DNA of 64,000 nt, taken from contig NZ_JAAMRE010000032.1 of NCBI RefSeq assembly GCF_013522705.1, positions 1 through 64,000 on the forward strand, in the 5' to 3' direction. The position numbers and the translations under genes are program-made. A model generated the notes under the pieces. That model was given only the letters and a program-made list of their open reading frames with translations, searched no databases and had not been told where the DNA came from. The stretch is from Pseudomonas lurida (GTDB lineage: Bacteria > Pseudomonadota > Gammaproteobacteria > Pseudomonadales > Pseudomonadaceae). This document shows positions 1 through 64,000 of the stretch, piece by piece; position 1 is the first letter of the stretch, and every line of letters starts with the position of its first letter.

Positions 1-126
1 ACCCGACAGAATGGTGAGCTCATCGTCACATTGCTTCTACCGTGCGGGGCAGATGCCTCCGACGCCGCGAACTTTCCTTTCGATATTGTCAGCCCGCCTG
101 ACGGCAACGTGAGCCTGCCCCAATGA
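1..126 (+). CDS. C-terminal end of a phage protein (partial)
   Basis: Frame 1 is open from the window edge to TGA at 124-126 and encodes about 41 residues ending in DGNVSLPQ. Its stop overlaps the next start as ATGA, which is typical of translationally coupled phage genes. Too little is present to name a family. Its place just before a tail-chaperone-like gene suggests a tail or tail-fibre protein, but that is inference from position only. Confidence 0.5.
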   Translation, partial: TRQNGELIVTLLLPCGADASDAANFPFDIVSPPDGNVSLPQ

Positions 127-374
127 ACATTGATTTCAGCAAGATGAAGACCCGCGACCAGCTGTTGGCGGAGAAGGCTCGAGCAGAGCTTGAGTTGGTG
201 CTCAGCAATCGCCGGGCTGCCTACCTTTCCGAGTCCGATCCGTTGCGCCTGGAAGCGGACTATGACGCGTTGAGCCAGGGTAGGGCGCCTGACTACACCG
301 CCTGGCTTGCGTCGGTTGCCGCAATCAAAGCTCGGTTCCCGCTTCCGGTGAGCGCCTCCGCCCTCGACGCTTGA
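123..374 (+). CDS. Small phage tail-assembly-chaperone-like protein
   Basis: This is an 83-residue protein starting at an ATG that overlaps the stop of the preceding gene. Its composition (an acidic helical core, RRAAYLSESDPL near residues 31-42, WLASVAAIKARFP near 61-73) resembles small proteins found in pseudomonad prophages between tail-fibre genes and the lysis module, often annotated as tail assembly chaperones. No catalytic motif is visible. A rho-independent terminator follows directly, so it is probably the last gene of the tail transcript. The family assignment is by resemblance and position. Confidence 0.55.
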   Translation: MNIDFSKMKTRDQLLAEKARAELELVLSNRRAAYLSESDPLRLEADYDALSQGRAPDYTAWLASVAAIKARFPLPVSASALDA

Positions 375-391
375 CCGCCCTATACACCGCC

Positions 392-415
392 ACCCGCCAC
401 TGAGCGGGTTTTTTT
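392..415 (+). terminator. Rho-independent terminator after the tail genes
   Basis: A short hairpin (ACCCGC, loop CACTGA, GCGGGT) is followed by a run of T residues. It separates the tail genes from the lysis genes. Confidence 0.8.
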
Positions 416-432
416 ACGCCTGGAGAAAGCCA

Positions 433-858
433 ATGCCGACCACCGAAACCCGTGGGGTGCGCAACAACAACCCCGGCAACATCGACTACAACCCGGCCAA
501 CCAGTGGCAAGGCCAGCTCAAGCCAGACCCTGCCATCGAGAAGCGGTTTGCCAGGTTCGACAGCCCGGAGAATGGAATCCGTGCCCTCGGCAAGCTGCTG
601 CTGACCTACCAGCGAAAGCATGGGCTCAAGACCGTCAAGGCAATCATCAGCCGGTGGGCACCGTCGGTAGAGAACGACACCGCTGCGTACGTGCGCGCGG
701 TTGAAGCCAATACCGGCACCCGGCCTGGCGCCGAGATCGACCTGAGCCAGCCGACGGTGATGACTGGCTTCGTCAAAGCGATCATTCATCACGAGAACGC
801 ATGGTACGCATACCCCAACGCGGTTGTGGCGGAAGGCGTGCGGCGGGCGCTGGCATGA
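433..858 (+). CDS. Phage endolysin-like / P5-type structural protein
   Basis: This 141-residue protein has the conserved N-terminal signature RGVRNNNPGNIDYNP (residues 7-21), shared by phage proteins annotated as virion structural protein P5 or peptidoglycan-degrading endolysin. FDSPENGIRALGKLL follows near residues 42-56, then a helical core and HHENAW near 117-122. There is no signal peptide or membrane segment. It is the first gene of a lysis block, and its stop overlaps the Rz start (ATGA at 855-858). I infer a role in cell-wall degradation at lysis. The exact bond cleaved cannot be told from the sequence. Confidence 0.65.
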   Translation: MPTTETRGVRNNNPGNIDYNPANQWQGQLKPDPAIEKRFARFDSPENGIRALGKLLLTYQRKHGLKTVKAIISRWAPSVENDTAAYVRAVEANTGTRPGAEIDLSQPTVMTGFVKAIIHHENAWYAYPNAVVAEGVRRALA

Positions 859-1373
859 CGCCGGTGCAGAAACTGGTCGGTTTGTTGGGGCTGGTACTGG
901 TGTTGATGGCCGGCGCCGCGGGCGTGACCTGGCAGGTGCAGGACTGGCGGATGGGTAAGAAGCTGGCCGAACAGGCCGGCCTGCATCAGGGCGACATGGC
1001 CAGGATCAGCATGGCCGCTGCCGCCCAGGCCCGCGCGGAGCAGGAGAAGCGCCTGGCCACCGAGCAACAGATCGCCGTCCAGGACCAACAACACACCAAG
1101 GAATTGACCGATGCCCAACGTATTCAGGCTGCTCTGCGCGATCGCCTTGCCACTGCTGATGTGCGGCTGTCAGTCCTTGTCGACGCAGCGGATACAGCCA
1201 GTGGATACAACATGCCTACCGCCGCCGGCGCCGTCGGCGTGGTTCATGCAACCCGTCGAGCCCAACTTGACCCAGCGCATGCTCAACGAATTATCGCCAT
1301 CACCGATGCCGGCGACCAAGGATTGATCGCGCTGCGGGCGTGCCAGGCGTATGTCAGGGCCATTGCGCCCTGA
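855..1373 (+). CDS. Rz-like i-spanin (DUF2514/LysB-type lysis protein)
   Basis: The chosen ATG overlaps the endolysin stop by four bases; the upstream extension of the frame has no support. The 172-residue product has one N-terminal membrane segment (residues about 6-24), then a long Ala/Gln/Glu-rich coiled-coil-like stretch (about 30-95), the classic inner-membrane spanin layout. A second lipoprotein frame (Rz1) lies inside it. Family knowledge: Rz and Rz1 span the periplasm and fuse inner and outer membranes after the endolysin acts. Confidence comes from topology, position and the nested partner. Confidence 0.8.
   Translation: MTPVQKLVGLLGLVLVLMAGAAGVTWQVQDWRMGKKLAEQAGLHQGDMARISMAAAAQARAEQEKRLATEQQIAVQDQQHTKELTDAQRIQAALRDRLATADVRLSVLVDAADTASGYNMPTAAGAVGVVHATRRAQLDPAHAQRIIAITDAGDQGLIALRACQAYVRAIAP
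1111..1326 (+). CDS. Rz1-like o-spanin lipoprotein nested inside Rz
   Basis: This 71-residue frame lies wholly inside the Rz gene in another reading frame. It begins with a hydrophobic segment ending in LLMCGC, a lipobox-like site with Cys19 as the likely lipidated residue. The mature part is short and proline-rich (PPPAPSAW near residues 37-44, SPSPMP near 62-67). A nested, proline-rich outer-membrane lipoprotein in the +1 frame is the standard arrangement for Rz1. It would pair with Rz to complete the spanin bridge. Confidence 0.8.
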   Translation: MPNVFRLLCAIALPLLMCGCQSLSTQRIQPVDTTCLPPPAPSAWFMQPVEPNLTQRMLNELSPSPMPATKD

Positions 1374-1440
1374 CCTACATTCCCGGTCGCAAAAATTAAC
1401 ATGACCCCAATAAACACCCACTTTGCAAAGGATTGCAAAA

Positions 1441-2235
1441 ATGACAAACCCAATCGTTCCATGGATGGGCGGCAAGCGTCGCTTGGCTGATCGCCTTATT
1501 CCTCTGTTCCCACCGCACGAATGCTACGTTGAAGTGTTTGCTGGTGGTGCTGCGCTTTACTTCATGCGCCCTCAGGCCGCCCCGGTCGAAGTTCTCAACG
1601 ATATCAATGGCGACCTGGTGACGTTGTACCGGGTGGTGCAGAACCACATGGAGGAGTTCGTACGCCAATTCAAATGGGCCCTGAGCTCGCGCCAAGTGTT
1701 TGAGTGGCAGAAGATGACCCGACCGGAAACCCTCACCGATATCCAGCGAGCTGCCCGTTTTTTCTACCTGCAGCACCATGCCTTCGCCGGGAAGGTCAGC
1801 GGCCAGACCTTCGGCACTGCCACTACGGGCCCCGCTATTAATCTGTTGCGGATCGAAGAGAACCTTTCCGCAGCCTGGCAGCGCCTCTCCGGAACCTATG
1901 TCGAAAACTTAGGATGGCTCGAATGCGCCGAGCGCTACGACCGGCCCCACACCTTCCACTACATGGACCCACCTTACTGGCAGACCGCGGGCTACGGGGT
2001 GGACTTTCCGTTCGAAAACTATGAGCGAATGGCCGACTTCATGCGCCGCTGCAAAGGCAAGGTCATGGTGAGTATTAACGACCATCCTGATATTCGGCGG
2101 GTATTTGAAGGGTTTCACTTTGAAACGCTGGAAATCCGCTACAGCACCGCCAATCAGCGCCAGGGAAAAGCCGAGGTCAGCGGCGAGCTTGTGATCATGA
2201 ATTGGAAACCCTCCGACCTCGGCGGGCTGTTCTAG
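1441..2235 (+). CDS. Phage DNA adenine methylase (D12/Dam family)
   Basis: This 264-residue protein has the N-terminal S-adenosylmethionine-binding motif PWMGGKRRL, followed by VEVFAGGAA and the catalytic DPPY motif in HYMDPPYW. This order is that of the D12 class (Dam-like) of N6-adenine methylases. The ATG at 1441 is chosen because AAAGGA lies eight bases upstream; an in-frame TTG at 1423 is less likely. Phage Dam enzymes protect against restriction or adjust replication and packaging. Its stop shares the four-base palindrome CTAG with the stop of the convergent SRAP gene. Confidence 0.88.
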   Translation: MTNPIVPWMGGKRRLADRLIPLFPPHECYVEVFAGGAALYFMRPQAAPVEVLNDINGDLVTLYRVVQNHMEEFVRQFKWALSSRQVFEWQKMTRPETLTDIQRAARFFYLQHHAFAGKVSGQTFGTATTGPAINLLRIEENLSAAWQRLSGTYVENLGWLECAERYDRPHTFHYMDPPYWQTAGYGVDFPFENYERMADFMRRCKGKVMVSINDHPDIRRVFEGFHFETLEIRYSTANQRQGKAEVSGELVIMNWKPSDLGGLF

Positions 2236-2912
2236 GGTGCAGGCTGTATCAGGTTGGGCCCCTTGTTCCGGACGTTTCCCACGGCCGTATCGACCTTGAA
2301 CCATTCGAAGGCCTCGGCTGGCTCGCCCTGGTGCAGCACCATCTGCTCGGCGCGTTCCTTGGGCGTGGCAGGGTCCAACCATTCACGGGCCAGTTCAGGA
2401 TTCAGCACCACGGGCCGCCGGTCATGGATGTCAACCATGCCGCCGGCGCTGTCGGCAGTGATGATCACAAAGCCATCGTGCTCACCTGGGCCTTCGTCAG
2501 CGTTGGGCAGCTGGCCGATAGCTGCGCAGTAGATCGGCGCGCCGTCGCGCCGGCGGATCAGGTAGGGCTGCTTCTTCGGGCCGCCTTCATCGACCCATTC
2601 AAACCAGTTATTGATCGGTGTGATTGCCCGGTGCGGCCAGATCGCCCGGAAGAACGGGCCGTGGGCCACCTTCTCGACACGAGCGTTGATCGGCGCCGCA
2701 CGGTCCTTGGCCCAATGCGGTCGCCATCCCCAGCGCACCGGATCAGCCAGCAGCAATTCGCCTTGTACGTGGAGCAGGGCAACCTGGGTGGTGGGCGCGA
2801 CGTTGTATCGTTCCAGTGGCAGCTCGCCAACTGAGTTGACCATGGCGTTCGGCATGCTCAGGGCCGCGACGAAGTCATGAATGCCGCTGTATTGAGACAG
2901 TCTCCCGCACAT
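2232..2912 (-). CDS. SRAP/HMCES-type peptidase (YedK family)
   Basis: The start is set at the second ATG so that the protein begins MCGR, because the family requires Cys2 exposed after Met removal. The 226-residue protein then carries WFEW (catalytic Glu region) and a conserved His-containing DIHDRRPVVL, the SRAP hallmarks. Family knowledge: these enzymes make a stable thiazolidine crosslink to abasic sites in single-stranded DNA and protect them during replication. It sits divergent from umuDC, with a LexA box between them, which fits SOS control. Length is normal for the family. Confidence 0.9.
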   Translation of the reverse strand: MCGRLSQYSGIHDFVAALSMPNAMVNSVGELPLERYNVAPTTQVALLHVQGELLLADPVRWGWRPHWAKDRAAPINARVEKVAHGPFFRAIWPHRAITPINNWFEWVDEGGPKKQPYLIRRRDGAPIYCAAIGQLPNADEGPGEHDGFVIITADSAGGMVDIHDRRPVVLNPELAREWLDPATPKERAEQMVLHQGEPAEAFEWFKVDTAVGNVRNKGPNLIQPAP

Positions 2913-2977
2913 ACGCAAATCTCCGTCTGTCGAAATTACCTACAGAAAAATTGACCGCAAGCCGGGCGCAAAGTTAA

Positions 2978-2993
2978 CTGTACATTCGTACAG
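2978..2993. promoter_or_regulatory. LexA (SOS) box between the SRAP gene and umuDC
   Basis: CTGTACATTCGTACAG fits CTGT-N8-ACAG exactly. It lies 20 bases upstream of the umuD start and 66 bases from the SRAP start, so it could repress both directions. Confidence 0.9.
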
Positions 2994-3013
2994 TATTTGT
3001 AAAAGGCTGCGCC

Positions 3014-3439
3014 ATGAGCTTTTCCATTTTAGGTCCTATTGCCGAGGGCGGCACGAAGCTGCCTTACTGCTCGTTTCGTGTCCCAGCGGGATTTCCCTCG
3101 CCAGCAGCTGACCATATAGAGCAGCACATCTCACTGGATGAGGTTTTAAACATCAGGGCGCCGCACGTCTATCTGATCGCCATTACCGGTGAGAGCATGC
3201 AGGGTGCAGGTATTTTCGAGGGAGACTTGGCAGTTGTGGATCGGTCTATTGAGCCGGCCCACGGGCATGTGGTGGTGGCCCTGCTGAACAATGACCCCAT
3301 CTGCAAGCGACTGTGCAAGCGCGGTAAAGAAGTGATTCTTTTATCGGAGAATCCGAAATACCCGGCGCGGTACATTTTAGAGGGGGACGAGCTGTCGATC
3401 TGGGGCGTTATCACCAGCACCGTGCGCAGCCATGTCTAA
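3014..3439 (+). CDS. umuD: UmuD-like subunit of DNA polymerase V
   Basis: This 141-residue S24-type peptidase has a short N-terminal arm ending in PAGFPSPAADHIEQ, where self-cleavage is expected between Ala25 and Gly26. The catalytic Ser is in GESM (Ser61) and the likely Lys is in CKRL (Lys98), each one position from E. coli UmuD Ser60/Lys97. RecA-promoted cleavage gives UmuD', which joins UmuC in mutagenic polymerase V. A consensus LexA box lies just upstream, and the gene overlaps umuC by eight bases, so both are one SOS operon carried by the prophage. Confidence 0.92.
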   Translation: MSFSILGPIAEGGTKLPYCSFRVPAGFPSPAADHIEQHISLDEVLNIRAPHVYLIAITGESMQGAGIFEGDLAVVDRSIEPAHGHVVVALLNNDPICKRLCKRGKEVILLSENPKYPARYILEGDELSIWGVITSTVRSHV

Positions 3440-4709
3440 GTCGACCCCGGTATTTGCCCTGATCGACTGCAACAGCTTCTATGCCAGCTGCGAGCGCGTG
3501 TTTCGCCCGGATCTGGCCAAGGTGCCCATCGTCGTCCTCAGCAATAACGACGGCTGCGTTATCGCCAGGAGCTACGACGCAAAGCCTTTCATCAAAATGG
3601 GCGAACCGTACTTCCAGATCAAGCATAAGCTCAAGCAGCACGGAATAGTGCCGTTCTCGTCCAACTATGCGCTCTACGGCGACATAAGCGAGCGAGTCAT
3701 GACGCTGATCGAGAGCATGGTGCCCGCTGTGGAGATCTACAGCATTGACGAAGCCTTCGCCGATCTGACCGGTATCGAAGGTCTGGATGCTCTGGGACGC
3801 CAAATTCGCGCACGCGTTCTGCAGTGCACCGGCATCCCGGTCGGCGTTGGAATCGCCAGCACGAAGACCCTGGCCAAGCTGGCAAACCACACGGCGAAAC
3901 GCCTGCAAGCCCAGACTGGCGGTGTAGTGAACATCACCGACCCCGTCAAGCGTGACTGGGTGTTGCGCAATACAGACGTTTGCGAGGTGTGGGGTGTCGG
4001 GCGGAAGATGAAACTCCACCTCGACGCAATTGGAATCAAGACCGCGATGGACTTGGCCAAGGCTGATCCGTGGACACTTCGAAAGAAATTCAGCGTAGTG
4101 ATCGAAAAGACGGCGCGTGAGCTTGCCGGCACTTCATGCCTGGAGCTTGATGAGCCCGATCCGCCAAAGCAGGAAATCTGCTGTAGCCGGATGTTCGGAA
4201 AGAGGCTGACTGAGTTGGCCCCAATCAAGGAAGCCGTGGCCACCTACATGATGCGGGCCTCGGAAAAGCTGCGCGCACAGAGCTCTCTGTGCAAAAAGAT
4301 CCGTGTCTGCATCCGCACCGGGATGTTCAACCCGGAGGAAGCGAAGTATGCCAATGGCGTGGTGTTGGATATGCCGTTTCCCACCGACGACGTGCGATTG
4401 CTAACCAAGGCGGCGGTGGACGCCCTGGATCGAATTTTTCGACCAGGCTTCAAGTACAGCAAGGCTGAGGTAATGTTGCTTAACCTGTGCCAGCCAGGCG
4501 AATACACGGATGATCTATTCGCCGTGTCACAGCCGGCCGAAGCCACCAGAGTGATGACCGTGCTGGACCAGATCAACGAACGGTGGGGAAGGGGAACGCT
4601 GCGGTCGGCCAGTGTGCCGACGAATCCTGACTGGGGGATGCGGCGTGAAATGATGAGCCAGAGCTATACGACAAGGCTTGATCAGCTGTGGTCCGTCGCG
4701 TGTAAATGA
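3432..4709 (+). CDS. umuC: UmuC-like Y-family DNA polymerase (Pol V catalytic subunit)
   Basis: This 425-residue protein opens with FALIDCNSFYASCERVF, the Y-family palm motif with the first catalytic Asp. YSIDEAF, with the second acidic pair, is near residue 103, and VGVGIASTKTLAKLAN follows. The thumb, little finger and a C-terminal UmuC domain complete the normal length. It performs error-prone translesion synthesis with UmuD'. The start overlaps the umuD stop, giving coupled translation. It is the last gene before the tRNA-Val fragment, so it appears to be phage cargo at the element's edge. Confidence 0.93.
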   Translation: MSKSTPVFALIDCNSFYASCERVFRPDLAKVPIVVLSNNDGCVIARSYDAKPFIKMGEPYFQIKHKLKQHGIVPFSSNYALYGDISERVMTLIESMVPAVEIYSIDEAFADLTGIEGLDALGRQIRARVLQCTGIPVGVGIASTKTLAKLANHTAKRLQAQTGGVVNITDPVKRDWVLRNTDVCEVWGVGRKMKLHLDAIGIKTAMDLAKADPWTLRKKFSVVIEKTARELAGTSCLELDEPDPPKQEICCSRMFGKRLTELAPIKEAVATYMMRASEKLRAQSSLCKKIRVCIRTGMFNPEEAKYANGVVLDMPFPTDDVRLLTKAAVDALDRIFRPGFKYSKAEVMLLNLCQPGEYTDDLFAVSQPAEATRVMTVLDQINERWGRGTLRSASVPTNPDWGMRREMMSQSYTTRLDQLWSVACK

Positions 4710-4867
4710 AGGGATGGTGTTCGGTAGGCAGGTCGTCGGGGAGGGTGATGCTGTAGCAATATCCAACGCTAAGTTGTTGATTCTTATAGGGCGTATGGTG
4801 CGTTTTGGATACATAGAAAAATGGTATGTTTTCCTTTTGCATCAGATACTTGCATGGGTTTCGGGGT

Positions 4868-4916
4868 CACCTTGACATGGTGGGGGTCGTTGGTTCGAGT
4901 CCAATCGCGCCTACCA
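4868..4916 (+). other. 3' fragment of tRNA-Val(GAC), candidate attR site
   Basis: The stretch holds CACC of the anticodon stem, an anticodon loop with GAC, the T arm (GTTGG, loop TTCGAGT, CCAAT) and the 3' acceptor strand ending in CCA. The D arm and 5' acceptor are absent: the sequence before 4868 does not fold as tRNA. This is what a phage leaves after inserting in the 3' half of a tRNA gene. The matching full-length copy should lie left of the window. Confidence 0.78.
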
Positions 4917-4945
4917 AACAAAATCCGCTCTGCTGGGCGGTTTAG

Positions 4946-4975
4946 AAGGGCTCACCGAAAGGTGGGCCCTTTTTT
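4946..4975 (+). terminator. Rho-independent terminator after the tRNA-Val fragment
   Basis: An 11-bp stem (AAGGGCTCACC, loop GAAA, GGTGGGCCCTT, one G-T pair) runs into six T residues. It is probably the native terminator of the tRNA-Val transcript on the chromosomal side. Confidence 0.85.
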
Positions 4976-5074
4976 GTTGCCCTGGATTTACTTCAACGCA
5001 GATCGACGCCCAGACTAAAGTGCTGGGTAGACCAGCCGATAACGTGAGCACTATCTCGTTATTGGATACTCGAC

Positions 5075-5500
5075 ATGCTTACCAACGTTGGTAATTCCAC
5101 CTCCGTAGTCGTCCCGCAGACCACGTCCATCACCAGCGAGACGACCAAGAACGAAAGCACCGGCGCCTTGACTATCCGCATGGATCCCAGCGCCAAGGGC
5201 GCCGCTGCCGCAGGCGGCGCGGACCAGGCTTCATCCGGCCCGCAGGAGTCCGACCGGGTCAAGGAATTGAAGAAACAGATCGAGCAGTTGCAAGAGCAGC
5301 TTCTGGAGGCGCAGCAGGCGTTGCAGAGAGCTCAGGCCAGTAAACAGAGTGAAGAGGCCAAGGCCGTGGCTGTCGCAGCGGCTCAGTCGCAGATTACGAC
5401 CATCAGCGCGGCGTTGCAGACGGTCACTGGGGCTCTATTGCAGGCGGTCATGGATGAAAGCGGCAGCGGGAAGGGCTCGATGGTCAGCACCACCGCTTGA
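5075..5500 (+). CDS. FlxA-like coiled-coil protein
   Basis: This 141-residue protein has no signal peptide. Residues about 45-95 form a clear heptad coiled coil (VKELKKQIEQLQEQLLEAQQ), flanked by Thr/Ser-rich and Ala-rich ends. The layout matches the FlxA-like family, named after an E. coli flagellar-sigma-dependent gene of unknown biochemical function. It is the first chromosomal gene after the prophage boundary. The start is the ATG following a GATACTCGAC leader; the ribosome site is weak. Confidence 0.6.
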   Translation: MLTNVGNSTSVVVPQTTSITSETTKNESTGALTIRMDPSAKGAAAAGGADQASSGPQESDRVKELKKQIEQLQEQLLEAQQALQRAQASKQSEEAKAVAVAAAQSQITTISAALQTVTGALLQAVMDESGSGKGSMVSTTA

Positions 5501-5623
5501 GCCGAGCGCAAAGCAGTGAGGTAGCAACGGAGCCACGGGGGCGCCAAACTATTTTTTAATTCCGGTTGTCTATGAGGCAGGAAGTCCGTTTTCTCCTCTA
5601 TCAAGCCGACAGGATCGACCCCC

Positions 5624-7237
5624 GTGACTCATCAACCCAAAGACCTCCACACCCGCGTGGATAACTCTGAAACCGGTGATATCACATCGGCGGGTAAGAA
5701 CATTTTCTTCGCCGCCGTCGGCACCACCCGCATGCCTATGATCGTCACTGACCCCAATCGCGAAGATAACCCGATCATATTCGCCAACCAGGCGTTCCTG
5801 GACATGACGGGTTATAGCACCGACGAGATTTACGGGCGCAACTGCCGCTTTCTGCAAGGCCCGGACACCGATCGCGAGGTCGTCGCGCAGATCAAGCAAT
5901 CCATCAACGAAGAAGAAGATATTTCGGTCGAGTTGCTCAACTATCGCAAAGACGGTTCGACGTTCTGGAATGCTTTGTTCGTTTCGCCGGTGTACAACGA
6001 ATCCAATCAATTGATGTACTTCTTCGCTTCGCAGCTGGACGTCAGTCGTCGCCGCGACGCGGAAGATGCTTTGCGCCAGGCGCAGAAAATGGAGGCGCTG
6101 GGCCAGCTCACCGGCGGTATCGCCCACGACTTCAACAACCTGTTGCAGGTCATCGGCGGCTACGTGGAGATGGTTGACCGTGCCGTGCGCAAGCCGGTGC
6201 TGGACGAAGGCCGGGTGATTCGCAGCCTGAGCATGACCAAAGGCGCGGTGGAGAAAGCCTCCACGCTAACCCAGCAACTGCTGGCGTTTTCCCGCAAGCA
6301 AAAGCTGCAGGGACGAGTGATCAACCTTAATCATTTTGTCGATTTGGCCAGGCGCTCCGCGGAGCGGGTCATGGGCGACAACATTGATTTTCGTACCGAC
6401 CTGCAAACCGACCTATGGAACTGCCGCATCGATCCGACCCAGGTCGAGCTGGCGATTCTCAACATTGTGATCAATGCGCGTGACGCGCTGGTGGACCGTG
6501 ATCAGCCGGCACTGGCCATCGAAACGCGTAACATCCAAGTGCGTGAACTGAGCTCCATGTCCTACGACGGCTTGATGCCGGGCCGCTATGTCAGCATGGC
6601 CCTCACGGACAACGGCTGCGGCATGTCCGAGAGTATTCTTACGCGCGTCATGGACCCGTTTTTCACGACCAAGGATGAAGGCAAGGGCACCGGGCTGGGT
6701 TTGTCGATGGTGTACGGGTTTGCCAAGCAGTCCGGCGGCGCAGTGCGGATTTATTCCGAGGAGGGCCTGGGCACCACGGTGCGCCTGTATTTTCCGGCCG
6801 ACGAAGCCGGCGTGTCGCCCCATGAAGAGCCCAAGGTGTCGGAAGCACGCAGCGGTTCGGAACGCATCCTGATCGTCGAGGACCGCCCGGATGTCGCTGA
6901 GCTGGCGCGCATGGTGCTGGAAGACTACGGCTACCACACCACCATCGCCTACGGCGCTGCGGAGGCGTTGGAGGTGCTGGCCAGGGAGGAGCGCTACGAC
7001 TTGCTGTTCTCCGACGTGATCATGCCCGGCGGCATGAACGGCGTGATGCTGGCGCGAGAGGTCTGCCAGTTGTACCCCGATATGAAAATCCTGTTGACCA
7101 CCGGCTATGCGGAAAACGCCATCGAACGTACCGACCTGGGCGGCGCGGAGTTCGAAGTGATCTCCAAGCCCTGCTTGCCCAACGTGCTGGCCAAGAAGGT
7201 CAGGTACGTGCTCGATGGCCCCAATGGCGTGAGCTGA
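5624..7237 (+). CDS. Blue-light LOV-histidine kinase-receiver hybrid
   Basis: This 537-residue protein uses a GTG start with AGGA nine bases upstream. Residues about 36-140 are a LOV/PAS domain with GRNCRFLQG, where Cys74 is the residue that forms the flavin adduct in light. A HisKA domain follows with phospho-His167 in [11 protein letters not shown], then an HATPase with NIVINARDA and [12 protein letters not shown], then a C-terminal receiver with Asp464 in FSDVIMPGG. It has no membrane segment, so it is a soluble photoreceptor kinase. The same domain order is known in plant-associated pseudomonads. No partner regulator is adjacent, so its output target is unknown. Confidence 0.93.
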
Positions 7238-7489
7238 CCCTGGTGTAGGGGGCGCTGCCGCCGGCGCGCCCCATCGCCTTCGATACCCACAAAATTTATT
7301 GGATCGCAGCAACAATTTTTCTTGTTGGACACCCCCGCCCCCAGGCAGCAAAGTTGCCGCCACTGACGCTCGACCTTCCGGGTCAACAATAAAAAACCGA
7401 GCCGACTGCACGCCACCTCTTGCTGTGAACGCCTTGTTCACATCCTGCTGTAATGGCGCCGCAGCGCGCATTTAAAGGACCTCATCGTC

Positions 7490-8206
7490 ATGCAGACTGT
7501 TGTGAACCTATGGCCGTTGATCGGCGTACTTGTCATCGTGGTTGGCTTTGTCTTGCGCTTCAATCCGCTGCTGGTAGTGACCGCCGCTGCCATCGCCACG
7601 GGGCTTGCGGCCCACTTTCCCCTGGAAAAAATCCTCGCCACCATGGGCGATGGTTTCCTTCAGACCCGTGCCCTGCAATTGATTCTATTGTTACCGCTGG
7701 CAGTTATCGGCCTGCTGGAGCGCCACGGGCTGCGTTTGCATGCGCAGAACTGGATAGCACGGTTCCAGCGCGCCACGGTCGGGCGCCTGTTGATCATCTA
7801 TCTGTTCGTGCGCGAATCCACCGCGGCCATGGGCTTGACCAGCCTGGGCGGGCATCCGCAAATGGTGCGCCCGCTGCTGGCGCCGATGGCCGAAGGCGCG
7901 GCTGAAAAACGCTACGGCAAACTGCCGGACAAGGTGCGCCATAAAGTGCTCGCCATGTGTGCGGCGACGGACAATGTCGGGCTGTTTTTTGGTGAAGACA
8001 TCTTCGTCGCCTTTGGCGCCATCGCGCTGATGCACACGTTCCTGCTGGGCTCGGGGATCGATGTGGAGCCGTTGCACATTGCGGTGTGGGGCATTCCTAC
8101 GGCGATCTGTGCATTTATCGTGCATGCGATCCGGCTGCACCGCTTCGATCGACGGCTCACCCGTGAGCTGACGCCCACCGCGACGGCCGTGGAGGCGGAG
8201 CAATGA
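7490..8206 (+). CDS. 5-oxoproline transporter subunit, DUF969 family
   Basis: This 238-residue membrane protein has several hydrophobic segments, starting with LIGVLVIVVGFVLRF and LQLILLLPLAVIGLL. AAGGAC precedes the ATG. DUF969 and DUF979 proteins occur as pairs next to pyroglutamyl-peptidase genes and are assigned to pyroglutamate (5-oxoproline) transport. Here the stop overlaps the DUF979 start by four bases and pcp follows, which is exactly that arrangement. Substrate assignment is therefore from family and neighbours, not from binding residues. Confidence 0.85.
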   Translation: MQTVVNLWPLIGVLVIVVGFVLRFNPLLVVTAAAIATGLAAHFPLEKILATMGDGFLQTRALQLILLLPLAVIGLLERHGLRLHAQNWIARFQRATVGRLLIIYLFVRESTAAMGLTSLGGHPQMVRPLLAPMAEGAAEKRYGKLPDKVRHKVLAMCAATDNVGLFFGEDIFVAFGAIALMHTFLLGSGIDVEPLHIAVWGIPTAICAFIVHAIRLHRFDRRLTRELTPTATAVEAEQ

Positions 8207-9153
8207 TTATTTCGATTCAATACCTGTACTGGCTGGCCGGGGTCTTGCTGTTGATCACCGCAGGCATGATTGTGCTGGACCACAGCCACCCCAAGCGCTG
8301 GTCCAGCGCGCTCTTCTGGCTGCTGTTCGCGATTCCGTTCCTGGTAGGCGAGCGGCTGCCATCGGTGGTGGTCGGTGCCGGCGTGGTGGTGATGGCGTTG
8401 ATCGCAGGTTTCGGCGGCGTGGGGCGTGGCACGCATGCGCAGTTGCACGACAAGGCCAGCCGCGCGAGTGCCGGTCGCCTGGGGCACAAGTTGTTTATCC
8501 CCGCGTTGGCCATCCCCCTGACCACGGTGATCGGCTCGGTCCTGCTCAAGCACGCCGAGATCGGCGGCGTGCCGTTGCTGGACCCGAAGAACACGACCTT
8601 TGTTTCCCTCGGTATCGGCTGTTTGATCGCCCTCGGCCTGGCGTGCTGGCTGACACGCGATACGCCGGTGCAAGCCCTGCGCGAGTCGCGGCGCCTGACC
8701 GAAGCCTTGGGCTGGGCCATGGTGCTGCCGCAGATGCTGGCAATGCTCGGCCTGTTGTTCAACGAGGCCGGTGTGGGCACGGCGGTCGCCCATGTCACTA
8801 CCACCTATATCAACCTGGATTTCAAGTTGGTGGCGGTGATGGTCTACGTGTTGGGCATGGCATTGTTCACGGTGATCATGGGTAACGGCTTCGCCGCGTT
8901 CCCGGTGATGACCGGCGGCGTCGGTGTGCCGGTGCTGGTGGGGGTGTACGGCGGCAACCCGGCGGTCATGGCGGCCATCGGCATGTTCTCCGGCTATTGC
9001 GGTACGCTGATTACCCCGATGGCCGCCAACTTCAATATCGTCCCTGCGGCCTTGCTGGAACTGCCGGACAAGAACGCGGTGATCAAAGCGCAACTGCCGA
9101 CTGCCTTGATGATGCTGGTGGTCAATATCGTCCTGCTTTATCTGTTGATGTGA
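8203..9153 (+). CDS. 5-oxoproline transporter subunit, DUF979 family
   Basis: This 316-residue polytopic inner-membrane protein shows repeated hydrophobic stretches such as YLYWLAGVLLLITAGMIVL, LFWLLFAIPFLVG and IVLLYLL at the C terminus. It starts in an ATGA overlap with the DUF969 gene and ends seven bases before pcp. The two membrane subunits probably work as one permease that takes up the 5-oxoproline Pcp releases from peptides. The call rests on the paired family and the operon. Confidence 0.85.
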   Translation: MIISIQYLYWLAGVLLLITAGMIVLDHSHPKRWSSALFWLLFAIPFLVGERLPSVVVGAGVVVMALIAGFGGVGRGTHAQLHDKASRASAGRLGHKLFIPALAIPLTTVIGSVLLKHAEIGGVPLLDPKNTTFVSLGIGCLIALGLACWLTRDTPVQALRESRRLTEALGWAMVLPQMLAMLGLLFNEAGVGTAVAHVTTTYINLDFKLVAVMVYVLGMALFTVIMGNGFAAFPVMTGGVGVPVLVGVYGGNPAVMAAIGMFSGYCGTLITPMAANFNIVPAALLELPDKNAVIKAQLPTALMMLVVNIVLLYLLM

Positions 9154-9160
9154 GGCCACT

Positions 9161-9790
9161 ATGCACACTGTGCTGCTGACGGGGTTTGAACCCTTTGATC
9201 AAGACCCGGTGAACCCGTCCTGGGAAGCGGTGCGCCAGTTGGACGGTGTGTTGCTGAGCGACGATGTGCGCATTGTGGCGCGTCGGCTGCCTTGCGCATT
9301 TGCCACGGCGCCGGCGTGCCTCATGCAGATGCTCGACGAACTGCGTCCGGCGATGGTTATCGCCACGGGACTGGGGCCTGGGCGCAGCGATATCTCTATT
9401 GAACGGGTGGCGATCAATCTCAACGATGCGCGTATCCCGGATAATCTCGGCGCCCAACCGATCGACACCGCCGTGGTAGTGGATGGCCCGGCGGCCTATT
9501 TCACCACGTTGCCGATCAAGGCGATGGTGCGGGCAGTGCGCGAGGCGGGCATGGCTGCTTCGGTGTCGCACACCGCGGGCACGTTCGTTTGCAATCAGGT
9601 GTTTTATCACTTGCAGCACAAGCTCGCCGGCTCGGCGGTGCGCAGTGGGTTTATTCATGTACCGCGCTTGCCAGGAGCAAGCGAGCCGTTCATGCCGCTG
9701 TCGAGCATGGTTGAAGGGCTGCGTGTGGCAGTGACGGCGGCCTGGCAGACCTCGGTGGATGTGCTGGAGGCGGGCGGTCAGGTGAGCTGA
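9161..9790 (+). CDS. pcp: Pyroglutamyl-peptidase I (pyrrolidone-carboxylate peptidase)
   Basis: This 209-residue cytoplasmic enzyme of the C15 family removes N-terminal pyroglutamate from peptides. The start shows VLLTGFEPFDQDPVNPSW, the family signature. The catalytic Cys is in HTAGTFVCNQVFYHL, with the active-site Glu in the region after GLGPGRSDISIERVA. The C terminus is normal. It is the third gene of the DUF969-DUF979-pcp operon, so product release and transport of 5-oxoproline are encoded together. Confidence 0.93.
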   Translation: MHTVLLTGFEPFDQDPVNPSWEAVRQLDGVLLSDDVRIVARRLPCAFATAPACLMQMLDELRPAMVIATGLGPGRSDISIERVAINLNDARIPDNLGAQPIDTAVVVDGPAAYFTTLPIKAMVRAVREAGMAASVSHTAGTFVCNQVFYHLQHKLAGSAVRSGFIHVPRLPGASEPFMPLSSMVEGLRVAVTAAWQTSVDVLEAGGQVS

Positions 9791-9869
9791 TCGCAGCGCA
9801 CCGGTTGCAGTGCGCCACGGGCTGATATCGACTACAGTTCAGGAACCTTCCTGTCTCGGAAAACCTGCC

Positions 9870-10328
9870 ATGACCAACTCTTCTAAAGGCGTGTCCGTCG
9901 TGCTGGCGCTTGCTTTGTTTGCCGGCAGCGGCCTGGCGTTGGCCGATCCCGGCAATGGCCACGGAAACGGCAAGGGCGGCGGCAACGGAAAAGGCAACAA
10001 TCCCGGTGGGCAGGGGTATGACCAGCCCAAGGGCAAAGGCGCGTCGGGCGGTCACGGCCCCAGCGTTGATCGCAGCGGGGTGTTGAACGTGCTGGGAGGC
10101 TATCGCGATTACTGGCGCCCAGGCCCTGCTTTGCCGCCGGGTATTCAGAAGAACCTGGCGCGCGGCAAACCGCTGCCGCCGGGTATCGCGAAAAAACTCG
10201 ATGGCCGTTTACTCGGCCAGTTGCCGCATTACGATGGCTACGAATGGCAGCAGGCGGGGACTGACTTGATCCTGGTGGCCATTGCCTCGGGCATCATCTA
10301 CGAAGTCCTCAATGGCGCGTTCAACTGA
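9870..10328 (+). CDS. CigR/RcnB-family secreted protein
   Basis: This 152-residue protein begins at the ATG at 9870, giving a good signal peptide (VVLALALFAGSGLALA). A Gly/Asn/His/Lys-rich linker follows (residues about 28-65), then a C-terminal module with two PPGI repeats (PALPPGIQKNLARG, PLPPGIAKKL) and a final hydrophobic segment. This is the plan of the CigR and RcnB families, named after a Salmonella anti-virulence protein and a periplasmic nickel/cobalt homeostasis protein. Its stop directly abuts the stop of the convergent sensor kinase. Its role here is not clear from sequence. Confidence 0.75.
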   Translation: MTNSSKGVSVVLALALFAGSGLALADPGNGHGNGKGGGNGKGNNPGGQGYDQPKGKGASGGHGPSVDRSGVLNVLGGYRDYWRPGPALPPGIQKNLARGKPLPPGIAKKLDGRLLGQLPHYDGYEWQQAGTDLILVAIASGIIYEVLNGAFN

Positions 10329-11732
10329 TCAGGCGTCTTCCCGTTTGGGGAAAAACAGCTCGAAACACGTCACGCCGTCCTGGCTGCTGACGCTGTAGCG
10401 ACCATTGTGCAGTTGCATGATGGTCGCCACGATCGACAGACCCAACCCATTGGAATGAGCCGAACGTTCCCGCGACTCGTCCACGCGGTAAAACCGTTCG
10501 AACAGCCTCGGCAGGTGTTCGGCCGCAATCGTCTCGCCGTGATTGCTGACCCGCAGCTTGAGCCCTGCAGTCGTGGCAATTGCCTCGATACGCAAGTCTG
10601 AATGGGCCGCCCCATACTTGATTGCATTGGCACACAGGTTCGCCAGGGCGCGCCGCAGCAACATGGGTTCAGCCCATATCTCGCCTTCGCCTTCCACCAG
10701 AATGCGCATTCCTCGGTCGCTCGCCAGCCCCTCGAAATAGTCCGCGATGCGTTCTACTTCGTCCGCAGCGCTGAGTGCCTGGCGTTGGCGCAGGGCGCAG
10801 GCCGGGTCGGTACGGGCGAGGAACAGCATGTTGTCGAGCATCCGCGACAGGCGTTCAAGTTCTTCGACATTCGAGGCCAGCAGTTGCTGATAACTGTCCA
10901 CGCTGCGTTGCTGGTGCAGGGCGACCTGGGTTTCCCCCAGCAAATTGTTGATCGGCGTACGCAGTTCGTGGGCCATGTCGGTCGACACCTGGCTCAATTG
11001 CGTAAAGCCCTTCGCCAGGCGTTCAAGCATGGTGTTGAAGGCGTCGATCATCGGCAGCAGTTCTTTGGGCGCGCCATGGCTGTCCAGGCGTTCGGCCAGG
11101 TTGCCGACACCGATGCCCTGGGCATGCCGTGCCAAGCGTCGCAACGGCAGCAGGCCGCGATGCACCAGCAGGTACCCGGCCAGCGCCAGGACCAGTGCGG
11201 CGATGCCCGCCAGGATATAAACACTCAGCCGATAGCTGGCGAGCACGGCGGTGCGCTCGGTCATCAGGCGCCCGCTGGTAACCTGCAGGCTGCCCAGGTC
11301 GCCGGAGTCGATAGAGGCGGCGAGGGTGGCGAACGGCACGCCGTTGACACCGGGCAGATGGTGCACGTCGGCAAGGTCCAGGACGTGGCCTTTGGGGACG
11401 GGGCTGACTGTCGGTAAGTCGATATTGGCGGGGTTTACCAGCAGCAGCGGTTTCTGACCGGGCGCGGCGATGCTCAACACCGATTCGCGATTGCCCAGCA
11501 TGTTCTGGAACAGTTCCGGTTTAGTCTTGATCAGTTCCAGGGTGTTGCTGTCGTTGAGCAGGTTGCGCAGTTGGTCTACCCGCGATATCAGCGCGGCATC
11601 GTCGCGGCGGATCAACTCGCGCTCCAGTTCGCGGTACAGCGCCACGCCCAGCGTGGCCAGCAGGGCAAACGCGAGCAGGGCGAATACCAGGGCCAGGCGC
11701 AGCGTCAGCGAATAATGGCGGCGAGCAATCAT
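10329..11732 (-). CDS. Heavy-metal (CopS/CusS-type) sensor histidine kinase
   Basis: This 467-residue inner-membrane kinase has one membrane segment near residues 12-30, a periplasmic sensor of about 140 residues, a second membrane segment near 170-190, and a HAMP linker. The dimerisation domain holds the phospho-His in [13 protein letters not shown]. The ATPase has [10 protein letters not shown] and [16 protein letters not shown]. The architecture matches metal sensor kinases of the CusS/CopS/IrlS group. It overlaps its response regulator by four bases and is the last gene of the operon. A CusR-like box upstream makes copper the most likely signal. Confidence 0.9.
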
Positions 11733-12400
11733 GGCTGAGTATCGAAGCGGTAGCCGATGCCGCGCACGCTGTGGATCAGCTTGAGCGGGAACGGGTCATC
11801 GATTTTCAGGCGCAGGCGGCGCACCGCGACATCCACCACATTGGTGTCGCTGTCGAAGTTCATGTCCCATACCCGCGAGGCGATCAGCGAGCGCGAGAGC
11901 ACCTGGCCCTGGTGCGTGGCAAACAGGTGCAACAGGGCGAACTCCTTATTGGTCAGGGTGATGCGTGTGCCGTCGCGAGTGACACGGCGCTTGAGCACTT
12001 CGATGTGCAGGTCGGCGATCTGCAACTGATCTTCTTCTCGGATCGGGCCGCGCCGGGTCAGGGTACGCAGGCGGGCCACCAGCTCGGCAAAGGAAAACGG
12101 CTTGATCAGGTAATCGTCCGCACCCAGTTCCAGGCCCTTGATGCGGTCGGCAATATCGTCACGGGCCGTCAGGAAAAGTACCGGTGTATCGGTCTCCTTG
12201 CGCAGGCGGCGCAGCACTTCCCAGCCGTCCATTTTCGGCATCATCACATCCAGGACGATGACGTCGAACGGCGTTTCCAGCGCCTGATGCAAGCCGTCCA
12301 CGCCATCACGCGCAAGGCTGACGCAATAGCCCAGTTCCTGGAGGCCATTGAGCAGGTAATTGCCGGCCTTGGGTTCGTCTTCTACAACAAGGATGTTCAT
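11729..12400 (-). CDS. OmpR-family heavy-metal response regulator (CopR/CusR-type)
   Basis: This 223-residue protein has an N-terminal receiver with Asp51 in VIVLDVMMP and Lys in [11 protein letters not shown], followed by a winged-helix domain containing [15 protein letters not shown] and VRGIGYRF. It is encoded between a DUF2790 gene and the cognate kinase, all on the minus strand. A near-perfect CusR-type box lies upstream of the first gene, so it probably activates its own operon. Metal specificity is inferred from that site and from family resemblance. Confidence 0.92.
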
Positions 12401-12442
12401 GGGAAGGGCTCGGGTTCAATGCGTCGCGCCAGTGTAATCCGA

Positions 12443-12694
12443 TCAATTGTCATTGGGGCAACCGATGGCCAGGACTCGATAGTCCAGCACATGTTCGCGA
12501 CCCTGATGATCCAGATAGCGCAGTTGCGCCGGGACCACCCCGCATTGCCCGTAGGTATCGGTGCTCGACAATACTTTGGCGACATCCAGGTTCACGTAGA
12601 AACCGGTCGTATCGTGAATCACGGAGGTGTTGTCGGCTGCGAAGACCGAGGTGGTGATAAACAGGGCGGCGGCGCCAAGCATAAACAGTTTCAT
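12443..12694 (-). CDS. Small periplasmic DUF2790 protein
   Basis: This 83-residue protein starts at MKLFMLGAAALFITTSVFAA, a clear signal peptide; longer upstream versions of the frame are not supported. The mature part contains YGQCGVVPAQLRYLDHQGREHVLDYRVLAIGC, the DUF2790 core with two Cys residues that could form a disulfide or bind metal. The family is largely restricted to pseudomonads and its function is unknown. It is the first gene of a DUF2790-regulator-kinase operon, 42 bases before the regulator and behind a CusR-like box, which suggests a role in copper response. Confidence 0.85.
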   Translation of the reverse strand: MKLFMLGAAALFITTSVFAADNTSVIHDTTGFYVNLDVAKVLSSTDTYGQCGVVPAQLRYLDHQGREHVLDYRVLAIGCPNDN

Positions 12695-12779
12695 AAAGAC
12701 TCTCTCAGAAGGATGGGTGCCGGACCGTGGCAGTGCGCTCACGGTAACCAGGCGGCCCAAACAGCCGGCCAACAGGATG

Positions 12780-12795
12780 ATGACAAGTTCGTCAT
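12780..12795. promoter_or_regulatory. CusR/CopR-type copper box
   Basis: ATGACAAGTTCGTCAT matches the CusR core ATGACAA-N2-TTGTCAT with one mismatch. It lies 86 bases upstream of the DUF2790 start on the minus strand, a normal activator distance. Confidence 0.65.
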
Positions 12796-12909
12796 AAAAC
12801 CTCGCATCCCGCCGGCCTTGGTCCGGGCACCGATGACGTTTACAAGCCATCGGTTCATCCGTAGATTGCGACGCTCGATGATTGTTACAGCCCATGAGGA
12901 ACTCACGCC

Positions 12910-13587
12910 GTGTCCACCCCAGGTTCAAGCGTATTTGCCCGTCCTTACCGTGCCTTTCTATTCGATATGGATGGCACGCTGCTCAACTCCATTGCCGCCG
13001 CCGAGCGTGTGTGGAGTTTGTGGGCCGAGCGCCACGGGTTGGACGTGGCGGCGTTCTTGACCACCATTCACGGCGCTCGCGCGATCGACACCATCACGCG
13101 CCAAGCCTTGCCCGGCGTCGATCCGGAGGCTGAAGCGCAATGGATTACCGACGCCGAGATCAATGATGTGCGCGGCGTGGTGCCGATTGCCGGTGCCGGG
13201 GCGTTTCTGGCCGGCGTGCCTGCCGATCAATGGGCGTTGGTGACGTCGGCACCCAGGGAGCTGGCGTTGCGCCGGCTGCAAGCGGCGGGCATTACACCGC
13301 CGACGGTGATGGTGACGGCAGAGGATGTTGCGCTGGGTAAGCCTGATCCAGCCTGTTATGTGCTGGGGGCGCAGCGTTTGGGCGTTCCGGTTCAAGATTG
13401 CCTGGTGTTCGAGGATGCGACAGTGGGTATTCGTGCCGGTGAGGCGGCGGGGGCGGATGTGATGGTGGTGACGTCGACGCACCTCCAACCGATGGAGACG
13501 TCGCATCCAACGATCGATGGGTATGGCAAGTTACAGGTCCGATGCAGCGCTGACGGGCTGCTGACGTTGGTCCACAAGGCGGGTTGA
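12910..13587 (+). CDS. HAD-superfamily sugar phosphatase (HxpA/YfbT-like)
   Basis: This 225-residue protein uses a GTG start with GAGGA ahead of it. Motif I is FDMDGTLL (nucleophile and acid Asp residues), a helical cap follows, motif II is VTSAP, motif III is the Lys in GKPDP, and motif IV is VFEDATVGIRAG. This is a subfamily IA haloacid-dehalogenase phosphatase, similar to enzymes that hydrolyse hexose phosphates and sugar-alcohol phosphates. It is transcribed away from the copper operon and has no obvious partner gene, so its substrate remains open. Confidence 0.88.
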   Translation: MSTPGSSVFARPYRAFLFDMDGTLLNSIAAAERVWSLWAERHGLDVAAFLTTIHGARAIDTITRQALPGVDPEAEAQWITDAEINDVRGVVPIAGAGAFLAGVPADQWALVTSAPRELALRRLQAAGITPPTVMVTAEDVALGKPDPACYVLGAQRLGVPVQDCLVFEDATVGIRAGEAAGADVMVVTSTHLQPMETSHPTIDGYGKLQVRCSADGLLTLVHKAG

Positions 13588-13605
13588 AGCAAAAGGACCA
13601 ACGGC

Positions 13606-13902
13606 CTAGCGGTCTTGGCCTTCCTGCCAGGCGGCCCGAGCAGCCGGTGCATGCCTGCGTTCGCTGCGCATGCCGCGTCGTGACAGCACCATCTCGCGCA
13701 GAATTTCGTTGGCAAGCCGGGCAATCGCTTCGGCGCCGCGATAGTGCGAGCGTACGATTCCGGTGATAGCGAAGTGGTCGGTCTCCGGGCCACTGAGTAC
13801 CACGGATAATGTGCCGTCAGTATGCAGGGTGCAGGTGACCGAATAGCTGGGCAGGCGGGCTGCCAGGGCGGATTCGATTTCGGATCGACTGAGGCTATCC
13901 AT
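13606..13902 (-). CDS. DUF1652-family small protein
   Basis: This 98-residue protein starts at MDSLSRSEIESAL; a start 14 codons earlier is possible. It contains the pattern of DUF1652: an N-terminal helix, TCTLHTDGTLSVVLSGPETD, then FAITGIV and a C-terminal helix AIARLANEILREM. The Arg-rich tail after residue 75 is longer than usual. The family is almost confined to Pseudomonas and its function is unknown. It is convergent with the HAD phosphatase gene. Confidence 0.7.
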   Translation of the reverse strand: MDSLSRSEIESALAARLPSYSVTCTLHTDGTLSVVLSGPETDHFAITGIVRSHYRGAEAIARLANEILREMVLSRRGMRSERRHAPAARAAWQEGQDR

Positions 13903-13998
13903 CGGCTTCAAAGCCCTTACTGACGTATCAAACACACCAAGCATAAGGACTGCTGCGGCGCTGTAAATACCGGCAATCTGCTAGCCAGTTGGCGACCG

Positions 13999-14253
13999 TC
14001 AGCGCGCAGGTTTTCCAGCGCTTCGTCGACACAGTCGATGGTGCACGGTTTTCTGGATGGGCTTGAGGCAAAACATGAAAAGATAGCCGCACAGCAGCAG
14101 CGTCAGGTCCAGCGCCGGGTGTTGATCGGCGGGGTCGCTGCCGGCGATTTCAAACCGCAGCGCAAGTTCCAGGCCCACGAAGGCCAGACCGATCAGCAGA
14201 GCGATCAGCCAGGATCTGGAGAAAAATGGCGCCGCGGTGCGAGGCCTCATCAA
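13999..14253 (-). CDS. Small predicted inner-membrane protein
   Basis: This 84-residue frame has two hydrophobic segments (about residues 14-33, SWLIALLIGLAFVGLELAL, and 47-63, LDLTLLLCGYLFMFCL) separated by a short polar loop, and a basic C terminus. That fits a two-pass membrane protein with both ends in the cytoplasm. It lies between DUF1652 and rsmE on the same strand. I do not recognise the family. The composition argues for a real gene rather than an accidental frame, but support is modest. Confidence 0.5.
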   Translation of the reverse strand: MMRPRTAAPFFSRSWLIALLIGLAFVGLELALRFEIAGSDPADQHPALDLTLLLCGYLFMFCLKPIQKTVHHRLCRRSAGKPAR

Positions 14254-14457
14254 CGCGCTCCTGAGTGGACACGGATGGTGGATGTCAGTCAGCAGTTTCG
14301 GCTGTCAATAACGCAACAAGTTCCAGGCCGTGGGACAGTTTCATCTTGTTGTGCGATAGAAGGGGACGGCGATGTCGGCTACGCCCGAGCGCGGGCCGTG
14401 CAGAGAGGTTTTCGCCAGCCTTCACCGTGAATGAATGGGCTGGCTACTGAGGGCGTT

Positions 14458-14652
14458 TCAAGGCGTCTGGTTTTTGTCCGGGGCAGTCAGGCCGGCCTGG
14501 ATACGTTGGTAGATCTCCTCGCGATGCACGGCGACGTCTTTAGGTGCGTTGATGCCGATTCGTACTTGCTGGCCGCTCACGCCCAGAATGGTGATCGTGA
14601 TGTCATCACCGATGTTTATGCTTTCACCGACTTTGCGGGTGAGTATAAGCAT
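14458..14652 (-). CDS. rsmE: RsmE, CsrA-family RNA-binding regulator
   Basis: This 64-residue protein starts at [11 protein letters not shown], with AAGGAG just upstream; the ten-codon extension is rejected. The sequence is, by eye, nearly identical to the RsmE of P. protegens, including the RNA-contacting Leu4, Arg6 and the [10 protein letters not shown] segment with Arg44. Family knowledge: the dimer binds A(N)GGA loops near ribosome sites of secondary-metabolism mRNAs and is titrated by RsmX/Y/Z RNAs under GacS/GacA. Its own leader holds an AAGGAG stretch, which fits the known self-repression. The C-terminal tail differs slightly from the reference. Confidence 0.93.
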
Positions 14653-14899
14653 GGACTTCTCCTTGATTACTTTTAAGGACACATGTTTCAGACAGGGCAG
14701 GTGTCGGATGTTTGTAGCTTAATGCTAAGCGCTTCCCTGTGACTGCCTCTTTAGGACGCATAGAGGCACTATTAATTCCCATGACGGCATCATACAGGTC
14801 TGCGATACATCATTCGCATTGTTTAACCTGACGTTTATGACGGCCAGAATAGACAGTGAATGATAAAGTCGCCTCTTTAATCCTTAAAGGAGCAGGGCA

Positions 14900-15280
14900 G
14901 TGCGTAAAGTAGCGATGGCAATGGCGGTGTTGGCGCTGGCCGGTTGTGGCGAAGGCAAACCCGTCGATGCCCCCAAGGCCAAGCCCGCCGTGACCGAAAG
15001 CCAGCCGCAGGCCGGTACGATTGCTGCTCAGGAGTGGGATGTGCGGGTAGGCCCGCCGGACCATAAGCTGCAGGCGATCACCGACCTTACCGCCTGGTTG
15101 CTGGAACATGGTTTCAATTTTTATATCGTGAAAGCGGACGGCAAGGACGAGGTATTCCTCGGGCCTTTCGCGACCAGGGCCGAGGCCGAAGCCAAGCAGG
15201 CGCTGCTCACCGAAAAGCTCGCGCGGGCCAAGAAGAACGACACCGAGTCCCAAGTGGTGGAGCACAAGGCCGCCCAGTAA
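14900..15280 (+). CDS. SPOR-like lipoprotein
   Basis: This 126-residue protein starts with GTG seven bases after AAAGGAG. It has a lipoprotein signal peptide ending LALAGCGEG, so Cys16 is the probable lipidated residue. After a Pro/Lys linker, residues about 47-110 fit a SPOR fold (EWDVRVGPPDHKLQAITDLTAWLL ... VFLGPFATRAEAEAKQ). SPOR domains bind denuded septal peptidoglycan. A hairpin separates it from the convergent endonuclease gene. The function in division is inferred from the domain only. Confidence 0.7.
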   Translation: MRKVAMAMAVLALAGCGEGKPVDAPKAKPAVTESQPQAGTIAAQEWDVRVGPPDHKLQAITDLTAWLLEHGFNFYIVKADGKDEVFLGPFATRAEAEAKQALLTEKLARAKKNDTESQVVEHKAAQ

Positions 15281-15290
15281 CCGGTTGATC

Positions 15291-15307
15291 GGGCGGGATT
15301 CCCGCCC
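15291..15307. terminator. Short bidirectional hairpin
   Basis: GGGCGGG, loop ATT, CCCGCCC lies between the convergent stops at 15280 and 15312. No long T run follows, so it is a weak terminator candidate for both genes. Confidence 0.5.
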
Positions 15308-15311
15308 CTGT

Positions 15312-16001
15312 TCAGCCGCAGGCCTTGAGGTTCACCGGGCCGACAAATTCATTGCCGCGCCCCATCACGCACGCCACGGTCTGGTTCCGCTGGCGTTCCC
15401 AGGCTTGTACCGGGTAGGTCTTGTTCCAGGCTTCATAGAGCTGGCGATCCTGTTTTGACAGGCGCAAGCCATACTGTTTGCTCATGTAGAAATAGGTGCG
15501 TGCGATCATTCCGCGTATCGAAGGGCGCGGCATGACTTTCCTGGCCTTGAAGTCCACCTGGGTCAGGCATGAGCCGTACTGCCCGCGTTGCACCGGCAGC
15601 CAACCGAAACTGAAGTTGTTCCGGTCACCATTGACCTCGCCGATGCTGGGCACCAGATTGTGCAGATCCGCTTCGGCGCGCTTGAACACCTCGTCATGGC
15701 GCGTGCAGTTCTTGCGCCCGCCGTTCTGCCAACATTGGCGCTGATGCCCGATCTGCCAGGCCGGCACGATGTGTTCCCACTCAATACGCGCGGCCCGACC
15801 GGCATTCTTGCGCGGGGTGTAGCCGCAGGCTTTAAGGTCCACGCGGTTGCCGGTGTACTTGCAGCCGCAGTAAAACTCGGTGGATTGGGGGGCGTAGAGC
15901 TTCCAGGCGATCTTCTTGGCTTCGCTGAAGGTACGTGGCGCTTGAGCCTGGACAGTGGCGGTAAGCAACAGGCAGCACAGGGCAATGAAACGGACGCGCA
16001 T
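15312..16001 (-). CDS. endA: Secreted EndA-family endonuclease I
   Basis: This 229-residue protein starts at MRVRFIALCCLL, which gives a signal peptide cleaved near VQAQA. The Endonuclease_1 domain shows the catalytic His in IEWEHIVPAW, then DLHNLVPSIGEVNGDRNNF with metal-binding residues, and several paired Cys residues suited to a periplasmic protein. The E. coli homologue cuts double-stranded DNA non-specifically in the periplasm. Here it lies four bases downstream of a DUF1654 gene behind a consensus LexA box, so it is probably induced by DNA damage. This regulation is not part of the classic EndA picture. Confidence 0.9.
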   Translation of the reverse strand: MRVRFIALCCLLLTATVQAQAPRTFSEAKKIAWKLYAPQSTEFYCGCKYTGNRVDLKACGYTPRKNAGRAARIEWEHIVPAWQIGHQRQCWQNGGRKNCTRHDEVFKRAEADLHNLVPSIGEVNGDRNNFSFGWLPVQRGQYGSCLTQVDFKARKVMPRPSIRGMIARTYFYMSKQYGLRLSKQDRQLYEAWNKTYPVQAWERQRNQTVACVMGRGNEFVGPVNLKACG

Positions 16002-16005
16002 TGAA

Positions 16006-16254
16006 TCAATCTTCCTTCGGTACAACCCAGAAAATCTGCACGCCGCCGTCGTCGCGGTAGGCGAGGGTGACGTTATCGTTCTCCGCGATTTCTTCCAGCA
16101 AGCGCTGCCATTCGTCCTCGGGTTCGTCCGCCAGGCGGAAGATCAAGGCGGCTTTGGCTTTCTGGGCCTGGGTGGAGTTGATGATCTTTTGCACGCGAAC
16201 GGCCAGCCGTTCGTAGGCGTCAGGTAGGGTTGGCACGGCGGATGATTTAGCCAC
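16006..16254 (-). CDS. DUF1654-family small protein, SOS-controlled
   Basis: This 82-residue protein is read from a GTG preceded by AAGGAA. Its core, YERLAVRVQKIINSTQAQKAKA followed by EWQRLLEEIAENDNVTLAYRDDGGVQIFW, is the DUF1654 pattern, a pseudomonad family without known function that is also seen in phages. It is the first gene of a two-gene unit with the EndA-type nuclease. A LexA box lies about 20 bases upstream of the start. Longer versions of the frame would run through that box, which supports the GTG start. Confidence 0.85.
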   Translation of the reverse strand: MAKSSAVPTLPDAYERLAVRVQKIINSTQAQKAKAALIFRLADEPEDEWQRLLEEIAENDNVTLAYRDDGGVQIFWVVPKED

Positions 16255-16272
16255 GGAGTATTCCTTAATAAG

Positions 16273-16288
16273 CTGTACGTGCATACAG
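16273..16288. promoter_or_regulatory. LexA (SOS) box of the DUF1654-endA operon
   Basis: CTGTACGTGCATACAG is an exact CTGT-N8-ACAG site, close in sequence to the umuDC box. It lies 19 bases upstream of the DUF1654 GTG on the minus strand. A further CTGT half-site is at 16294-16297. Confidence 0.88.
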
Positions 16289-16380
16289 TATTTAACTGTA
16301 GGCAATTTCGCAACTGCTTAAACTTCAAGAAACTCGTCTGACGGCAATTCGGGATATTTAATAGGGAAGCGGAGAAGGCA

Positions 16381-16406
16381 CTGTAGGAGCGAGTTCGCTC
16401 CTACAG
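16381..16406. repeat. REP-like perfect inverted repeat
   Basis: A 12-bp perfect stem (CTGTAGGAGCGA and its complement) flanks a two-base GT loop. The core GTAGGAGCGA resembles the repetitive extragenic palindromes common in fluorescent pseudomonads. It sits 15 bases after the ansB stop and could act as a transcription-end or mRNA-stabilising hairpin. Confidence 0.7.
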
Positions 16407-16420
16407 CAGGTGGTCAGGAA

Positions 16421-17644
<1,224 letters not shown>

Positions 17645-17698
17645 TTATGATTAATAAGGCGTTATTTCGTTCTGCAAATGAACCGGCTTCTTCAGCTG

Positions 17699-17744
17699 TC
17701 CGGCTTTCCGAACAACGTGCTGCCCAGGCGTTCGGTTGTCCGAA
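17699..17744. promoter_or_regulatory. Two AauR-type binding sites upstream of ansB
   Basis: TTCGGTTGTCCGAA at 17731-17744 fits the AauR motif TTCGG-N4-CCGAA exactly. TCCGGCTTTCCGAA at 17699-17712 fits it with one mismatch. Tandem sites at this distance upstream of a sigma-54 promoter are the usual layout for an enhancer-binding activator of acidic amino-acid use. The rest of the ansB-rbsB gap (17510-18058) holds the rbs promoter and no convincing gene. Confidence 0.7.
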
Positions 17745-17885
17745 AATCATGACGGAAACCTCCTTGATCACCCGTACACACCTGTCGTTTCAGATAACGG
17801 AGAATCAAGAAGGTTATTTAATGCTGTTGGCGCGGCCTGCGCCGATCACGTCCAACAGGGGGGTATGAAAGACATCGTTCACCCG

Positions 17886-17936
17886 TTGACAAATTTCCAC
17901 AAGGTTCTCATAGTTTGGATAACGCAAACGTTTGCG
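17886..17936 (+). promoter_or_regulatory. rbs operon promoter with a LacI-family (RbsR) operator
   Basis: TTGACA at 17886, a 17-base spacer and CATAGT at 17909 form a good sigma-70 promoter. The 14-base perfect palindrome CGCAAACGTTTGCG at 17923-17936 covers the expected transcription start, a standard place for repression by a LacI-type protein. RbsR is encoded in this operon. Confidence 0.85.
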
Positions 17937-18058
17937 AGATGTTTCACGCTACCCAAGGTTCGCCGTGACAGCTCGTATCAGCCGCCCGGGTGGGTAGCTG
18001 CCGAAGTCCTCTTCGGAGCAAGCGTTGCTCACAATAATCATAAGATCGGAGTGACCCC

Positions 18059-19018
18059 ATGAAGCTGCCATTTGCTGGACGTCTTCTTGCTATCGCTGTG
18101 CTTGCTGCCGCATCCGCTGCTTTACCTCTCTCCTCTGCATTTGCCGATGACGCCGCCGCCAAACCGAAGGTCGGCCTGGTGATGAAGTCACTGGCCAACG
18201 AATTCTTCGTGACCATGCAGGAAGGCGCCAAGGACTATCAGAAAACCCACGCCGCCGATTTCGACATGATCACCAACGGGATCAAGAACGAGACCGATAC
18301 GTCGGCGCAGATCGACATCGTCAATCAGATGATTCTTTCCAAGGTCAACGCCATCGTCATTGCACCTGCTGACTCCAAGGCGCTGGTCACGGTCCTGAAG
18401 AAAGCCTCCGACGCCGGGATCAAGGTCGTCAACATCGACAACCGCCTTGATCCGGATGTGCTGAAAGGCAAAAATCTCGACATCCCGTTCGTAGGTCCGG
18501 ACAACCGCAAGGGCGCCAAACTGGTGGGCGACTACCTGGCCAAGCAACTGGCCGCTGGGGATAAGGTCGGGATCATCGAAGGGGTCCCGACCACCACCAA
18601 TGCCCAGCAGCGCACCGCCGGTTTCAAGGACGCGATGGATGCTGCGGGCATGAAGATCGTTTCCACCCAGTCGGGTAACTGGGAGATCGACCAGGGCCAG
18701 AAAGTCGCATCTGCAATGCTGAGTGAATACCCTGACCTCAAGGCTCTGCTGGCCGGTAACGACAACATGGCCCTGGGCGCCGTCTCTGCCGTACGTGCGG
18801 CGGGCAAGGCGGGCAAGGTACTGGTAGTGGGTTACGACAATATCGAAGCCATCAAGCCGATGCTGCAGGACGGTCGCGTGCTGGCCACTGCCGACCAGGC
18901 GGCTGCCCAGCAAGCCGCGTTCGGTATCCAGAACGCCCTCAAGCTGGTCAAGGGTGAGAAAGTCGATGCCAAAGATGGCGTGATCGAAACCCCGGTCGAA
19001 CTCGTCCTCAAGAAGTAA
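18059..19018 (+). CDS. rbsB: Ribose ABC transporter, periplasmic binding protein
   Basis: This 319-residue protein has a signal peptide (residues about 1-28, ending SSAFADD) and a type I periplasmic sugar-binding fold. IVIAPADSKAL, NIDNRLD and GNDNMALGAV are typical of RbsB and its relatives. It delivers ribose to RbsC/RbsA. It is the first gene behind the operator-containing promoter, and a 58-base gap precedes rbsA. Ribose specificity is supported by rbsR, rbsK and rbsD downstream. Confidence 0.93.
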   Translation: MKLPFAGRLLAIAVLAAASAALPLSSAFADDAAAKPKVGLVMKSLANEFFVTMQEGAKDYQKTHAADFDMITNGIKNETDTSAQIDIVNQMILSKVNAIVIAPADSKALVTVLKKASDAGIKVVNIDNRLDPDVLKGKNLDIPFVGPDNRKGAKLVGDYLAKQLAAGDKVGIIEGVPTTTNAQQRTAGFKDAMDAAGMKIVSTQSGNWEIDQGQKVASAMLSEYPDLKALLAGNDNMALGAVSAVRAAGKAGKVLVVGYDNIEAIKPMLQDGRVLATADQAAAQQAAFGIQNALKLVKGEKVDAKDGVIETPVELVLKK

Positions 19019-19076
19019 TCCTGGCAGCACCCAAACAGCGTCCGCTCGCCCCGGGCGGACGCCTGGAGATTTTCCT

Positions 19077-20630
19077 ATGTCATCTTCCGCCCCGAACGCT
19101 GTCCTCTCGGTCAGCGGTATCGGTAAGACCTATGCCCAGCCTGTGCTGGACGACATCACCCTGACGCTCAATCGTGGTGAAGTGTTGGCACTGACCGGTG
19201 AAAACGGTGCAGGCAAAAGTACCTTGTCGAAGATTATCGGCGGGCTGGTCACACCGACCACCGGGCACATGCAGTTCAACGGCCAGGATTACAGCCCGGC
19301 CAGCCGCACCCAAGCCGAGGCGCTGGGTGTGCGCATGGTCATGCAGGAGCTCAACCTGCTGCCGACCCTGACCGTAGCCGAAAACCTGTTTTTGCATAAG
19401 CTGCCCAGCCGCGGTGGCTGGATCAGCCGCAAGCAATTGCGCAAGGCGGCGATCGAGGCCATGGCCCAGGTCGGCCTGGATGCCATTGATCCGGACACCC
19501 TGGTCGGCAGCCTCGGCATCGGCCACCAGCAAATGGTCGAGATCGCGCGCAACCTGATCGGTGACTGCCATGTGCTGATCCTCGATGAGCCCACGGCCAT
19601 GCTCACCGCCCGCGAAGTCGAGATGCTGTTTGAACAGATCACGCGTCTGCAGGCCCGTGGCGTGGCGATCATCTACATTTCGCACCGGTTGGAAGAATTG
19701 GCCCGGGTCGCCCAGCGGATCGCGGTATTGCGTGACGGCAAACTGGTGTGCGTCGAGCCGATGGCCAACTACAACAGCGAGCAACTGGTCACGTTGATGG
19801 TCGGTCGCGAGTTGGGCGAGCACATCGACCTGGGGCCCCGTACCATCGGCGGTCCGGCGCTGACGGTCAAAGGTCTGACCCGCTCGGACAAAGTCCGCGA
19901 TGTGTCTTTTGAGGTACGTGCCGGTGAGATCTATGGCATTTCCGGCCTGATCGGCGCCGGGCGTACTGAATTGCTGCGCTTGATCTTCGGCGCCGACCAG
20001 GCCGACAGCGGCACTGTAGCCCTGGGCACGTCGGCCCAGGTGGTGAGCATTCGTTCACCGGTTGATGCGGTAGGCCATGGCATTGCGTTGATCACCGAGG
20101 ACCGCAAGGGCGAAGGTCTGCTGCTGACCCAGTCCATCAGCGCGAACATTGCCCTGGGCAATATGCCGGAGATTTCCAAAGGTGGCGTGGTCAATGGCCG
20201 CGATGAAACCGCCCTGGCCAAGCGTCAGATCGATGCCATGCGCATCCGCAGTTCCAGCCCGGCGCAACTGGTGTCGCAATTGTCCGGCGGCAACCAGCAG
20301 AAGGTGGTGATCGGCCGCTGGCTGGAGCGCGACTGCTCGGTGATGCTGTTCGACGAGCCCACGCGCGGTATCGACGTTGGCGCCAAGTTCGACATCTACG
20401 CTTTGCTCGGCGAGTTGACCCGCCAGGGTAAGGCGCTCGTGGTGGTGTCCAGCGACCTGCGTGAACTCATGCTGATCTGCGATCGCATCGGCGTGCTGTC
20501 CGCCGGGCGCCTGATCGACACGTTTGAGCGCGACAGTTGGACCCAGGACGAATTGCTCGCCGCCGCCTTTGCCGGCTATCAGAAACGTGATGCGCTGCTC
20601 AACGATGCAGTGCTTAGGGATACCCCATGA
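19077..20630 (+). CDS. rbsA: Ribose ABC transporter, ATP-binding protein (two ABC domains)
   Basis: This 517-residue protein has two tandem ABC modules, the normal carbohydrate-importer layout. The first has an intact Walker A (GENGAGKST) and Walker B (VLILDEPTAML). The second has the degenerate Walker A GLIGAGRTELLR but a complete signature LSGGNQQKVVIGRWL and FDEPTRGIDVG. The start follows a GGAG-like site. The stop overlaps the rbsC start by four bases. It powers ribose import from the cytoplasmic side. Confidence 0.94.
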   Translation: MSSSAPNAVLSVSGIGKTYAQPVLDDITLTLNRGEVLALTGENGAGKSTLSKIIGGLVTPTTGHMQFNGQDYSPASRTQAEALGVRMVMQELNLLPTLTVAENLFLHKLPSRGGWISRKQLRKAAIEAMAQVGLDAIDPDTLVGSLGIGHQQMVEIARNLIGDCHVLILDEPTAMLTAREVEMLFEQITRLQARGVAIIYISHRLEELARVAQRIAVLRDGKLVCVEPMANYNSEQLVTLMVGRELGEHIDLGPRTIGGPALTVKGLTRSDKVRDVSFEVRAGEIYGISGLIGAGRTELLRLIFGADQADSGTVALGTSAQVVSIRSPVDAVGHGIALITEDRKGEGLLLTQSISANIALGNMPEISKGGVVNGRDETALAKRQIDAMRIRSSSPAQLVSQLSGGNQQKVVIGRWLERDCSVMLFDEPTRGIDVGAKFDIYALLGELTRQGKALVVVSSDLRELMLICDRIGVLSAGRLIDTFERDSWTQDELLAAAFAGYQKRDALLNDAVLRDTP

Positions 20631-21604
20631 AAACAACTATTTCTCCCGGTAAAACCGGCGGTAACTTCTATGGCCTGGGGACTTACCTGGGCCTGGCAGG
20701 AGCCTTGCTCGCGATGATTGCGCTGTTCTCGGTGCTGAGCGATCACTTCCTGTCCTACGACACGTTCAGTACGTTAGCCAACCAGATTCCGGACCTGATG
20801 GTGCTGGCGGTGGGCATGACCTTTATCCTGATCATCGGCGGTATCGACCTGTCGGTTGGCTCGGTGCTCGCATTGGCGGCGTCGGCGGTCAGTGTGGCGA
20901 TCCTCAGCTGGGGCTGGAGCGTTTTGCCGGCCGCCGTGCTGGGCATGGGTTGCGCCGCATTGGCCGGCACGCTCACCGGTTCGATCACCGTGGCCTGGCG
21001 CATTCCGTCGTTTATCGTGTCCCTCGGTGTGTTGGAAATGGCCCGCGGCGTCGCGTACCAGATGACCGGTTCACGCACCGCCTACATCGGTGACTCGTTC
21101 GCCTGGCTGTCCAACCCGATTGCCTTTGGTATTTCACCGTCGTTCATCATCGCCTTGCTGGTGATCATTGCGGCGCAACTGGTTTTAACGCGCACGGTAT
21201 TCGGTCGCTACCTGATCGGTATCGGCACCAACGAAGAAGCGGTGCGTCTGGCGGGGATCAATCCCAAGCCCTACAAAATATTGGTATTCAGCCTTATGGG
21301 CCTGCTGGCTGGCGTGGCCGCGCTGTTCCAGATTTCGCGCCTGGAAGCGGCGGACCCGAACGCCGGTTCCGGCCTGGAGCTGCAAGTAATCGCGGCGGTG
21401 GTGATCGGTGGCACCAGCCTGATGGGCGGGCGCGGTTCGGTGATCAGCACGTTCTTTGGCGTCTTGATCATCTCGGTCCTGGCTGCCGGCCTGGCGCAGA
21501 TCGGCGCCACCGAGCCGACTAAACGCATCATCACCGGTGCCGTGATCGTGATCGCCGTGGTCCTCGATACCTACCGCAGCCAGCGCGCCAGTCGGCGAGG
21601 CTAA
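20627..21604 (+). CDS. rbsC: Ribose ABC transporter, permease
   Basis: This 325-residue protein of the BPD_transp_2 family has about eight to ten membrane segments. It contains the conserved GGIDLSVGSVLAL segment and, near the C terminus, VVIGGTSLMGGRGSVISTFFG, which contacts the ATPase. It starts in an ATGA overlap with rbsA and ends three bases before rbsR, so all are co-transcribed. Confidence 0.94.
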   Translation: MKTTISPGKTGGNFYGLGTYLGLAGALLAMIALFSVLSDHFLSYDTFSTLANQIPDLMVLAVGMTFILIIGGIDLSVGSVLALAASAVSVAILSWGWSVLPAAVLGMGCAALAGTLTGSITVAWRIPSFIVSLGVLEMARGVAYQMTGSRTAYIGDSFAWLSNPIAFGISPSFIIALLVIIAAQLVLTRTVFGRYLIGIGTNEEAVRLAGINPKPYKILVFSLMGLLAGVAALFQISRLEAADPNAGSGLELQVIAAVVIGGTSLMGGRGSVISTFFGVLIISVLAAGLAQIGATEPTKRIITGAVIVIAVVLDTYRSQRASRRG

Positions 21605-21607
21605 GCC

Positions 21608-22630
21608 ATGGCAACGATCAAGGATGTGGCAGCACTTGCGGGTATTTCCTACACCACGGTGTCCCATGTGGTGAACAAGACGCGCCCGGTCAGCGAGCCG
21701 GTGCGTCTCAAGGTCGAAGCGGCGATCAAGCAGCTCGACTATGTGCCCAGTGCCGTCGCGCGTTCGCTCAAGGCCAAGACCACCGCTACCATCGGCCTGT
21801 TGGTGCCTAACAGCCTCAACCCGTACTTCGCGGAACTGGCCCGTGGCATCGAGGATTATTGCGAGCGTAACGGTTACTGCGTGATTCTCTGCAACTCCGA
21901 CGACAACGCTGAAAAGCAACGCAACTATTTGCGGGTGTTGCTGGAAAAAAGAATCGACGGCTTGATCGTGACGTCCGTAGGCGGTGATGACAGTGGGCTT
22001 GCCGCAGGCTTGAGCGCGGTGCGCACGCCCATGGTGATTGTCGACAGGGCGTTGGATGGCATCGACGTCGATCTGGTGCGTATCGACCATGAGGAGGGCG
22101 CTTACCTGGCCACTCGCCATTTGCTTGAGCTGGGGCACCGCGACATTGCCTGTATCGGTGGCCCGGCGCATACCCGAGTGGCGCAGATGCGCCTGGCAGG
22201 GTATCAGCGGGCGCTGCACGAAGCGGGCGTGAAGGTGCCGGCCGCGCGCGTCCGCGACAGCGACTTCACCAGCACCGGCGGTTATGCTGCCGCGGTGCAA
22301 CTGCTGGCGGATAAGCCGCCCAGCGCAATTTTCGCCAGCAATGACATGATCGGTTTCGGCGTGCTGCGCGCGGCGGCGGAACGCAATATCCGCGTGCCCG
22401 GGGAGCTGTCGGTGATCGGTTTCGATGACATTCAAATGGGCCGTTACGTTTACCCGGCGCTGACCACGGTGGGGCAGTCCATCGTGCAATTGGGCGAGAC
22501 GGCCGCCGAGCTTTTACTGCGACGGATCGCAACCCCTCAACTGCCGATCGATCAACGTATCGTGACGCCGAGCATTGTGTTGCGCGAGTCGACGGCACCC
22601 GTCGCCGGTGTGTTTGCCCAATACCGCTGA
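21608..22630 (+). CDS. rbsR: RbsR, LacI-family repressor of the ribose operon
   Basis: This 340-residue protein has an N-terminal LacI helix-turn-helix (ATIKDVAALAGISYTTVSHVVN), the hinge helix near residues 50-58 (SAVARSLKAKT), and a periplasmic-binding-type effector domain (LAGYQRALHEAG, SVIGFDDIQMGRYVYPALTTV). It lies inside the operon between rbsC and rbsK, the pseudomonad order. It most likely binds CGCAAACGTTTGCG upstream of rbsB and is released by ribose or a ribose-derived ligand. Confidence 0.93.
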   Translation: MATIKDVAALAGISYTTVSHVVNKTRPVSEPVRLKVEAAIKQLDYVPSAVARSLKAKTTATIGLLVPNSLNPYFAELARGIEDYCERNGYCVILCNSDDNAEKQRNYLRVLLEKRIDGLIVTSVGGDDSGLAAGLSAVRTPMVIVDRALDGIDVDLVRIDHEEGAYLATRHLLELGHRDIACIGGPAHTRVAQMRLAGYQRALHEAGVKVPAARVRDSDFTSTGGYAAAVQLLADKPPSAIFASNDMIGFGVLRAAAERNIRVPGELSVIGFDDIQMGRYVYPALTTVGQSIVQLGETAAELLLRRIATPQLPIDQRIVTPSIVLRESTAPVAGVFAQYR

Positions 22631-22653
22631 ACCGAATTGATGAGTATTGATGT

Positions 22654-23571
22654 ATGCCCGCAAAAGTAGTGGTAATAGGCAGCTTGAACATGGACCTGGT
22701 CACCCGCGCCAGCCGTTTGCCGCGCGCCGGTGAAACGTTGATCGGCCAGACATTTTCCACCGTGCCCGGCGGTAAGGGCGCCAACCAGGCCGTGGCGGTG
22801 GCGCGCTTGGGAGGCGAGGTGGCGATGATCGGCTGCGTGGGCTCCGATGCCTACGGTAGCCAATTGCGCGATGCTTTGCTGGTCGAGGGTATCGATTGTC
22901 AGGCTGTGGCTGCCGTCACTGGCTCCAGCGGCGTGGCGTTGATCGTGGTGGATGACAGCAGCCAGAACGCGATCGTGATCGTGGCCGGCAGCAATGGCGC
23001 TCTGACGCCAGCCTCATTGCAAACGTTCGACGCGGTGCTGCAGGGGGCCGACGTGATCGTCTGCCAGCTTGAAGTGCCCATGGACACCGTAGGGTACGCC
23101 CTCAAGCGTGGCCGTGAACTGGGCAAGACCGTGATCCTCAATCCGGCCCCGGCCAGTGGCCCGTTGCCGGTCGAGTGGTACGCCTCGATCGACTATCTGG
23201 TTCCCAACGAAAGCGAAGCCAGTGCGCTGAGTGGCGTGACGGTCGATTCCCTCGACAGCGCCAAAGAAGCCGCGACTCGCCTGATCGAAGCCGGTGCCGG
23301 CAAAGTCATCGTTACCCTGGGTGCGCAAGGTGCGTTGTTTGCCGATGGCCAAGGGTTTGAGCACTTGGTGGCGCCCAAGGTCAAGGCGGTGGATACCACC
23401 GCAGCCGGCGACACCTTCGTGGGCGGTTTTGCAGCCGCGTTGTCCGCTGGCCAAAGCGAAGCCGAGGCCATCCGCTTTGGCCAGGTTGCAGCCGCGCTAT
23501 CGGTTACCCGCGCTGGCGCACAACCTTCCATTCCAACGCTGCACGACGTACAAGGTTTTGTGCCCTCATGA
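22654..23571 (+). CDS. rbsK: Ribokinase
   Basis: This 305-residue PfkB-family kinase phosphorylates ribose to ribose 5-phosphate. Substrate motif 1 is [11 protein letters not shown] with [17 protein letters not shown]. The catalytic base Asp lies in [17 protein letters not shown] near residue 250. Length is standard. The stop overlaps the rbsD start by four bases. Confidence 0.95.
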
Positions 23572-23972
23572 AAAAGACTCCGCTGCTCAATATCGCGCTG
23601 TCGCGTGTGATCGCCTCCCTGGGCCATGGCGACATTCTGGTCATCGGCGATGCCGGTCTGCCGGTGCCGCCGGGTGTCGAGCTGATCGACCTGGCGTTGA
23701 CCCAGGGTATTCCTGACTTCATCAGCACTTTGCGCATTGTGCTCAGTGAAATGCAGGTGGAGAGTCATGTGCTGGCCAACGAGATTCTGCTCAAACAGCC
23801 ACCGGCGCTGGCGCAGCTCAATACCCTGGCTGACCAGGCCGCGCTCGGCGAGCGTCACCTGCTCAGCCATGATGAGTTCAAACAGCTGAGTCGCAAGGCG
23901 CGCGCCGTGGTGCGCACTGGCGAGTGTCAGCCTTACTGCAATATTGCGCTGGTGTCCGGCGTGACGTTCTAG
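23568..23972 (+). CDS. rbsD: D-ribose pyranase
   Basis: This 134-residue protein shows the RbsD core: [38 protein letters not shown], with the catalytic His of the GHGD loop, and a C-terminal [19 protein letters not shown]. It converts pyranose to furanose forms of ribose, the form phosphorylated by RbsK. It starts within the end of rbsK, supporting coupled expression. Confidence 0.94.
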
Positions 23973-23995
23973 TCTTTTCCAACAAGGAGTGTTCT

Positions 23996-25024
23996 ATGCA
24001 ACGTGGTCTACCCATCCTGAGAAATCTGTTCCGGAGTGTTCTGCTTTTGTCCGCACTCACTGCAGCAAGCGCCCAGGCGGCGGAGAAAATCGACCTGATC
24101 ATCGACACCGATCCTGGCGCCGATGATGTGGTGGCATTGTTGTTCGCCATGGCCTCTCCGGAAGAACTGAGCATCCGCGCGCTCACCACCGTCGCTGGTA
24201 ACGTGCGCCTGGACAAAACTTCCCGTAACGCAAGGCTGGCCCGCGAGTGGGCGGGGCGCGAGGATATCCCGGTATACGCCGGTGCGCCGGCGCCGCTGCT
24301 GCGCACGCCGATCTATGCCGAGAATATTCATGGCAAGGAAGGCATTTCCGGTGTGACCGTGCACGAGCCCAAGAAGGGGCTTGCTGAAGGTAATGCCGTC
24401 GATTACCTGATCAAGACTTTGCGTGCCGCCAAACCACACAGCATTACCATCGCCATGCTCGGCCCGCAGACCAACCTGGCGCTGGCCCTGACCCAGGATC
24501 CGGAAATCACCCAAGGTATCAAGGAAGTGGTGGTGATGGGCGGTGCGCACTTCAACGGTGGCAATATCACGCCGGTGGCTGAGTTCAACCTGTTCGCGGA
24601 CCCCGTCGCAGCGGAAATCGTGCTCAAGAGCGGCGTCAAGCTGACCTACCTGCCGCTGGACGTGACCCACAAAGTGCTCACCAGTGAGGCGCGCTTGAAG
24701 AAAATCGCCGACCTCAAGAACAATGCGAGCAAGGTGGTCGGCGACATTCTCAATGAGTACGTCAAAGGCGACATGGAGCACTACGGCATTCCCGGTGGCC
24801 CTGTTCACGATGCCACCGTAGTTGCTTACCTGCTCAAGCCCTCGCTGTTCAGCGGTCGAGCGGTCAACGTGGTGGTAGACAGTCGTGAAGGCCCGACCTT
24901 CGGCCAGACTATCGTCGATTGGTACGACGGCCTGAAACAACCGAAAAACGCGTTCTGGGTTGAGAACGGCGATGCCCAGGGCTTTTTCGATCTGTTGACC
25001 GAACGTCTGGCGCGCCTTAAGTAA
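23996..25024 (+). CDS. Secreted inosine/uridine-preferring nucleoside hydrolase
   Basis: This 342-residue protein starts at ATG 23996 after AAGGAG and has a signal peptide (LFRSVLLLSALTAASAQAA). The mature N terminus holds the Ca-binding and catalytic signature DTDPGADD, followed by TVAGNV, LGPQTNLALAL, VMGGAHF and AEFNLFADPVAA; the C-terminal active-site His/Asp is in GPVHDATVV. These enzymes split ribonucleosides into base and ribose. Most bacterial homologues are cytoplasmic; here the export signal and the last position in the rbs operon indicate that ribose is released in the periplasm for RbsB. Confidence 0.92.
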   Translation: MQRGLPILRNLFRSVLLLSALTAASAQAAEKIDLIIDTDPGADDVVALLFAMASPEELSIRALTTVAGNVRLDKTSRNARLAREWAGREDIPVYAGAPAPLLRTPIYAENIHGKEGISGVTVHEPKKGLAEGNAVDYLIKTLRAAKPHSITIAMLGPQTNLALALTQDPEITQGIKEVVVMGGAHFNGGNITPVAEFNLFADPVAAEIVLKSGVKLTYLPLDVTHKVLTSEARLKKIADLKNNASKVVGDILNEYVKGDMEHYGIPGGPVHDATVVAYLLKPSLFSGRAVNVVVDSREGPTFGQTIVDWYDGLKQPKNAFWVENGDAQGFFDLLTERLARLK

Positions 25025-25056
25025 ACCTGTGTCGGTCGGCGCTCGCCGGCCGGCTC

Positions 25057-25269
25057 TCAGTCTCGCTCGGGTTTTTCTGCGCCCCTGTGATCGGCCGGGT
25101 ATTTTTCGAATACCTGGCCGATGAACGCTTGTGCGGCCTCAGTGCCCATTTCCTTGACCAACAGATCAATTCCGATAATCGCCAGCTCCTCAGGGCTGCC
25201 AGGGCTATAGGCGCTTTGGCCCTGAGGCCACTTGGCTTTGATGTCGGCTTGGAGCGTTACGGTGGTCAT
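25057..25269 (-). CDS. Conserved small hypothetical protein
   Basis: This 70-residue soluble protein contains IKAKWPQGQSAYSPGSPEELAIIGIDLLVKEMG followed by a helical AAQAFIGQVFEKYP and a charged C terminus. The sequence looks like a folded helical protein and has the codon use of its neighbours, but I do not recognise a named family. It is convergent with the nucleoside hydrolase gene and has no partner. Function is unknown. Confidence 0.6.
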   Translation of the reverse strand: MTTVTLQADIKAKWPQGQSAYSPGSPEELAIIGIDLLVKEMGTEAAQAFIGQVFEKYPADHRGAEKPERD

Positions 25270-25439
25270 GAAAATCTCGCGAGGCTGAAAATACTGGGCA
25301 GGGCGCTGGAGCGCGGTTTCTGGCCACGCAGTTAATCATCTTGCAGGCTGTTTGGCACTGATACTTAGGCATGAGACGCTCAGGCGTTCGCTCGAACTGT
25401 GCGACACTCGCACCGTGTTTAACCATCGGGAACCACCGC

Positions 25440-25748
25440 GTGCAGATCGATTTGAATAACCCCGAGAGCCTCACACGGGATGCCGTGCGCCAATTGCTCG
25501 CCAGTGCCAGTGACGACGAACATGCCCAACTGCGGGTGACCAAGGCCGGCATAGCCTACATCTCATCCGGAAAGGTCGTGGGTGGGGTCGACATCGCAGG
25601 GTTGCTGTTTCGCTTGGAGACGTGGGCCAAAGGTTCCGGGTACGTCGGAAACGTGGCAGCCAGCGACGAAGTGTGGGTCACGCAGATTTTCAACGCGTTG
25701 AAGCAGAACTGGCCTACGCCGGCAGATGCCTACATCGATATCTACTGA
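25440..25748 (+). CDS. Conserved hypothetical protein
   Basis: The GTG at 25440 gives a 102-residue acidic protein (VQIDLNNPESLTRDAVRQLLASASDDEHAQLRVT...). Earlier starts would run through AT-poor sequence without a ribosome site. The pattern TKAGIAYISS-GKVVGGVDIAGLLFRLETWAKGSGYVG suggests an alpha/beta domain; a Trp-rich C terminus follows. No signal peptide or motif of known function is seen. It stands alone between two small genes. Confidence 0.6.
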   Translation: MQIDLNNPESLTRDAVRQLLASASDDEHAQLRVTKAGIAYISSGKVVGGVDIAGLLFRLETWAKGSGYVGNVAASDEVWVTQIFNALKQNWPTPADAYIDIY

Positions 25749-25892
25749 TTGCATTCATATCTGGTCACGATTGACCTGGCGAATGCCCCGCAAGAGTCAG
25801 GCAGACTTGCCCCTTGACGGTTTACGTCTTGAAACCAAATCGTAAGACCGCTGTCGCACGATCTCTGTCCATTTTTTATCATAGGAGGCTTC

Positions 25893-26210
25893 ATGCCTTG
25901 GAAGCTCGCATCATTCGGTACTTTGTTGGCGGCACTCGCACTAGCGGGTTGCAGCACCTCGGGTACCTCTGAGCCGGCCAAAGATGCCGTGGCCGACGCC
26001 GGCCATAGCCGCTGTGAGGCGAAGGCCGCCGAATTTGCGATTGGCCAGAAAGCCTCTGCGCAACTGCTTGAGCAGGCACGCGCGCGATCCGGTGCGCAGA
26101 ATGCGCGGATCCTCAAGCCCAACGATATGATCACCCTGGAATATCGCTCCGACCGCCTGAACCTGAATACCGATGACAACCTGGTGATCACTCGGGTTAA
26201 TTGCGGCTGA
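25893..26210 (+). CDS. I78-family peptidase-inhibitor-like lipoprotein
   Basis: This 105-residue protein follows a strong AGGAGG site. It has a lipoprotein signal peptide with lipobox LALAGC (Cys20). The C-terminal part shows the I78 pattern: a conserved Cys (SRCEAKAAEFAIGQKAS), AQNARILKPNDMITLEYRSDRLNL and a terminal VNCG. Family members inhibit serine proteases or protect the envelope; the target is unknown here. A strong terminator follows. Confidence 0.85.
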   Translation: MPWKLASFGTLLAALALAGCSTSGTSEPAKDAVADAGHSRCEAKAAEFAIGQKASAQLLEQARARSGAQNARILKPNDMITLEYRSDRLNLNTDDNLVITRVNCG

Positions 26211-26236
26211 TCGTTATCGACCTTCGCAGCGCCCAT

Positions 26237-26268
26237 AAAAAACCCCGTCACATGGACGGGGTTTTTTT
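26237..26268. terminator. Bidirectional rho-independent terminator
   Basis: AACCCCGTC and GACGGGGTT form a stem around the loop ACATG-type turn, with A-rich and T-rich flanks on both sides. It serves the convergent I78 and cold-shock genes. Confidence 0.9.
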
Positions 26269-26282
26269 AGCTCAGCGGAGAA

Positions 26283-26495
26283 TTACTCGCCGCGAACCTG
26301 TGCAGCTTGCATACCCTTTTGGCCTTTCTCAGCCACGAAGGAAACGGTTTGGCCTTCTTTCAGGCTTTTGAAACCGTCGCTTTCGATAGCTTTGAAGTGT
26401 ACGAACAGGTCGTCACCGCCACCTTGAGGAGTGATGAAGCCGAAGCCTTTTTCATCGTTGAACCATTTAACGGTGCCGGTTTGGCGATTAGACAT
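26283..26495 (-). CDS. Cold-shock protein (CspA family)
   Basis: This 70-residue protein starts at [21 protein letters not shown], including RNP1 (KGFGFI); RNP2 is DLFVHF. It is a single cold-shock domain that binds single-stranded RNA or DNA and melts mRNA structure. The 290-base gap upstream (26496-26784) includes a long leader with no gene, typical for cold-shock genes, plus a terminator at 26651-26673. Which paralogue (CapA, CapB, CspD) it is cannot be fixed from sequence alone. Confidence 0.95.
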
Positions 26496-26650
26496 GGTGT
26501 ATCTCCAAGAAACATATATTTTCAGTAGTGCTGTGCTGCTCAGGCCAACTGGGCACACCGGGCTATCATAGTCGAAATGTTCGGCTTGGGAGCCCCCCCA
26601 AGGCATTGTTTGCTAATCAATAGCGTTGCGTTTAGCCCTTTGACTGGCTG

Positions 26651-26673
26651 AAAGCCCCGGTCTACGGGGCTTT
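26651..26673. terminator. Hairpin terminator of the gene at 26785-27099
   Basis: AAAGCCCCG and CGGGGCTTT pair around GTCTA, about 110 bases after the minus-strand stop at 26785. The T run is short. Confidence 0.55.
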
Positions 26674-26784
26674 GATGCAAAACATAAGGGTGTAAAAAAA
26701 GCCGTAAAAGCTGCGTATTTTGTGAGAAACGAGGCATTTCAGGCCGTTTTTTCAGGCAAATAGCCGTCTGATCGGGCGGCGATA

Positions 26785-27099
26785 TTACTTTTTCTTCACG
26801 ACTTTGCAGGACGAAATAGCCGCCACCGCTTTGTTTTTAAGCTCCGGGCTGGCGTTCTGGTTAGTCATGAGTTCTTTGATTTCTGCAGTACTCAATTCCG
26901 CGTTGATTTTGTCCGCGCCACATTCGCAATGGGCCTTGGCGGTCTTGGCGTCCACGTTCTGGCTGGCTGCGGCGCTGCAGTCGCTGACAAAGCTTTCACG
27001 GGCACCGGCTGGCCAGTTAGACGGGGCTGCGGCCTGAGCGCCGAAGGAAAGAACAGTCAGGGAGGCGGCGAGAGCGAGGGTCGAGGTAAAACGCATCAT
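26785..27099 (-). CDS. Small secreted protein with paired cysteines
   Basis: This 104-residue protein is preceded by AGGAG at six bases. It has a signal peptide (LALAASLTVLSFGAQAA). The mature part has four Cys residues (DCSAAAS, AHCECGA, SSCK) spaced as in small disulfide-stabilised periplasmic proteins, and ends in a Lys-rich tail. I recognise it as conserved among pseudomonads but know of no function. It is divergent from thrS. Confidence 0.7.
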   Translation of the reverse strand: MMRFTSTLALAASLTVLSFGAQAAAPSNWPAGARESFVSDCSAAASQNVDAKTAKAHCECGADKINAELSTAEIKELMTNQNASPELKNKAVAAISSCKVVKKK

Positions 27100-27464
27100 G
27101 GGATGCTCCTATGGGTCGAGGACGAACGGCGATTCTCAGTGGCTTTGAGGCGCCGCGTACAGCTCAAGTTCACTTTTGCAGCTATAAAGCCTGGAAATCT
27201 GCATTACCGGCGGCGGCGGCTCTGCGATGACCGTTCATCTGTGCTAGCATCGACGCCCTGGCTATTTCCCGGTGTGCCAAAGGCCGCCTTGCCACGTTAC
27301 TTTTGTTCACTCCAGTCACTCTGGTTCGATGATCGGTTGGCCGAAAGGCTCCTGCCGCTGTAAGGCAGGCGTTCAGAAATGAACGGCCTGATATTGGATC
27401 TTGTACTGGCTCATCCCAACCCACGTGACCTTTGGTAGGGGTCACCACTAGGAGAGGAGGCGCC

Positions 27465-29387
27465 ATGCCAACTATTACTCTTCCCGACGGCAGTCAGCGT
27501 TCATTCGATCATCCGGTTTCGGTAGCCGAAGTCGCCGCGTCGATTGGCGCAGGCCTGGCCAAGGCCACCGTGGCCGGCAAGGTCGACGGCAAACTGGTCG
27601 ATGCCAGCGACCTGATCACCAGCGATGCCAGCCTGCAAATCATCACGCCCAAGGACCAAGAGGGGCTGGAGATCATTCGCCACTCCTGTGCGCACTTGAT
27701 TGGCCATGCGGTCAAACAACTGTACCCGACTGCAAAAATGGTGATCGGCCCAGTCATTGAAGAAGGCTTTTATTACGATATCGCCTACGAGCGTCCTTTT
27801 ACTCCGGATGACCTCGCGGCCATCGAACAGCGCATGCACGCCCTGATCGAAAAAGACTACGACGTGATCAAGAAGGTCACGCCGCGCGCCGAAGTGATCG
27901 ATGTGTTCACCGCCCGCGGCGAAGATTACAAGCTGCGTCTGGTCGAAGACATGCCGGACGAGCAGGCCATGGGCCTGTACTACCACGAAGAATACGTGGA
28001 CATGTGCCGTGGTCCGCACGTGCCGAACACGCGCTTCCTCAAGTCGTTCAAATTGACCAAGTTGTCCGGCGCCTATTGGCGCGGCGACGCCAAGAATGAG
28101 CAGCTGCAGCGTATCTACGGTACTGCCTGGGCTGACAAGAAGCAGCTGGCCGCTTATATCCAGCGTATCGAAGAAGCCGAAAAACGCGATCACCGCAAGA
28201 TCGGCAAGCGCCTGAACCTGTTTCACCTCCAGGAAGAAGCGCCGGGCATGGTGTTCTGGCACCCGAATGGCTGGACTCTGTACCAGGTGCTTGAGCAATA
28301 CATGCGCAAGGTTCAGCGCGAAAACGGCTACCTGGAGATCAAGACTCCGCAGGTCGTTGATCGCAGCCTGTGGGAGAAATCCGGGCACTGGGCCAACTAC
28401 GCCGACAACATGTTCACCACGCAATCGGAAAACCGCGACTACGCCATCAAGCCGATGAATTGCCCGTGCCACGTGCAGGTGTTCAACCAAGGCCTGAAGA
28501 GCTACCGCGAGTTGCCGATGCGCCTGGCCGAGTTCGGTGCCTGCCACCGCAACGAGCCCTCGGGTGCGCTGCACGGCATTATGCGCGTGCGTGGCTTCAC
28601 TCAGGACGACGCCCACATTTTCTGCACCGAAGAGCAGATGCAGGCTGAGTCGGCTGCGTTTATCAAGCTGACCATGGATGTCTATCGCGATTTCGGCTTT
28701 ACCGAAGTCGAGATGAAGCTGTCCACTCGTCCGGAAAAGCGCGTCGGCTCCGACGAATTGTGGGATCGCGCCGAAGCTGCACTGGCCGCAGCGCTCGACA
28801 GCGCGGGTCTCGCGTACGATCTGCAGCCGGGCGAGGGCGCCTTCTACGGGCCCAAGATTGAATTTTCGCTGAAAGATTGCCTTGGCCGTGTCTGGCAATG
28901 TGGTACCTTGCAGCTCGATTTTAACCTGCCGATCCGTCTGGGAGCCGAATACGTCTCCGAAGACAACAGCCGTAAGCACCCGGTCATGCTGCACCGGGCG
29001 ATCCTCGGTTCGTTCGAGCGGTTCGTCGGAATCCTGATCGAGCACTACGAGGGTGCATTCCCTGCGTGGCTGGCTCCAACCCAGGCAGTGATCATGAATA
29101 TCACTGATAAACAGGCAGATTTTGCCGCTGAAGTTGAAAAAACTCTCAACGAAAGCGGATTTCGTGCCAAGTCCGACTTGAGAAATGAAAAGATCGGCTT
29201 TAAAATCCGCGAGCATACTTTGCTCAAGGTTCCCTATCTTTTGGTTATCGGAGATCGGGAAGTCGAGATGCAGACTGTCGCTGTGCGTACTCGTGAAGGT
29301 GCTGACCTGGGCTCGATGCCCGTCGCCCAGTTCGCTGAGTTCCTCGCGCAAGCGGTTTCCCGGCGTGGTCGCCCAGATTCGGAGTAA
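27465..29387 (+). CDS. thrS: Threonyl-tRNA synthetase
   Basis: The ATG at 27465 follows AGGAGAGGAGG and gives the family's usual 640 residues. Domains in order are TGS (residues 1-61), the editing domain with [12 protein letters not shown], the class II catalytic core ([65 protein letters not shown]), and the anticodon-binding domain. It charges tRNA-Thr and edits Ser-tRNA-Thr. It begins the thrS-infC-rpmI-rplT block; its stop TAA overlaps the infC start region. Confidence 0.98.
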
Positions 29388-29389
29388 TT

Positions 29390-29938
29390 ATTATTAAGCG
29401 TGAAATGAGACAAGATAAACGAGCTGCACCGAAAGCCCCGATCAACGAGAATATCTCGGCACGCGAGGTTCGGTTAATTGGCGCTGACGGCGAGCAGATT
29501 GGCATCGTCTCGATTGATGAAGCGCTTCGTATCGCTGAAGAGTCCAAGTTGGACCTGGTGGAAATTTCCGCCGACGCAGTCCCGCCTGTTTGCCGGGTGA
29601 TGGACTACGGCAAATCGATCTTCGAAAAGAAGAAGCAGATTGCTGCAGCGAAGAAGAACCAGAAGCAGATTCAAGTAAAAGAAATCAAGTTTCGTCCAGG
29701 GACGGAGGAAGGGGATTACCAGGTAAAACTGCGCAACCTGGTACGTTTCCTGAGTGATGGGGACAGGGCCAAGGTATCCTTGCGATTCCGCGGCCGTGAG
29801 ATGGCCCACCAGGAGCTGGGGATGGAACTCCTCAAGCGGGTTGAAGCTGACCTGCTCGAGTACGGTTCGGTCGAACAGCATCCTAAGATGGAAGGACGCC
29901 AGCTGATCATGGTCATCGCCCCGAAAAAGAAGAAGTAA
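29390..29938 (+). CDS. infC: Translation initiation factor IF-3 with an ATT start
   Basis: The protein (about 182 residues) continues upstream of the first ATG (29405) through conserved residues I-K-R-E, and no ATG, GTG or TTG exists there. Three ATT codons in tandem occur at 29387, 29390 and 29393; GGAG at 29381-29384 fits the second or third. Non-canonical ATT starts are known for infC and allow IF-3 to repress its own translation. The body shows [14 protein letters not shown], the lysine-rich linker [14 protein letters not shown], and [18 protein letters not shown]. It checks start-codon pairing on the 30S subunit. Confidence 0.95.
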
Positions 29939-29998
29939 TCAACAGGGCACGGCAGGCCTTCTGATTATGTTTATCAACTGAATGCGGAGTATCCGAAC

Positions 29999-30193
29999 AT
30001 GCCAAAGATGAAGACTAAAAGTGGTGCTGCTAAGCGGTTTCTGAAAACTGCTAACGGTATCAAGCACAAGCACGCTTTCAAGAGCCACATCCTGACCAAA
30101 ATGTCGACCAAGCGTAAGCGTCAACTGCGCGGTAGCAGCTTGCTGCATCCGTCTGACGTGGCAAAAGTCGAGCGCATGCTGCGCCTTCGTTAA
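29999..30193 (+). CDS. rpmI: Ribosomal protein bL35
   Basis: This 64-residue basic protein has the standard bL35 sequence: [17 protein letters not shown] at the start, [16 protein letters not shown] in the middle and ERMLRLR at the end. It lies between infC and rplT, the conserved bacterial order, and is probably co-transcribed with both. It is a component of the 50S subunit. Confidence 0.97.
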
Positions 30194-30223
30194 TTTTTGG
30201 ATCAAGAATAGAGGAAGTAACTC

Positions 30224-30580
30224 ATGGCTCGTGTAAAGCGTGGCGTCATTGCCCGTAAACGTCACAAAAAAATTCTGAAACTTGCTAAAGGCTACTACGG
30301 CGCGCGTTCACGCGTATTCCGTGTTGCCAAGCAAGCGGTAATCAAGGCAGGCCAATACGCCTACCGTGACCGTCGTCAGAAAAAACGTCAGTTCCGCGCT
30401 CTGTGGATCGCTCGTATCAACGCTGGTGCTCGTGTTAACGGTCTGTCCTACAGCCGTTTCATCGCCGGTCTGAAAAAAGCGTCCATCGAGATCGACCGTA
30501 AGGTTCTGGCTGATCTGGCAGTGAACGAAAAAGCGGCGTTTGCTGCGATTGTCGAGAAAGCTAAAGCCACCTTGGCTTAA
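30224..30580 (+). CDS. rplT: Ribosomal protein bL20
   Basis: This 118-residue basic protein has the usual bL20 features: [28 protein letters not shown], then [23 protein letters not shown]. It follows rpmI by 30 bases with GAGGAAGT as ribosome site. It is essential for early 50S assembly. In enterobacteria L20 represses rpmI-rplT translation; whether it does so here cannot be seen. Confidence 0.97.
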
Positions 30581-30594
30581 GTACCCCCGACAGT

Positions 30595-31706
<1,112 letters not shown>

Positions 31707-31732
31707 TCGTAACGAATCTTTAGGAGAGCAGG

Positions 31733-34111
31733 ATGAAATTCAGTGAACAATGGCTGCGTGGCTGGGTAAGCCCGCAGGTAAGTCGCGACGAGCTGGTCGC
31801 TCGTCTGTCGATGGCCGGTCTTGAGGTCGATAGCGTTACGCCGGCCGCCGGTGTTTTCAGTGGCGTGGTAGTGGGTGAGGTGCTGAGCACCGAGCAACAC
31901 CCCGATGCTGATAAGTTACGTGTATGCCAGGTCAGCAACGGCGCCGAAACGTTCCAGGTCGTGTGCGGAGCGCCCAACGTGCGCCCGGGCCTGAAGATTC
32001 CGTTTGCCATGATCGGCGCCCAGCTGCCGGGCGACTTCAAGATCAAGAAGGCCAAACTGCGTGGTGTTGAGTCCAACGGCATGCTGTGCTCCCAGGCTGA
32101 GCTGCAGGTAGGCGAGGGCAATGACGGCCTGATGGAGCTGCCGGCCGATGCGCCGGTGGGCCAGGACATCCGTGTCTATCTGGAGTTGGAAGACGCCAGC
32201 ATCGAGGTCGACCTGACTCCCAACCGTGGTGACTGCCTGTCCCTGGCGGGGCTGGCGCGTGAAGTAGGCGCGTTGTACAACGCTCCAGTCACTCGCCCAG
32301 TGGTCGCCGCAGTGGCTGCGGTGCATGATGAAGTGCGGCCGATCGAAGTGCTGGCTCCAAACGCCTGCCCGCGTTACCTGGGCCGTGTGATCCGTAACGT
32401 CGACCTGTCCAGGCCTACCCCGCTGTGGATGGTTGAGCGCCTGCGTCGCGCGGACGTGCGCAGCATCGATGCTGCCGTCGACATCACCAACTATGTGATG
32501 TTGGAGCTGGGCCAACCGCTGCATGCGTTCGATCTCGCCGAAATCAACGGTGGCATTCGCGTACGCATGGCCGAAGAAGGCGAAAAGCTGGTACTGCTCG
32601 ACGGCCAGGAAGTGGCCTTGCGCGCCGATACCCTGGTGATCGCCGACCATTCCCGCGCCCTGGCGATTGCCGGCGTGATGGGTGGCGAGCACAGCGGTGT
32701 GTCCGCGACCACCCGTGACGTGTTCCTTGAAAGCGCATTCTTCGACCAGATTGCCATCGCCGGCAAGGCCCGTTCCTATGGCCTGCATACCGATGCATCA
32801 CACCGCTACGAACGTGGCGTGGACTGGAAGCTGGCCCGCGAGGCCATGGAGCGCGCCACTGGCCTGTTGCTGGAAATCACCGGTGGCGAAGCTGGTCCGA
32901 TCACCGAAACCGTCAACGAGCAGTACCTGCCGTCCGTTGCGCCGATCACCCTGCGCGCCAAAAGTGTCGAGCAGATGCTTGGCCTGGTGATCGCACCGGC
33001 TGAAATCGAACAGCTGTTGTCTGCTCTCGGCCTGGGTATTTCTTCGAGTGGGGAAGGACAGTGGCACGTTGAAGTGCCAAGCCATCGCTTCGATATCAGC
33101 CTGGAAGTCGACTTGATTGAAGAGCTGGCGCGCTTGTACGGCTACAACCGCCTGCCGGTTCGTTATCCGCAAGCGCGCCTGGCACCGCAACCCAAGGCCG
33201 AAGCGCGTGCGCATCTGCCTGACCTGCGTCGCTTGTTGGTGGCTCGTGGTTATCAGGAGGCAGTGACCTACAGCTTCATCGATCCCAAGCAGTTCGAACT
33301 GTTCAACCCTGGCGTCGAGCCGCTGCTGCTGGCCAACCCTATTTCCAACGACATGGCGGCCATGCGCTCTTCGCTGTGGCCAGGCCTGGTGAAAGCGCTT
33401 TCCCATAACCTGAACCGTCAGCAAGACCGCGTGCGCATGTTCGAAAGCGGCCTGCGCTTCGTCGGCCAACTGGACGGCCTCAAGCAAGAGCCGATGTTGG
33501 CGGGTGTTGTATGCGGTAGTCGCTTGCCCGAAGGCTGGGCGCAAGGCCGCGACGCGGTAGATTTCTTCGACGTCAAGGCTGATGTGGAAGCGGTGTTGGG
33601 CTTCGCCGGTGCACTGGACGCTTTCACGTTTGTGCCGGGCAGCCACCCAGCGTTGCACCCTGGCCAGACCGCTCGCATCGAACGCGAAGGGCGCCTGGTG
33701 GGCTTCATCGGTGCTCTGCATCCTGAATTGTCGAAAACCCTCGGTCTCGACCGTCCGGTCTTTGTTTTCGAATTGGTATTGGCTGAAGTGGCTGCAGGCA
33801 AGATGCCCAAATTCAGCGAGTTGTCGCGCTTCCCTGAAGTGCGCCGTGACCTGGCGTTGATCGCCGATCGTGAAGTGCCCGCCACTGCCGTTATGGAGGT
33901 AATCCGTGAAAATGCAGGGGAATGGCTGACGGACCTCAGGCTATTTGACGTCTATCAGGGTAAAGGTATTGATCCGCATAGAAAAAGCCTTGCGGTCGGC
34001 TTGACCTGGCAGCATCCATCGCGCACTCTTAATGACGATGAGGTGAATGCCACGACACAAAATATCCTCACCTCGCTTGAACAAAGGTTAAACGCCACGT
34101 TAAGGAAGTGA
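31733..34111 (+). CDS. pheT: Phenylalanyl-tRNA synthetase beta subunit
   Basis: This 792-residue protein starts MKFSEQWLRGWVSP after TAGGAG. It has an EMAP/OB-like tRNA-binding domain (residues about 40-150), B3/B4 editing domain, B5 domain, a degenerate class II core, and the C-terminal ferredoxin-fold anticodon-binding domain (FSELSRFPEVRRDLALI...GLTWQHPSRTLND). It performs tRNA recognition and editing of Tyr-tRNA-Phe. It ends three bases before ihfA. Confidence 0.97.
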   Translation: MKFSEQWLRGWVSPQVSRDELVARLSMAGLEVDSVTPAAGVFSGVVVGEVLSTEQHPDADKLRVCQVSNGAETFQVVCGAPNVRPGLKIPFAMIGAQLPGDFKIKKAKLRGVESNGMLCSQAELQVGEGNDGLMELPADAPVGQDIRVYLELEDASIEVDLTPNRGDCLSLAGLAREVGALYNAPVTRPVVAAVAAVHDEVRPIEVLAPNACPRYLGRVIRNVDLSRPTPLWMVERLRRADVRSIDAAVDITNYVMLELGQPLHAFDLAEINGGIRVRMAEEGEKLVLLDGQEVALRADTLVIADHSRALAIAGVMGGEHSGVSATTRDVFLESAFFDQIAIAGKARSYGLHTDASHRYERGVDWKLAREAMERATGLLLEITGGEAGPITETVNEQYLPSVAPITLRAKSVEQMLGLVIAPAEIEQLLSALGLGISSSGEGQWHVEVPSHRFDISLEVDLIEELARLYGYNRLPVRYPQARLAPQPKAEARAHLPDLRRLLVARGYQEAVTYSFIDPKQFELFNPGVEPLLLANPISNDMAAMRSSLWPGLVKALSHNLNRQQDRVRMFESGLRFVGQLDGLKQEPMLAGVVCGSRLPEGWAQGRDAVDFFDVKADVEAVLGFAGALDAFTFVPGSHPALHPGQTARIEREGRLVGFIGALHPELSKTLGLDRPVFVFELVLAEVAAGKMPKFSELSRFPEVRRDLALIADREVPATAVMEVIRENAGEWLTDLRLFDVYQGKGIDPHRKSLAVGLTWQHPSRTLNDDEVNATTQNILTSLEQRLNATLRK

Positions 34112-34114
34112 CGT

Positions 34115-34417
34115 ATGGGGGCTTTGACGAAAGCTGAGATGGCGGAACGTCTGTACGAAGAGCTGGGTCTTAACAAGCGCGAGGCCAAGGAATTGGTCGA
34201 GCTGTTTTTTGAAGAGATCCGTCACGCTCTGGAAGACAACGAACAGGTCAAATTGTCCGGTTTCGGCAATTTTGACCTGCGGGACAAACGCCAGCGGCCT
34301 GGCCGCAATCCAAAAACGGGAGAAGAAATCCCGATCACGGCTCGCCGTGTGGTCACCTTTCGTCCAGGGCAGAAGTTGAAGGCCCGAGTTGAGGCTTATG
34401 CTGGAACCAAGTCATAA
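34115..34417 (+). CDS. ihfA: Integration host factor alpha subunit
   Basis: This 100-residue DNABII protein has the family signature [34 protein letters not shown], including the Pro that intercalates and kinks DNA. It pairs with IhfB to bend DNA for recombination, sigma-54 activation and phage integration. It follows pheT and overlaps the next gene by 20 bases. Length and context are exactly those of pseudomonad ihfA. Confidence 0.97.
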
Positions 34418-34754
34418 CGACGAGCTACCCGTCATCCCAGGCAAGCGCTACTTCACCATCGGTGAAGTCAGCGAGTTATGTGCGGTCAAACCGCACGTGC
34501 TGCGCTATTGGGAGCAGGAGTTTCCTCAACTCAACCCCGTCAAACGCACCGGGAACCGTCGGTATTATCAGCGCCAGGATGTGCTGATGATCCGACAGAT
34601 CCGTGCATTGCTGTACGACCAGGGATTCACTATCAGCGGTGCGCGCCAGCGCATGTCGGGTGATGAAGCCAAAGACGACACCACTCAGTACAAGCAATTG
34701 ATCCGCCAGATGATCTCCGAGCTCGAAGATGTGCTGGTAGTTTTGAAGAAATAA
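34398..34754 (+). CDS. MerR-family regulator next to ihfA
   Basis: This 118-residue protein begins at MLEPSHND inside the end of ihfA. The N-terminal MerR helix-turn-helix is clear: [31 protein letters not shown] with [35 protein letters not shown] short coiled-coil tail follows with no Cys effector site, so it is not a metal sensor. The same gene follows ihfA in most pseudomonads; its targets are not established. Confidence 0.93.
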
Positions 34755-34844
34755 ATCCGGCTTTTAAAATACTTCCACATTTCAAAAGCTTGCGGTATAT
34801 TCCTGATCGCTTCCTTGCGAAGCAAACCCAGTAACACGCCTAGT

Positions 34845-34921
34845 CGGGGCGTAGCGCAGTCCGGTAGCGCACTAGCATGGGGTGCTAGGGGTCGAGTGTT
34901 CGAATCACTCCGTCCCGACCA
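34845..34921 (+). tRNA. tRNA-Pro(GGG)
   Basis: The 77-base gene folds as a full cloverleaf: acceptor CGGGGCG with CGTCCCG, D arm with GCGCAGTCCGGTAGCGC, anticodon stem CTAGC/GCTAG with loop ATGGGGT (anticodon GGG), T arm GAGTG-TTCGAAT-CACTC, and encoded CCA. It follows ihfA and the MerR gene as in other pseudomonads. It is intact and is the likely insertion site of the adjacent element. Confidence 0.97.
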
Positions 34922-34937
34922 TATTATTCAATGACTT

Positions 34938-34965
34938 AGCCCAACTTTAGCGAGTTGGGCTTTTT
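34938..34965 (+). terminator. Terminator after tRNA-Pro
   Basis: AGCCCAACT and AGTTGGGCT form a 9-bp stem with a six-base loop, followed by TTTTT. It ends the tRNA transcript and may also serve the convergent integrase gene. Confidence 0.88.
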
Positions 34966-34989
34966 CATGCGTAGGGACTTTGCGGGGGA

Positions 34990-36186
34990 TCATCCCGATT
35001 TCCTCCTTAAGATGGTCAGCGCTGGCCCGCGAGAGTCGGTTGCCGACACTTTGTTAGCAGCCTCAATCAGATGCTGCAGCTCCGGGGTAGAATAGTGGCT
35101 TGTGATGCTGCCGTTCTTATGTCCCAACAATGCCTTCCGATCTTCCTCTGTCACGCCAGCTGCACGTAGCCTTCTGCCAAAGGTGTGCTTCAAGTCGTGA
35201 ACGCGGAAAGCCCTGAACCCTGGATGCGCCGGCGACTGGTTGGTTTGTTCCCATTTGTCCGCCGAACGCTTCCTGGCCTTTCTCCACGCCGAGTCATTCA
35301 TTCTGTCCATGGTAGTGGCCCCATATTGATCTGGCTGTCCGTAGGGGAACACCAAGTCTTTGTGCAGGCCGCGCTGCTTGTCGATGATGTTCATCGCCAC
35401 CCTGTTCAGAGTCACCAGGCGTTCATCGCCGTTCTTCACCCCAGCTTTATCACTTCGTCCGCCGAATCCGGCAGGTATCAGAAACACGCTGGTGTTCAGA
35501 TCAGGCACCCGTATCTCCCATTCCCATCGCAACTTGCACACTTCCTGCTCCCGGCACCCCGTGTTCACCTTGTAGAGGGCCATCCTCAACAGATGATCTG
35601 GCAGTTCTGGAAACAGAATCGCCTGCTCTTCCCACGACATCGGGTAGGGCTTCCTGGCCGACCTCTTTTCCTCAAGCATCGATATCATCGGCACGCTTTC
35701 CAGCCACGGCCGTTTTTCAGCATCGCGCCACTTGCGGTGGCACAGGTTCAAGATCCTAACAACACGTTGCAGCGCTATAGTGACCGTCCTGTTCGATACG
35801 CCTGGATTGACCTTCCCTTTGTCCGTCTTGCCTGGCCGCTGCCTGTCACGGATGAATGGGGCCAAGGTCCCGTCATCGATGTGTGTGATCGGCAGATCAC
35901 CGATATACGGGTCAAGCTGTTCGATGTGGGATGCGGAAAGGCCGATCGATGCGTGGTCTTTGAACTCAACCAGGAATCGGGTAGCAGCCTCACGCCAAGT
36001 TCGCACCTGGCGCACGCCGTATATCTTTTCCTGTCGTAGCTTTTCCAGCCGATGAATCAGGTACTGCTCGGCTTCTTCCCTTTCGCTTGCTCCAGTGCTT
36101 TCCTGAAGTCGGCTACCTCGGACGACTTTGTCGATGTGCCAAATCCCGCTCCTCTGGTAGAGGCCCGACATTGTTTTTCGCGCCAT
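34990..36186 (-). CDS. Tyrosine-type phage integrase
   Basis: This 398-residue recombinase has an N-terminal SAM-like core-binding region and a C-terminal catalytic domain. The catalytic residues can be placed: Arg in NTGCREQEVCKLRW, the His-x-x-Arg-like box in HDLKHTFGRRLRAAG, the second His in LLGHKNGSIT and the nucleophilic Tyr in SHYSTPEL. It reads toward tRNA-Pro, 69 bases away, the usual orientation for a tRNA-integrated element. Its first 130 bases overlap the upstream gene; a start at MSGLYQRSG, 15 bases later, is possible. It appears intact. Confidence 0.92.
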   Translation of the reverse strand: MARKTMSGLYQRSGIWHIDKVVRGSRLQESTGASEREEAEQYLIHRLEKLRQEKIYGVRQVRTWREAATRFLVEFKDHASIGLSASHIEQLDPYIGDLPITHIDDGTLAPFIRDRQRPGKTDKGKVNPGVSNRTVTIALQRVVRILNLCHRKWRDAEKRPWLESVPMISMLEEKRSARKPYPMSWEEQAILFPELPDHLLRMALYKVNTGCREQEVCKLRWEWEIRVPDLNTSVFLIPAGFGGRSDKAGVKNGDERLVTLNRVAMNIIDKQRGLHKDLVFPYGQPDQYGATTMDRMNDSAWRKARKRSADKWEQTNQSPAHPGFRAFRVHDLKHTFGRRLRAAGVTEEDRKALLGHKNGSITSHYSTPELQHLIEAANKVSATDSRGPALTILRRKSG

Positions 36187-36458
36187 TGTTTTGCTCCTTG
36201 GCGCCCACTGCGGGGCAGATTGTTGTCCTCATTGGCCTGCTTTTCAATTGCCATGGACTCAGCCCAGGAATCTGCCCACTGATCCAACTCGAGCCGGTCG
36301 AAGCCAACGCCCTGTTTCCCAATGGGGAATTCGCGGACGTTAGGTCGAACGGTCTTGTTAAATTCTTCCCGGCACATGCCCAGGTACGCGGGGGCAGTTG
36401 ACGCTCTCAGGAAGCGCGGCGCGGTCTCTTTGGTGGGTAATGCAGTTGACTTGGCCAT
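36057..36458 (-). CDS. Excisionase/AlpA-like DNA-binding protein
   Basis: The start is set at MAKSTALPTK; the longer frame is not supported. In the 133-residue product residues 20-65 (FLRASTAPAYLGMCREEFNKTVRPNVREFPIGKQGVGFDRLELDQWADSW) resemble the winged-helix fold of AlpA/Xis-type proteins, which bend DNA at att sites and favour excision. The C-terminal 45 codons overlap the integrase gene in another frame, suggesting coupled expression. The rest is polar and unrecognised. Confidence 0.65.
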   Translation of the reverse strand: MAKSTALPTKETAPRFLRASTAPAYLGMCREEFNKTVRPNVREFPIGKQGVGFDRLELDQWADSWAESMAIEKQANEDNNLPRSGRQGAKQWREKQCRASTRGAGFGTSTKSSEVADFRKALEQAKGKKPSST

Positions 36459-36465
36459 GGAGTCA

Positions 36466-36813
36466 TCACTGTTCGATAGAGGACGTTGTTTGCACTGACT
36501 TCCTGACGGGAAAAGCCTCGCCCTCCCATATGCCGGGTTTGCCACGTATCGCGCCATGGAGGCCGTATCGGTGGGGCTTCTTGCTGGCGAATAGCTTTTC
36601 ACACGCCTTTAGCAGGGCCTTTTCGTCGTCCACTGCCAACAACTCCTGGCCAGCCATCGAGCCCACCTGAATCCAGCCGGATTTGTCGCGTCCGTAGTTT
36701 TCTGTCTTGAACAAGCGATACCTGTTCCGGTGTCCGGTACCAGGTGAAGAGGTCTCGGTGTTCATGTAGAGCGCCACGACATCGAGGCGCACCCGCAGTA
36801 CTGTCTTAACCAT
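36466..36813 (-). CDS. Hypothetical phage protein of the integrase operon
   Basis: This 115-residue protein starts at ATG 36813, overlapping the stop of the 55-residue gene upstream (ATGGTTAA). It contains TVLRVRLDVVALYMNTETSS, RYRLFKTENYGRDKSGWIQVGSMAGQELL and a basic C-terminal half. No known motif is recognised. It ends seven bases before the excisionase-like gene, so it belongs to the same transcript. Confidence 0.6.
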   Translation of the reverse strand: MVKTVLRVRLDVVALYMNTETSSPGTGHRNRYRLFKTENYGRDKSGWIQVGSMAGQELLAVDDEKALLKACEKLFASKKPHRYGLHGAIRGKPGIWEGEAFPVRKSVQTTSSIEQ

Positions 36814-36973
36814 CGAGTTCACCACCGTGAAAGTGGTCTGCCAGCACCCGGCGCGCGTCGATCCCGCACGATGCTGAAATGGCGTAGATCTGGCCGAAGG
36901 TGGTTTCCCGACGCAGCAGGGCGTTGAACAGCTCGATCAGGCGATCGCCCAATTGTCCGTTGCGGCGGTTCAT
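36806..36973 (-). CDS. 55-residue phage protein
   Basis: This short frame (MNRRNGQLGDRLIELFNALL... ending FHGGELDG) starts in an ATGA overlap with the stop of the Arc-like gene and ends in an eight-base overlap with the next gene. Overlaps on both sides, a well-formed amphipathic helix (LGDRLIELFNALLRRE) and the absence of any competing frame support it as real. The first half could be helical and DNA-associated, but no family is recognised. Confidence 0.6.
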   Translation of the reverse strand: MNRRNGQLGDRLIELFNALLRRETTFGQIYAISASCGIDARRVLADHFHGGELDG

Positions 36974-37203
36974 AGATCCGAACTCACAGCAGGTGGGAGT
37001 GGAGCGACGGCACTTGCCAGCGCCTTCAGCAGCAAGGCTTGGCGATTCTGTCCGTCCAGATACTGGAGCACGGCTTGGACGAATACGCTGTTCATGCTGC
37101 GGTCCGCGGCGTTCGCAGCCGCTTCAATGTCAGCCCGTAGGCCGTCAGGCAGTCGCACCACAAACTTGTCAGCGGTGCGGGAATCGTATTGGTTGATGCT
37201 CAT
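36970..37203 (-). CDS. Arc-family ribbon-helix-helix repressor
   Basis: The start MSINQYDSRT follows AGGAG by six bases; an eight-codon extension is rejected. The 77-residue protein has the Arc-type strand DKFVVRLPDGLRADIEAAANAADRSMNSVFVQAVLQYL, in which the beta strand residues (KFVVRLP) contact DNA. Such proteins control early phage genes. It heads the minus-strand chain Arc - 55 residues - hypothetical - excisionase - integrase. Confidence 0.85.
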   Translation of the reverse strand: MSINQYDSRTADKFVVRLPDGLRADIEAAANAADRSMNSVFVQAVLQYLDGQNRQALLLKALASAVAPLPPAVSSDL

Positions 37204-37251
37204 GATGATCTCCTGGCGAACTCTCAAAATATTGGGAGCTGAATGAATGGG

Positions 37252-37473
37252 TTAATCGCCTGATTTCGGCGTGGTGATGAGGAGGAATAAGCAAGCACTC
37301 GCAATGAGCCAGACTGCGGTACCGAAGAAAGCCGTTGTCACGTCGAAATCCGAGGAGCTGCTGATCAGGTCGCGGGCGGCAAAAAGCAGCCAGGCGCCAG
37401 AGGCGATGATGTAGAACAGTATGGAAATCATCACTTTGAATAGCTGAAACGGTGTGATGGGCTTAAGTGACAT
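37252..37473 (-). CDS. Small two-pass membrane protein
   Basis: This 73-residue protein is preceded by GGAG at eight bases. Two hydrophobic segments (FKVMISILFYIIASGAWLLF and TAFFGTAVWLIASACLFLLI) are separated by a polar loop. Small membrane proteins near phage immunity regions often act in superinfection exclusion, but nothing in this sequence proves that. The same strand and spacing allow co-transcription with the Arc operon. Confidence 0.6.
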   Translation of the reverse strand: MSLKPITPFQLFKVMISILFYIIASGAWLLFAARDLISSSSDFDVTTAFFGTAVWLIASACLFLLITTPKSGD

Positions 37474-37572
37474 TCACTTTCTCCAGGGCGAGCAAGGGCC
37501 CGCCGCGTTGTTGGCTTTCTTAAAAAATTGAGGTGCTCTTGTTTCGCCATGAGGTGGCAAAGGAGTGGCTAT

Positions 37573-37632
37573 AAATTAGCAATGGCTAAATAAATTAGCA
37601 AATTATTTTTTCTGATTTCGGTTTGCTAATTT
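37573..37632. promoter_or_regulatory. Cluster of AAATTAGCAAA-type operator repeats
   Basis: AAATTAGCAA at 37573, AAATTAGCAAATT at 37592 and the inverted TTTGCTAATTT at 37622 lie in the 323-base gap between the divergent genes at 37473 and 37797. The same motif occurs at 41688 and 41725 beside the phage repressor gene. The gap also has an imperfect palindrome GTGCTAAATTTTGCAC at 37683. I read it as a divergent operator region of the phage. Confidence 0.65.
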
Positions 37633-37796
37633 ACATGCCGAAATAAAACCCGCCTTGGGTGGCTCGTAGTGGCGAAGTAATGGTGCTAAATTTTGCACAC
37701 CAGTCGCGCTTGGGTAATCAGCCGCGCCGGAGGAGCGTAGGACATACGACCTCTCAGATTGACAAGACACAAAATAACAATCACAGGAAGTGAACT

Positions 37797-37928
37797 ATGA
37801 AAATTATCACCCTCGTACTCGCGACAGTTCTTGCTGTCACCTCTGTATCTGCAATCGCTCACGGCGGTCGTACCGACAAGCAGGGGTGTCACAACGATAA
37901 GAAGGCGGGTACACGGCATTGTCACTGA
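37797..37928 (+). CDS. YHYH-domain small secreted protein
   Basis: This 43-residue protein follows AGGAAG. It has a signal peptide (IITLVLATVLAVTSVSAIA). The mature part GGRTDKQGCHNDKKAGTRHCH is the short Cys/His pattern of YHYH-domain proteins, found alone or fused to nucleases and possibly metal-binding. It is the first gene rightward of the operator cluster. Function is unknown. Confidence 0.75.
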   Translation: MKIITLVLATVLAVTSVSAIAHGGRTDKQGCHNDKKAGTRHCH

Positions 37929-37967
37929 TCTAAGCCCGGATTCAGTGTTGCCTTGTAGAAAGCTGGC

Positions 37968-38204
37968 ATGCACCTCGCGAACCCATCCCAATTGCGCCGC
38001 GACCTGAAAGAGGCTGCGGCCCTATGTAAGTGGTTGGGCATCGATCTGGTGCGGGCAGTTGTGCGGCTATCTGAGGCTGGTCAGGAAGATGAAGCCAAGG
38101 ATTTGCAGAGGATTGCAGCGAGCTACCAGGATGTCGAGGACAGGCTGGCGGGCCATGCGGATGAGGTCAATGCTGGAAGAATTTTGCGTGGGAAGGCTGA
38201 GTAG
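37968..38204 (+). CDS. Small hypothetical phage protein
   Basis: This 78-residue helical protein (LANPSQLRRDLKEAAALCKWLG..., EAGQEDEAKDLQRIAASYQDVEDRLAGHADEV) is highly charged, with no signal peptide. It lies 39 bases after the YHYH gene on the same strand. The composition fits a small coiled-coil or helical-bundle protein. No family is recognised. Confidence 0.55.
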   Translation: MHLANPSQLRRDLKEAAALCKWLGIDLVRAVVRLSEAGQEDEAKDLQRIAASYQDVEDRLAGHADEVNAGRILRGKAE

Positions 38205-38252
38205 AAAGCGCAACGAATCTGGTCATTCGACCAGCACAAGGGAGCGAGTCTG

Positions 38253-38771
38253 GTGACAACCATCAAGTTCAGTTACAGGGATGCAAAGGGTGATTTGAGT
38301 CATCGCGAGCTGATCCAGTGGTCAGAGAACTCGCTCTACATTCAGGGGAGATCTGCTGCTGACTCATTCCCTAAAACCTTCAGGAAAGACCGCATAGTTG
38401 AAGTCTACTTTGGTTCGGAGCTGTTGCTGAATGACGCCGCACCACCTGCTCCAGAGCTGCTGCAAAAAACACGACCCTCGGCCAAAGCTGTGTGGGCTGC
38501 TACTTCCCAGCATCCATCGCCAAAGGCAACGCTTGGCGGTATTAACCAAATTCTTTTCACGGGCTTTGCGGCGGTATACCGAGCCGAGCTTGAGCAAAAA
38601 GCATTAGATTCAGGATTCAAAGTGATGAGTACACCTGGTAAAACGCTGACCTTTCTCTGCTATGGCGATAACGCTGGACCTACTAAGGTTGCGAAAGCCC
38701 AGGAGGCCGGGGCCTTCATCATTGATGCTGAGCAGTTTCTGACTTTGATAATGACCGGCGAGATGTCTTAG
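38253..38771 (+). CDS. BRCT-domain phage protein
   Basis: This 172-residue protein uses a GTG start after GGGAG. The N-terminal half (TIKFSYRDAKGDLSHRELIQW ... RKDRIVEVYF) looks like a small beta-rich WYL-adjacent or SH3-like module. The C-terminal half (residues about 95-168: ILFTGFAAVYRAELEQKALDSGFKVMSTPGKTLTFLCYGDN ... AFIIDAEQFLTLI) is a BRCT domain as in bacterial DNA ligase. BRCT domains bind DNA ends or phosphopeptides. It lacks ligase motifs. It lies between the YHYH cluster and the BstA-like gene. Confidence 0.75.
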   Translation: MTTIKFSYRDAKGDLSHRELIQWSENSLYIQGRSAADSFPKTFRKDRIVEVYFGSELLLNDAAPPAPELLQKTRPSAKAVWAATSQHPSPKATLGGINQILFTGFAAVYRAELEQKALDSGFKVMSTPGKTLTFLCYGDNAGPTKVAKAQEAGAFIIDAEQFLTLIMTGEMS

Positions 38772-38933
38772 CGGGAGCGGGCATGGCGTGACGGAATGTT
38801 GTAGCAGGTTGTGCGGATAGGTTGAAAGCGGGAAGGTTCGTTCGACTAGCGAGTACTTAGCATCGGCAAGCAGGAAACGCTTGGACGCTATATCAAGCGC
38901 ACATGCACACCACATAAAACCGTTTTAAATCAG

Positions 38934-39854
38934 ATGGATATGAGAAAAATGGCTAATTTGCCCACCAGCCCTAAATCACAGATGCCTTTAGCAATTGATG
39001 CTCAGATTGAGATCGATGGCATTGGTATGGGCGTACTTTCGGATGGTACGCCTTTTCTAACTGCGCGCGGTCTGGCCCGATTATGTGGCATTCAGCACAC
39101 GTCGATCTTGGATATTGCAAACGACTGGGCATCGAATAGGCCGGCAATTACCAAAATTCACTCGCTGCTTCAAACACATGGGCTGACCTATGAGGAGCCT
39201 TACACAACGGTTGTTGACAAAGGCACGATGTCACATGCGTACCCAGATGGCGTCTGCTTGGCGATCTTAGAATATTACGCATTTGAAGCAGGAATAAATC
39301 GTAAAGACGAAGCACTGATGAACTTCAGGCTTCTTGCTGGTAAAGCTCTTCGAGACTTCATTTACACGCAGGTCGGATACGATCCAGAGAACCACGTTCC
39401 CACTCAGTGGAAGCAGTTCCACGATAGGATGTCTCTGGTCTACAACGCGGTACCAGCGGGTTACTTTGGGGTGTTCAAAGAAATCGCTGATATGGTCGTC
39501 CATCTTGGGCAGAGCGGAATTCATATTGATAGCACCTTTGTTCCTGACGGTAGCGTGGGAATACATTGGGCAAAGCATTGGAAGACCGCTGAGTTAGAAA
39601 ACGTTTACAGCCCACGAATCAAATACGAACACAACTACCCAGATTATTTCCCGCAAGCCCTGTCGAACCCTCAAGAGTCAAACTGCTATCCAGAGTCCGC
39701 CCTGGGGGAGTTTCGGAGGTGGTTCCGTGAGGTATACATAGGCGCTGGCAAGTTTGAGGCGTACCTGACAACGAAGGTCAAAGCCAAGGCTCTGCCGATA
39801 TCTGTAGCTCAGTTAGCCATTTCTTCGTACGCAAATCAGCAGCTTCTCAAGTAA
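38934..39854 (+). CDS. BstA-like prophage-encoded abortive-infection protein
   Basis: This protein has 306 residues; starts at 38940 or 38949 are also possible. It has no signal or membrane segment. The N-terminal part (GIGMGVLSDGTPFLTARGLARLCG) fits a KilA-N-like DNA-binding region, and the C-terminal half (KYEHNYPDYFPQALSNP, LGEFRRWFREVYI) matches my recollection of BstA of Salmonella phage BTP1 and its prophage homologues. BstA proteins stop replication of incoming phages and are silenced by an aba DNA element near their own gene. The gene is AT-richer than its surroundings and ends in a terminator. The call is from memory, without alignment. Confidence 0.65.
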   Translation: MDMRKMANLPTSPKSQMPLAIDAQIEIDGIGMGVLSDGTPFLTARGLARLCGIQHTSILDIANDWASNRPAITKIHSLLQTHGLTYEEPYTTVVDKGTMSHAYPDGVCLAILEYYAFEAGINRKDEALMNFRLLAGKALRDFIYTQVGYDPENHVPTQWKQFHDRMSLVYNAVPAGYFGVFKEIADMVVHLGQSGIHIDSTFVPDGSVGIHWAKHWKTAELENVYSPRIKYEHNYPDYFPQALSNPQESNCYPESALGEFRRWFREVYIGAGKFEAYLTTKVKAKALPISVAQLAISSYANQQLLK

Positions 39855-39881
39855 TAGGCTTTTTCGCTGTATAGAGCTCGG

Positions 39882-39900
39882 CCCGGCCTCGCGCCGGGTT
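39882..39900. terminator. Terminator between bstA-like and relE genes
   Basis: CCCGGC, loop CTCGC, GCCGGG then TTTCTT lies between convergent stops. Confidence 0.7.
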
Positions 39901-39912
39901 TCTTGTCTCTGC

Positions 39913-40200
39913 CTACCGCTTCCCCGCCTGCTGATACACAGAGCTTCGCTCGCGTTTGCCGACAGCCAGCACCAGGATGACAATTCGCTCGTCCTCAACG
40001 CGGTACACAAGTCGGTAGCCGGCGCCGCGCAATTTGATCTTGTAGCAGTCCTTCATGCCATGAAGCGCATCGCCTGGCACTCGCGGGCCGGACTGCCGCT
40101 CCTGGAGCTTTTTCAGAAACTGGAGGCGTATTGTTCCGTCGAGTTTACGCAACTCCTTCAGTGCCTTCGGATCCCACTCAACCTCGTACTCAGCGGCCAT
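39913..40200 (-). CDS. RelE/ParE-type toxin
   Basis: This 95-residue basic protein begins MAAEYEVEWDPKALKELRKLD. The typical RelE body follows: HGMKDCYKIKLRGAGYRLVYRVEDERIVILVLAVGKRERSSVYQQA, with Arg and Lys residues suited to ribosome-dependent mRNA cleavage. It overlaps its antitoxin by 11 bases, antitoxin first, the classical relBE order. No frameshift is seen, so it should be functional. Confidence 0.9.
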   Translation of the reverse strand: MAAEYEVEWDPKALKELRKLDGTIRLQFLKKLQERQSGPRVPGDALHGMKDCYKIKLRGAGYRLVYRVEDERIVILVLAVGKRERSSVYQQAGKR

Positions 40201-40477
40201 TGGCGATATCTGCCTCTGCCTCGCCAATCAGATCGTCCAGAGATACCCGAACAGGTGTTTCTTTAGCATCGAGCCGAGCCTTGACCAGTTGGACCAGCTC
40301 CAGTTCGTCCAGGCGCTCAACCATCGCCTCGTAGACGTTTGCTGGAACCATGTAGCCCATAACGCGGTTGTGGTTCAGCACAGCCACAGGCATGCCGTTG
40401 GCGCCGCTCAAGACGGAGGAGGGGTTCTTCTTGAGTTCAGATACGCTGACGGCCACATCAGCCAGAATATTTTGCAT
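40190..40477 (-). CDS. Phd/YefM-type antitoxin
   Basis: This 95-residue protein starts at MQNILADVAVSVSELKKNPSSVL after AGGAG at eight bases. GMPVAVLNHNRVMGYMVPANVYEAMVERLDELELVQL is the Phd/YefM DNA-binding and dimer region; the acidic C-terminal tail would wrap the toxin. It is expected to repress its own promoter with the toxin. A tandem stretch of AGAC/GTCT half-sites just upstream may be that operator. Confidence 0.9.
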   Translation of the reverse strand: MQNILADVAVSVSELKKNPSSVLSGANGMPVAVLNHNRVMGYMVPANVYEAMVERLDELELVQLVKARLDAKETPVRVSLDDLIGEAEADIANGR

Positions 40478-40546
40478 AGATAAGACTCCTAGATAGGTCT
40501 TTATTCTGGTCTTTTTGTCATGGTGTGGCAAGCGCCTGCTATGTGC

Positions 40547-40912
40547 TCAGTACATGCTCGGGCACTTGTAGAGGCTAATCGCTGAGCTGTCTAGGCTGGT
40601 GCTACCGACTATATATAGCGTTTGAATGTTGGCCTTCTGTGCAATAAAGCCTTCACAGGAGTAGCTGCACATCATGATCCTGGCAGTGAAGCAAATGTTC
40701 TGCAGCCTCAGCTTGTACAGGTCTTGAGGCCAAGTCATGCAGTCGTAATCACCGCCAATGGGGCAGGTGACTCTCTCAAGTCCGCCAGAGGTCAAGACTG
40801 TTGACCCTGCCAGGTTATCAATATCTTCATATCCCCACGCCGCCTGGCTCAGCCCAGCAATGATCAGCGGCAAATGAAAAAGAAGCGCGATCTGTTTGCT
40901 GAGCTGATGCAA
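40547..40912 (-). CDS. Possible secreted cysteine-containing protein
   Basis: Read from a TTG at 40912, the 121-residue frame starts with a signal-peptide-like segment (SKQIALLFHLPLIIAGLSQAAWG). The mature part has eight Cys residues in a YEDIDNLAGSTVL ... TCPIGGDYDCMTWPQDLYKLRL ... NICFTARIMMCSYSC pattern, unlike an accidental frame. Its 5' end overlaps the head of the divergent NadS-type gene by 39 bases. I recognise no family. The start codon is uncertain. Confidence 0.45.
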   Translation of the reverse strand: MHQLSKQIALLFHLPLIIAGLSQAAWGYEDIDNLAGSTVLTSGGLERVTCPIGGDYDCMTWPQDLYKLRLQNICFTARIMMCSYSCEGFIAQKANIQTLYIVGSTSLDSSAISLYKCPSMY

Positions 40913-41191
40913 GGCGTAAACGAGATGGGCGAGCACCGGCAAGGGAAGATCACACTTCGACAGTACGAAGTTGAGGCTCTTGCGCCTCCAGAGGTGACGG
41001 CTGCTGAGATCGTTTCCATCCGTGAGAACCTTCACATGTCGCAGCCGGTTTTCGCCCGGCAAATCAGGACTAGCCCTGACACGCTGAAGAACTGGGAGCA
41101 ATCGAAGTCAAAGCCAAATGCCCAGGCGGCGCTGCTGATTAAGTTGGTTCAGCGCTTCCCTGACATGGTTGAGCGACTCAACGCCGTTTGA
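40874..41191 (+). CDS. NadS/HigA-type antitoxin-like regulator (no toxin beside it)
   Basis: This 105-residue protein starts MKKKRDLFAELMQGVNEM and has an XRE helix-turn-helix in AAEIVSIRENLHMSQPVFARQIRTSPDTLKNWEQSKSKPNAQA. The N-terminal FAELMQG and LRQYEVEAL parts match the NadS/HigA2 group. Such antitoxins normally follow a RelE-like toxin on the same strand, but upstream there is only the antisense frame at 40547-40912. It may be an orphan left after loss of the toxin. Confidence 0.8.
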   Translation: MKKKRDLFAELMQGVNEMGEHRQGKITLRQYEVEALAPPEVTAAEIVSIRENLHMSQPVFARQIRTSPDTLKNWEQSKSKPNAQAALLIKLVQRFPDMVERLNAV

Positions 41192-41207
41192 AACGATGAT
41201 TACCTTG

Positions 41208-41232
41208 AAGCCCGGCCAAGTGCCGGGCTTTC
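41208..41232. terminator. Bidirectional terminator between the NadS-type and repressor genes
   Basis: AAGCCCGGC, loop CAAGT, GCCGGGCTT then TCT. Confidence 0.8.
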
Positions 41233-41242
41233 TGCATCCGGC

Positions 41243-41668
41243 TCAAGGCTTTTCAGCGTTGGCCTTCTCAAGCAGGGCGGCTATGCCCTCAAGCAGAACC
41301 AAGTCCGACTCCTTGAGTCTTCCCTTCGCCGCAGCCCTGGCGAGTTTCTCGATAACCGCAACTGCCCGCGGCGTGGCCTTGTCCTGAAGGGCCTGGTAAG
41401 CAGACGCCGCCTCTCGCACCACATCCTGACGACTGTACTCACCCTCGATCAACGCCGGCCCGTGCCCATTCGGGTTGACCAGCACACCAGGCGTGAGCCC
41501 GATTTTCTGCTCGAGGTTGAGCGCTGCCTTCTCGCCTAGGGAGCGATGCCCATTGAGGATCTGTGACAAATACGAAGCGTCCAGATCGTGCTGGTCGGCG
41601 AAGTCTTTCTGACTGAGTGGGCCGATGACGCGCCGCAGCGCGTCGACCCGAAGAGTTTTGATATCCAT
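41243..41668 (-). CDS. Phage repressor-like XRE regulator
   Basis: This 141-residue protein has an N-terminal helix-turn-helix: RRVIGPLSQKDFADQHDLDASYLSQILNGHRSLGEKAALNLEQ. The C-terminal half is helical (YSRQDVVREAASAYQALQDKA ... KARGRLKESDLVLLEGIAALLEKANA-type) and lacks the Ser-Lys protease dyad, so it is not a LexA-type self-cleaving repressor. It is divergent from the broken cro gene across a 97-base gap with AAATTAGCAAA sites, the layout of a phage immunity switch. Its small size fits pseudomonad P2/lambda-hybrid prophage regulators. Confidence 0.82.
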   Translation of the reverse strand: MDIKTLRVDALRRVIGPLSQKDFADQHDLDASYLSQILNGHRSLGEKAALNLEQKIGLTPGVLVNPNGHGPALIEGEYSRQDVVREAASAYQALQDKATPRAVAVIEKLARAAAKGRLKESDLVLLEGIAALLEKANAEKP

Positions 41669-41687
41669 AGGCGATAGTGTCCCTGCG

Positions 41688-41736
41688 TTAGCAAACAGTA
41701 AATTATAAAATGCTATTTCTATCTAAATTAGCAAAA
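41688..41736. promoter_or_regulatory. Repressor-cro operator region
   Basis: TTAGCAAA at 41688-41695 and AAATTAGCAAAA at 41725-41736 are direct repeats, with an imperfect inverted copy at 41708-41718. They lie between the repressor and cro starts and share the motif found at 37573-37632. Confidence 0.65.
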
Positions 41737-41765
41737 TGTAATCTTAGCTTCTTTCGGAGACTAAC

Positions 41766-42021
41766 ATGACGCTACTCGAACTCATCCGGTCCCTCGACAC
41801 ACCTTTCGGTGGAGTCGGTGGCCAAGCGCAGCGGCACCAGCGCCGGGAACTTTAAACAGATCGCCCATGGCTTTCGCCGGGCAGGCCCAGACCTCGCCAT
41901 CAATCTTGAGCGGGAGTCGAGCAGGGCGGTTACCTGTGAAGAGTTCCTGTCCGAACGACGAATCGCACCGCCCAAACCTGGAGCAATTTCTCCACATTCT
42001 GGTGCACAGCAAGAACGTTGA
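41766..42021 (+). pseudogene. Frameshifted cro (YdaS-like antirepressor)
   Basis: ATG at 41766 reads MTLLELIRSLDT, then the conserved continuation (VESVAKRSGTSAGNFKQIAHGFRRAGPDLAINLERES) is found in the next frame from 41809. One extra base in the stretch GACACACC (41796-41803) explains the shift. The joined product is the usual Cro/YdaS helix-turn-helix protein. After TCEE its C terminus no longer looks like the family, suggesting a deletion junction near 41945. The sequence from 42022 to 42211 shows no gene I can support. Confidence 0.75.
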
Positions 42022-42211
42022 ACCGCTGGATCACCTGGTCAACACATTGGGCTACCCGGCACTTTCCTGCACACAGATGGCGCCTCTGCTGAGCCATTTG
42101 GTAGCACATTCGATCTTCAATCAATCCGGCCATGACGATGGCATTTCCATACTGCGTGCCAAATCAAACACTTAAGCAGTGCCCATCGCACCTGGCACAC
42201 ATTCTGCTCTG

Positions 42212-42239
42212 TTTGTATTCGTGGATAATTGGATACAAA
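42212..42239. promoter_or_regulatory. Operator of the GntR-ABC-GGT cluster
   Basis: TTTGTATTC and GGATACAAA form an inverted repeat (8 of 9 pairs) around a ten-base spacer, 20 bases upstream of the gntR start. The half-sites resemble FCD-family GntR operators (TTGTATACAA type), so the regulator probably controls itself and the genes downstream. Confidence 0.55.
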
Positions 42240-42258
42240 AAGTCAAAAGGTGCTGCCA

Positions 42259-42927
42259 ATGCAATTTGCTCCCGTTTACAGTGATCGTCAGCCGCTGACT
42301 GCCGAGGAGGAGGCCTATAACTTCCTGCTCGATGCGATCTGCGGCGGACGCTATCGCAAAGGTGATCGGTTGATTGCCGAGGACATTGCCAGCGAGATCG
42401 GCATGAGCCGCATGCCGGTGCGCGAGGCGTTTCGCCGTCTGGATGCTCAAGGCCTGGTGACCTTGCGTCCCAACCGCGGTGCGATCGTCAGTGGCCTGGA
42501 CATTGACGAGTTGCACGAGGTTTTCGAAATGCGCAGTGCCCTCGAAGGCCTCGCGGTGCGTGTGGCGGTCGGGCGCATCGGCGAGCGTCAATTGGCGGCG
42601 CTGGAGCGTCTGCTGGATGAAATGGATGACTACCGCGATGAAAGCGCCGAGTGGGTCATCCGACATCGCGCCTTCCACGAGTACTTGTGCAGCCTCAGCG
42701 GCCGGCCGCGGTTGATGAAGCAGATTTCGGCGTTGTATTCCCTGGTCGAAGCGCCAATGCGGTTGTGGCTGCAGCACGGTGAAAAGCCCCTCAGCGCGCG
42801 CCAGGAGCACTCAGTGATCCTGGAAGCGATCCGTGCCGGCGATGCGGCCCGCGCTGAGGCGGTGGTGCGTGAGCACATCGAAGGCACTGTGCCGGCGCTG
42901 ATCCAATTCCTGCAAACAGAACAATAA
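42259..42927 (+). CDS. GntR-family regulator, FCD subfamily
   Basis: This 222-residue protein starts at MQFAPVYSDRQ after AAAGGTG; a ten-codon extension would overlap the operator. The winged helix holds AEDIASEIGMSRMPVREAFRRLDAQGLVTLRPNRGAIV. The C-terminal FCD domain has the metal-binding pattern: Asp in the first helix, His in HRAFHEYLC, and His in VVREHIEG. Such regulators respond to small organic acids or amino acids. It directly precedes an amino-acid ABC importer and GGT. Confidence 0.9.
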   Translation: MQFAPVYSDRQPLTAEEEAYNFLLDAICGGRYRKGDRLIAEDIASEIGMSRMPVREAFRRLDAQGLVTLRPNRGAIVSGLDIDELHEVFEMRSALEGLAVRVAVGRIGERQLAALERLLDEMDDYRDESAEWVIRHRAFHEYLCSLSGRPRLMKQISALYSLVEAPMRLWLQHGEKPLSARQEHSVILEAIRAGDAARAEAVVREHIEGTVPALIQFLQTEQ

Positions 42928-42988
42928 GATCCATTGTGTTTTGACGTTGAGTCCTGCCCCGTTTTTCAACGAACTGGAGTGTCTGGTC

Positions 42989-43795
42989 ATGCATAAACAC
43001 CGCGCCTTGCTGGTGGCTGTCTCCCTCGGTCTGTGCACGCAATGGGCCGTCGCCGCGCCCCAAGTGCCGGAGCGCTTGCGCAACGTCGATAAACTCACTT
43101 ATTGCTCGGGGATGGATTCCCCGCCGCTGGTGTCCTTCGATGAATCCCAGAAACCGCGTGGCCTCACCGTCGACCTGGGCCTGGAAATCGCCAAGCGCCT
43201 GGGCGACAAGCAGGTGCAATGGAAGGTGATTCCGTTCTCCGGGCTGGTGCCGGCGTTACTCGCCCAGCAATGCGACATGATCGTCGACCAGCTGTTCGAC
43301 AAACCCGAGCGGCGGCAAGTGATCGACATCGTCAACTACATGTACTCCAGCCAGTCGGTGGTGGTGCCCAAGGGCAACCCCAAGGGCATCAAGACCCTGG
43401 ATGAGCTGTCCGGCCACAAGGTCGCGGTGCTTAACGGCTCCACCATCAAGACCCTGCTGGACACGCAGAACGACAGCCTGGCCAAGGCCGGCAAGCCGCC
43501 GATGAAACTGGTGGTCTACAACACCGACACCGATGCCTTCCAGGCCCTGCGCATCAGCCAGGTCGACGCTTACGGCACCACCGTGGAAACCGCCGGTTAT
43601 TACGCAGCGATGGCGCCGGACCTGTTCCAGGAGGGCGTGCCCGCGTTCAGTCGCATCCTCACGGGCCTGGGCATGCGCAAGGATGACCCGCAACTGACGG
43701 CGGCCGTGCAGCAGGTGATCAGCGACATGCGCAGCGATGGCAGCTATGCGCAGTTGCTGAATAAATGGCATGTCAGCAGCGACACACTCGACTGA
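42989..43795 (+). CDS. Polar amino-acid-type ABC transporter, substrate-binding protein
   Basis: The start MHKHRALLVAVSLGLCTQWAVAAP gives a signal peptide; the upstream extension is rejected. The 268-residue family 3 solute-binding protein shows KLTYCSGMDSPPLVSFDESQKPRGLTVDLGLEIAKRLG, QCDMIVDQLFDKPERRQVIDIVNYMY and a full second lobe. It captures a polar amino acid or related compound for the permease downstream. With GGT in the same unit, a gamma-glutamyl compound is a reasonable guess, not a proven ligand. Confidence 0.9.
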   Translation: MHKHRALLVAVSLGLCTQWAVAAPQVPERLRNVDKLTYCSGMDSPPLVSFDESQKPRGLTVDLGLEIAKRLGDKQVQWKVIPFSGLVPALLAQQCDMIVDQLFDKPERRQVIDIVNYMYSSQSVVVPKGNPKGIKTLDELSGHKVAVLNGSTIKTLLDTQNDSLAKAGKPPMKLVVYNTDTDAFQALRISQVDAYGTTVETAGYYAAMAPDLFQEGVPAFSRILTGLGMRKDDPQLTAAVQQVISDMRSDGSYAQLLNKWHVSSDTLD

Positions 43796-43806
43796 GGTCC
43801 GGCGCG

Positions 43807-44583
43807 ATGAACTTCAATTGGGATGTGTTCTGGCAGTACCTGTTACAGCCCAGCGGGGTGTACCTCACCGGGCTCTGGCTGACTTGCCTGATCAGTGTGC
43901 TGGCGATGCTGCTGGGCTGTGTGCTTGGCCTGGCGGCGGCGCTGCTGCGCCTGTCGAAAAACCCGCTGCTGCACCTGCCGGTGCGCTTTTACGTGTGGCT
44001 GATGCGCGGCACGCCGTTGCTGGTGCAGATCGTGTTTCTCTACACCGCGCTGGCGGCCGGCGGGATTTTCCGTTTTGAGGACATCGAGCTGTTCGGCCTG
44101 GTAGTGCCCGGCAATATCCAGGCGGCGATCATTGCCCTGGGCCTGAACGAAGGCGCGTATATGGCCGAGATCATTCGCGCCGGCATCGGCGCGGTCGACA
44201 AAGGTCAGTACGAAGCCGGACGTTCCCTGGGCATGGGTTTCGCCAAGTTGATGCGGCGCATCGTGCTGCCCCAGGCGTTTCGCGTGATCGTGCCGCCGCT
44301 GGGCAACGAGTTCAACGTGATGCTCAAGAACACCACCCTGGTCAGCGTGATCGGTGTGCAGGAACTGCTGCTCAGCACCCAGATGATCACCTCGGCGACC
44401 TTTCGCGTATTTGAGCTGTACCTGGTGGTCGCGTTGTACTTCCTGACGCTGACCACGCTGTGGGGCTTTTTTCAGCGCTGGCTTGAAGTCCGCTTCAGCC
44501 AGTCCGACCGGCCATCGGCGCCCCCGCCGGCCGCCGGCCGCATGTTCGGTCGCAGCACCCTGAAACTGCTGAGGGGACGTTAA
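43807..44583 (+). CDS. Polar amino-acid ABC transporter, permease
   Basis: This 258-residue HisMQ-type permease has about five membrane segments. The conserved ATPase-contact loop is [34 protein letters not shown]. Only one permease gene is present, so it probably acts as a homodimer, as in other single-permease systems. It starts 11 bases after the binding-protein gene and ends two bases before the ATPase gene. Confidence 0.92.
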
Positions 44584-44585
44584 CC

Positions 44586-45365
44586 ATGGCGCATCAAAGT
44601 GAAGAGTTGATCATCGAAGCGCTGGACATCCACAAATCGTTCGGCGCGTTGCAGATCCTCAAGGGCATCTCCCTGCAAGTGCGGCGCGGCGAAGTGGTGG
44701 TGCTGATCGGCGCCTCCGGTTCCGGCAAGACCACCTTTATCCGCTGCATTAATCTGCTGGAGGACATCCAGGGCGGGCGCATCCGCGTCAACGGCCGCGC
44801 CATGGGTTACCGCGAGCGCAGCGACGGCAGCCTGGTGCGCGATTCGGAGCGCAACATCGCCCGCCAGCGTCGTGACATCGGCATGGTATTCCAGCGCTTC
44901 AACCTGTTCCCCCATATGACCGCGCTGGAAAACATCATCGAGGCGCCGATCCAGGTGCTGGGTACCCCGCGTGCCGAGGCGTTGGAACAGGCGCGCGGTT
45001 TGCTCGCGCGCGTCGGCCTGGCGGACAAGGCCAACCATTACCCGTCGATGCTCTCCGGCGGCCAGCAGCAACGGGTGGCGATCGCCCGTGCGCTGGCGAT
45101 GAAACCCCAGGCGATGCTGTTCGACGAACCCACCAGCGCCCTCGACCCGGAAACCGTCGGCGAAGTGCTGCAGGTGATGAAAGAACTGGCCGAGGAGGGC
45201 ATGACCATGGTGGTGGTCACCCACGAAATGGGCTTTGCCCGTGAAGTGGCCGACCGCGTGGTGGTGCTCGACCAGGGCGAGCTCATCGAGCAAGGGCCGC
45301 CGGAACAGATCTTCAGTCATCCCAGCCACCCGCGTACCCGAGCCTTTCTCAGTCGCGTGCTCTGA
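44586..45365 (+). CDS. Polar amino-acid ABC transporter, ATP-binding protein
   Basis: This 259-residue ABC ATPase has Walker A in [13 protein letters not shown], signature [15 protein letters not shown], Walker [14 protein letters not shown] and the switch His in [17 protein letters not shown]. These are the motifs of GlnQ/HisP-type import ATPases. It follows the permease by two bases and precedes ggt by 36 bases, so one transcript is likely. Confidence 0.94.
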
Positions 45366-45401
45366 GCGCACGCCAATCCCTCTTATTCAAGAGCTTTTGC
45401 C

Positions 45402-47012
45402 ATGTTGAACTTCTCTGCCCACGAATATCCCTATGCGTCGCAACGCCAAAGCGTGTTCGCCCGGCGCGGCATGGTCGCCGCGTCCCAGCCCCTGGCCGCC
45501 CAGGCCGGTATCGAAGTCATGCAACAGGGCGGCAATGCCATTGATGCGGCCATCGCCACGGCGGCGGCGCTTACCGTGGTGGAGCCCACCGGCTGCGGCC
45601 TGGGCGGCGATGCGTTTGCGCTGGTCTGGTGCAAGGGCCAGCTGCACGGCCTGAATGGCAACGGTCACGCGCCGGCCGCGTTGAGCATCGAGGCGGTCAA
45701 GGGCGCAGGCCACGAGCGTATGCCGCTGTACGGTTGGACGCCGGTAACAGTGCCCGGCTGCCCCTCGGCCTGGGCGCAGCTGTCGCAACGCTTCGGCAAG
45801 CTGCCCTTCGACGCGCTGCTGCAACCAGCCATCCGCCTGGCACGGGACGGTTTCCCGCTGTCGCCGGTGGTCGCCCATCAATGGCAACTGGCTGTGAACG
45901 AATTCAGCCCCCATCGCGACCCGGTGCTCGATGCCTGGTTCGACACCTTCCTCATCGATGGGCGCGCGCCCAAGGCCGGGGAGATGTTCCGCAATCCGGC
46001 CCAGGCCCGCACGCTGGAGGAGCTGGCCGCCACGCGCTGTGAAAGTCTGTATCGCGGCGCACTCGCCGAGCGCCTGGACGCGCATTCCCGTGCCACTGGC
46101 GGTTACCTGCGCGCCAGTGATCTGGAAGATTACCGTGCACAGTGGGTGGCCCCCATCCACATCAACTATCGCGGCGTCGACGTCTGGGAAATTCCACCCA
46201 GCGGCCAGGGCCTGGTCGCCCTGATGGCGCTGAAAATCCTTGAAGGCTTCCACTTCGATCACCGCGACAGCGCACAGACCTGGCATCGCCAGCTCGAAGC
46301 CATGAAGCTGGCCTACAGCGACGGCCTGCACTACATCACCGATCCACTGCACATGCGTATGGCGGTGGACGACCTGCTCAGCGACAGCTACAGCACCCGG
46401 CGTCGCGGGCAGATCGGCGAACAGGCGCAACCGCCCAAACCCGGCGACCCGCACGCCAGCGGCACCGTGTACCTGGCGACCGCCGACGCCGAAGGCAATA
46501 TGGTCTCGTTTATCCAGAGCAACTACCACGGCTTCGGCTCGGGCGTTGTGCTGCCCGACAGCGGTATCGCCCTGCAGAACCGTGGCCAGGAATTCAGCCT
46601 CGACCCGGCCCACGCGAACTGCCTGGCCCCTGGCAAGAAAACCTTTCACACCATCATCCCTGGGTTTCTCACTCAAAACGGTCACGCCCTCGGGCCGTTC
46701 GGCGTGATGGGTGGCTACATGCAGCCCCAGGGCCACGTGCAAATGGTGATGAACCTGGTGGACTTCGGCCTCAACCCCCAGGCGGCCCTGGACGCGCCGC
46801 GCTGGCAATGGCTGGGCGACCTGAAAGTCGGCATCGAACACGGGGCCTCCCGCGAGTTGGCCAACGCCCTGTCGCGGCGCGGCCACCAGGTGCAGATCGC
46901 CAGTGACCTCACTGACTATGGGCGCGGCCAAATCATCCTGCGCGACCCTGTCAGTGGCGTACTCTGCGGCGGTACCGAACCGAGGGCGGATGCGCATATC
47001 GCGGTGTGGTGA
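45402..47012 (+). CDS. Gamma-glutamyltransferase-family hydrolase
   Basis: This 536-residue Ntn-hydrolase begins MLNFSAHEYPYASQRQSVFARRGMVAASQPLAAQAG. The autoprocessing site is DPHASGTVYLATADAEGNMVSFIQSNY, with Thr355 as the predicted N-terminal nucleophile of the small subunit. There is no signal peptide, unlike periplasmic Ggt, so it probably works in the cytoplasm on substrate imported by the ABC system. It can hydrolyse gamma-glutamyl or related amide bonds; specificity is not settled. A terminator hairpin follows. Confidence 0.88.
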   Translation: MLNFSAHEYPYASQRQSVFARRGMVAASQPLAAQAGIEVMQQGGNAIDAAIATAAALTVVEPTGCGLGGDAFALVWCKGQLHGLNGNGHAPAALSIEAVKGAGHERMPLYGWTPVTVPGCPSAWAQLSQRFGKLPFDALLQPAIRLARDGFPLSPVVAHQWQLAVNEFSPHRDPVLDAWFDTFLIDGRAPKAGEMFRNPAQARTLEELAATRCESLYRGALAERLDAHSRATGGYLRASDLEDYRAQWVAPIHINYRGVDVWEIPPSGQGLVALMALKILEGFHFDHRDSAQTWHRQLEAMKLAYSDGLHYITDPLHMRMAVDDLLSDSYSTRRRGQIGEQAQPPKPGDPHASGTVYLATADAEGNMVSFIQSNYHGFGSGVVLPDSGIALQNRGQEFSLDPAHANCLAPGKKTFHTIIPGFLTQNGHALGPFGVMGGYMQPQGHVQMVMNLVDFGLNPQAALDAPRWQWLGDLKVGIEHGASRELANALSRRGHQVQIASDLTDYGRGQIILRDPVSGVLCGGTEPRADAHIAVW

Positions 47013-47018
47013 GCCGAG

Positions 47019-47044
47019 CAGGGGCGGGACTGTCGCTGCCCCTG
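47019..47044 (+). terminator. Terminator after the GGT gene
   Basis: CAGGGGC and GCCCCTG flank a 12-base loop, followed by TTGTTTT. Confidence 0.65.
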
Positions 47045-47132
47045 TTGTTTTGGAAAAGGTTGGTCGAAGCTGTCCCTTTTTTTCACCTCGCCTGTCATTC
47101 CAGGCAAGTGAACAAAATCGAGAGCTTCTCCA

Positions 47133-49538
47133 ATGCCCGTTTTCCGACCCCTGCGCTTGCGCCCTTTGCTGAAACTGAGCCTGCTGGTGAGCCTGAGTAC
47201 CAGCCCGTTGTTCGTCCCCGTCAGCTATGCCGAAGACAGCGCCGCGCGCCGCAGCTATCAGGTGCCGGCCGGCAGCCTGAGCGCGGCATTGACCCGGTTT
47301 GCAGGGCTGGCGGGCGTCAACCTGTCGGTGGACCCGGCGCTCGTCAGCGGGCGCAGCAGCGCCGGCCTGTCCGGCGAGTATGGCGTGGAGGAGGGCTTCG
47401 CGCGCCTGCTGCAAGGCTCCGGCCTGCAACTGCAACCCATGGGCGAGCAGGCCTACATGCTGGTGCCCCAGCCGGACGGCAGCAGCCTGGAACTGGCGCC
47501 CACCTCGATTCTCGGCACCACCGGCCTGTACGACGGCGACAGCTATTCCGGCGGCCAGGTGGCGCGACGTGGCTCCCAGGGGCTGCTGGGCACGCGGGAC
47601 TTCATGGAGACCCCGTTCAGCATCACCACCTACACTCAGGAAGCGGTGAAAAACCAGCAGGCGCGCACCCTCGGCGACCTGATCGCCAGCGACCCTTCGG
47701 TGCGCGCCACCAACCCGGCCGGTGGACGCTACGAGCAATTCACCATCCGGGGGTTCAGCCTGTTCAACAGCGATGTGGCCTACAACGGCCTGTACGGCGT
47801 GCTGCCCACCTATAGCATCGACATGGAAATGGCCGACCGCGTCGATATCCTCAAAGGCCCGAGCCAGTTGATCAACGGCATCTCGCCGCGAGGCAGCGTC
47901 GGCGGTGGCATCAACGTGGTGCCCAAGCGTGCCACCGACAAGGACATCACCTCGCTCACCGGCACCTGGGCTTCCGACAGCCAGGCCGGCGGCGCGGTGG
48001 ATGTGGGCCGGCGCTTCGGCGAGGACAATCAGTTCGGCCTGCGTTTCAACGGCGTGAAACAGTCCGGCGATACCGAATGGGACCACCAGAGCGTCGACCG
48101 CGAGATGGCGGTACTGGGCCTGGATTTTCGCGGCGAGCGCCTGCGCCTTTCCACCGATATCGGCCACACCGAGCGCGACACCGATGCGCCCCAGGAGCGC
48201 GTGCAAGTCGCCGCCGCCGCCCCGGTGCCCCGCGCCAGCGATGTAAGCCGCAACTATGCGCAATCCTGGAGCAAGGCACGCACCAACGACACGTTCGGCA
48301 CGGTCAACGGCGAGTTCGACCTCAGCGATAACGTGATGCTCTACGGGGGTGTCGGCGCGCGCAAAAGCAATCACGATTTCCTGCGCCATGCGGTATCCGT
48401 CAGCAATGCGGCCGGCGCGTTCAGTGTGCAGCCGCGCGACTTCACCCGCGATGAAAACGTACGCACCGCCACAGCGGGCGTGCGCAACTGGTTCCACACC
48501 GGGCCGGTGACCCATGAGGTCAACCTGGCGGCCAGCTATTTCTATATGGACTTCACCAACGGCGGCGCGCGCTATGCGGCCGCGCCGAGCAACCTGTACG
48601 ACCCGGTGCAAACGCCGACGCCTTCAACGCCTACGCGCCAGGACGCCAAGGTCTACACCGAGAACACGTTCAGCGGCCTGGCGTTGTCCGACACCCTGGG
48701 CTTTTTCGACGATCGCCTGCTGCTCACCCTGGGTGCGCGCTGGCAGCGGGTGAAGGTCGACGACTGGAGCGACGGCGTCAAAGGCGACACCGCTTACGAC
48801 GAAGAAAAAATCTCGCCTTCGGGCGGCCTGCTGTTCAAGGCCACCGACAAACTGTCGCTGTACGCCAACTACATGGAAGGCCTGAGCCAGGGCAAGATCG
48901 CGCCGTCCACCTCGGTCAACGAAGACCAGATCTTCGCGCCGTTCATCAGCCGCCAGGTGGAAGTGGGCGCCAAGTACGACGCCGGTGCCTTCGCGGTGAC
49001 CGCCGCCGTATTTCGCATCAAGCAGCCGGCCTACGAGACCAACGCCACCACCCGCGTATTCGGCCCCAACGGCAAGCGCCAGAACGACGGTGTGGAGCTG
49101 AGTGTGTTCGGCGAACCGCTCAAGGGCGTGCGCCTGCTGGGCGGCGTGATGTACATCGACAGCGAACTGAAAAACACCACCAACGGCACTTTCGACGGCA
49201 ACCGTGCGCCGGCCACGCCCAAGTACAACGTCAACCTCGGTGCCGAGTGGGATGTGCCAACCCTCGAAGGCCTGACCCTGACCAGCCGCGGCATCCATTC
49301 CAGCTCGCAATACCTGGACCAGTCCAACGTCAAGGAAATCGACGCCTGGAACCGCATCGATGTCGGCGCGCGCTACGCATTCAAGGTGGATGACAAACAC
49401 ATCACCCTGCGCGCCAACGTGGAGAACGTCGCCGACAAACGCTACTGGAGCTCCGCGGGCGCCTCGGACGACAGCGAACCGGGGCTGACCCTCTCGACGC
49501 CGCGCACCTACCTGCTTTCCGCCACCGTCGATTTCTAA
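47133..49538 (+). CDS. TonB-dependent siderophore receptor with STN signalling domain
   Basis: This 801-residue outer-membrane protein has a signal peptide (LLVSLSTSPLFVPVSYA). A secretin/TonB N-terminal domain (residues about 50-105, YQVPAGSLSAALTRFAGLAGVNLSVDP) follows, then plug and 22-strand barrel, ending in YLLSATVDF with terminal Phe. STN domains signal to an anti-sigma factor, but no FecI/FecR pair is adjacent, so its signalling partner must be elsewhere or absent. The plug contains TYTQEAVKNQQARTLGDLIASDPSV, typical of ferrisiderophore receptors. No clear Fur box was seen in the 90 bases upstream. Confidence 0.9.
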   Translation: MPVFRPLRLRPLLKLSLLVSLSTSPLFVPVSYAEDSAARRSYQVPAGSLSAALTRFAGLAGVNLSVDPALVSGRSSAGLSGEYGVEEGFARLLQGSGLQLQPMGEQAYMLVPQPDGSSLELAPTSILGTTGLYDGDSYSGGQVARRGSQGLLGTRDFMETPFSITTYTQEAVKNQQARTLGDLIASDPSVRATNPAGGRYEQFTIRGFSLFNSDVAYNGLYGVLPTYSIDMEMADRVDILKGPSQLINGISPRGSVGGGINVVPKRATDKDITSLTGTWASDSQAGGAVDVGRRFGEDNQFGLRFNGVKQSGDTEWDHQSVDREMAVLGLDFRGERLRLSTDIGHTERDTDAPQERVQVAAAAPVPRASDVSRNYAQSWSKARTNDTFGTVNGEFDLSDNVMLYGGVGARKSNHDFLRHAVSVSNAAGAFSVQPRDFTRDENVRTATAGVRNWFHTGPVTHEVNLAASYFYMDFTNGGARYAAAPSNLYDPVQTPTPSTPTRQDAKVYTENTFSGLALSDTLGFFDDRLLLTLGARWQRVKVDDWSDGVKGDTAYDEEKISPSGGLLFKATDKLSLYANYMEGLSQGKIAPSTSVNEDQIFAPFISRQVEVGAKYDAGAFAVTAAVFRIKQPAYETNATTRVFGPNGKRQNDGVELSVFGEPLKGVRLLGGVMYIDSELKNTTNGTFDGNRAPATPKYNVNLGAEWDVPTLEGLTLTSRGIHSSSQYLDQSNVKEIDAWNRIDVGARYAFKVDDKHITLRANVENVADKRYWSSAGASDDSEPGLTLSTPRTYLLSATVDF

Positions 49539-49559
49539 AGGCAGATCGGCATGGAAAAG

Positions 49560-49585
49560 CGGGCTTGCTCATCACAGCAAGCCCG
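49560..49585. terminator. Hairpin after the receptor gene
   Basis: CGGGCTTGCT and AGCAAGCCCG form a 10-bp perfect stem with a six-base loop. No T run follows. Confidence 0.6.
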
Positions 49586-49753
49586 TTCACCACAGCGTTA
49601 TGTGTCAGCCTTTAAGCTTGTACAGCTACCCATGGCTGTCGAAGGCAAGTCGAATCGTCGCACCGGCTTCGTGCGCAATGCGCCAGCGCCTTTTCGAATT
49701 GCGGCCCAGGGGCAATTTGGATAGGGTGCATGCCTGCCCCTCAGGATACCCCC

Positions 49754-50368
49754 ATGACCGAGCCCGCCCCCAAGACCCGTCGCGCACCCAAAGGTGAAAA
49801 ACGCCGCGAAGCGCTGCTGGATGCGGCCTTGCAGGTGTTTTCCCTGGAAGGCTACAGCGGTGCGTCCGTGGCTCGGGTGGCAGCGATTGCGGGGCTGTCC
49901 GTGGCGGGTCTGCTGCACCACTTTCCCAGCAAGATTTCGCTGCTGATGGGCGTGTTGCAACGCCGCGATGAGGTCAACCAGCGCATTGCCGATCAAGTGC
50001 GCGCGGAAAAATCCCTGAGCGGTCTGCTCGGCAGCCTGCGGGCGATCAATCGTTCGAATGCCACGGCGCCGGGCGTGGTGCGCGCCTTTACGATCTTGAA
50101 TGCCGAAAGCCTGCTCGATACGCAGCCTGCCTGGTCGTGGTTCCAGGAACGGTATGCGGGGATTCACGCACGGTTGCAAAACCAGTTCGCCGAGCTGGTG
50201 GCAGCGGGGGAGGTGCGCAGCGATGTAGACATCCCTGGGCTGGTGGAAGAAATCCTGGCCATGATGGATGGCCTGCAAATCCAATGGCTGCGGTTTCCCG
50301 CGCGCGTGGACCTGGTGGCGCGCTTCGATACCTACCTTGCGCGGGTCGAAGCGGCCATCAGAACCTGA
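49754..50368 (+). CDS. TetR-family transcriptional regulator
   Basis: The start MTEPAPKTRRAPKGEKRREALLDAAL is preceded by AGGAT; a start eight codons upstream is possible. The 204-residue protein has a TetR helix-turn-helix (GYSGASVARVAAIAGLSVAGLLHHFPSKISLLMGVL) and a ligand-binding C-terminal domain with no recognisable effector motif. It is convergent with the family 3 glycoside hydrolase gene and may control it or itself; no operator was identified with confidence. Confidence 0.88.
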   Translation: MTEPAPKTRRAPKGEKRREALLDAALQVFSLEGYSGASVARVAAIAGLSVAGLLHHFPSKISLLMGVLQRRDEVNQRIADQVRAEKSLSGLLGSLRAINRSNATAPGVVRAFTILNAESLLDTQPAWSWFQERYAGIHARLQNQFAELVAAGEVRSDVDIPGLVEEILAMMDGLQIQWLRFPARVDLVARFDTYLARVEAAIRT

Positions 50369-50426
50369 ACCGAGCGCGGGTCACATGTGGGAGGGCGCAG
50401 GCCCACCCACACCCGGCCGCACTGGA

Positions 50427-53177
50427 TCAGTTGCCCGCAGCGCTGCCCTGGCTGCTGTCATCACTCATGTCGTAGCCATCACCGTCGCTGGTGCCGCTGT
50501 CACCCTGGTTTTGATGCAGCACGCCGCCGGTCTTGACCGTCGATTCACGCAACGTCGAGTTCAGCGCCGAACGCGGCAGCGGGTTGCTGGTGCCGGTCGA
50601 CAGTTCCTGGCGGAACGGGTTGACCAGCTTGGCGTTCAGGCGAATGTCCTGGGACGATGCGCCCACCGACAGGGTGAAGCTGTCGGCATCCACCACCCAG
50701 TGCTTGCTCGCCACGTCGTAGTAGGCCAGCGAGCGGTCATTGAGCTCGATGGTGACGCGCTTGCTCTCGCCCGGCTTGAGGAACACTTTTTTGTAGCCTT
50801 TGAGTTCCTTCAGCGCGCGTTCGACTTTCGGGTTGTTCTGGCCTACATACAACTGCGCGACTTCGGCACCGCCGACCTTGCCCGTGTTGGCCAGGTCGAA
50901 CGAGACTTTGATCGGCGCACCGGCCACCGCCACCCCAGGCGTGACGCTGATATTGCTGTAGCCGAAGGTGGTGTACGACAAGCCATAGCCGAACGGATAG
51001 AGCGGCTTGATGCCTTTTTTCTCATAGCCGCGATAGCCCAGGAACAGGTCGTCCTTGTAGCTCATCCGGTCCAGTTTCTCCTGGTTGTCGAATGTGGGGA
51101 AGGTCGCGTAGATCGGGTTGTCTTCGATGTTACGCTCAATGCTGATCGGCAACTTGGCCGACGGGTTGACCTTGCCCAGCAGGATCTCCGCCAGCGCCTG
51201 GCCGCCGTTCTGCCCAGGGTAGAACGCATGCAGCGCAGCCGGCACCTGGTCGACCCAGTCACTCATCTTCAAGCCGGTGCCGCCGTGCAGGGTGACGACA
51301 GTGTTCGGGTTGACCTTGGCGATGTTTTGAATCAGCAGGTTCTGGTATTCGGGCAGATCGAAACTATGGTCGAACCCTTCGCCTTCGTACTCGTTGCTGT
51401 TACCGGCGGCCACCAATACCGCGTCGTAGTTGGCCAGCTCCTGTGGCGCGACCAGCGAGGCCCAGCTCATCTGCACGCCGACCAGGCCGCCCATGGTCGA
51501 GAGGTAGCCGTTGCGGCGCGAATATTCCAGCTTGATATCGACCGGCTTGCCGGCTTCCAGCTTGAGTTTGGCAAACACCGGAATGGTCGGCGGAATGCTG
51601 TTGTTAGGCAGCGGTTTACCGTCGCCATTGTCGAGGATTTTCTGACCGTTGACGTACAGGCGCACCGCGCCGTCGGCGCGCACCTTGAACACCTGCTCGC
51701 CGCTGACGGTCGGGGTGATCTGCCCGCTGTAGCGAATCGACGTCGCGGCGGTGTCGCCATTGACCGGCAGGCTGTCGGTGGACCAGTCCAGGTCGACGTG
51801 CTGGTCGGTGCGGCTGGCGGCCGGCTCGCCGGACCAGTTGGTGTTGCTGAAGAACTCGGTCTTCAGACCTTTGACCGGCTTGCCGTCGCTGTCGACATGG
51901 GTCCAGGTCGAGGTGGTCGGGTCCAGGGACAGCCCATCGATGAACTCCACCTTGGCGCCCGGTGCCAGTTGCTGCAGGCCGCTCAACTCGCTGATGTAGT
52001 TGGCGGCCATCACGTTGGCGCTGCCGAAACCAGTGGGTGGCGCGTACTTGGCGAGGCTGCCGACCACAGCAATGCGCTTGACCTTCTTCGCATCCAGCGG
52101 CAGCAGGTTGTTCTGGTTCTTCAGCAGCACAATGCCTTCGCGCGCGGCATTGAGCGCCACGCGGTTGCTGGTGGCGCTGTTCATGTTATGGCTGGTCAAC
52201 GGCGCCTTGCTGTCGAATTTGTACAGGTAGATCTGCTTGAGGATGCGCCGCACTTTGTCGTCGATGGTCGCGCTGCTCAGCTCGCCGCTGTCCAGATACG
52301 GCTTGAGCACCGTGCTGTTCATCTGGTAACCCATCATGTCCAGGTCAGTGCCGGCCTGGGCCGCGGGCAGGCCGTTGACCACCGCGTTGTAGTCGCTCTG
52401 CACGAAGCCCGGATAGCCCCATTCGGTTTTCAGGATGTCACGCATCAGGTGTTTGTTCTGGCAGGCAAACTCACCGTTCACCTTCTGGAACGCGCACATC
52501 ATCATCGCGACTTTGCTGTTCTTGGAGGCGGACTCGAACGGCGGCAATGTCATCTCGCGCAGTACGCGCTCGCTGATGATTTCGTCGAGGTGGAAGCGGT
52601 TGCTTTCCTGGTCGTTGGCCGCGAAATGCTTGGCGTTGGCCCACACGCCGCGGGACTGGATGCCGTTGATCACAGCGGGGCCCAGGCTGGCGCCGAGGAA
52701 CGGGTCTTCACCGGATAGATACTCGAATGCACGGCCGCTGAAGGGCATGCGGTACAGGTTCACGCCGGGGCCGGTGACGAACTGATAGCCGCCACTGGCG
52801 GTGTCATACCCCAGCGCGCGGCCCAGGTCGATGGCGCGGCGCGGGTTCCAGCTTGCGGCCAGGTTAGGCCCGGACGGGTACACCACGCCCTGGGCGTTGC
52901 CTTCGCTGGTGTAGCGCACGCCTACGCCGCCGTCGGCGCCGTGGATCTGCGGGATGCCGTATTGGCTCAGCGGTTTGACGTCCCAGCCACCGATGCCGCC
53001 GATGTAGGCGAGCTTTTCTTCCATGGTCATCTTCGCCAGGGTTTTATCCGCGGCTTTTTCGGCGCGGCTCATCCGTCCTTCGTCCAGCGCCGGGCTGGTG
53101 GCGGCATGCACTTGGGACACCGCCAGTGCCAGCAGGGCTAACGCCGACTGCGCACCGATCATTTTGCGTTTACTCAT
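50427..53177 (-). CDS. Secreted family 3 glycoside hydrolase with PA14 domain
   Basis: The ATG at 53177 follows GGAGAG by six bases. The 916-residue product has a signal peptide (GAQSALALLALAVSQVHAA). The GH3 (alpha/beta)8 domain contains KHFAAND (residues 184-190) and the nucleophile Asp262 in GFVQSDYNAV. A PA14 domain (residues about 420-560, with VNGQKIL and GYLSTMGG) is inserted in the second GH3 domain, followed by a fibronectin III-like C terminus. Such enzymes act on beta-glucosides or xylosides of plant material. The exact sugar cannot be told. The neighbouring type II system could export it. Confidence 0.9.
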   Translation of the reverse strand: MSKRKMIGAQSALALLALAVSQVHAATSPALDEGRMSRAEKAADKTLAKMTMEEKLAYIGGIGGWDVKPLSQYGIPQIHGADGGVGVRYTSEGNAQGVVYPSGPNLAASWNPRRAIDLGRALGYDTASGGYQFVTGPGVNLYRMPFSGRAFEYLSGEDPFLGASLGPAVINGIQSRGVWANAKHFAANDQESNRFHLDEIISERVLREMTLPPFESASKNSKVAMMMCAFQKVNGEFACQNKHLMRDILKTEWGYPGFVQSDYNAVVNGLPAAQAGTDLDMMGYQMNSTVLKPYLDSGELSSATIDDKVRRILKQIYLYKFDSKAPLTSHNMNSATSNRVALNAAREGIVLLKNQNNLLPLDAKKVKRIAVVGSLAKYAPPTGFGSANVMAANYISELSGLQQLAPGAKVEFIDGLSLDPTTSTWTHVDSDGKPVKGLKTEFFSNTNWSGEPAASRTDQHVDLDWSTDSLPVNGDTAATSIRYSGQITPTVSGEQVFKVRADGAVRLYVNGQKILDNGDGKPLPNNSIPPTIPVFAKLKLEAGKPVDIKLEYSRRNGYLSTMGGLVGVQMSWASLVAPQELANYDAVLVAAGNSNEYEGEGFDHSFDLPEYQNLLIQNIAKVNPNTVVTLHGGTGLKMSDWVDQVPAALHAFYPGQNGGQALAEILLGKVNPSAKLPISIERNIEDNPIYATFPTFDNQEKLDRMSYKDDLFLGYRGYEKKGIKPLYPFGYGLSYTTFGYSNISVTPGVAVAGAPIKVSFDLANTGKVGGAEVAQLYVGQNNPKVERALKELKGYKKVFLKPGESKRVTIELNDRSLAYYDVASKHWVVDADSFTLSVGASSQDIRLNAKLVNPFRQELSTGTSNPLPRSALNSTLRESTVKTGGVLHQNQGDSGTSDGDGYDMSDDSSQGSAAGN

Positions 53178-53683
53178 GGCTCTCTCCGACAACGGTCATT
53201 CAACATGGCGCGACGAGACCTGTGTCATTCAGGCACGCTCGTCACTTTTTTCTAGGCAATAGTTGCCCTTGATCGCAATTTTTAACCGATGGCTAATTGC
53301 AACTACTTGGCGAAATTCGCGGGTTTATTAGTTAATTAAAAGTGTGAGTTATTGTTGTGAGTAGTGTCTAAGCGATATCACGCGATGGCATTTTGAACCG
53401 CAAAAACCGCACAATTAAGGCAATTCTTGCGGTTATAAGTCAAACAAAAGCTAATTTTTGCGTGAAATTAGAAATAATTCCTTACGTTTCGGAACTAAGA
53501 CTAAACCTACAAGTCGATTGGTTTAAGAAAATTCATTACGTCATGGCGAACTAGTGGCTTTGTCCGGTAGTTCTAATGTGCCATGTTTTATACAAGCTGT
53601 TTTACCCACTGCTTTGGTGTAGGGTCTTGAACGCGTTCAAGGCTCCACTGGAGCGGCCTGCTGTTTTTATCTGGAGAATGTTT
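53178..53683. promoter_or_regulatory. AT-rich divergent regulatory region with two palindromes
   Basis: This 506-base gap between the glycoside hydrolase and the small exported protein is much AT-richer than its flanks and holds no supported gene. Close to the hydrolase start is the inverted repeat GGCAATAGTTGCC (53255-53267). Close to the rightward gene is the perfect 14-base palindrome TTGAACGCGTTCAA (53627-53640). Both are plausible repressor sites; the regulators are unknown. Confidence 0.55.
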
Positions 53684-53908
53684 ATGAAAGTTTCCCTGTT
53701 AGGTGCCGGTTTTGTGCTGGGCGTCGCGCTGAGTGGCGCGGCCATGGCGGCTGAGTCCACCGACGCCGACGCCAAGTCCGGCGCTGCCGATTCCACCGTG
53801 TTGACCCAGGCCCACGACGCCAAGGCCGCGAAAAAGCAGAAGGCCGAAACCACCAAGGGCGGGCGACCGCTGAACAGCAGCCAAACCGCGCCCAAAGCCT
53901 CGAACTGA
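53684..53908 (+). CDS. Small exported protein upstream of the T2SS cluster
   Basis: This 74-residue protein starts at ATG 53684, seven bases after GGAG. It has a signal peptide (MKVSLLGAGFVLGVALSGAAMAAES). The mature 50 residues are Ala/Lys/Asp-rich, without Cys or hydrophobic core, and probably disordered. No family is recognised. A hairpin terminator follows, so it is transcribed separately from gspE. Confidence 0.65.
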   Translation: MKVSLLGAGFVLGVALSGAAMAAESTDADAKSGAADSTVLTQAHDAKAAKKQKAETTKGGRPLNSSQTAPKASN

Positions 53909-53927
53909 CGGGCAAACGCGCTCCCCT

Positions 53928-53953
53928 TCAGGAGTGGGCGAGCCCACTCCTGA
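53928..53953 (+). terminator. Perfect hairpin before gspE
   Basis: A 12-bp perfect stem (TCAGGAGTGGGC and its complement) surrounds a GA loop. It lies 20 bases after the small exported gene and 48 bases before gspE. Confidence 0.65.
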
Positions 53954-54001
53954 CACGGTTTCTCCATAGCCCTTAGAACATAGCCCCTCAGACAGTCACC
54001 C

Positions 54002-55720
54002 ATGCCCAGCCCTTCGACGCCCATCGATGCCTGCCAATTGCCCATCCCGCACACCGAACAGGTTTGCGCGTGGCTGATGCATCACGCCGGGTTGAAGACC
54101 GTCGATCTGGAGCGCGCCCGTCGCCTGGCTCAGGAGTCCGCCGACGACGAACTGCTCGGCCTGCTGACCCGCCTGGGGCTGGTCTCCGAGGTCGAACTGG
54201 CCCGCGCCTGGGCGGATCTGCTCGGCGCGCCACTGCTGTCGGCCGAGGCCGCGCCGGCGTTGCTCGATCCGTTGCCGGTATTGACCGAACGCTTCATGCG
54301 TCATTACCAGATAGTGCCGGTCGGCTGGAGCCACGGCGGGTTGACGGTGCTGTCGGCCAACCCGGCCCAGCGGTATGCGTTCCAGGCCCTGGCGTACGCC
54401 TGCGACGTGCCGGTGTGGCTGGCGGTGGGGCCACGTACCGAAGTCGATACTCTGATCGAGCGCTATTACGGCCAGGGCCGCTCAGCCATGGGCACCCTGA
54501 TCGAAAACCTCGACGAACAGGGCGGCGCGCTGGAAGACATCGAGCACCTCAAGGACATGGCCTCCGAAGCGCCGGTGATTCGCCTGGTCAACCTGATCCT
54601 GCAGCGCGCCGTCGAGCAGCGTGCCTCGGACATTCATATCGAACCGTTCGAAAACCAGCTCAAGGTGCGCTACCGCATCGACGGCGTGCTGCACGACGCC
54701 GAAGCACCGCCGTCCAGTTCCTCGGCGGCGGTGATTTCGCGGGTCAAGATCATGGCGCGCCTGGACATCGCCGAGCGCCGCCTGCCCCAGGACGGGCGGA
54801 TCATGCTGCGCATCCAAGGCAAGGAACTGGACCTGCGGGTGTCCACGGTGCCCACCAGTTTTGGCGAGTCGGTGGTGATGCGCCTGCTCGACCGGCAGAC
54901 CGTGCGCTTCGATTTCCAGAGCCTGGGCTTTGACGGTGCGCGCCTGCAGACTTTTCTCGAGGTGCTGGAACGGCCCCACGGCATTCTGCTGGTCACCGGC
55001 CCGACCGGCTCGGGCAAGACCACCACGCTGTACACCGCGCTGTCGCGGCTCAACACCGCCGAGCGCAAGATCATCACTGTGGAAGACCCGGTGGAATACC
55101 AGCTCGAAGGCATCAACCAGATTCAGGTCAAGCCCGCCATCGGCTTGGATTTTGCCGGGGCGCTGCGCTCCATCGTGCGTCAGGACCCGGACGTGATCAT
55201 GATCGGCGAGATCCGCGACCTGGAGACCTGCCGCATCGCCATCCAATCCTCATTGACCGGGCACCTGGTGCTGTCGACCCTGCACACCAACAGCGCGGCG
55301 GCGAGTATCACGCGCCTGTTGGACATGGGCGTGGAGAGCTACCTGATCGCCTCGACGGTCAACGGCATTCTGGCTCAGCGCCTGGTGCGCCGGCTTGACC
55401 CGGCCACGCGGGTGGCCTTTGAAGCGCCGCCTGAACTGGTCGAAGAACATGGCCTGGACCGCCTGACGGACCAGCGTCCGATTGTGCTCTATCGCCCCGG
55501 CACCGGTGGTTATCGCGGCCGCAGCGCGATCACCGAATTGCTGGTGATGAATGACGAACTGCGCAGCCTGCTGATGCGCCAGGCCGACGCCGCCACCCTG
55601 GAGCAGGCCGCGCGTCGCAGCGGTCTGCGCACCCTGCATGAAGAAGGCTTGCGCCAGGCCCTGGCCGGCGTGACCTCGCTGGAAGAAGTGCTGCGTGTGA
55701 CGCGTGGGGAGGGCACGTGA
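54002..55720 (+). CDS. gspE: Type II secretion ATPase GspE (lacks the tetracysteine motif)
   Basis: This 572-residue protein has an N-terminal N1E region (residues about 1-150), then the N2E domain with RASDIHIEPFENQLKVRYRIDG, Walker A GPTGSGKTT (from residue 333), an Asp box (ITVEDPVEYQLEGINQIQV), Walker B DPDVIMIGEIRD and a His box (GHLVLSTLHTNSA). It powers pseudopilus assembly from the cytoplasm. The usual zinc-binding CxxC...CxxC between the His box and GYRGR is absent: that stretch has no Cys. The start ATG follows a weak site. The stop overlaps gspF by four bases. Confidence 0.93.
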   Translation: MPSPSTPIDACQLPIPHTEQVCAWLMHHAGLKTVDLERARRLAQESADDELLGLLTRLGLVSEVELARAWADLLGAPLLSAEAAPALLDPLPVLTERFMRHYQIVPVGWSHGGLTVLSANPAQRYAFQALAYACDVPVWLAVGPRTEVDTLIERYYGQGRSAMGTLIENLDEQGGALEDIEHLKDMASEAPVIRLVNLILQRAVEQRASDIHIEPFENQLKVRYRIDGVLHDAEAPPSSSSAAVISRVKIMARLDIAERRLPQDGRIMLRIQGKELDLRVSTVPTSFGESVVMRLLDRQTVRFDFQSLGFDGARLQTFLEVLERPHGILLVTGPTGSGKTTTLYTALSRLNTAERKIITVEDPVEYQLEGINQIQVKPAIGLDFAGALRSIVRQDPDVIMIGEIRDLETCRIAIQSSLTGHLVLSTLHTNSAAASITRLLDMGVESYLIASTVNGILAQRLVRRLDPATRVAFEAPPELVEEHGLDRLTDQRPIVLYRPGTGGYRGRSAITELLVMNDELRSLLMRQADAATLEQAARRSGLRTLHEEGLRQALAGVTSLEEVLRVTRGEGT

Positions 55721-56919
55721 GCCTGTTCAAATACCGCGCCCTCGATGCTCAGGGTGCGCCGCAGAACGGCACCGTCGATGCGAAGGATCAACCCGCCGCC
55801 GTGGCCCTGTTGCAAAAGCGCGGCCTGCTGGTGTTGCAGGTCGACCCCGCCGGCCTGAGCGGCCTGCATAAAGCCCTGGGCCGTGGCCAGCTCAACGGCG
55901 CCGCCCTCGTCAGCTTTACCCAGCAACTGGCCACGTTGCTCGGCGCCGGCCAACCCCTGGAGCGCGCCCTCGGCATCCTGCTCAAACAACCCGGCCAACC
56001 GCAGACCCGCGCGCTGATCGAGCGCATCCGCGAACAGGTCAAGGCCGGCCAGCCGTTATCGAAAGCCCTGGAAGAGGAGGGTGGGCAGTTCTCGCCGCTG
56101 TACCTGAGCATGGTGCGCGCCGGTGAAGCGGGCGGCGCCCTGGAAAACACCCTGCGCCAGCTCAGCGATTACCTGGAACGCAGCCAGTTGCTGCGAGGCG
56201 AGGTGATCAACGCCCTGATCTATCCGGCGTTTCTGGTGGTGGGCGTGCTCGGTTCGCTGGCGCTGTTGCTGGCCTACGTGGTGCCGCAATTCGTGCCGAT
56301 TTTCAAGGACCTGGGCGTGCCGATTCCGCTGATCACCGAAGTGATTCTGAGCCTTGGGAAATTTCTCGGCGCTTATGGATTGGCCGTGCTGGCCGGGCTG
56401 ATCGTGACGGTCTGGGCCTTGGCCGCGCGCCTGCGAGACCCTCGGCGCCGTGAACAATTTGACCGCCGCGTGCTTGGCCTGCGCGTTATCGGCCCGTTGC
56501 TGCAACGGGTCGAAGCGGCGCGTCTGGCACGCACTCTGGGCACCTTGCTCAGCAATGGCGTGGCCCTGCTGCACGCGTTGGTGATTGCGCGACAGGTTTG
56601 CACCAACCGTGCCCTGCAGGCCCAGGTGGCCCAGGCCGCCGAGTCGGTCAAGGGTGGCGGCACCCTGGCCAGTGCGTTCGGCACCGAGCCGCTGCTGCCG
56701 GACCTGGCCCTGCAAATGATTGAAGTCGGCGAACAGGCCGGCGACCTGGACGGCATGTTGCTCAAGGTCGCCGACGTGTTCGACGTTGAAGCCAAGCGCG
56801 GCATCGACCGCTTGCTGGCCGCGCTGGTGCCGTCGCTGACCGTGGTCATGGCGGTGCTGGTGGCGGTGATCATGCTCGCGATCATGCTGCCGCTGATGAG
56901 CCTGACCAGCAATATATGA
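55717..56919 (+). CDS. gspF: Type II secretion inner-membrane protein GspF
   Basis: This 400-residue protein has two T2SSF repeats (residues about 65-190 and 268-390; GEAGGALENTLRQLSDYLER and GEQAGDLDGMLLKVADVFD) and three membrane segments near 170, 220 and 375. It is the polytopic platform protein contacting GspE and GspL. Its GTG start overlaps gspE as GTGA. Length and repeats are normal. Confidence 0.93.
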   Translation: MSLFKYRALDAQGAPQNGTVDAKDQPAAVALLQKRGLLVLQVDPAGLSGLHKALGRGQLNGAALVSFTQQLATLLGAGQPLERALGILLKQPGQPQTRALIERIREQVKAGQPLSKALEEEGGQFSPLYLSMVRAGEAGGALENTLRQLSDYLERSQLLRGEVINALIYPAFLVVGVLGSLALLLAYVVPQFVPIFKDLGVPIPLITEVILSLGKFLGAYGLAVLAGLIVTVWALAARLRDPRRREQFDRRVLGLRVIGPLLQRVEAARLARTLGTLLSNGVALLHALVIARQVCTNRALQAQVAQAAESVKGGGTLASAFGTEPLLPDLALQMIEVGEQAGDLDGMLLKVADVFDVEAKRGIDRLLAALVPSLTVVMAVLVAVIMLAIMLPLMSLTSNI

Positions 56920-56939
56920 ACCCACAAGGACCCACTCCC

Positions 56940-57365
56940 ATGCGTCATACCCGATTCAAGCCCGCCCGCCGCCAGGGCGGTTTTACCTTGCTGGAAATGC
57001 TCGCGGTGATCGTGCTGCTGGGCATCGTCGCGACCATCGTGGTGCGCCAGGTCGGCGGCAACGTCGATAAGGGCAAGTACGGCGCGGGCAAGGCCCAACT
57101 GGCCAGCCTGAGCATGAAGATCGAAAGCTATGGCCTGGACGTCGGCTCGCCGCCCAAGACCTTGCAGCAATTGGTCGACAAGCCCGCCAACAGCACCGGC
57201 TGGGCCGGCCCGTATGCCAAACCGTCGGACCTCAAAGACCCGTTCGGCCACGCCTTCGGTTATCGCTTCCCCGGCGAACACGGCGCCTTCGACCTGATTT
57301 TCTACGGCCAGGACGGCCAGCCCGGCGGCGATGGCTACAGCGCCGACCTGGGCAACTGGGAATAA
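56940..57365 (+). CDS. gspG: Major pseudopilin GspG
   Basis: The start MRHTRFKPARRQGGFTLLEMLAVIVLLG follows AAGGA. The prepilin signature is GG/FTLLEM with the conserved Glu5. The 141-residue protein keeps the GspG C-terminal calcium-loop pattern (DPFGHAFGYRFPGEHGAFDLIFYGQDGQPGGDGY). It forms the pseudopilus after cleavage and methylation by a PilD-type peptidase, which is not encoded here. Confidence 0.94.
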   Translation: MRHTRFKPARRQGGFTLLEMLAVIVLLGIVATIVVRQVGGNVDKGKYGAGKAQLASLSMKIESYGLDVGSPPKTLQQLVDKPANSTGWAGPYAKPSDLKDPFGHAFGYRFPGEHGAFDLIFYGQDGQPGGDGYSADLGNWE

Positions 57366-57368
57366 CCC

Positions 57369-57800
57369 ATGCCCACCCGCCAACGCGGCTTTACCCTGCT
57401 GGAAATGCTGGTGGTGATCGTGCTGATCAGCCTGGCGGCCGGCCTGGTAGGGTTTGGTCTGCAACAAGGCCTGCGCGCGGCGAAGGAACGCCAGGTAGTG
57501 GGGCAGATGGTTGAAGCGCTGCGCAGCACACGGGCGCGGGCGATTGTCAGTGGCGCCACGCAACGTACATTGTTCGACCTGAAAACACTCCGTTTCCAGG
57601 CCCCGGATCGCCCGCCAAAACACTGGCCCGCCGACCTGCAAGTGACCCTCCACACCGCCGAGCAGGCCGGCTCCGCGATTGAGTTCTACCCCGACGGCAG
57701 CTCCACCGGCGGCCACCTGCTGCTGGCACACGGCACGCGGCGTTGGCGCATCGACGTCGGCTGGCTGACCGGCAGCGTGCAATCCAAGGCGTTGCCATGA
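57369..57800 (+). CDS. gspH: Minor pseudopilin GspH
   Basis: This 143-residue protein starts MPTRQRGFTLLEMLVVIVLISLAAGLVG, with cleavage after Gly and Glu5 present. The rest is a small beta-rich globular domain (DLKTLRFQAPDRPPKHWPADLQVTL). It is a minor pseudopilin. It starts three bases after gspG, and its stop overlaps the gspI start by four bases. Confidence 0.9.
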   Translation: MPTRQRGFTLLEMLVVIVLISLAAGLVGFGLQQGLRAAKERQVVGQMVEALRSTRARAIVSGATQRTLFDLKTLRFQAPDRPPKHWPADLQVTLHTAEQAGSAIEFYPDGSSTGGHLLLAHGTRRWRIDVGWLTGSVQSKALP

Positions 57801-58153
57801 AAAACCAGGGCGGTTTCACCTTGCTGGAAATGCTCGCCGCGCTGCTGCTGATGGCCCTGTGCAGCACGGTGCTGCTGGTCGCCTTTGGCCAAAGCGCCCG
57901 TTCGCTGCTGCAAGTGACCCACAGCGACCGCCTCAGCCACGCCGCCCTCAGCGTGATGGACCAGGAAGCCTCCGGGCCCCTCGCCAACGGTGTGCGCCAG
58001 GGCGAACTGGACGGCATCGCCTGGCAGTTGCGCATCGCCCAGCAACCCGGTCGCCCCGGCCAGCCGCACCTGTTCCGCCTCGACCTGAGCGTTCGCGAAG
58101 GCTCGCGCAGCGCGCAATTCAGCACCCTGAAATTACGCGGGGCGAGCCTGTGA
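57797..58153 (+). CDS. gspI: Minor pseudopilin GspI
   Basis: The start MKNQGGFTLLEMLAALLLMALCST overlaps gspH. The 118-residue protein has the prepilin GG/FTLLEM site with Glu5 and a short C-terminal domain (QLRIAQQPGRPGQPHLFRLDLSV), as expected for GspI of the tip complex with GspJ and GspK. The long overlapping upstream frame is not used. Confidence 0.9.
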   Translation: MKNQGGFTLLEMLAALLLMALCSTVLLVAFGQSARSLLQVTHSDRLSHAALSVMDQEASGPLANGVRQGELDGIAWQLRIAQQPGRPGQPHLFRLDLSVREGSRSAQFSTLKLRGASL

Positions 58154-58779
58154 ACACGCGACAACAGGGCTTTACCTTGCTGGAAATCCTCATCGTCATC
58201 AGCTTGCTGGGGGTGCTGCTGGTGCTGGTCGGCGGTGCGCTGCTGGGAGCGAATCGAGCGGTGCTCAAGGCGCAGCGGTATACGGTGAGCCTGGATGAAA
58301 TGCGCGCGGCGCAGCAATTTTTGCGCAGCTCGATCAGCGAGGCGCTGCCCCTGGACGTCACCGAGGATGACAGCCAGACCGACGGTTTTTTCATCGGCAG
58401 CGCCCAGCGCATGCAATTTGTCGCGACCTTGCCCGGCGTGCTCGGCGGCGGCATCCAGCGGTTCACCTTGCAACTGACCGCGGGCGCGGCGCCGCGCGAT
58501 TTGCAGGTCACGTTCGCGCGCTTTGAAACGCCGGCCCAGGTCAGCGTGCCGGCGTCACGCGGCGAGCCCCAGGTGCTGCTCAGCGATGTCGAGGACTTGC
58601 AATTGAGCTATCGCGGCCTGTCGCCCACGGGCCAGCCCACCGGCTGGATCAGTGCCTGGCCGTGGTCGCGGCGGCTGCCCCAGACGGTGCGTATTGCCGC
58701 GCAGGTCAACGGGCCGGTGCCGTGGGTAACCCAAGTGATTGCGCTGCGCCTGAACCTGTCCAGCGGAGCCCCGGAATGA
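58150..58779 (+). CDS. gspJ: Minor pseudopilin GspJ
   Basis: The GTG at 58150 overlaps the gspI stop and gives (V)NTRQQGFTLLEILIVISLLGVLLVLVGG, a prepilin signal with Glu5. The 209-residue protein is longer than H and I, as is normal for GspJ, and ends in a beta-rich domain (SDVEDLQLSYRGLSPTGQPTGWISAWPW). It joins the tip complex. Its stop overlaps gspK. Confidence 0.9.
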   Translation: MNTRQQGFTLLEILIVISLLGVLLVLVGGALLGANRAVLKAQRYTVSLDEMRAAQQFLRSSISEALPLDVTEDDSQTDGFFIGSAQRMQFVATLPGVLGGGIQRFTLQLTAGAAPRDLQVTFARFETPAQVSVPASRGEPQVLLSDVEDLQLSYRGLSPTGQPTGWISAWPWSRRLPQTVRIAAQVNGPVPWVTQVIALRLNLSSGAPE

Positions 58780-59501
58780 TCCGCCATCAGCGCGGCGTCG
58801 CGTTGCTGCTGGTGCTGTGGGTGCTGGCCTTGCTCAGCCTGCTGCTGGGCGGCCTGGCCGGCTGGGTGCAGTTGCAGACGCGTCAGGCGGCGTGGCATCG
58901 CCAGCACACCCAGGCGGTGCTGGCCGCCGAAGCGGGGATTGCCCTGGCGATGCAGGCGTTCGCCGACCCGCTGCAGCGCAAACAGTGGATCGCCGATGGG
59001 CGCGAAATCCCACTGGTGTTCGACGATGCGCAATTGCGCGTCAGCCTGCGCAGCGAGCGCGGCAAGTTGTATTTGAACAGCGCCGAGGTGGCCGATTTTG
59101 CCCGCCTGGCCCTGGCCTGCGGGGCCAGCCAGGCCCAGGCCAACCAGTTGGCGCGAGCCCTGGAGACCCGTCGCAACCAGGGCCTGGCGCCGTTTCGCGT
59201 GGTTGAAGAAGTACGTCAGTTGCCGGGCATGACCCAGGCGCTGTACAGCGCGCTGGCCCCCGAGATCAGCCTGTGGAGCGGCCTGGACCGGCCCGATGCG
59301 GCCTTCGCCAGCGCCCTGATGCGCCGTGCCCTGAACCTGCCGCACCTGAGTGCGGTGGGCGCCGACCCCGGCGAGGTGCTGGTGATCGACAGCCACGCCG
59401 AACGGCCCGGCGGCTACCACGCCCGGTTGCAGGCCACCGTGTTATTGAGCCCCGCGCAAGGCAGCGCGCAACCTTATCGAGTACTCCGTTGGCAAGAATG
59501 A
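58776..59501 (+). CDS. gspK: Minor pseudopilin GspK
   Basis: The start MIRHQRGVALLLVLWVLALLSLLLGG overlaps gspJ. The 241-residue protein has the GspK-type signal without Glu5, the known exception among pseudopilins, and a large helical domain (LYLNSAEVADFARLALACG ... NQGLAPFRVVEEVRQLPGM). It caps the pseudopilus tip and may gate substrate entry. It is somewhat shorter than enterobacterial GspK (about 310-330 residues). Confidence 0.9.
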   Translation: MIRHQRGVALLLVLWVLALLSLLLGGLAGWVQLQTRQAAWHRQHTQAVLAAEAGIALAMQAFADPLQRKQWIADGREIPLVFDDAQLRVSLRSERGKLYLNSAEVADFARLALACGASQAQANQLARALETRRNQGLAPFRVVEEVRQLPGMTQALYSALAPEISLWSGLDRPDAAFASALMRRALNLPHLSAVGADPGEVLVIDSHAERPGGYHARLQATVLLSPAQGSAQPYRVLRWQE

Positions 59502-60541
59502 ATGACTACCTCGCGGCGCGCGTGCGGCCGCTCACGGCGCCTATCGCCCAGCGCTGGCGTGGCAGCCTGTTGCAACAGGGCTGGCGGCTGTGGCTCAAGG
59601 AACTGCGCGGCTGCCTGCCGCGCTGGTTGTTGCTGCACGATATTGCGGACCGGCTCTACCACTGGCCGCTGACCGCCGCCGTACCGCCCGTGGTGGGCGA
59701 GGTGCGCCAGGTGCTGGTGCTGACTGCGCAAACGGTGCTGATACAAACCCTGCGGCTGCCGCCGGCCGCCGCGCGCAACCTGTCTACCGTGGTCGGCTAC
59801 GAACTGGATCGCTTCACCCCGTTCGAGGCGGCGCAACTTTATTTCGTCGTTCGCCAGGAGCGGCGCACGCCAGCCTATGTAGAAGTAACGCTGATAGCCG
59901 TTCTGCGCGAGCGTCTGGACCAGATCCTCGCCGACTGCGCCGACCTGGGGCTGCGGCCCCATGCGGTGGATGTGCAGGACGCCACGGGCAACGCCCTTGG
60001 TGTAGACCTGTTGCCGCTGCCGCTGCGCCGCCGTCAGCGCCCGCCCGGAAAGGGCCTGCAACGCAGCCTGCCGTGGTTGTGCGGCGCCTTGATGATCGGT
60101 GCCATGCTGCTTTGGCTCGACGACCGCCAGCGGGTTTTGGAGGCCATGCAGCAGAGTGTGCGCGAGCAAAAAAACCAGGTGGCCGAAATTCAGGCGCTGC
60201 GCCAGCAACTGCTCAATACCCGGGGCGCCGCGCAATACCTGATTCGCCGCAAAATGGCGCAACCGCCGCTGTCGGCGCTGCTCAATGAACTGACCGCGTG
60301 CCTGCCGCCCGACACCTGGCTCGATCAGTTGGAAGTCAACGACGGCGCCGAGGTGTCCTTCTCCGGGCAAAGCGCCAAGGCCAGCGCGCTGATCACCCGA
60401 ATCAAAGGTTGCCGCAGCCTGGAAAACGCCCAGTTCGAAGGGGTGATTCAACCCGATGCGCAAACCGGCAAGGATCAGTTTTCCTTGCGCGCCCACCTGC
60501 ACCAGGAGGCCGCTGATGCGCCGACCGCTGACACCCCGTGA
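59498..60541 (+). CDS. gspL: GspL-like (PilN-domain) T2SS assembly protein
   Basis: The ATG at 59498 lies in an ATGA overlap with gspK and gives 347 residues. The N-terminal half resembles the actin-like cytoplasmic domain (RQVLVLTAQTVLIQTLRLPPAAARNLSTVVGYELDRFTPFEAAQLYF). A single membrane segment (SLPWLCGALMIGAMLLWL) precedes a coiled coil and a PilN/ferredoxin-like periplasmic domain. It links GspE to the envelope. The sequence is closer to the Xps type than to the enterobacterial one, as judged by the PilN-like tail. Confidence 0.87.
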   Translation: MNDYLAARVRPLTAPIAQRWRGSLLQQGWRLWLKELRGCLPRWLLLHDIADRLYHWPLTAAVPPVVGEVRQVLVLTAQTVLIQTLRLPPAAARNLSTVVGYELDRFTPFEAAQLYFVVRQERRTPAYVEVTLIAVLRERLDQILADCADLGLRPHAVDVQDATGNALGVDLLPLPLRRRQRPPGKGLQRSLPWLCGALMIGAMLLWLDDRQRVLEAMQQSVREQKNQVAEIQALRQQLLNTRGAAQYLIRRKMAQPPLSALLNELTACLPPDTWLDQLEVNDGAEVSFSGQSAKASALITRIKGCRSLENAQFEGVIQPDAQTGKDQFSLRAHLHQEAADAPTADTP

Positions 60542-61127
60542 ACGCCGTGGCGCCGCCCTGATCGGCCTGGCCGTGGTGCTCGGAGCCGTCTACTGGCTGT
60601 TGATCGACAGCTGGTTCGCCGGGCCCTTGCGCGCCATGAGCGAGCAGGCCGAGCAGCTGCGTGAGCAACAGCAACGCTACGCCGGCGTGCTTCGCCAGGG
60701 CGACAGCCTGCGTCAACAATTGGAGCAGGCGCGCCAGGACCCGGCCAGCAGCACCAGCCTGTTGCCGGGCGATGACCCCAGCGCGGTCGCCGCCGACCTG
60801 ATGCAACGCATCGCCGACCTGATCAACAGCCGCGCCACGGTCGGCGGCGGTTGCAGCCTGACCCAGCGCATGCCGATCACCCCTCAACAGGACGACAGCG
60901 AGCCCTATCGCCAGGTCAAGGTCAGCCTCACGCTCAACTGCGCCATCGAGCCGTTGACCGCGATTGTGCATGAGCTGGAATATCAGCGGCCGTTTCTGTT
61001 CGTCGATGAAATGAGCATCCGCCGCGCGCCGAACGCGCCAGTCAGTGGCGGTGCCGGCAAGCTGGTTGTGCACCTGTTGGTGCGCGGCTACCTGCAACCG
61101 GCGGGCGCGCGGCAGGTGCAGCCATGA
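60516..61127 (+). CDS. gspM: GspM-like T2SS protein
   Basis: The start MRRPLTPRERRGAALIGLAVVLGAVYWLLI lies inside the end of gspL (26-base overlap). The 203-residue protein has one N-terminal membrane segment, a coiled coil (AEQLREQQQRYAGVLRQGDSLRQQLEQA) and a small C-terminal ferredoxin-like domain. This is the Xps-type GspM layout. It partners GspL in the inner membrane. Confidence 0.87.
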   Translation: MRRPLTPRERRGAALIGLAVVLGAVYWLLIDSWFAGPLRAMSEQAEQLREQQQRYAGVLRQGDSLRQQLEQARQDPASSTSLLPGDDPSAVAADLMQRIADLINSRATVGGGCSLTQRMPITPQQDDSEPYRQVKVSLTLNCAIEPLTAIVHELEYQRPFLFVDEMSIRRAPNAPVSGGAGKLVVHLLVRGYLQPAGARQVQP

Positions 61128-61648
61128 TCAGTGCACTGCGCCCCGTTGAATGGCTCCTGCTTGGCGTTGCCGCGGTGTTGAGCCTGCTGATGGTCGGCAT
61201 TCTCAGCAGCATCGGCGACGCGCCCGAATGGCTGCCGGCGCCTGCGCCCGATGCGCGCACCCAGGCAGCGGCCAAGGTGCTGAATGCACCGAGTGCCAGC
61301 CTCGACAGCCTGGCCGGAACCTGGCAGGCGCCGCTGTTCAGCCCGGATCGCAGCCCCGACCGCGCCGTCGGCCAGGCGGGTGTGTCCGACCTGTCGAGCC
61401 TGGTGCTGACCGGCATCATCCTGGACGGCAACGTACAGGTGGCGCTGCTCAAGCGCGCGGACGGCCCGCCGCTCAAAGTCCACCAGGGCCAGACTTTGCC
61501 CAACGGCTGGCGGCTCGAACAGCTGACCGCCCGCCACGCCCGTTTTGTGCTGGATGGCCGCACGCACACCCTGAGCCTGAATACCCCGCGTTTGCCGCCA
61601 CCGTCCACCACGCCCCCGATTACCCTTCCTCACGAGTCCACCCCTTGA
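61124..61648 (+). CDS. GspN/GspC-like T2SS protein (XpsN position)
   Basis: This 174-residue protein has one N-terminal membrane segment (WLLLGVAAVLSLLMVGILSSI) and a periplasmic part with SLVLTGIILDGNVQVALLKRADGPPLKVHQGQTLPNGWRLEQLTARHARFVLDG. That region resembles the homology region of GspC, which contacts the secretin. There is no PDZ domain. Its place between GspM and GspD is that of XpsN in Xanthomonas, so it probably replaces GspC as link between inner platform and secretin. No other gspC is in the cluster. Confidence 0.8.
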   Translation: MISALRPVEWLLLGVAAVLSLLMVGILSSIGDAPEWLPAPAPDARTQAAAKVLNAPSASLDSLAGTWQAPLFSPDRSPDRAVGQAGVSDLSSLVLTGIILDGNVQVALLKRADGPPLKVHQGQTLPNGWRLEQLTARHARFVLDGRTHTLSLNTPRLPPPSTTPPITLPHESTP

Positions 61649-63864
61649 TCGATACTTTCCCTGGCGCTTTGCGCACCACTGCGTTTTGCCTGGCCACCGC
61701 CGTCACCCTCGGTGGCTGCGGGACCTTTCCCGAGCACCTGGATGCCGACCCGGCGCTGTTGCACGAGGCGCTGCAAGGCACCGGTTCGCAACGCCCGCCG
61801 GTGGCCCCGGCGGCTGAACAGGCACCGCTCGACAGCACCCAGCCCAGCGCGAAGACCCCGCCCCAGCGTCAACTGATCCGTGGCAATCAGTCCTTCGTCC
61901 GCCCGCCAAGTGCGGCGCCCGCCGGCCGCGAGGAGGGCGGGGGTGACATCGTGTTCAACTTCGCCGACCAGCCCATTGAAGCGGTGATTAACAGCGTGAT
62001 GGGCGACCTGTTGCACGAGAACTACAGCATCGCCCAGGGCGTGAAAGGCAACGTCAGTTTTTCCACCTCCAAACCGGTGAATAAGCAGCAGGCCTTGTCG
62101 ATCCTCGAAACCCTGCTGTCCTGGACCGATAACGCCATGATCCGGCAAGGCAACCGCTACGTGATCCTGCCGGCCAACCAGGCGGTGGCGGGCAAGCTGG
62201 TGCCGCAGATGCGCGTGGCCCAGCCGTCCAGCGGCTTGTCGGCGCGCCTATTTCCGCTGCGCTATATCTCGGCCACCGAGATGCAGAAACTGCTCAAACC
62301 GTTCGCCCGCGAAAATGCATTCTTGCTGGTGGACCCGGCGCGCAATGTGCTGAGCCTGGCCGGCACTCCGGAAGAGTTGGCCAACTACCAGGACACCATC
62401 GACACCTTCGATGTGGACTGGCTCAAAGGTATGTCGGTGGGCGTGTTCGGCCTGCAACGCGCCTCGGTGGCCGAGCTGATGCCCGAGCTGCAAAAGATGT
62501 TCGGCCCCGACAGCGGCATGCCGTTGGCGGGCATGGTGCGGTTCCTGCCGATCGAACGGACCAACTCGGTGGTGGCGATTTCCTCGCAACCGCAGTATCT
62601 CAGCGAAGTCGGTGACTGGATCCACACCATCGACGAGGGCGGCGGCAACGAGCCGCAGATGTACGTGTATGACGTGCGCAACATGAAGGCCACCGACCTG
62701 GCCAAGTACCTGCGGCAGATCTACGGCACGGGCGCGATCAAGGACGACGCTCCGGCCAAGGTCGCCCCCGGTTTGCGCACCGCGACCTTGTCCTCGCCAG
62801 GCACCAACAGTACGTCCGGCAGCACGCCCGGCGGCCTGAGCAACAACCTCAATGGCAACCAACCCGCCGCAGAAGAAGAGGAGCAGGAGCCCGAAGCCGA
62901 GCAGGACAACGCCGAGCAGGTCACCAGCGAAGACGCCCCGGCCAAAAGCCTCGACGCCGGTACCCGCATCACCGCGCAAAAGAGCAGTAACCAACTGCTG
63001 GTGCGCACGCGCCCGGTGCAGTGGAAAGAGATCGAATCGGCGATCAAGCGCCTCGATAACCCGCCGCTGCAAGTGCAGATCGAGACGCGCATCCTCGAAG
63101 TCAAACTCACCGGCGAACTGGACCTCGGCGTGCAGTGGTATCTGGGACGCCTGGCCGGTAATTCCACCAGCACCACCGTGGCCAACGCCGCGGGGAGCCA
63201 GGGTGCGCTGGGCGGTGGCGGGGCAGGGCTGGGGGCGACGGATTCATTGTTCTATTCCTTCGTCAGCTCCAACCTGCAGGTGGCGCTGCACGCTCTGGAA
63301 ACCAACGGTCGCACCCAAGTGCTGTCGGCACCGTCGCTGGTGGTGATGAATAACCAGCCGGCGCAGATCCAGGTGGGCGACAACATCCCCATCAGCCAGA
63401 CCACGGTGAATACCGGCACCTCCGATACCACCTTGAGCAGTGTTGAATATGTGCAGACCGGCGTGATCCTCGACGTAGTGCCGCGAATCAATCCGGGTGG
63501 CCTGGTGTACATGGATATCCAGCAGCAGGTCAGCGATGCCCAGGACCAGACGAGCAATGGCGACACGCAAAACAATCCACGCATCTCCACGCGCTCGGTA
63601 TCGACCCAGGTGGCGGTGCAGAGTGGGCAGACGGTATTGCTCGGAGGGCTGATCAAGCAGGACAACGCCGAGAGTGTCAGTGCCGTGCCTTACCTCGGGA
63701 AAATTCCGGGGTTGCGCTGGCTGTTCGGCAGCACCAGCAAATCCAAGGACCGCACCGAACTGATCGTGTTGATCACGCCAAGGGTCATCACCAGCAGCAG
63801 CCAGGCAAGGCAGGTGACGGATGATTATCGCCAGCAGATGCAGTTGCTGCGGCCGGCTCAATAA
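61645..63864 (+). CDS. gspD: Type II secretion secretin GspD, a predicted lipoprotein
   Basis: The TTG at 61645 overlaps the previous stop (TTGA) and gives 739 residues. The N terminus ends in a lipobox (LGGC, mature Cys near residue 24), so the secretin itself is lipidated, like HxcQ and XpsD, and may need no pilotin. Domains are N0 (residues about 105-180), N1-N3 with an acidic insert (EEEEQEPEAEQDNAEQV), and the C-terminal secretin barrel (VLSAPSLVVMNNQPAQIQVGDNIPI ... GQTVLLGGLIKQD). It forms the outer-membrane exit pore. It is the last gene of the cluster. Confidence 0.93.
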   Translation: MIDTFPGALRTTAFCLATAVTLGGCGTFPEHLDADPALLHEALQGTGSQRPPVAPAAEQAPLDSTQPSAKTPPQRQLIRGNQSFVRPPSAAPAGREEGGGDIVFNFADQPIEAVINSVMGDLLHENYSIAQGVKGNVSFSTSKPVNKQQALSILETLLSWTDNAMIRQGNRYVILPANQAVAGKLVPQMRVAQPSSGLSARLFPLRYISATEMQKLLKPFARENAFLLVDPARNVLSLAGTPEELANYQDTIDTFDVDWLKGMSVGVFGLQRASVAELMPELQKMFGPDSGMPLAGMVRFLPIERTNSVVAISSQPQYLSEVGDWIHTIDEGGGNEPQMYVYDVRNMKATDLAKYLRQIYGTGAIKDDAPAKVAPGLRTATLSSPGTNSTSGSTPGGLSNNLNGNQPAAEEEEQEPEAEQDNAEQVTSEDAPAKSLDAGTRITAQKSSNQLLVRTRPVQWKEIESAIKRLDNPPLQVQIETRILEVKLTGELDLGVQWYLGRLAGNSTSTTVANAAGSQGALGGGGAGLGATDSLFYSFVSSNLQVALHALETNGRTQVLSAPSLVVMNNQPAQIQVGDNIPISQTTVNTGTSDTTLSSVEYVQTGVILDVVPRINPGGLVYMDIQQQVSDAQDQTSNGDTQNNPRISTRSVSTQVAVQSGQTVLLGGLIKQDNAESVSAVPYLGKIPGLRWLFGSTSKSKDRTELIVLITPRVITSSSQARQVTDDYRQQMQLLRPAQ

Positions 63865-64000
63865 ACCAGGGCACAGGAATGCGGTCGACTGAAATGGCTT
63901 ATGCAAGATTCCAGTGGTTTGCGAGCCTCGTCTTTACTGCTCAATCCATTGAACACAGTCGTACACAAACGCAGGGCTTAAAAAACCATCGCCCGTCTTA
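63865..64000. other. Window end, no gene assigned
   Basis: An ATG-started frame from 63894 stays open to the edge (MAYARFQWFASLVF...). It is too short to judge and has no clear ribosome site. No terminator was recognised after gspD. Confidence 0.3.

Follow-up and report, generated by a model that had tools for sequence, protein, structure and literature searches.

In the window (the whole 64,000-nucleotide stretch of Pseudomonas lurida DNA that was analysed), a bstA gene lies ∼4 kb from a tRNA-Pro gene, behind an integrase gene and small phage genes, in an island with the following features:

34845..34921, + strand: tRNA-Pro (GGG), at which the island is integrated; copies of its 3′ end flank related elements of 42–52 kb
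34990..36186, − strand: tyrosine integrase (Pfam Phage_integrase, 3.2e-12; PHROG 1, 6.9e-40)
36057..36602, − strand: phage gene, PHROG 13517, function unknown (5.5e-64)
36466..36825, − strand: phage gene, PHROG 11312, function unknown (1.5e-47)
36970..37227, − strand: Arc-like DNA-binding protein (Pfam Arc, 1.5e-10)
37252..37473, − strand: small protein, PHROG 11742 (2.6e-06)
37968..38204, + strand: phage gene, PHROG 6388 (2e-15), left edge of a variable cargo slot; also in L251 and L023/L103
38253..38771, + strand: BRCT-domain gene (Pfam BRCT, 1.3e-05), DNA-ligase-like PHROG 2561 (6.4e-37)
38949..39854, + strand: bstA; the preferred start gives 301 aa, and 38934 would give 306 aa
39880..39900, + strand: terminator-like hairpin after bstA

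The initial annotation had placed the gene in a degraded prophage, and this was borne out, as none of the eight island proteins scanned matched a structural PHROG family and relatives of the integrase sit in 42–52-kb prophages. Across the genus, 73 of 398 genomes, among them the one that holds the window, gave a match to the integrase at 1e-60. Integrases that are 90–92% identical to that of the window lie in elements flanked by repeats of the tRNA-Pro 3′ end, with lengths of 41.9 kb (G171), 44.3 kb (G261) and 51.8 kb (G197) when measured to the nearest copy (G171 and G197 have one more copy beyond). In the two of these three elements that were scanned (G171 and G261), terminase, head, portal or tail genes are present, and each of 10 large proteins taken from them had a match among phage families for structure, packaging or lysis, which for three of the proteins was not the top match. 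Only a single tRNA 3′-end copy was found in the stretch examined around the integrase of G005 (83% identity), and in G191 (85%; integrase broken by a stop) two copies are just 6.7 kb apart. A second copy of the tRNA-Pro 3′ end, which would mark the right-hand att site, was not found in the 64-kb window, and no replication gene was recognised in the island in Pfam and PHROG scans. The presence of an integrase and phage genes beside bstA and the prophage setting of the integrase relatives support the reading of bstA as cargo of a ∼5-kb prophage remnant, with the caution that compact elements with such an integrase exist. Association with prophages is a tendency among BstA homologues, reported for 79% of them (PMC8585504).

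In another genome of the same species (G040), the left part of the island is shared at 81% nucleotide identity with different cargo, and near-identity to the window (98.7%) resumes at 39881. A counterpart of the BRCT gene was absent in blastn comparisons from L023 and L103, which are otherwise matching bstA islands. The stretch from the PHROG 6388 gene to 39881 therefore behaves as a cargo slot. In G040 this slot holds DUF6978 and DUF1828 genes (L251:3585-4876) in place of the BRCT gene and bstA, and related tRNA-Pro islands carry uracil-DNA-glycosylase-like genes (L282:5705-6442 and L288:7032-7820). The BRCT gene, directly 5′ of bstA, gave a weak PADLOC match to the candidate system PDC-S48 (1.7e-06). 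A ParE-type toxin gene and a Phd/YefM antitoxin gene (39913-40531, − strand) adjoin the right side of the island and are 98 and 100% identical in G040.

The 306-codon frame at 38934-39854 (+ strand) is intact and contains both motifs on which its initial assignment to BstA was based, and profile and tblastn searches upheld that assignment with a match far beyond chance. The PADLOC BstA profile covered residues 13–301 of 306 (E 2.1e-119), and PHROG 6287 was matched at 5.9e-92. The protein is 45.9% identical to BstA of Salmonella phage BTP1 over residues 24–287 and 76.7% identical to a protein of Pseudomonas phage D14H. When PADLOC was applied to BstA and five island neighbours, a weaker HTH model also matched the BstA protein. 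By its sequence, the gene encodes a BstA abortive-infection protein; neither this family member nor the remnant that carries it is out of the ordinary. Its start is probably the ATG at 38949 rather than 38934, which gives 301 aa. This placement is based on the starts available in relatives: before the conserved MGVL motif, L104 (82% identical) has in-frame starts only at the 38949 equivalent and further inside, L106 has the 38949 equivalent as its sole in-frame start, and the D14H protein is annotated from the 38949-equivalent start. BstA residue numbers given below for the helix and alignment columns count from 38949. Among other family members, bstA of Salmonella phage S137 (L018:1938-2860) is split between two annotated frames, as it is in the entries for S107 and S135; these are perhaps broken copies. 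Five proteins from phage records (H31–H35) match the C-terminal half of BstA only (from approximately residue 164 of BTP1 BstA), and some of them are annotated as KilA-N or DNA-binding, so the BstA C-terminal domain may join other N-terminal domains.

BstA of phage BTP1, which belongs to the same protein family, halts phage DNA replication and is active in E. coli K-12 MG1655 against lambda (Owen et al. 2021, PMC8585504). The BTP1 aba element, 63 bp long, acts as DNA and lies across the start codon (−29 to +34 of bstA), with terminal CCCGCC direct repeats that are each required, a single change in either of them abolishing aba (PMC8585504). The main text of that report gives the aba sequence for BTP1 only, contains no mention of IHF, and leaves open both the mechanism of BstA silencing by aba DNA and the basis on which each aba is specific for its own BstA. 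A Pseudomonas BstA, as in the window, has also been described in Pseudomonas protegens, to which the window protein is likened here by description; in a GRP-activated strain, one phage plated better once that bstA had been deleted (PMC11888443). The P. protegens BstA is regulated by Gac/Rsm and comes from a different species (PMC11888443).

The DNA around the start codon was compared across bstA loci. Relatives were kept from genome contigs (80 of 167) and from two viral scans (80 of 207 and 80 of 99). The collection comprised 248 records including the window, with 247 matched on the + strand; six records without the MGVL anchor in the expected place were dropped, 241 gave an anchor, and removal of two more with <200 bases upstream left 239 loci, of which 145 were non-redundant. 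A search of E. coli genomes with the CL707 bstA region matched mostly the upstream repressor end, and 33 of 5426 genomes covered at least 80% of the query. A spacing of 56/57 and a central motif were first noticed by eye in printed loci and then counted, so that only the held-out sets, used for the word pairs and for the helix association, are fresh to the analysis. Of the 145 loci, 69 have an exact 6-mer pair around the start at spacing 57 and 38 have one at spacing 56, compared with 5, 2 and 3 (spacing 57) and 1, 2 and 0 (spacing 56) in three control windows. When the loci were grouped into 62 clusters at 70% protein identity, 41 clusters had a 6-mer pair at 56/57 (mean of 2.53 and maximum of 7 at other spacings), and 27 had an 8-mer pair (mean of 0.24). 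With spacing 55 included, 107 of the 145 loci have an exact pair of at least 6 bases; 38, the window among them, have no exact 6-base pair at 55–57. Of 94 new loci, 72 were set aside for overlap with earlier loci or with each other, or for insufficient DNA upstream, which left a held-out set of 22. Eleven of these 22 loci have an exact 6-mer pair at 56/57, and other spacings gave a mean of 0.71 and a maximum of 2.

The words vary strongly among loci (e.g. CCCGCCA, AAGGAAATC, CGCGATCACCCC and GGCGGCACCCCT), yet they match inside a locus. The mean longest word match is 7.21 within a locus, compared with 3.88 against random loci and 5.24 against the three nearest relatives; against relatives with <85% identity, the corresponding values are 4.74 and 4.82 (Wilcoxon 2e-18 and 6e-19). 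As judged from this sequence comparison, most of the bstA loci compared contain two head-to-tail copies of a locus-specific word, 55–57 bp apart around the start. The BTP1 aba (63 bp) stretches from one such word to the other, with a spacing of 56 and a perfect central site (see below). Because the BTP1 aba spans such a pair, and is the only element mapped in the text of PMC8585504, the word pairs elsewhere are suggested to mark the aba elements of their own loci.

Between the two words lies a second conserved element that resembles the published IHF consensus, WATCAANNNNTTR (WATCAAnnnnTTR; PMC10380432). It was counted in 114 loci, namely those with a scored pair at 55–57 in a set position range. 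A perfect WATCAANNNNTTR is present in 25 of the 114 loci and in none of 13 control windows, a site with at most one mismatch in 61 (controls 0–3), and one with at most two mismatches in 87 (controls 2–14). Eighteen of 49 cluster representatives have a site with at most one mismatch, a number that was not reached by any of 2000 permuted consensuses (best 15); 200 rounds of shuffling gave a mean of 1.73 and a maximum of 6. An unsupervised EM motif search returned AAATCAA....tTA de novo. Among its controls, two coding windows yielded stronger motifs, for which the conservation of the protein is the expected cause, and two upstream windows yielded weaker ones. Loci without a word pair have a site with at most two mismatches in 29 of 38 cases (90 of 107 loci with a pair) and with at most one mismatch in 10 of 38 (62 of 107 with a pair). 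The element could instead be a translation or coding signal near the bstA start, with aba consisting of the word pair only. The 61 sites fall into two codon phases (43 and 18, with none in the third), and 46 of them could be translated, so coding constraint may contribute to the conservation of the site. However, 15 of the 61 sites precede the first possible start, and both half-motifs and the 4-bp gap fit the published IHF consensus, which no permuted consensus equalled in performance. We consider an origin of the motif in translation or coding possible, though rather doubtful.

The words may be read by the N-terminal part of BstA. A confident AlphaFold2 model calculated with 113 homologues (mean pLDDT of 92.3) contains helices at residues 39–46 and 50–58, which we read as a predicted helix-turn-helix, given weak VIA-align matches to MerR-type and partition-protein DNA-binding domains. 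The second of these helices is encoded as follows:

39096..39122, + strand: codons of helix 50–58 (HTSILDIAN), the second helix of the predicted N-terminal helix-turn-helix

The KilA-N-like N terminus proposed in the initial annotation found no counterpart in Pfam, where window BstA had no match at 0.1. The best VIA-align rows for the N terminus were weak (4ye7, Z 6.6; the Mbp1 DNA-binding domain 1mb1, Z 4.3), Foldseek returned nothing from the PDB at E 0.001, and a PDB sequence search with alignment A2 returned 4ham only, at 0.36. Naming a fold for this region was dropped, the VIA-align Z scores being only middling.

In an association test of 115 loci, in which overall identity was removed rather than the full tree, similarity between the words of two loci was best predicted, among 258 columns, by residues 54, 55, 50, 52 and 51, which have partial correlations of 0.29–0.35 (mean over all columns 0.002, SD 0.081). 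These five residues also come out on top when only the first words or only the second words are used, and in pairs with <70% identity; in pairs with <55% identity, residue 51 drops to seventh. Residues 55, 50, 49, 52 and 54 lead among 50 cluster representatives. Full permutation, carried out 300 times without preserving the tree, gave no value above 0.070 for the best six-column window, compared with 0.290 observed. Examples of the correspondence are NAHIGT with AAGGAAATC, NLHIRT with AAGGAACTC, and HxVIQD with CCCGCCA or CCGCCAG. In the held-out set, 19 of the 22 loci entered this test, and residues 54, 50, 49 and 55 ranked 2, 3, 5 and 9 of 259, with residue 40 first and residues 51 and 52 at ranks 64 and 116, which is a partial confirmation of the association. 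The association with residues 50–55 leads us to infer that helix 50–58 reads the word.

In the window, the corresponding positions hold the following features:

38904..38912, + strand: first word of the candidate aba, TGCACACCA
38928..38940, + strand: IHF-like site AATCAGATGGATA, with one mismatch to WATCARNNNNTTR (the WATCAR form) and two to WATCAANNNNTTR (the WATCAA form)
38959..38967, + strand: second word of the candidate aba, TGCCCACCA, within the bstA coding sequence

This is the best pair of the window (TGCACACCA/TGCCCACCA), with 8 of 9 bases matching at a spacing of 55. When the upstream DNA was shuffled 2000 times, 100 of the shuffles scored as well. L103 and L023 are identical to the window at the pair. 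The window pair is supported by its sister loci, because the CACCA core of the first word is aligned in L103, L023, L104, L105, L014 and L106, because L104, L014 and L106 have exact 7–8-base pairs at spacing 57 (in L104, an imperfect pair at 56 is a rival to it), and because the helix residues HTSILD are common to the window, L104 and L014. Most likely, the aba of the window is the stretch 38904-38967 and not the AGGTT repeats proposed earlier (see below). It may be a weakened element; we speculate that a remnant perhaps no longer needs full self-immunity. The window differs from BTP1 in the setting of bstA, a 5-kb remnant in which neither a repressor gene nor a replication gene was recognised, in its repeat core (CACCA versus CCCGCC) and in its spacing (55 versus 56).

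We think it likely that bstA is BstA cargo of the remnant and that its aba at 38904-38967 comprises a word pair and an IHF-type site, is read by BstA, and forms a complex that holds BstA inactive. In this arrangement, BstA would bind both words, IHF would fold the DNA between them, and BstA in the complex would be inactive against replication of DNA that carries the words. The binding of the words by BstA and the participation of IHF are deduced from the comparisons described above. By analogy only, the IHF-bent complex is likened to E. coli datA, where IHF bends DNA between sites for a replication protein and helps to switch off DnaA; datA differs in using DnaA boxes and ATP hydrolysis (PMC10380432). 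We also lean, by a little, towards aba being a general nucleoprotein off-switch made of two IHF-folded BstA boxes, the sequence of which is set by a code in helix 50–58, so that specificity could be read across the family. The comparison thus puts forward specific components, namely a word pair, a central bend site and a reading helix, which would predict which bstA loci share immunity and make the specificity of BstA for aba testable. If true, this would be an example of a defence protein governed by a small DNA element in coevolution with the recognition helix of that protein. The interest of the locus lies in this anatomy of aba, brought out by checking bstA, rather than in the gene or the remnant themselves. 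In the literature searched, mostly at the level of listings, no description of aba in other loci was recognised, and the proposed anatomy was not found there.

The element could also be primarily an operator for autorepression of bstA, with self-immunity a by-product in phages that replicate to many copies. It straddles the bstA start region and persists, imperfectly, in the island of the window, where no replication gene was recognised, and word pairs are about equally frequent in genome contigs (50 of 70) and viral contigs (52 of 67). However, immunity cannot be explained by autorepression alone, given that BTP1 aba DNA on a plasmid acts in trans on BstA that is expressed separately (PMC8585504). 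A search of 37700-39950 for promoter-like sites found none, which decides nothing on autorepression. We regard a primary role as operator as a minority possibility, and prefer an aba that silences BstA.

Retention of bstA for defence, as suggested in the initial annotation, is consistent with its divergence from the nearly identical gene of L103. The two genes differ at 12 synonymous and three non-synonymous positions (dN/dS 0.07), a ratio which indicates that bstA is under purifying selection. The lack of structural genes in the island and the imperfect aba pair could instead mark bstA as an inactive relic, which is improbable for a gene that has this excess of synonymous differences, an intact frame and every residue that is invariant among 13 aligned proteins.

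The repeats that the initial annotation had put forward as part of an aba-like silencing element are:

38806..38838, + strand: three AGGTT repeats, judged not functional

The motif does occur at 38806, 38819 and 38834, but its clustering is not noteworthy: the 162-bp stretch was shuffled 2000 times with dinucleotides preserved, and 92 of the shuffles (∼5%) had some 5-mer three times within 34 bp. Upstream of bstA in nine relatives, there are two AGGTT copies in L104 and L105, one in L103, L023, L014 and L013, and none in L106, L107 and L010; in the 99%-identical L103 and L023, the third copy alone aligns. The repeats were rejected as aba on account of this frequent clustering in shuffles and the loss of two of three copies in L103/L023, and we give them almost no chance of being an aba-like element: all three copies lie >90 bases 5′ of either start, outside the −29 to +34 range of the BTP1 aba, and the positions equivalent to that range hold the other word pair, the core of which is kept in sister loci.
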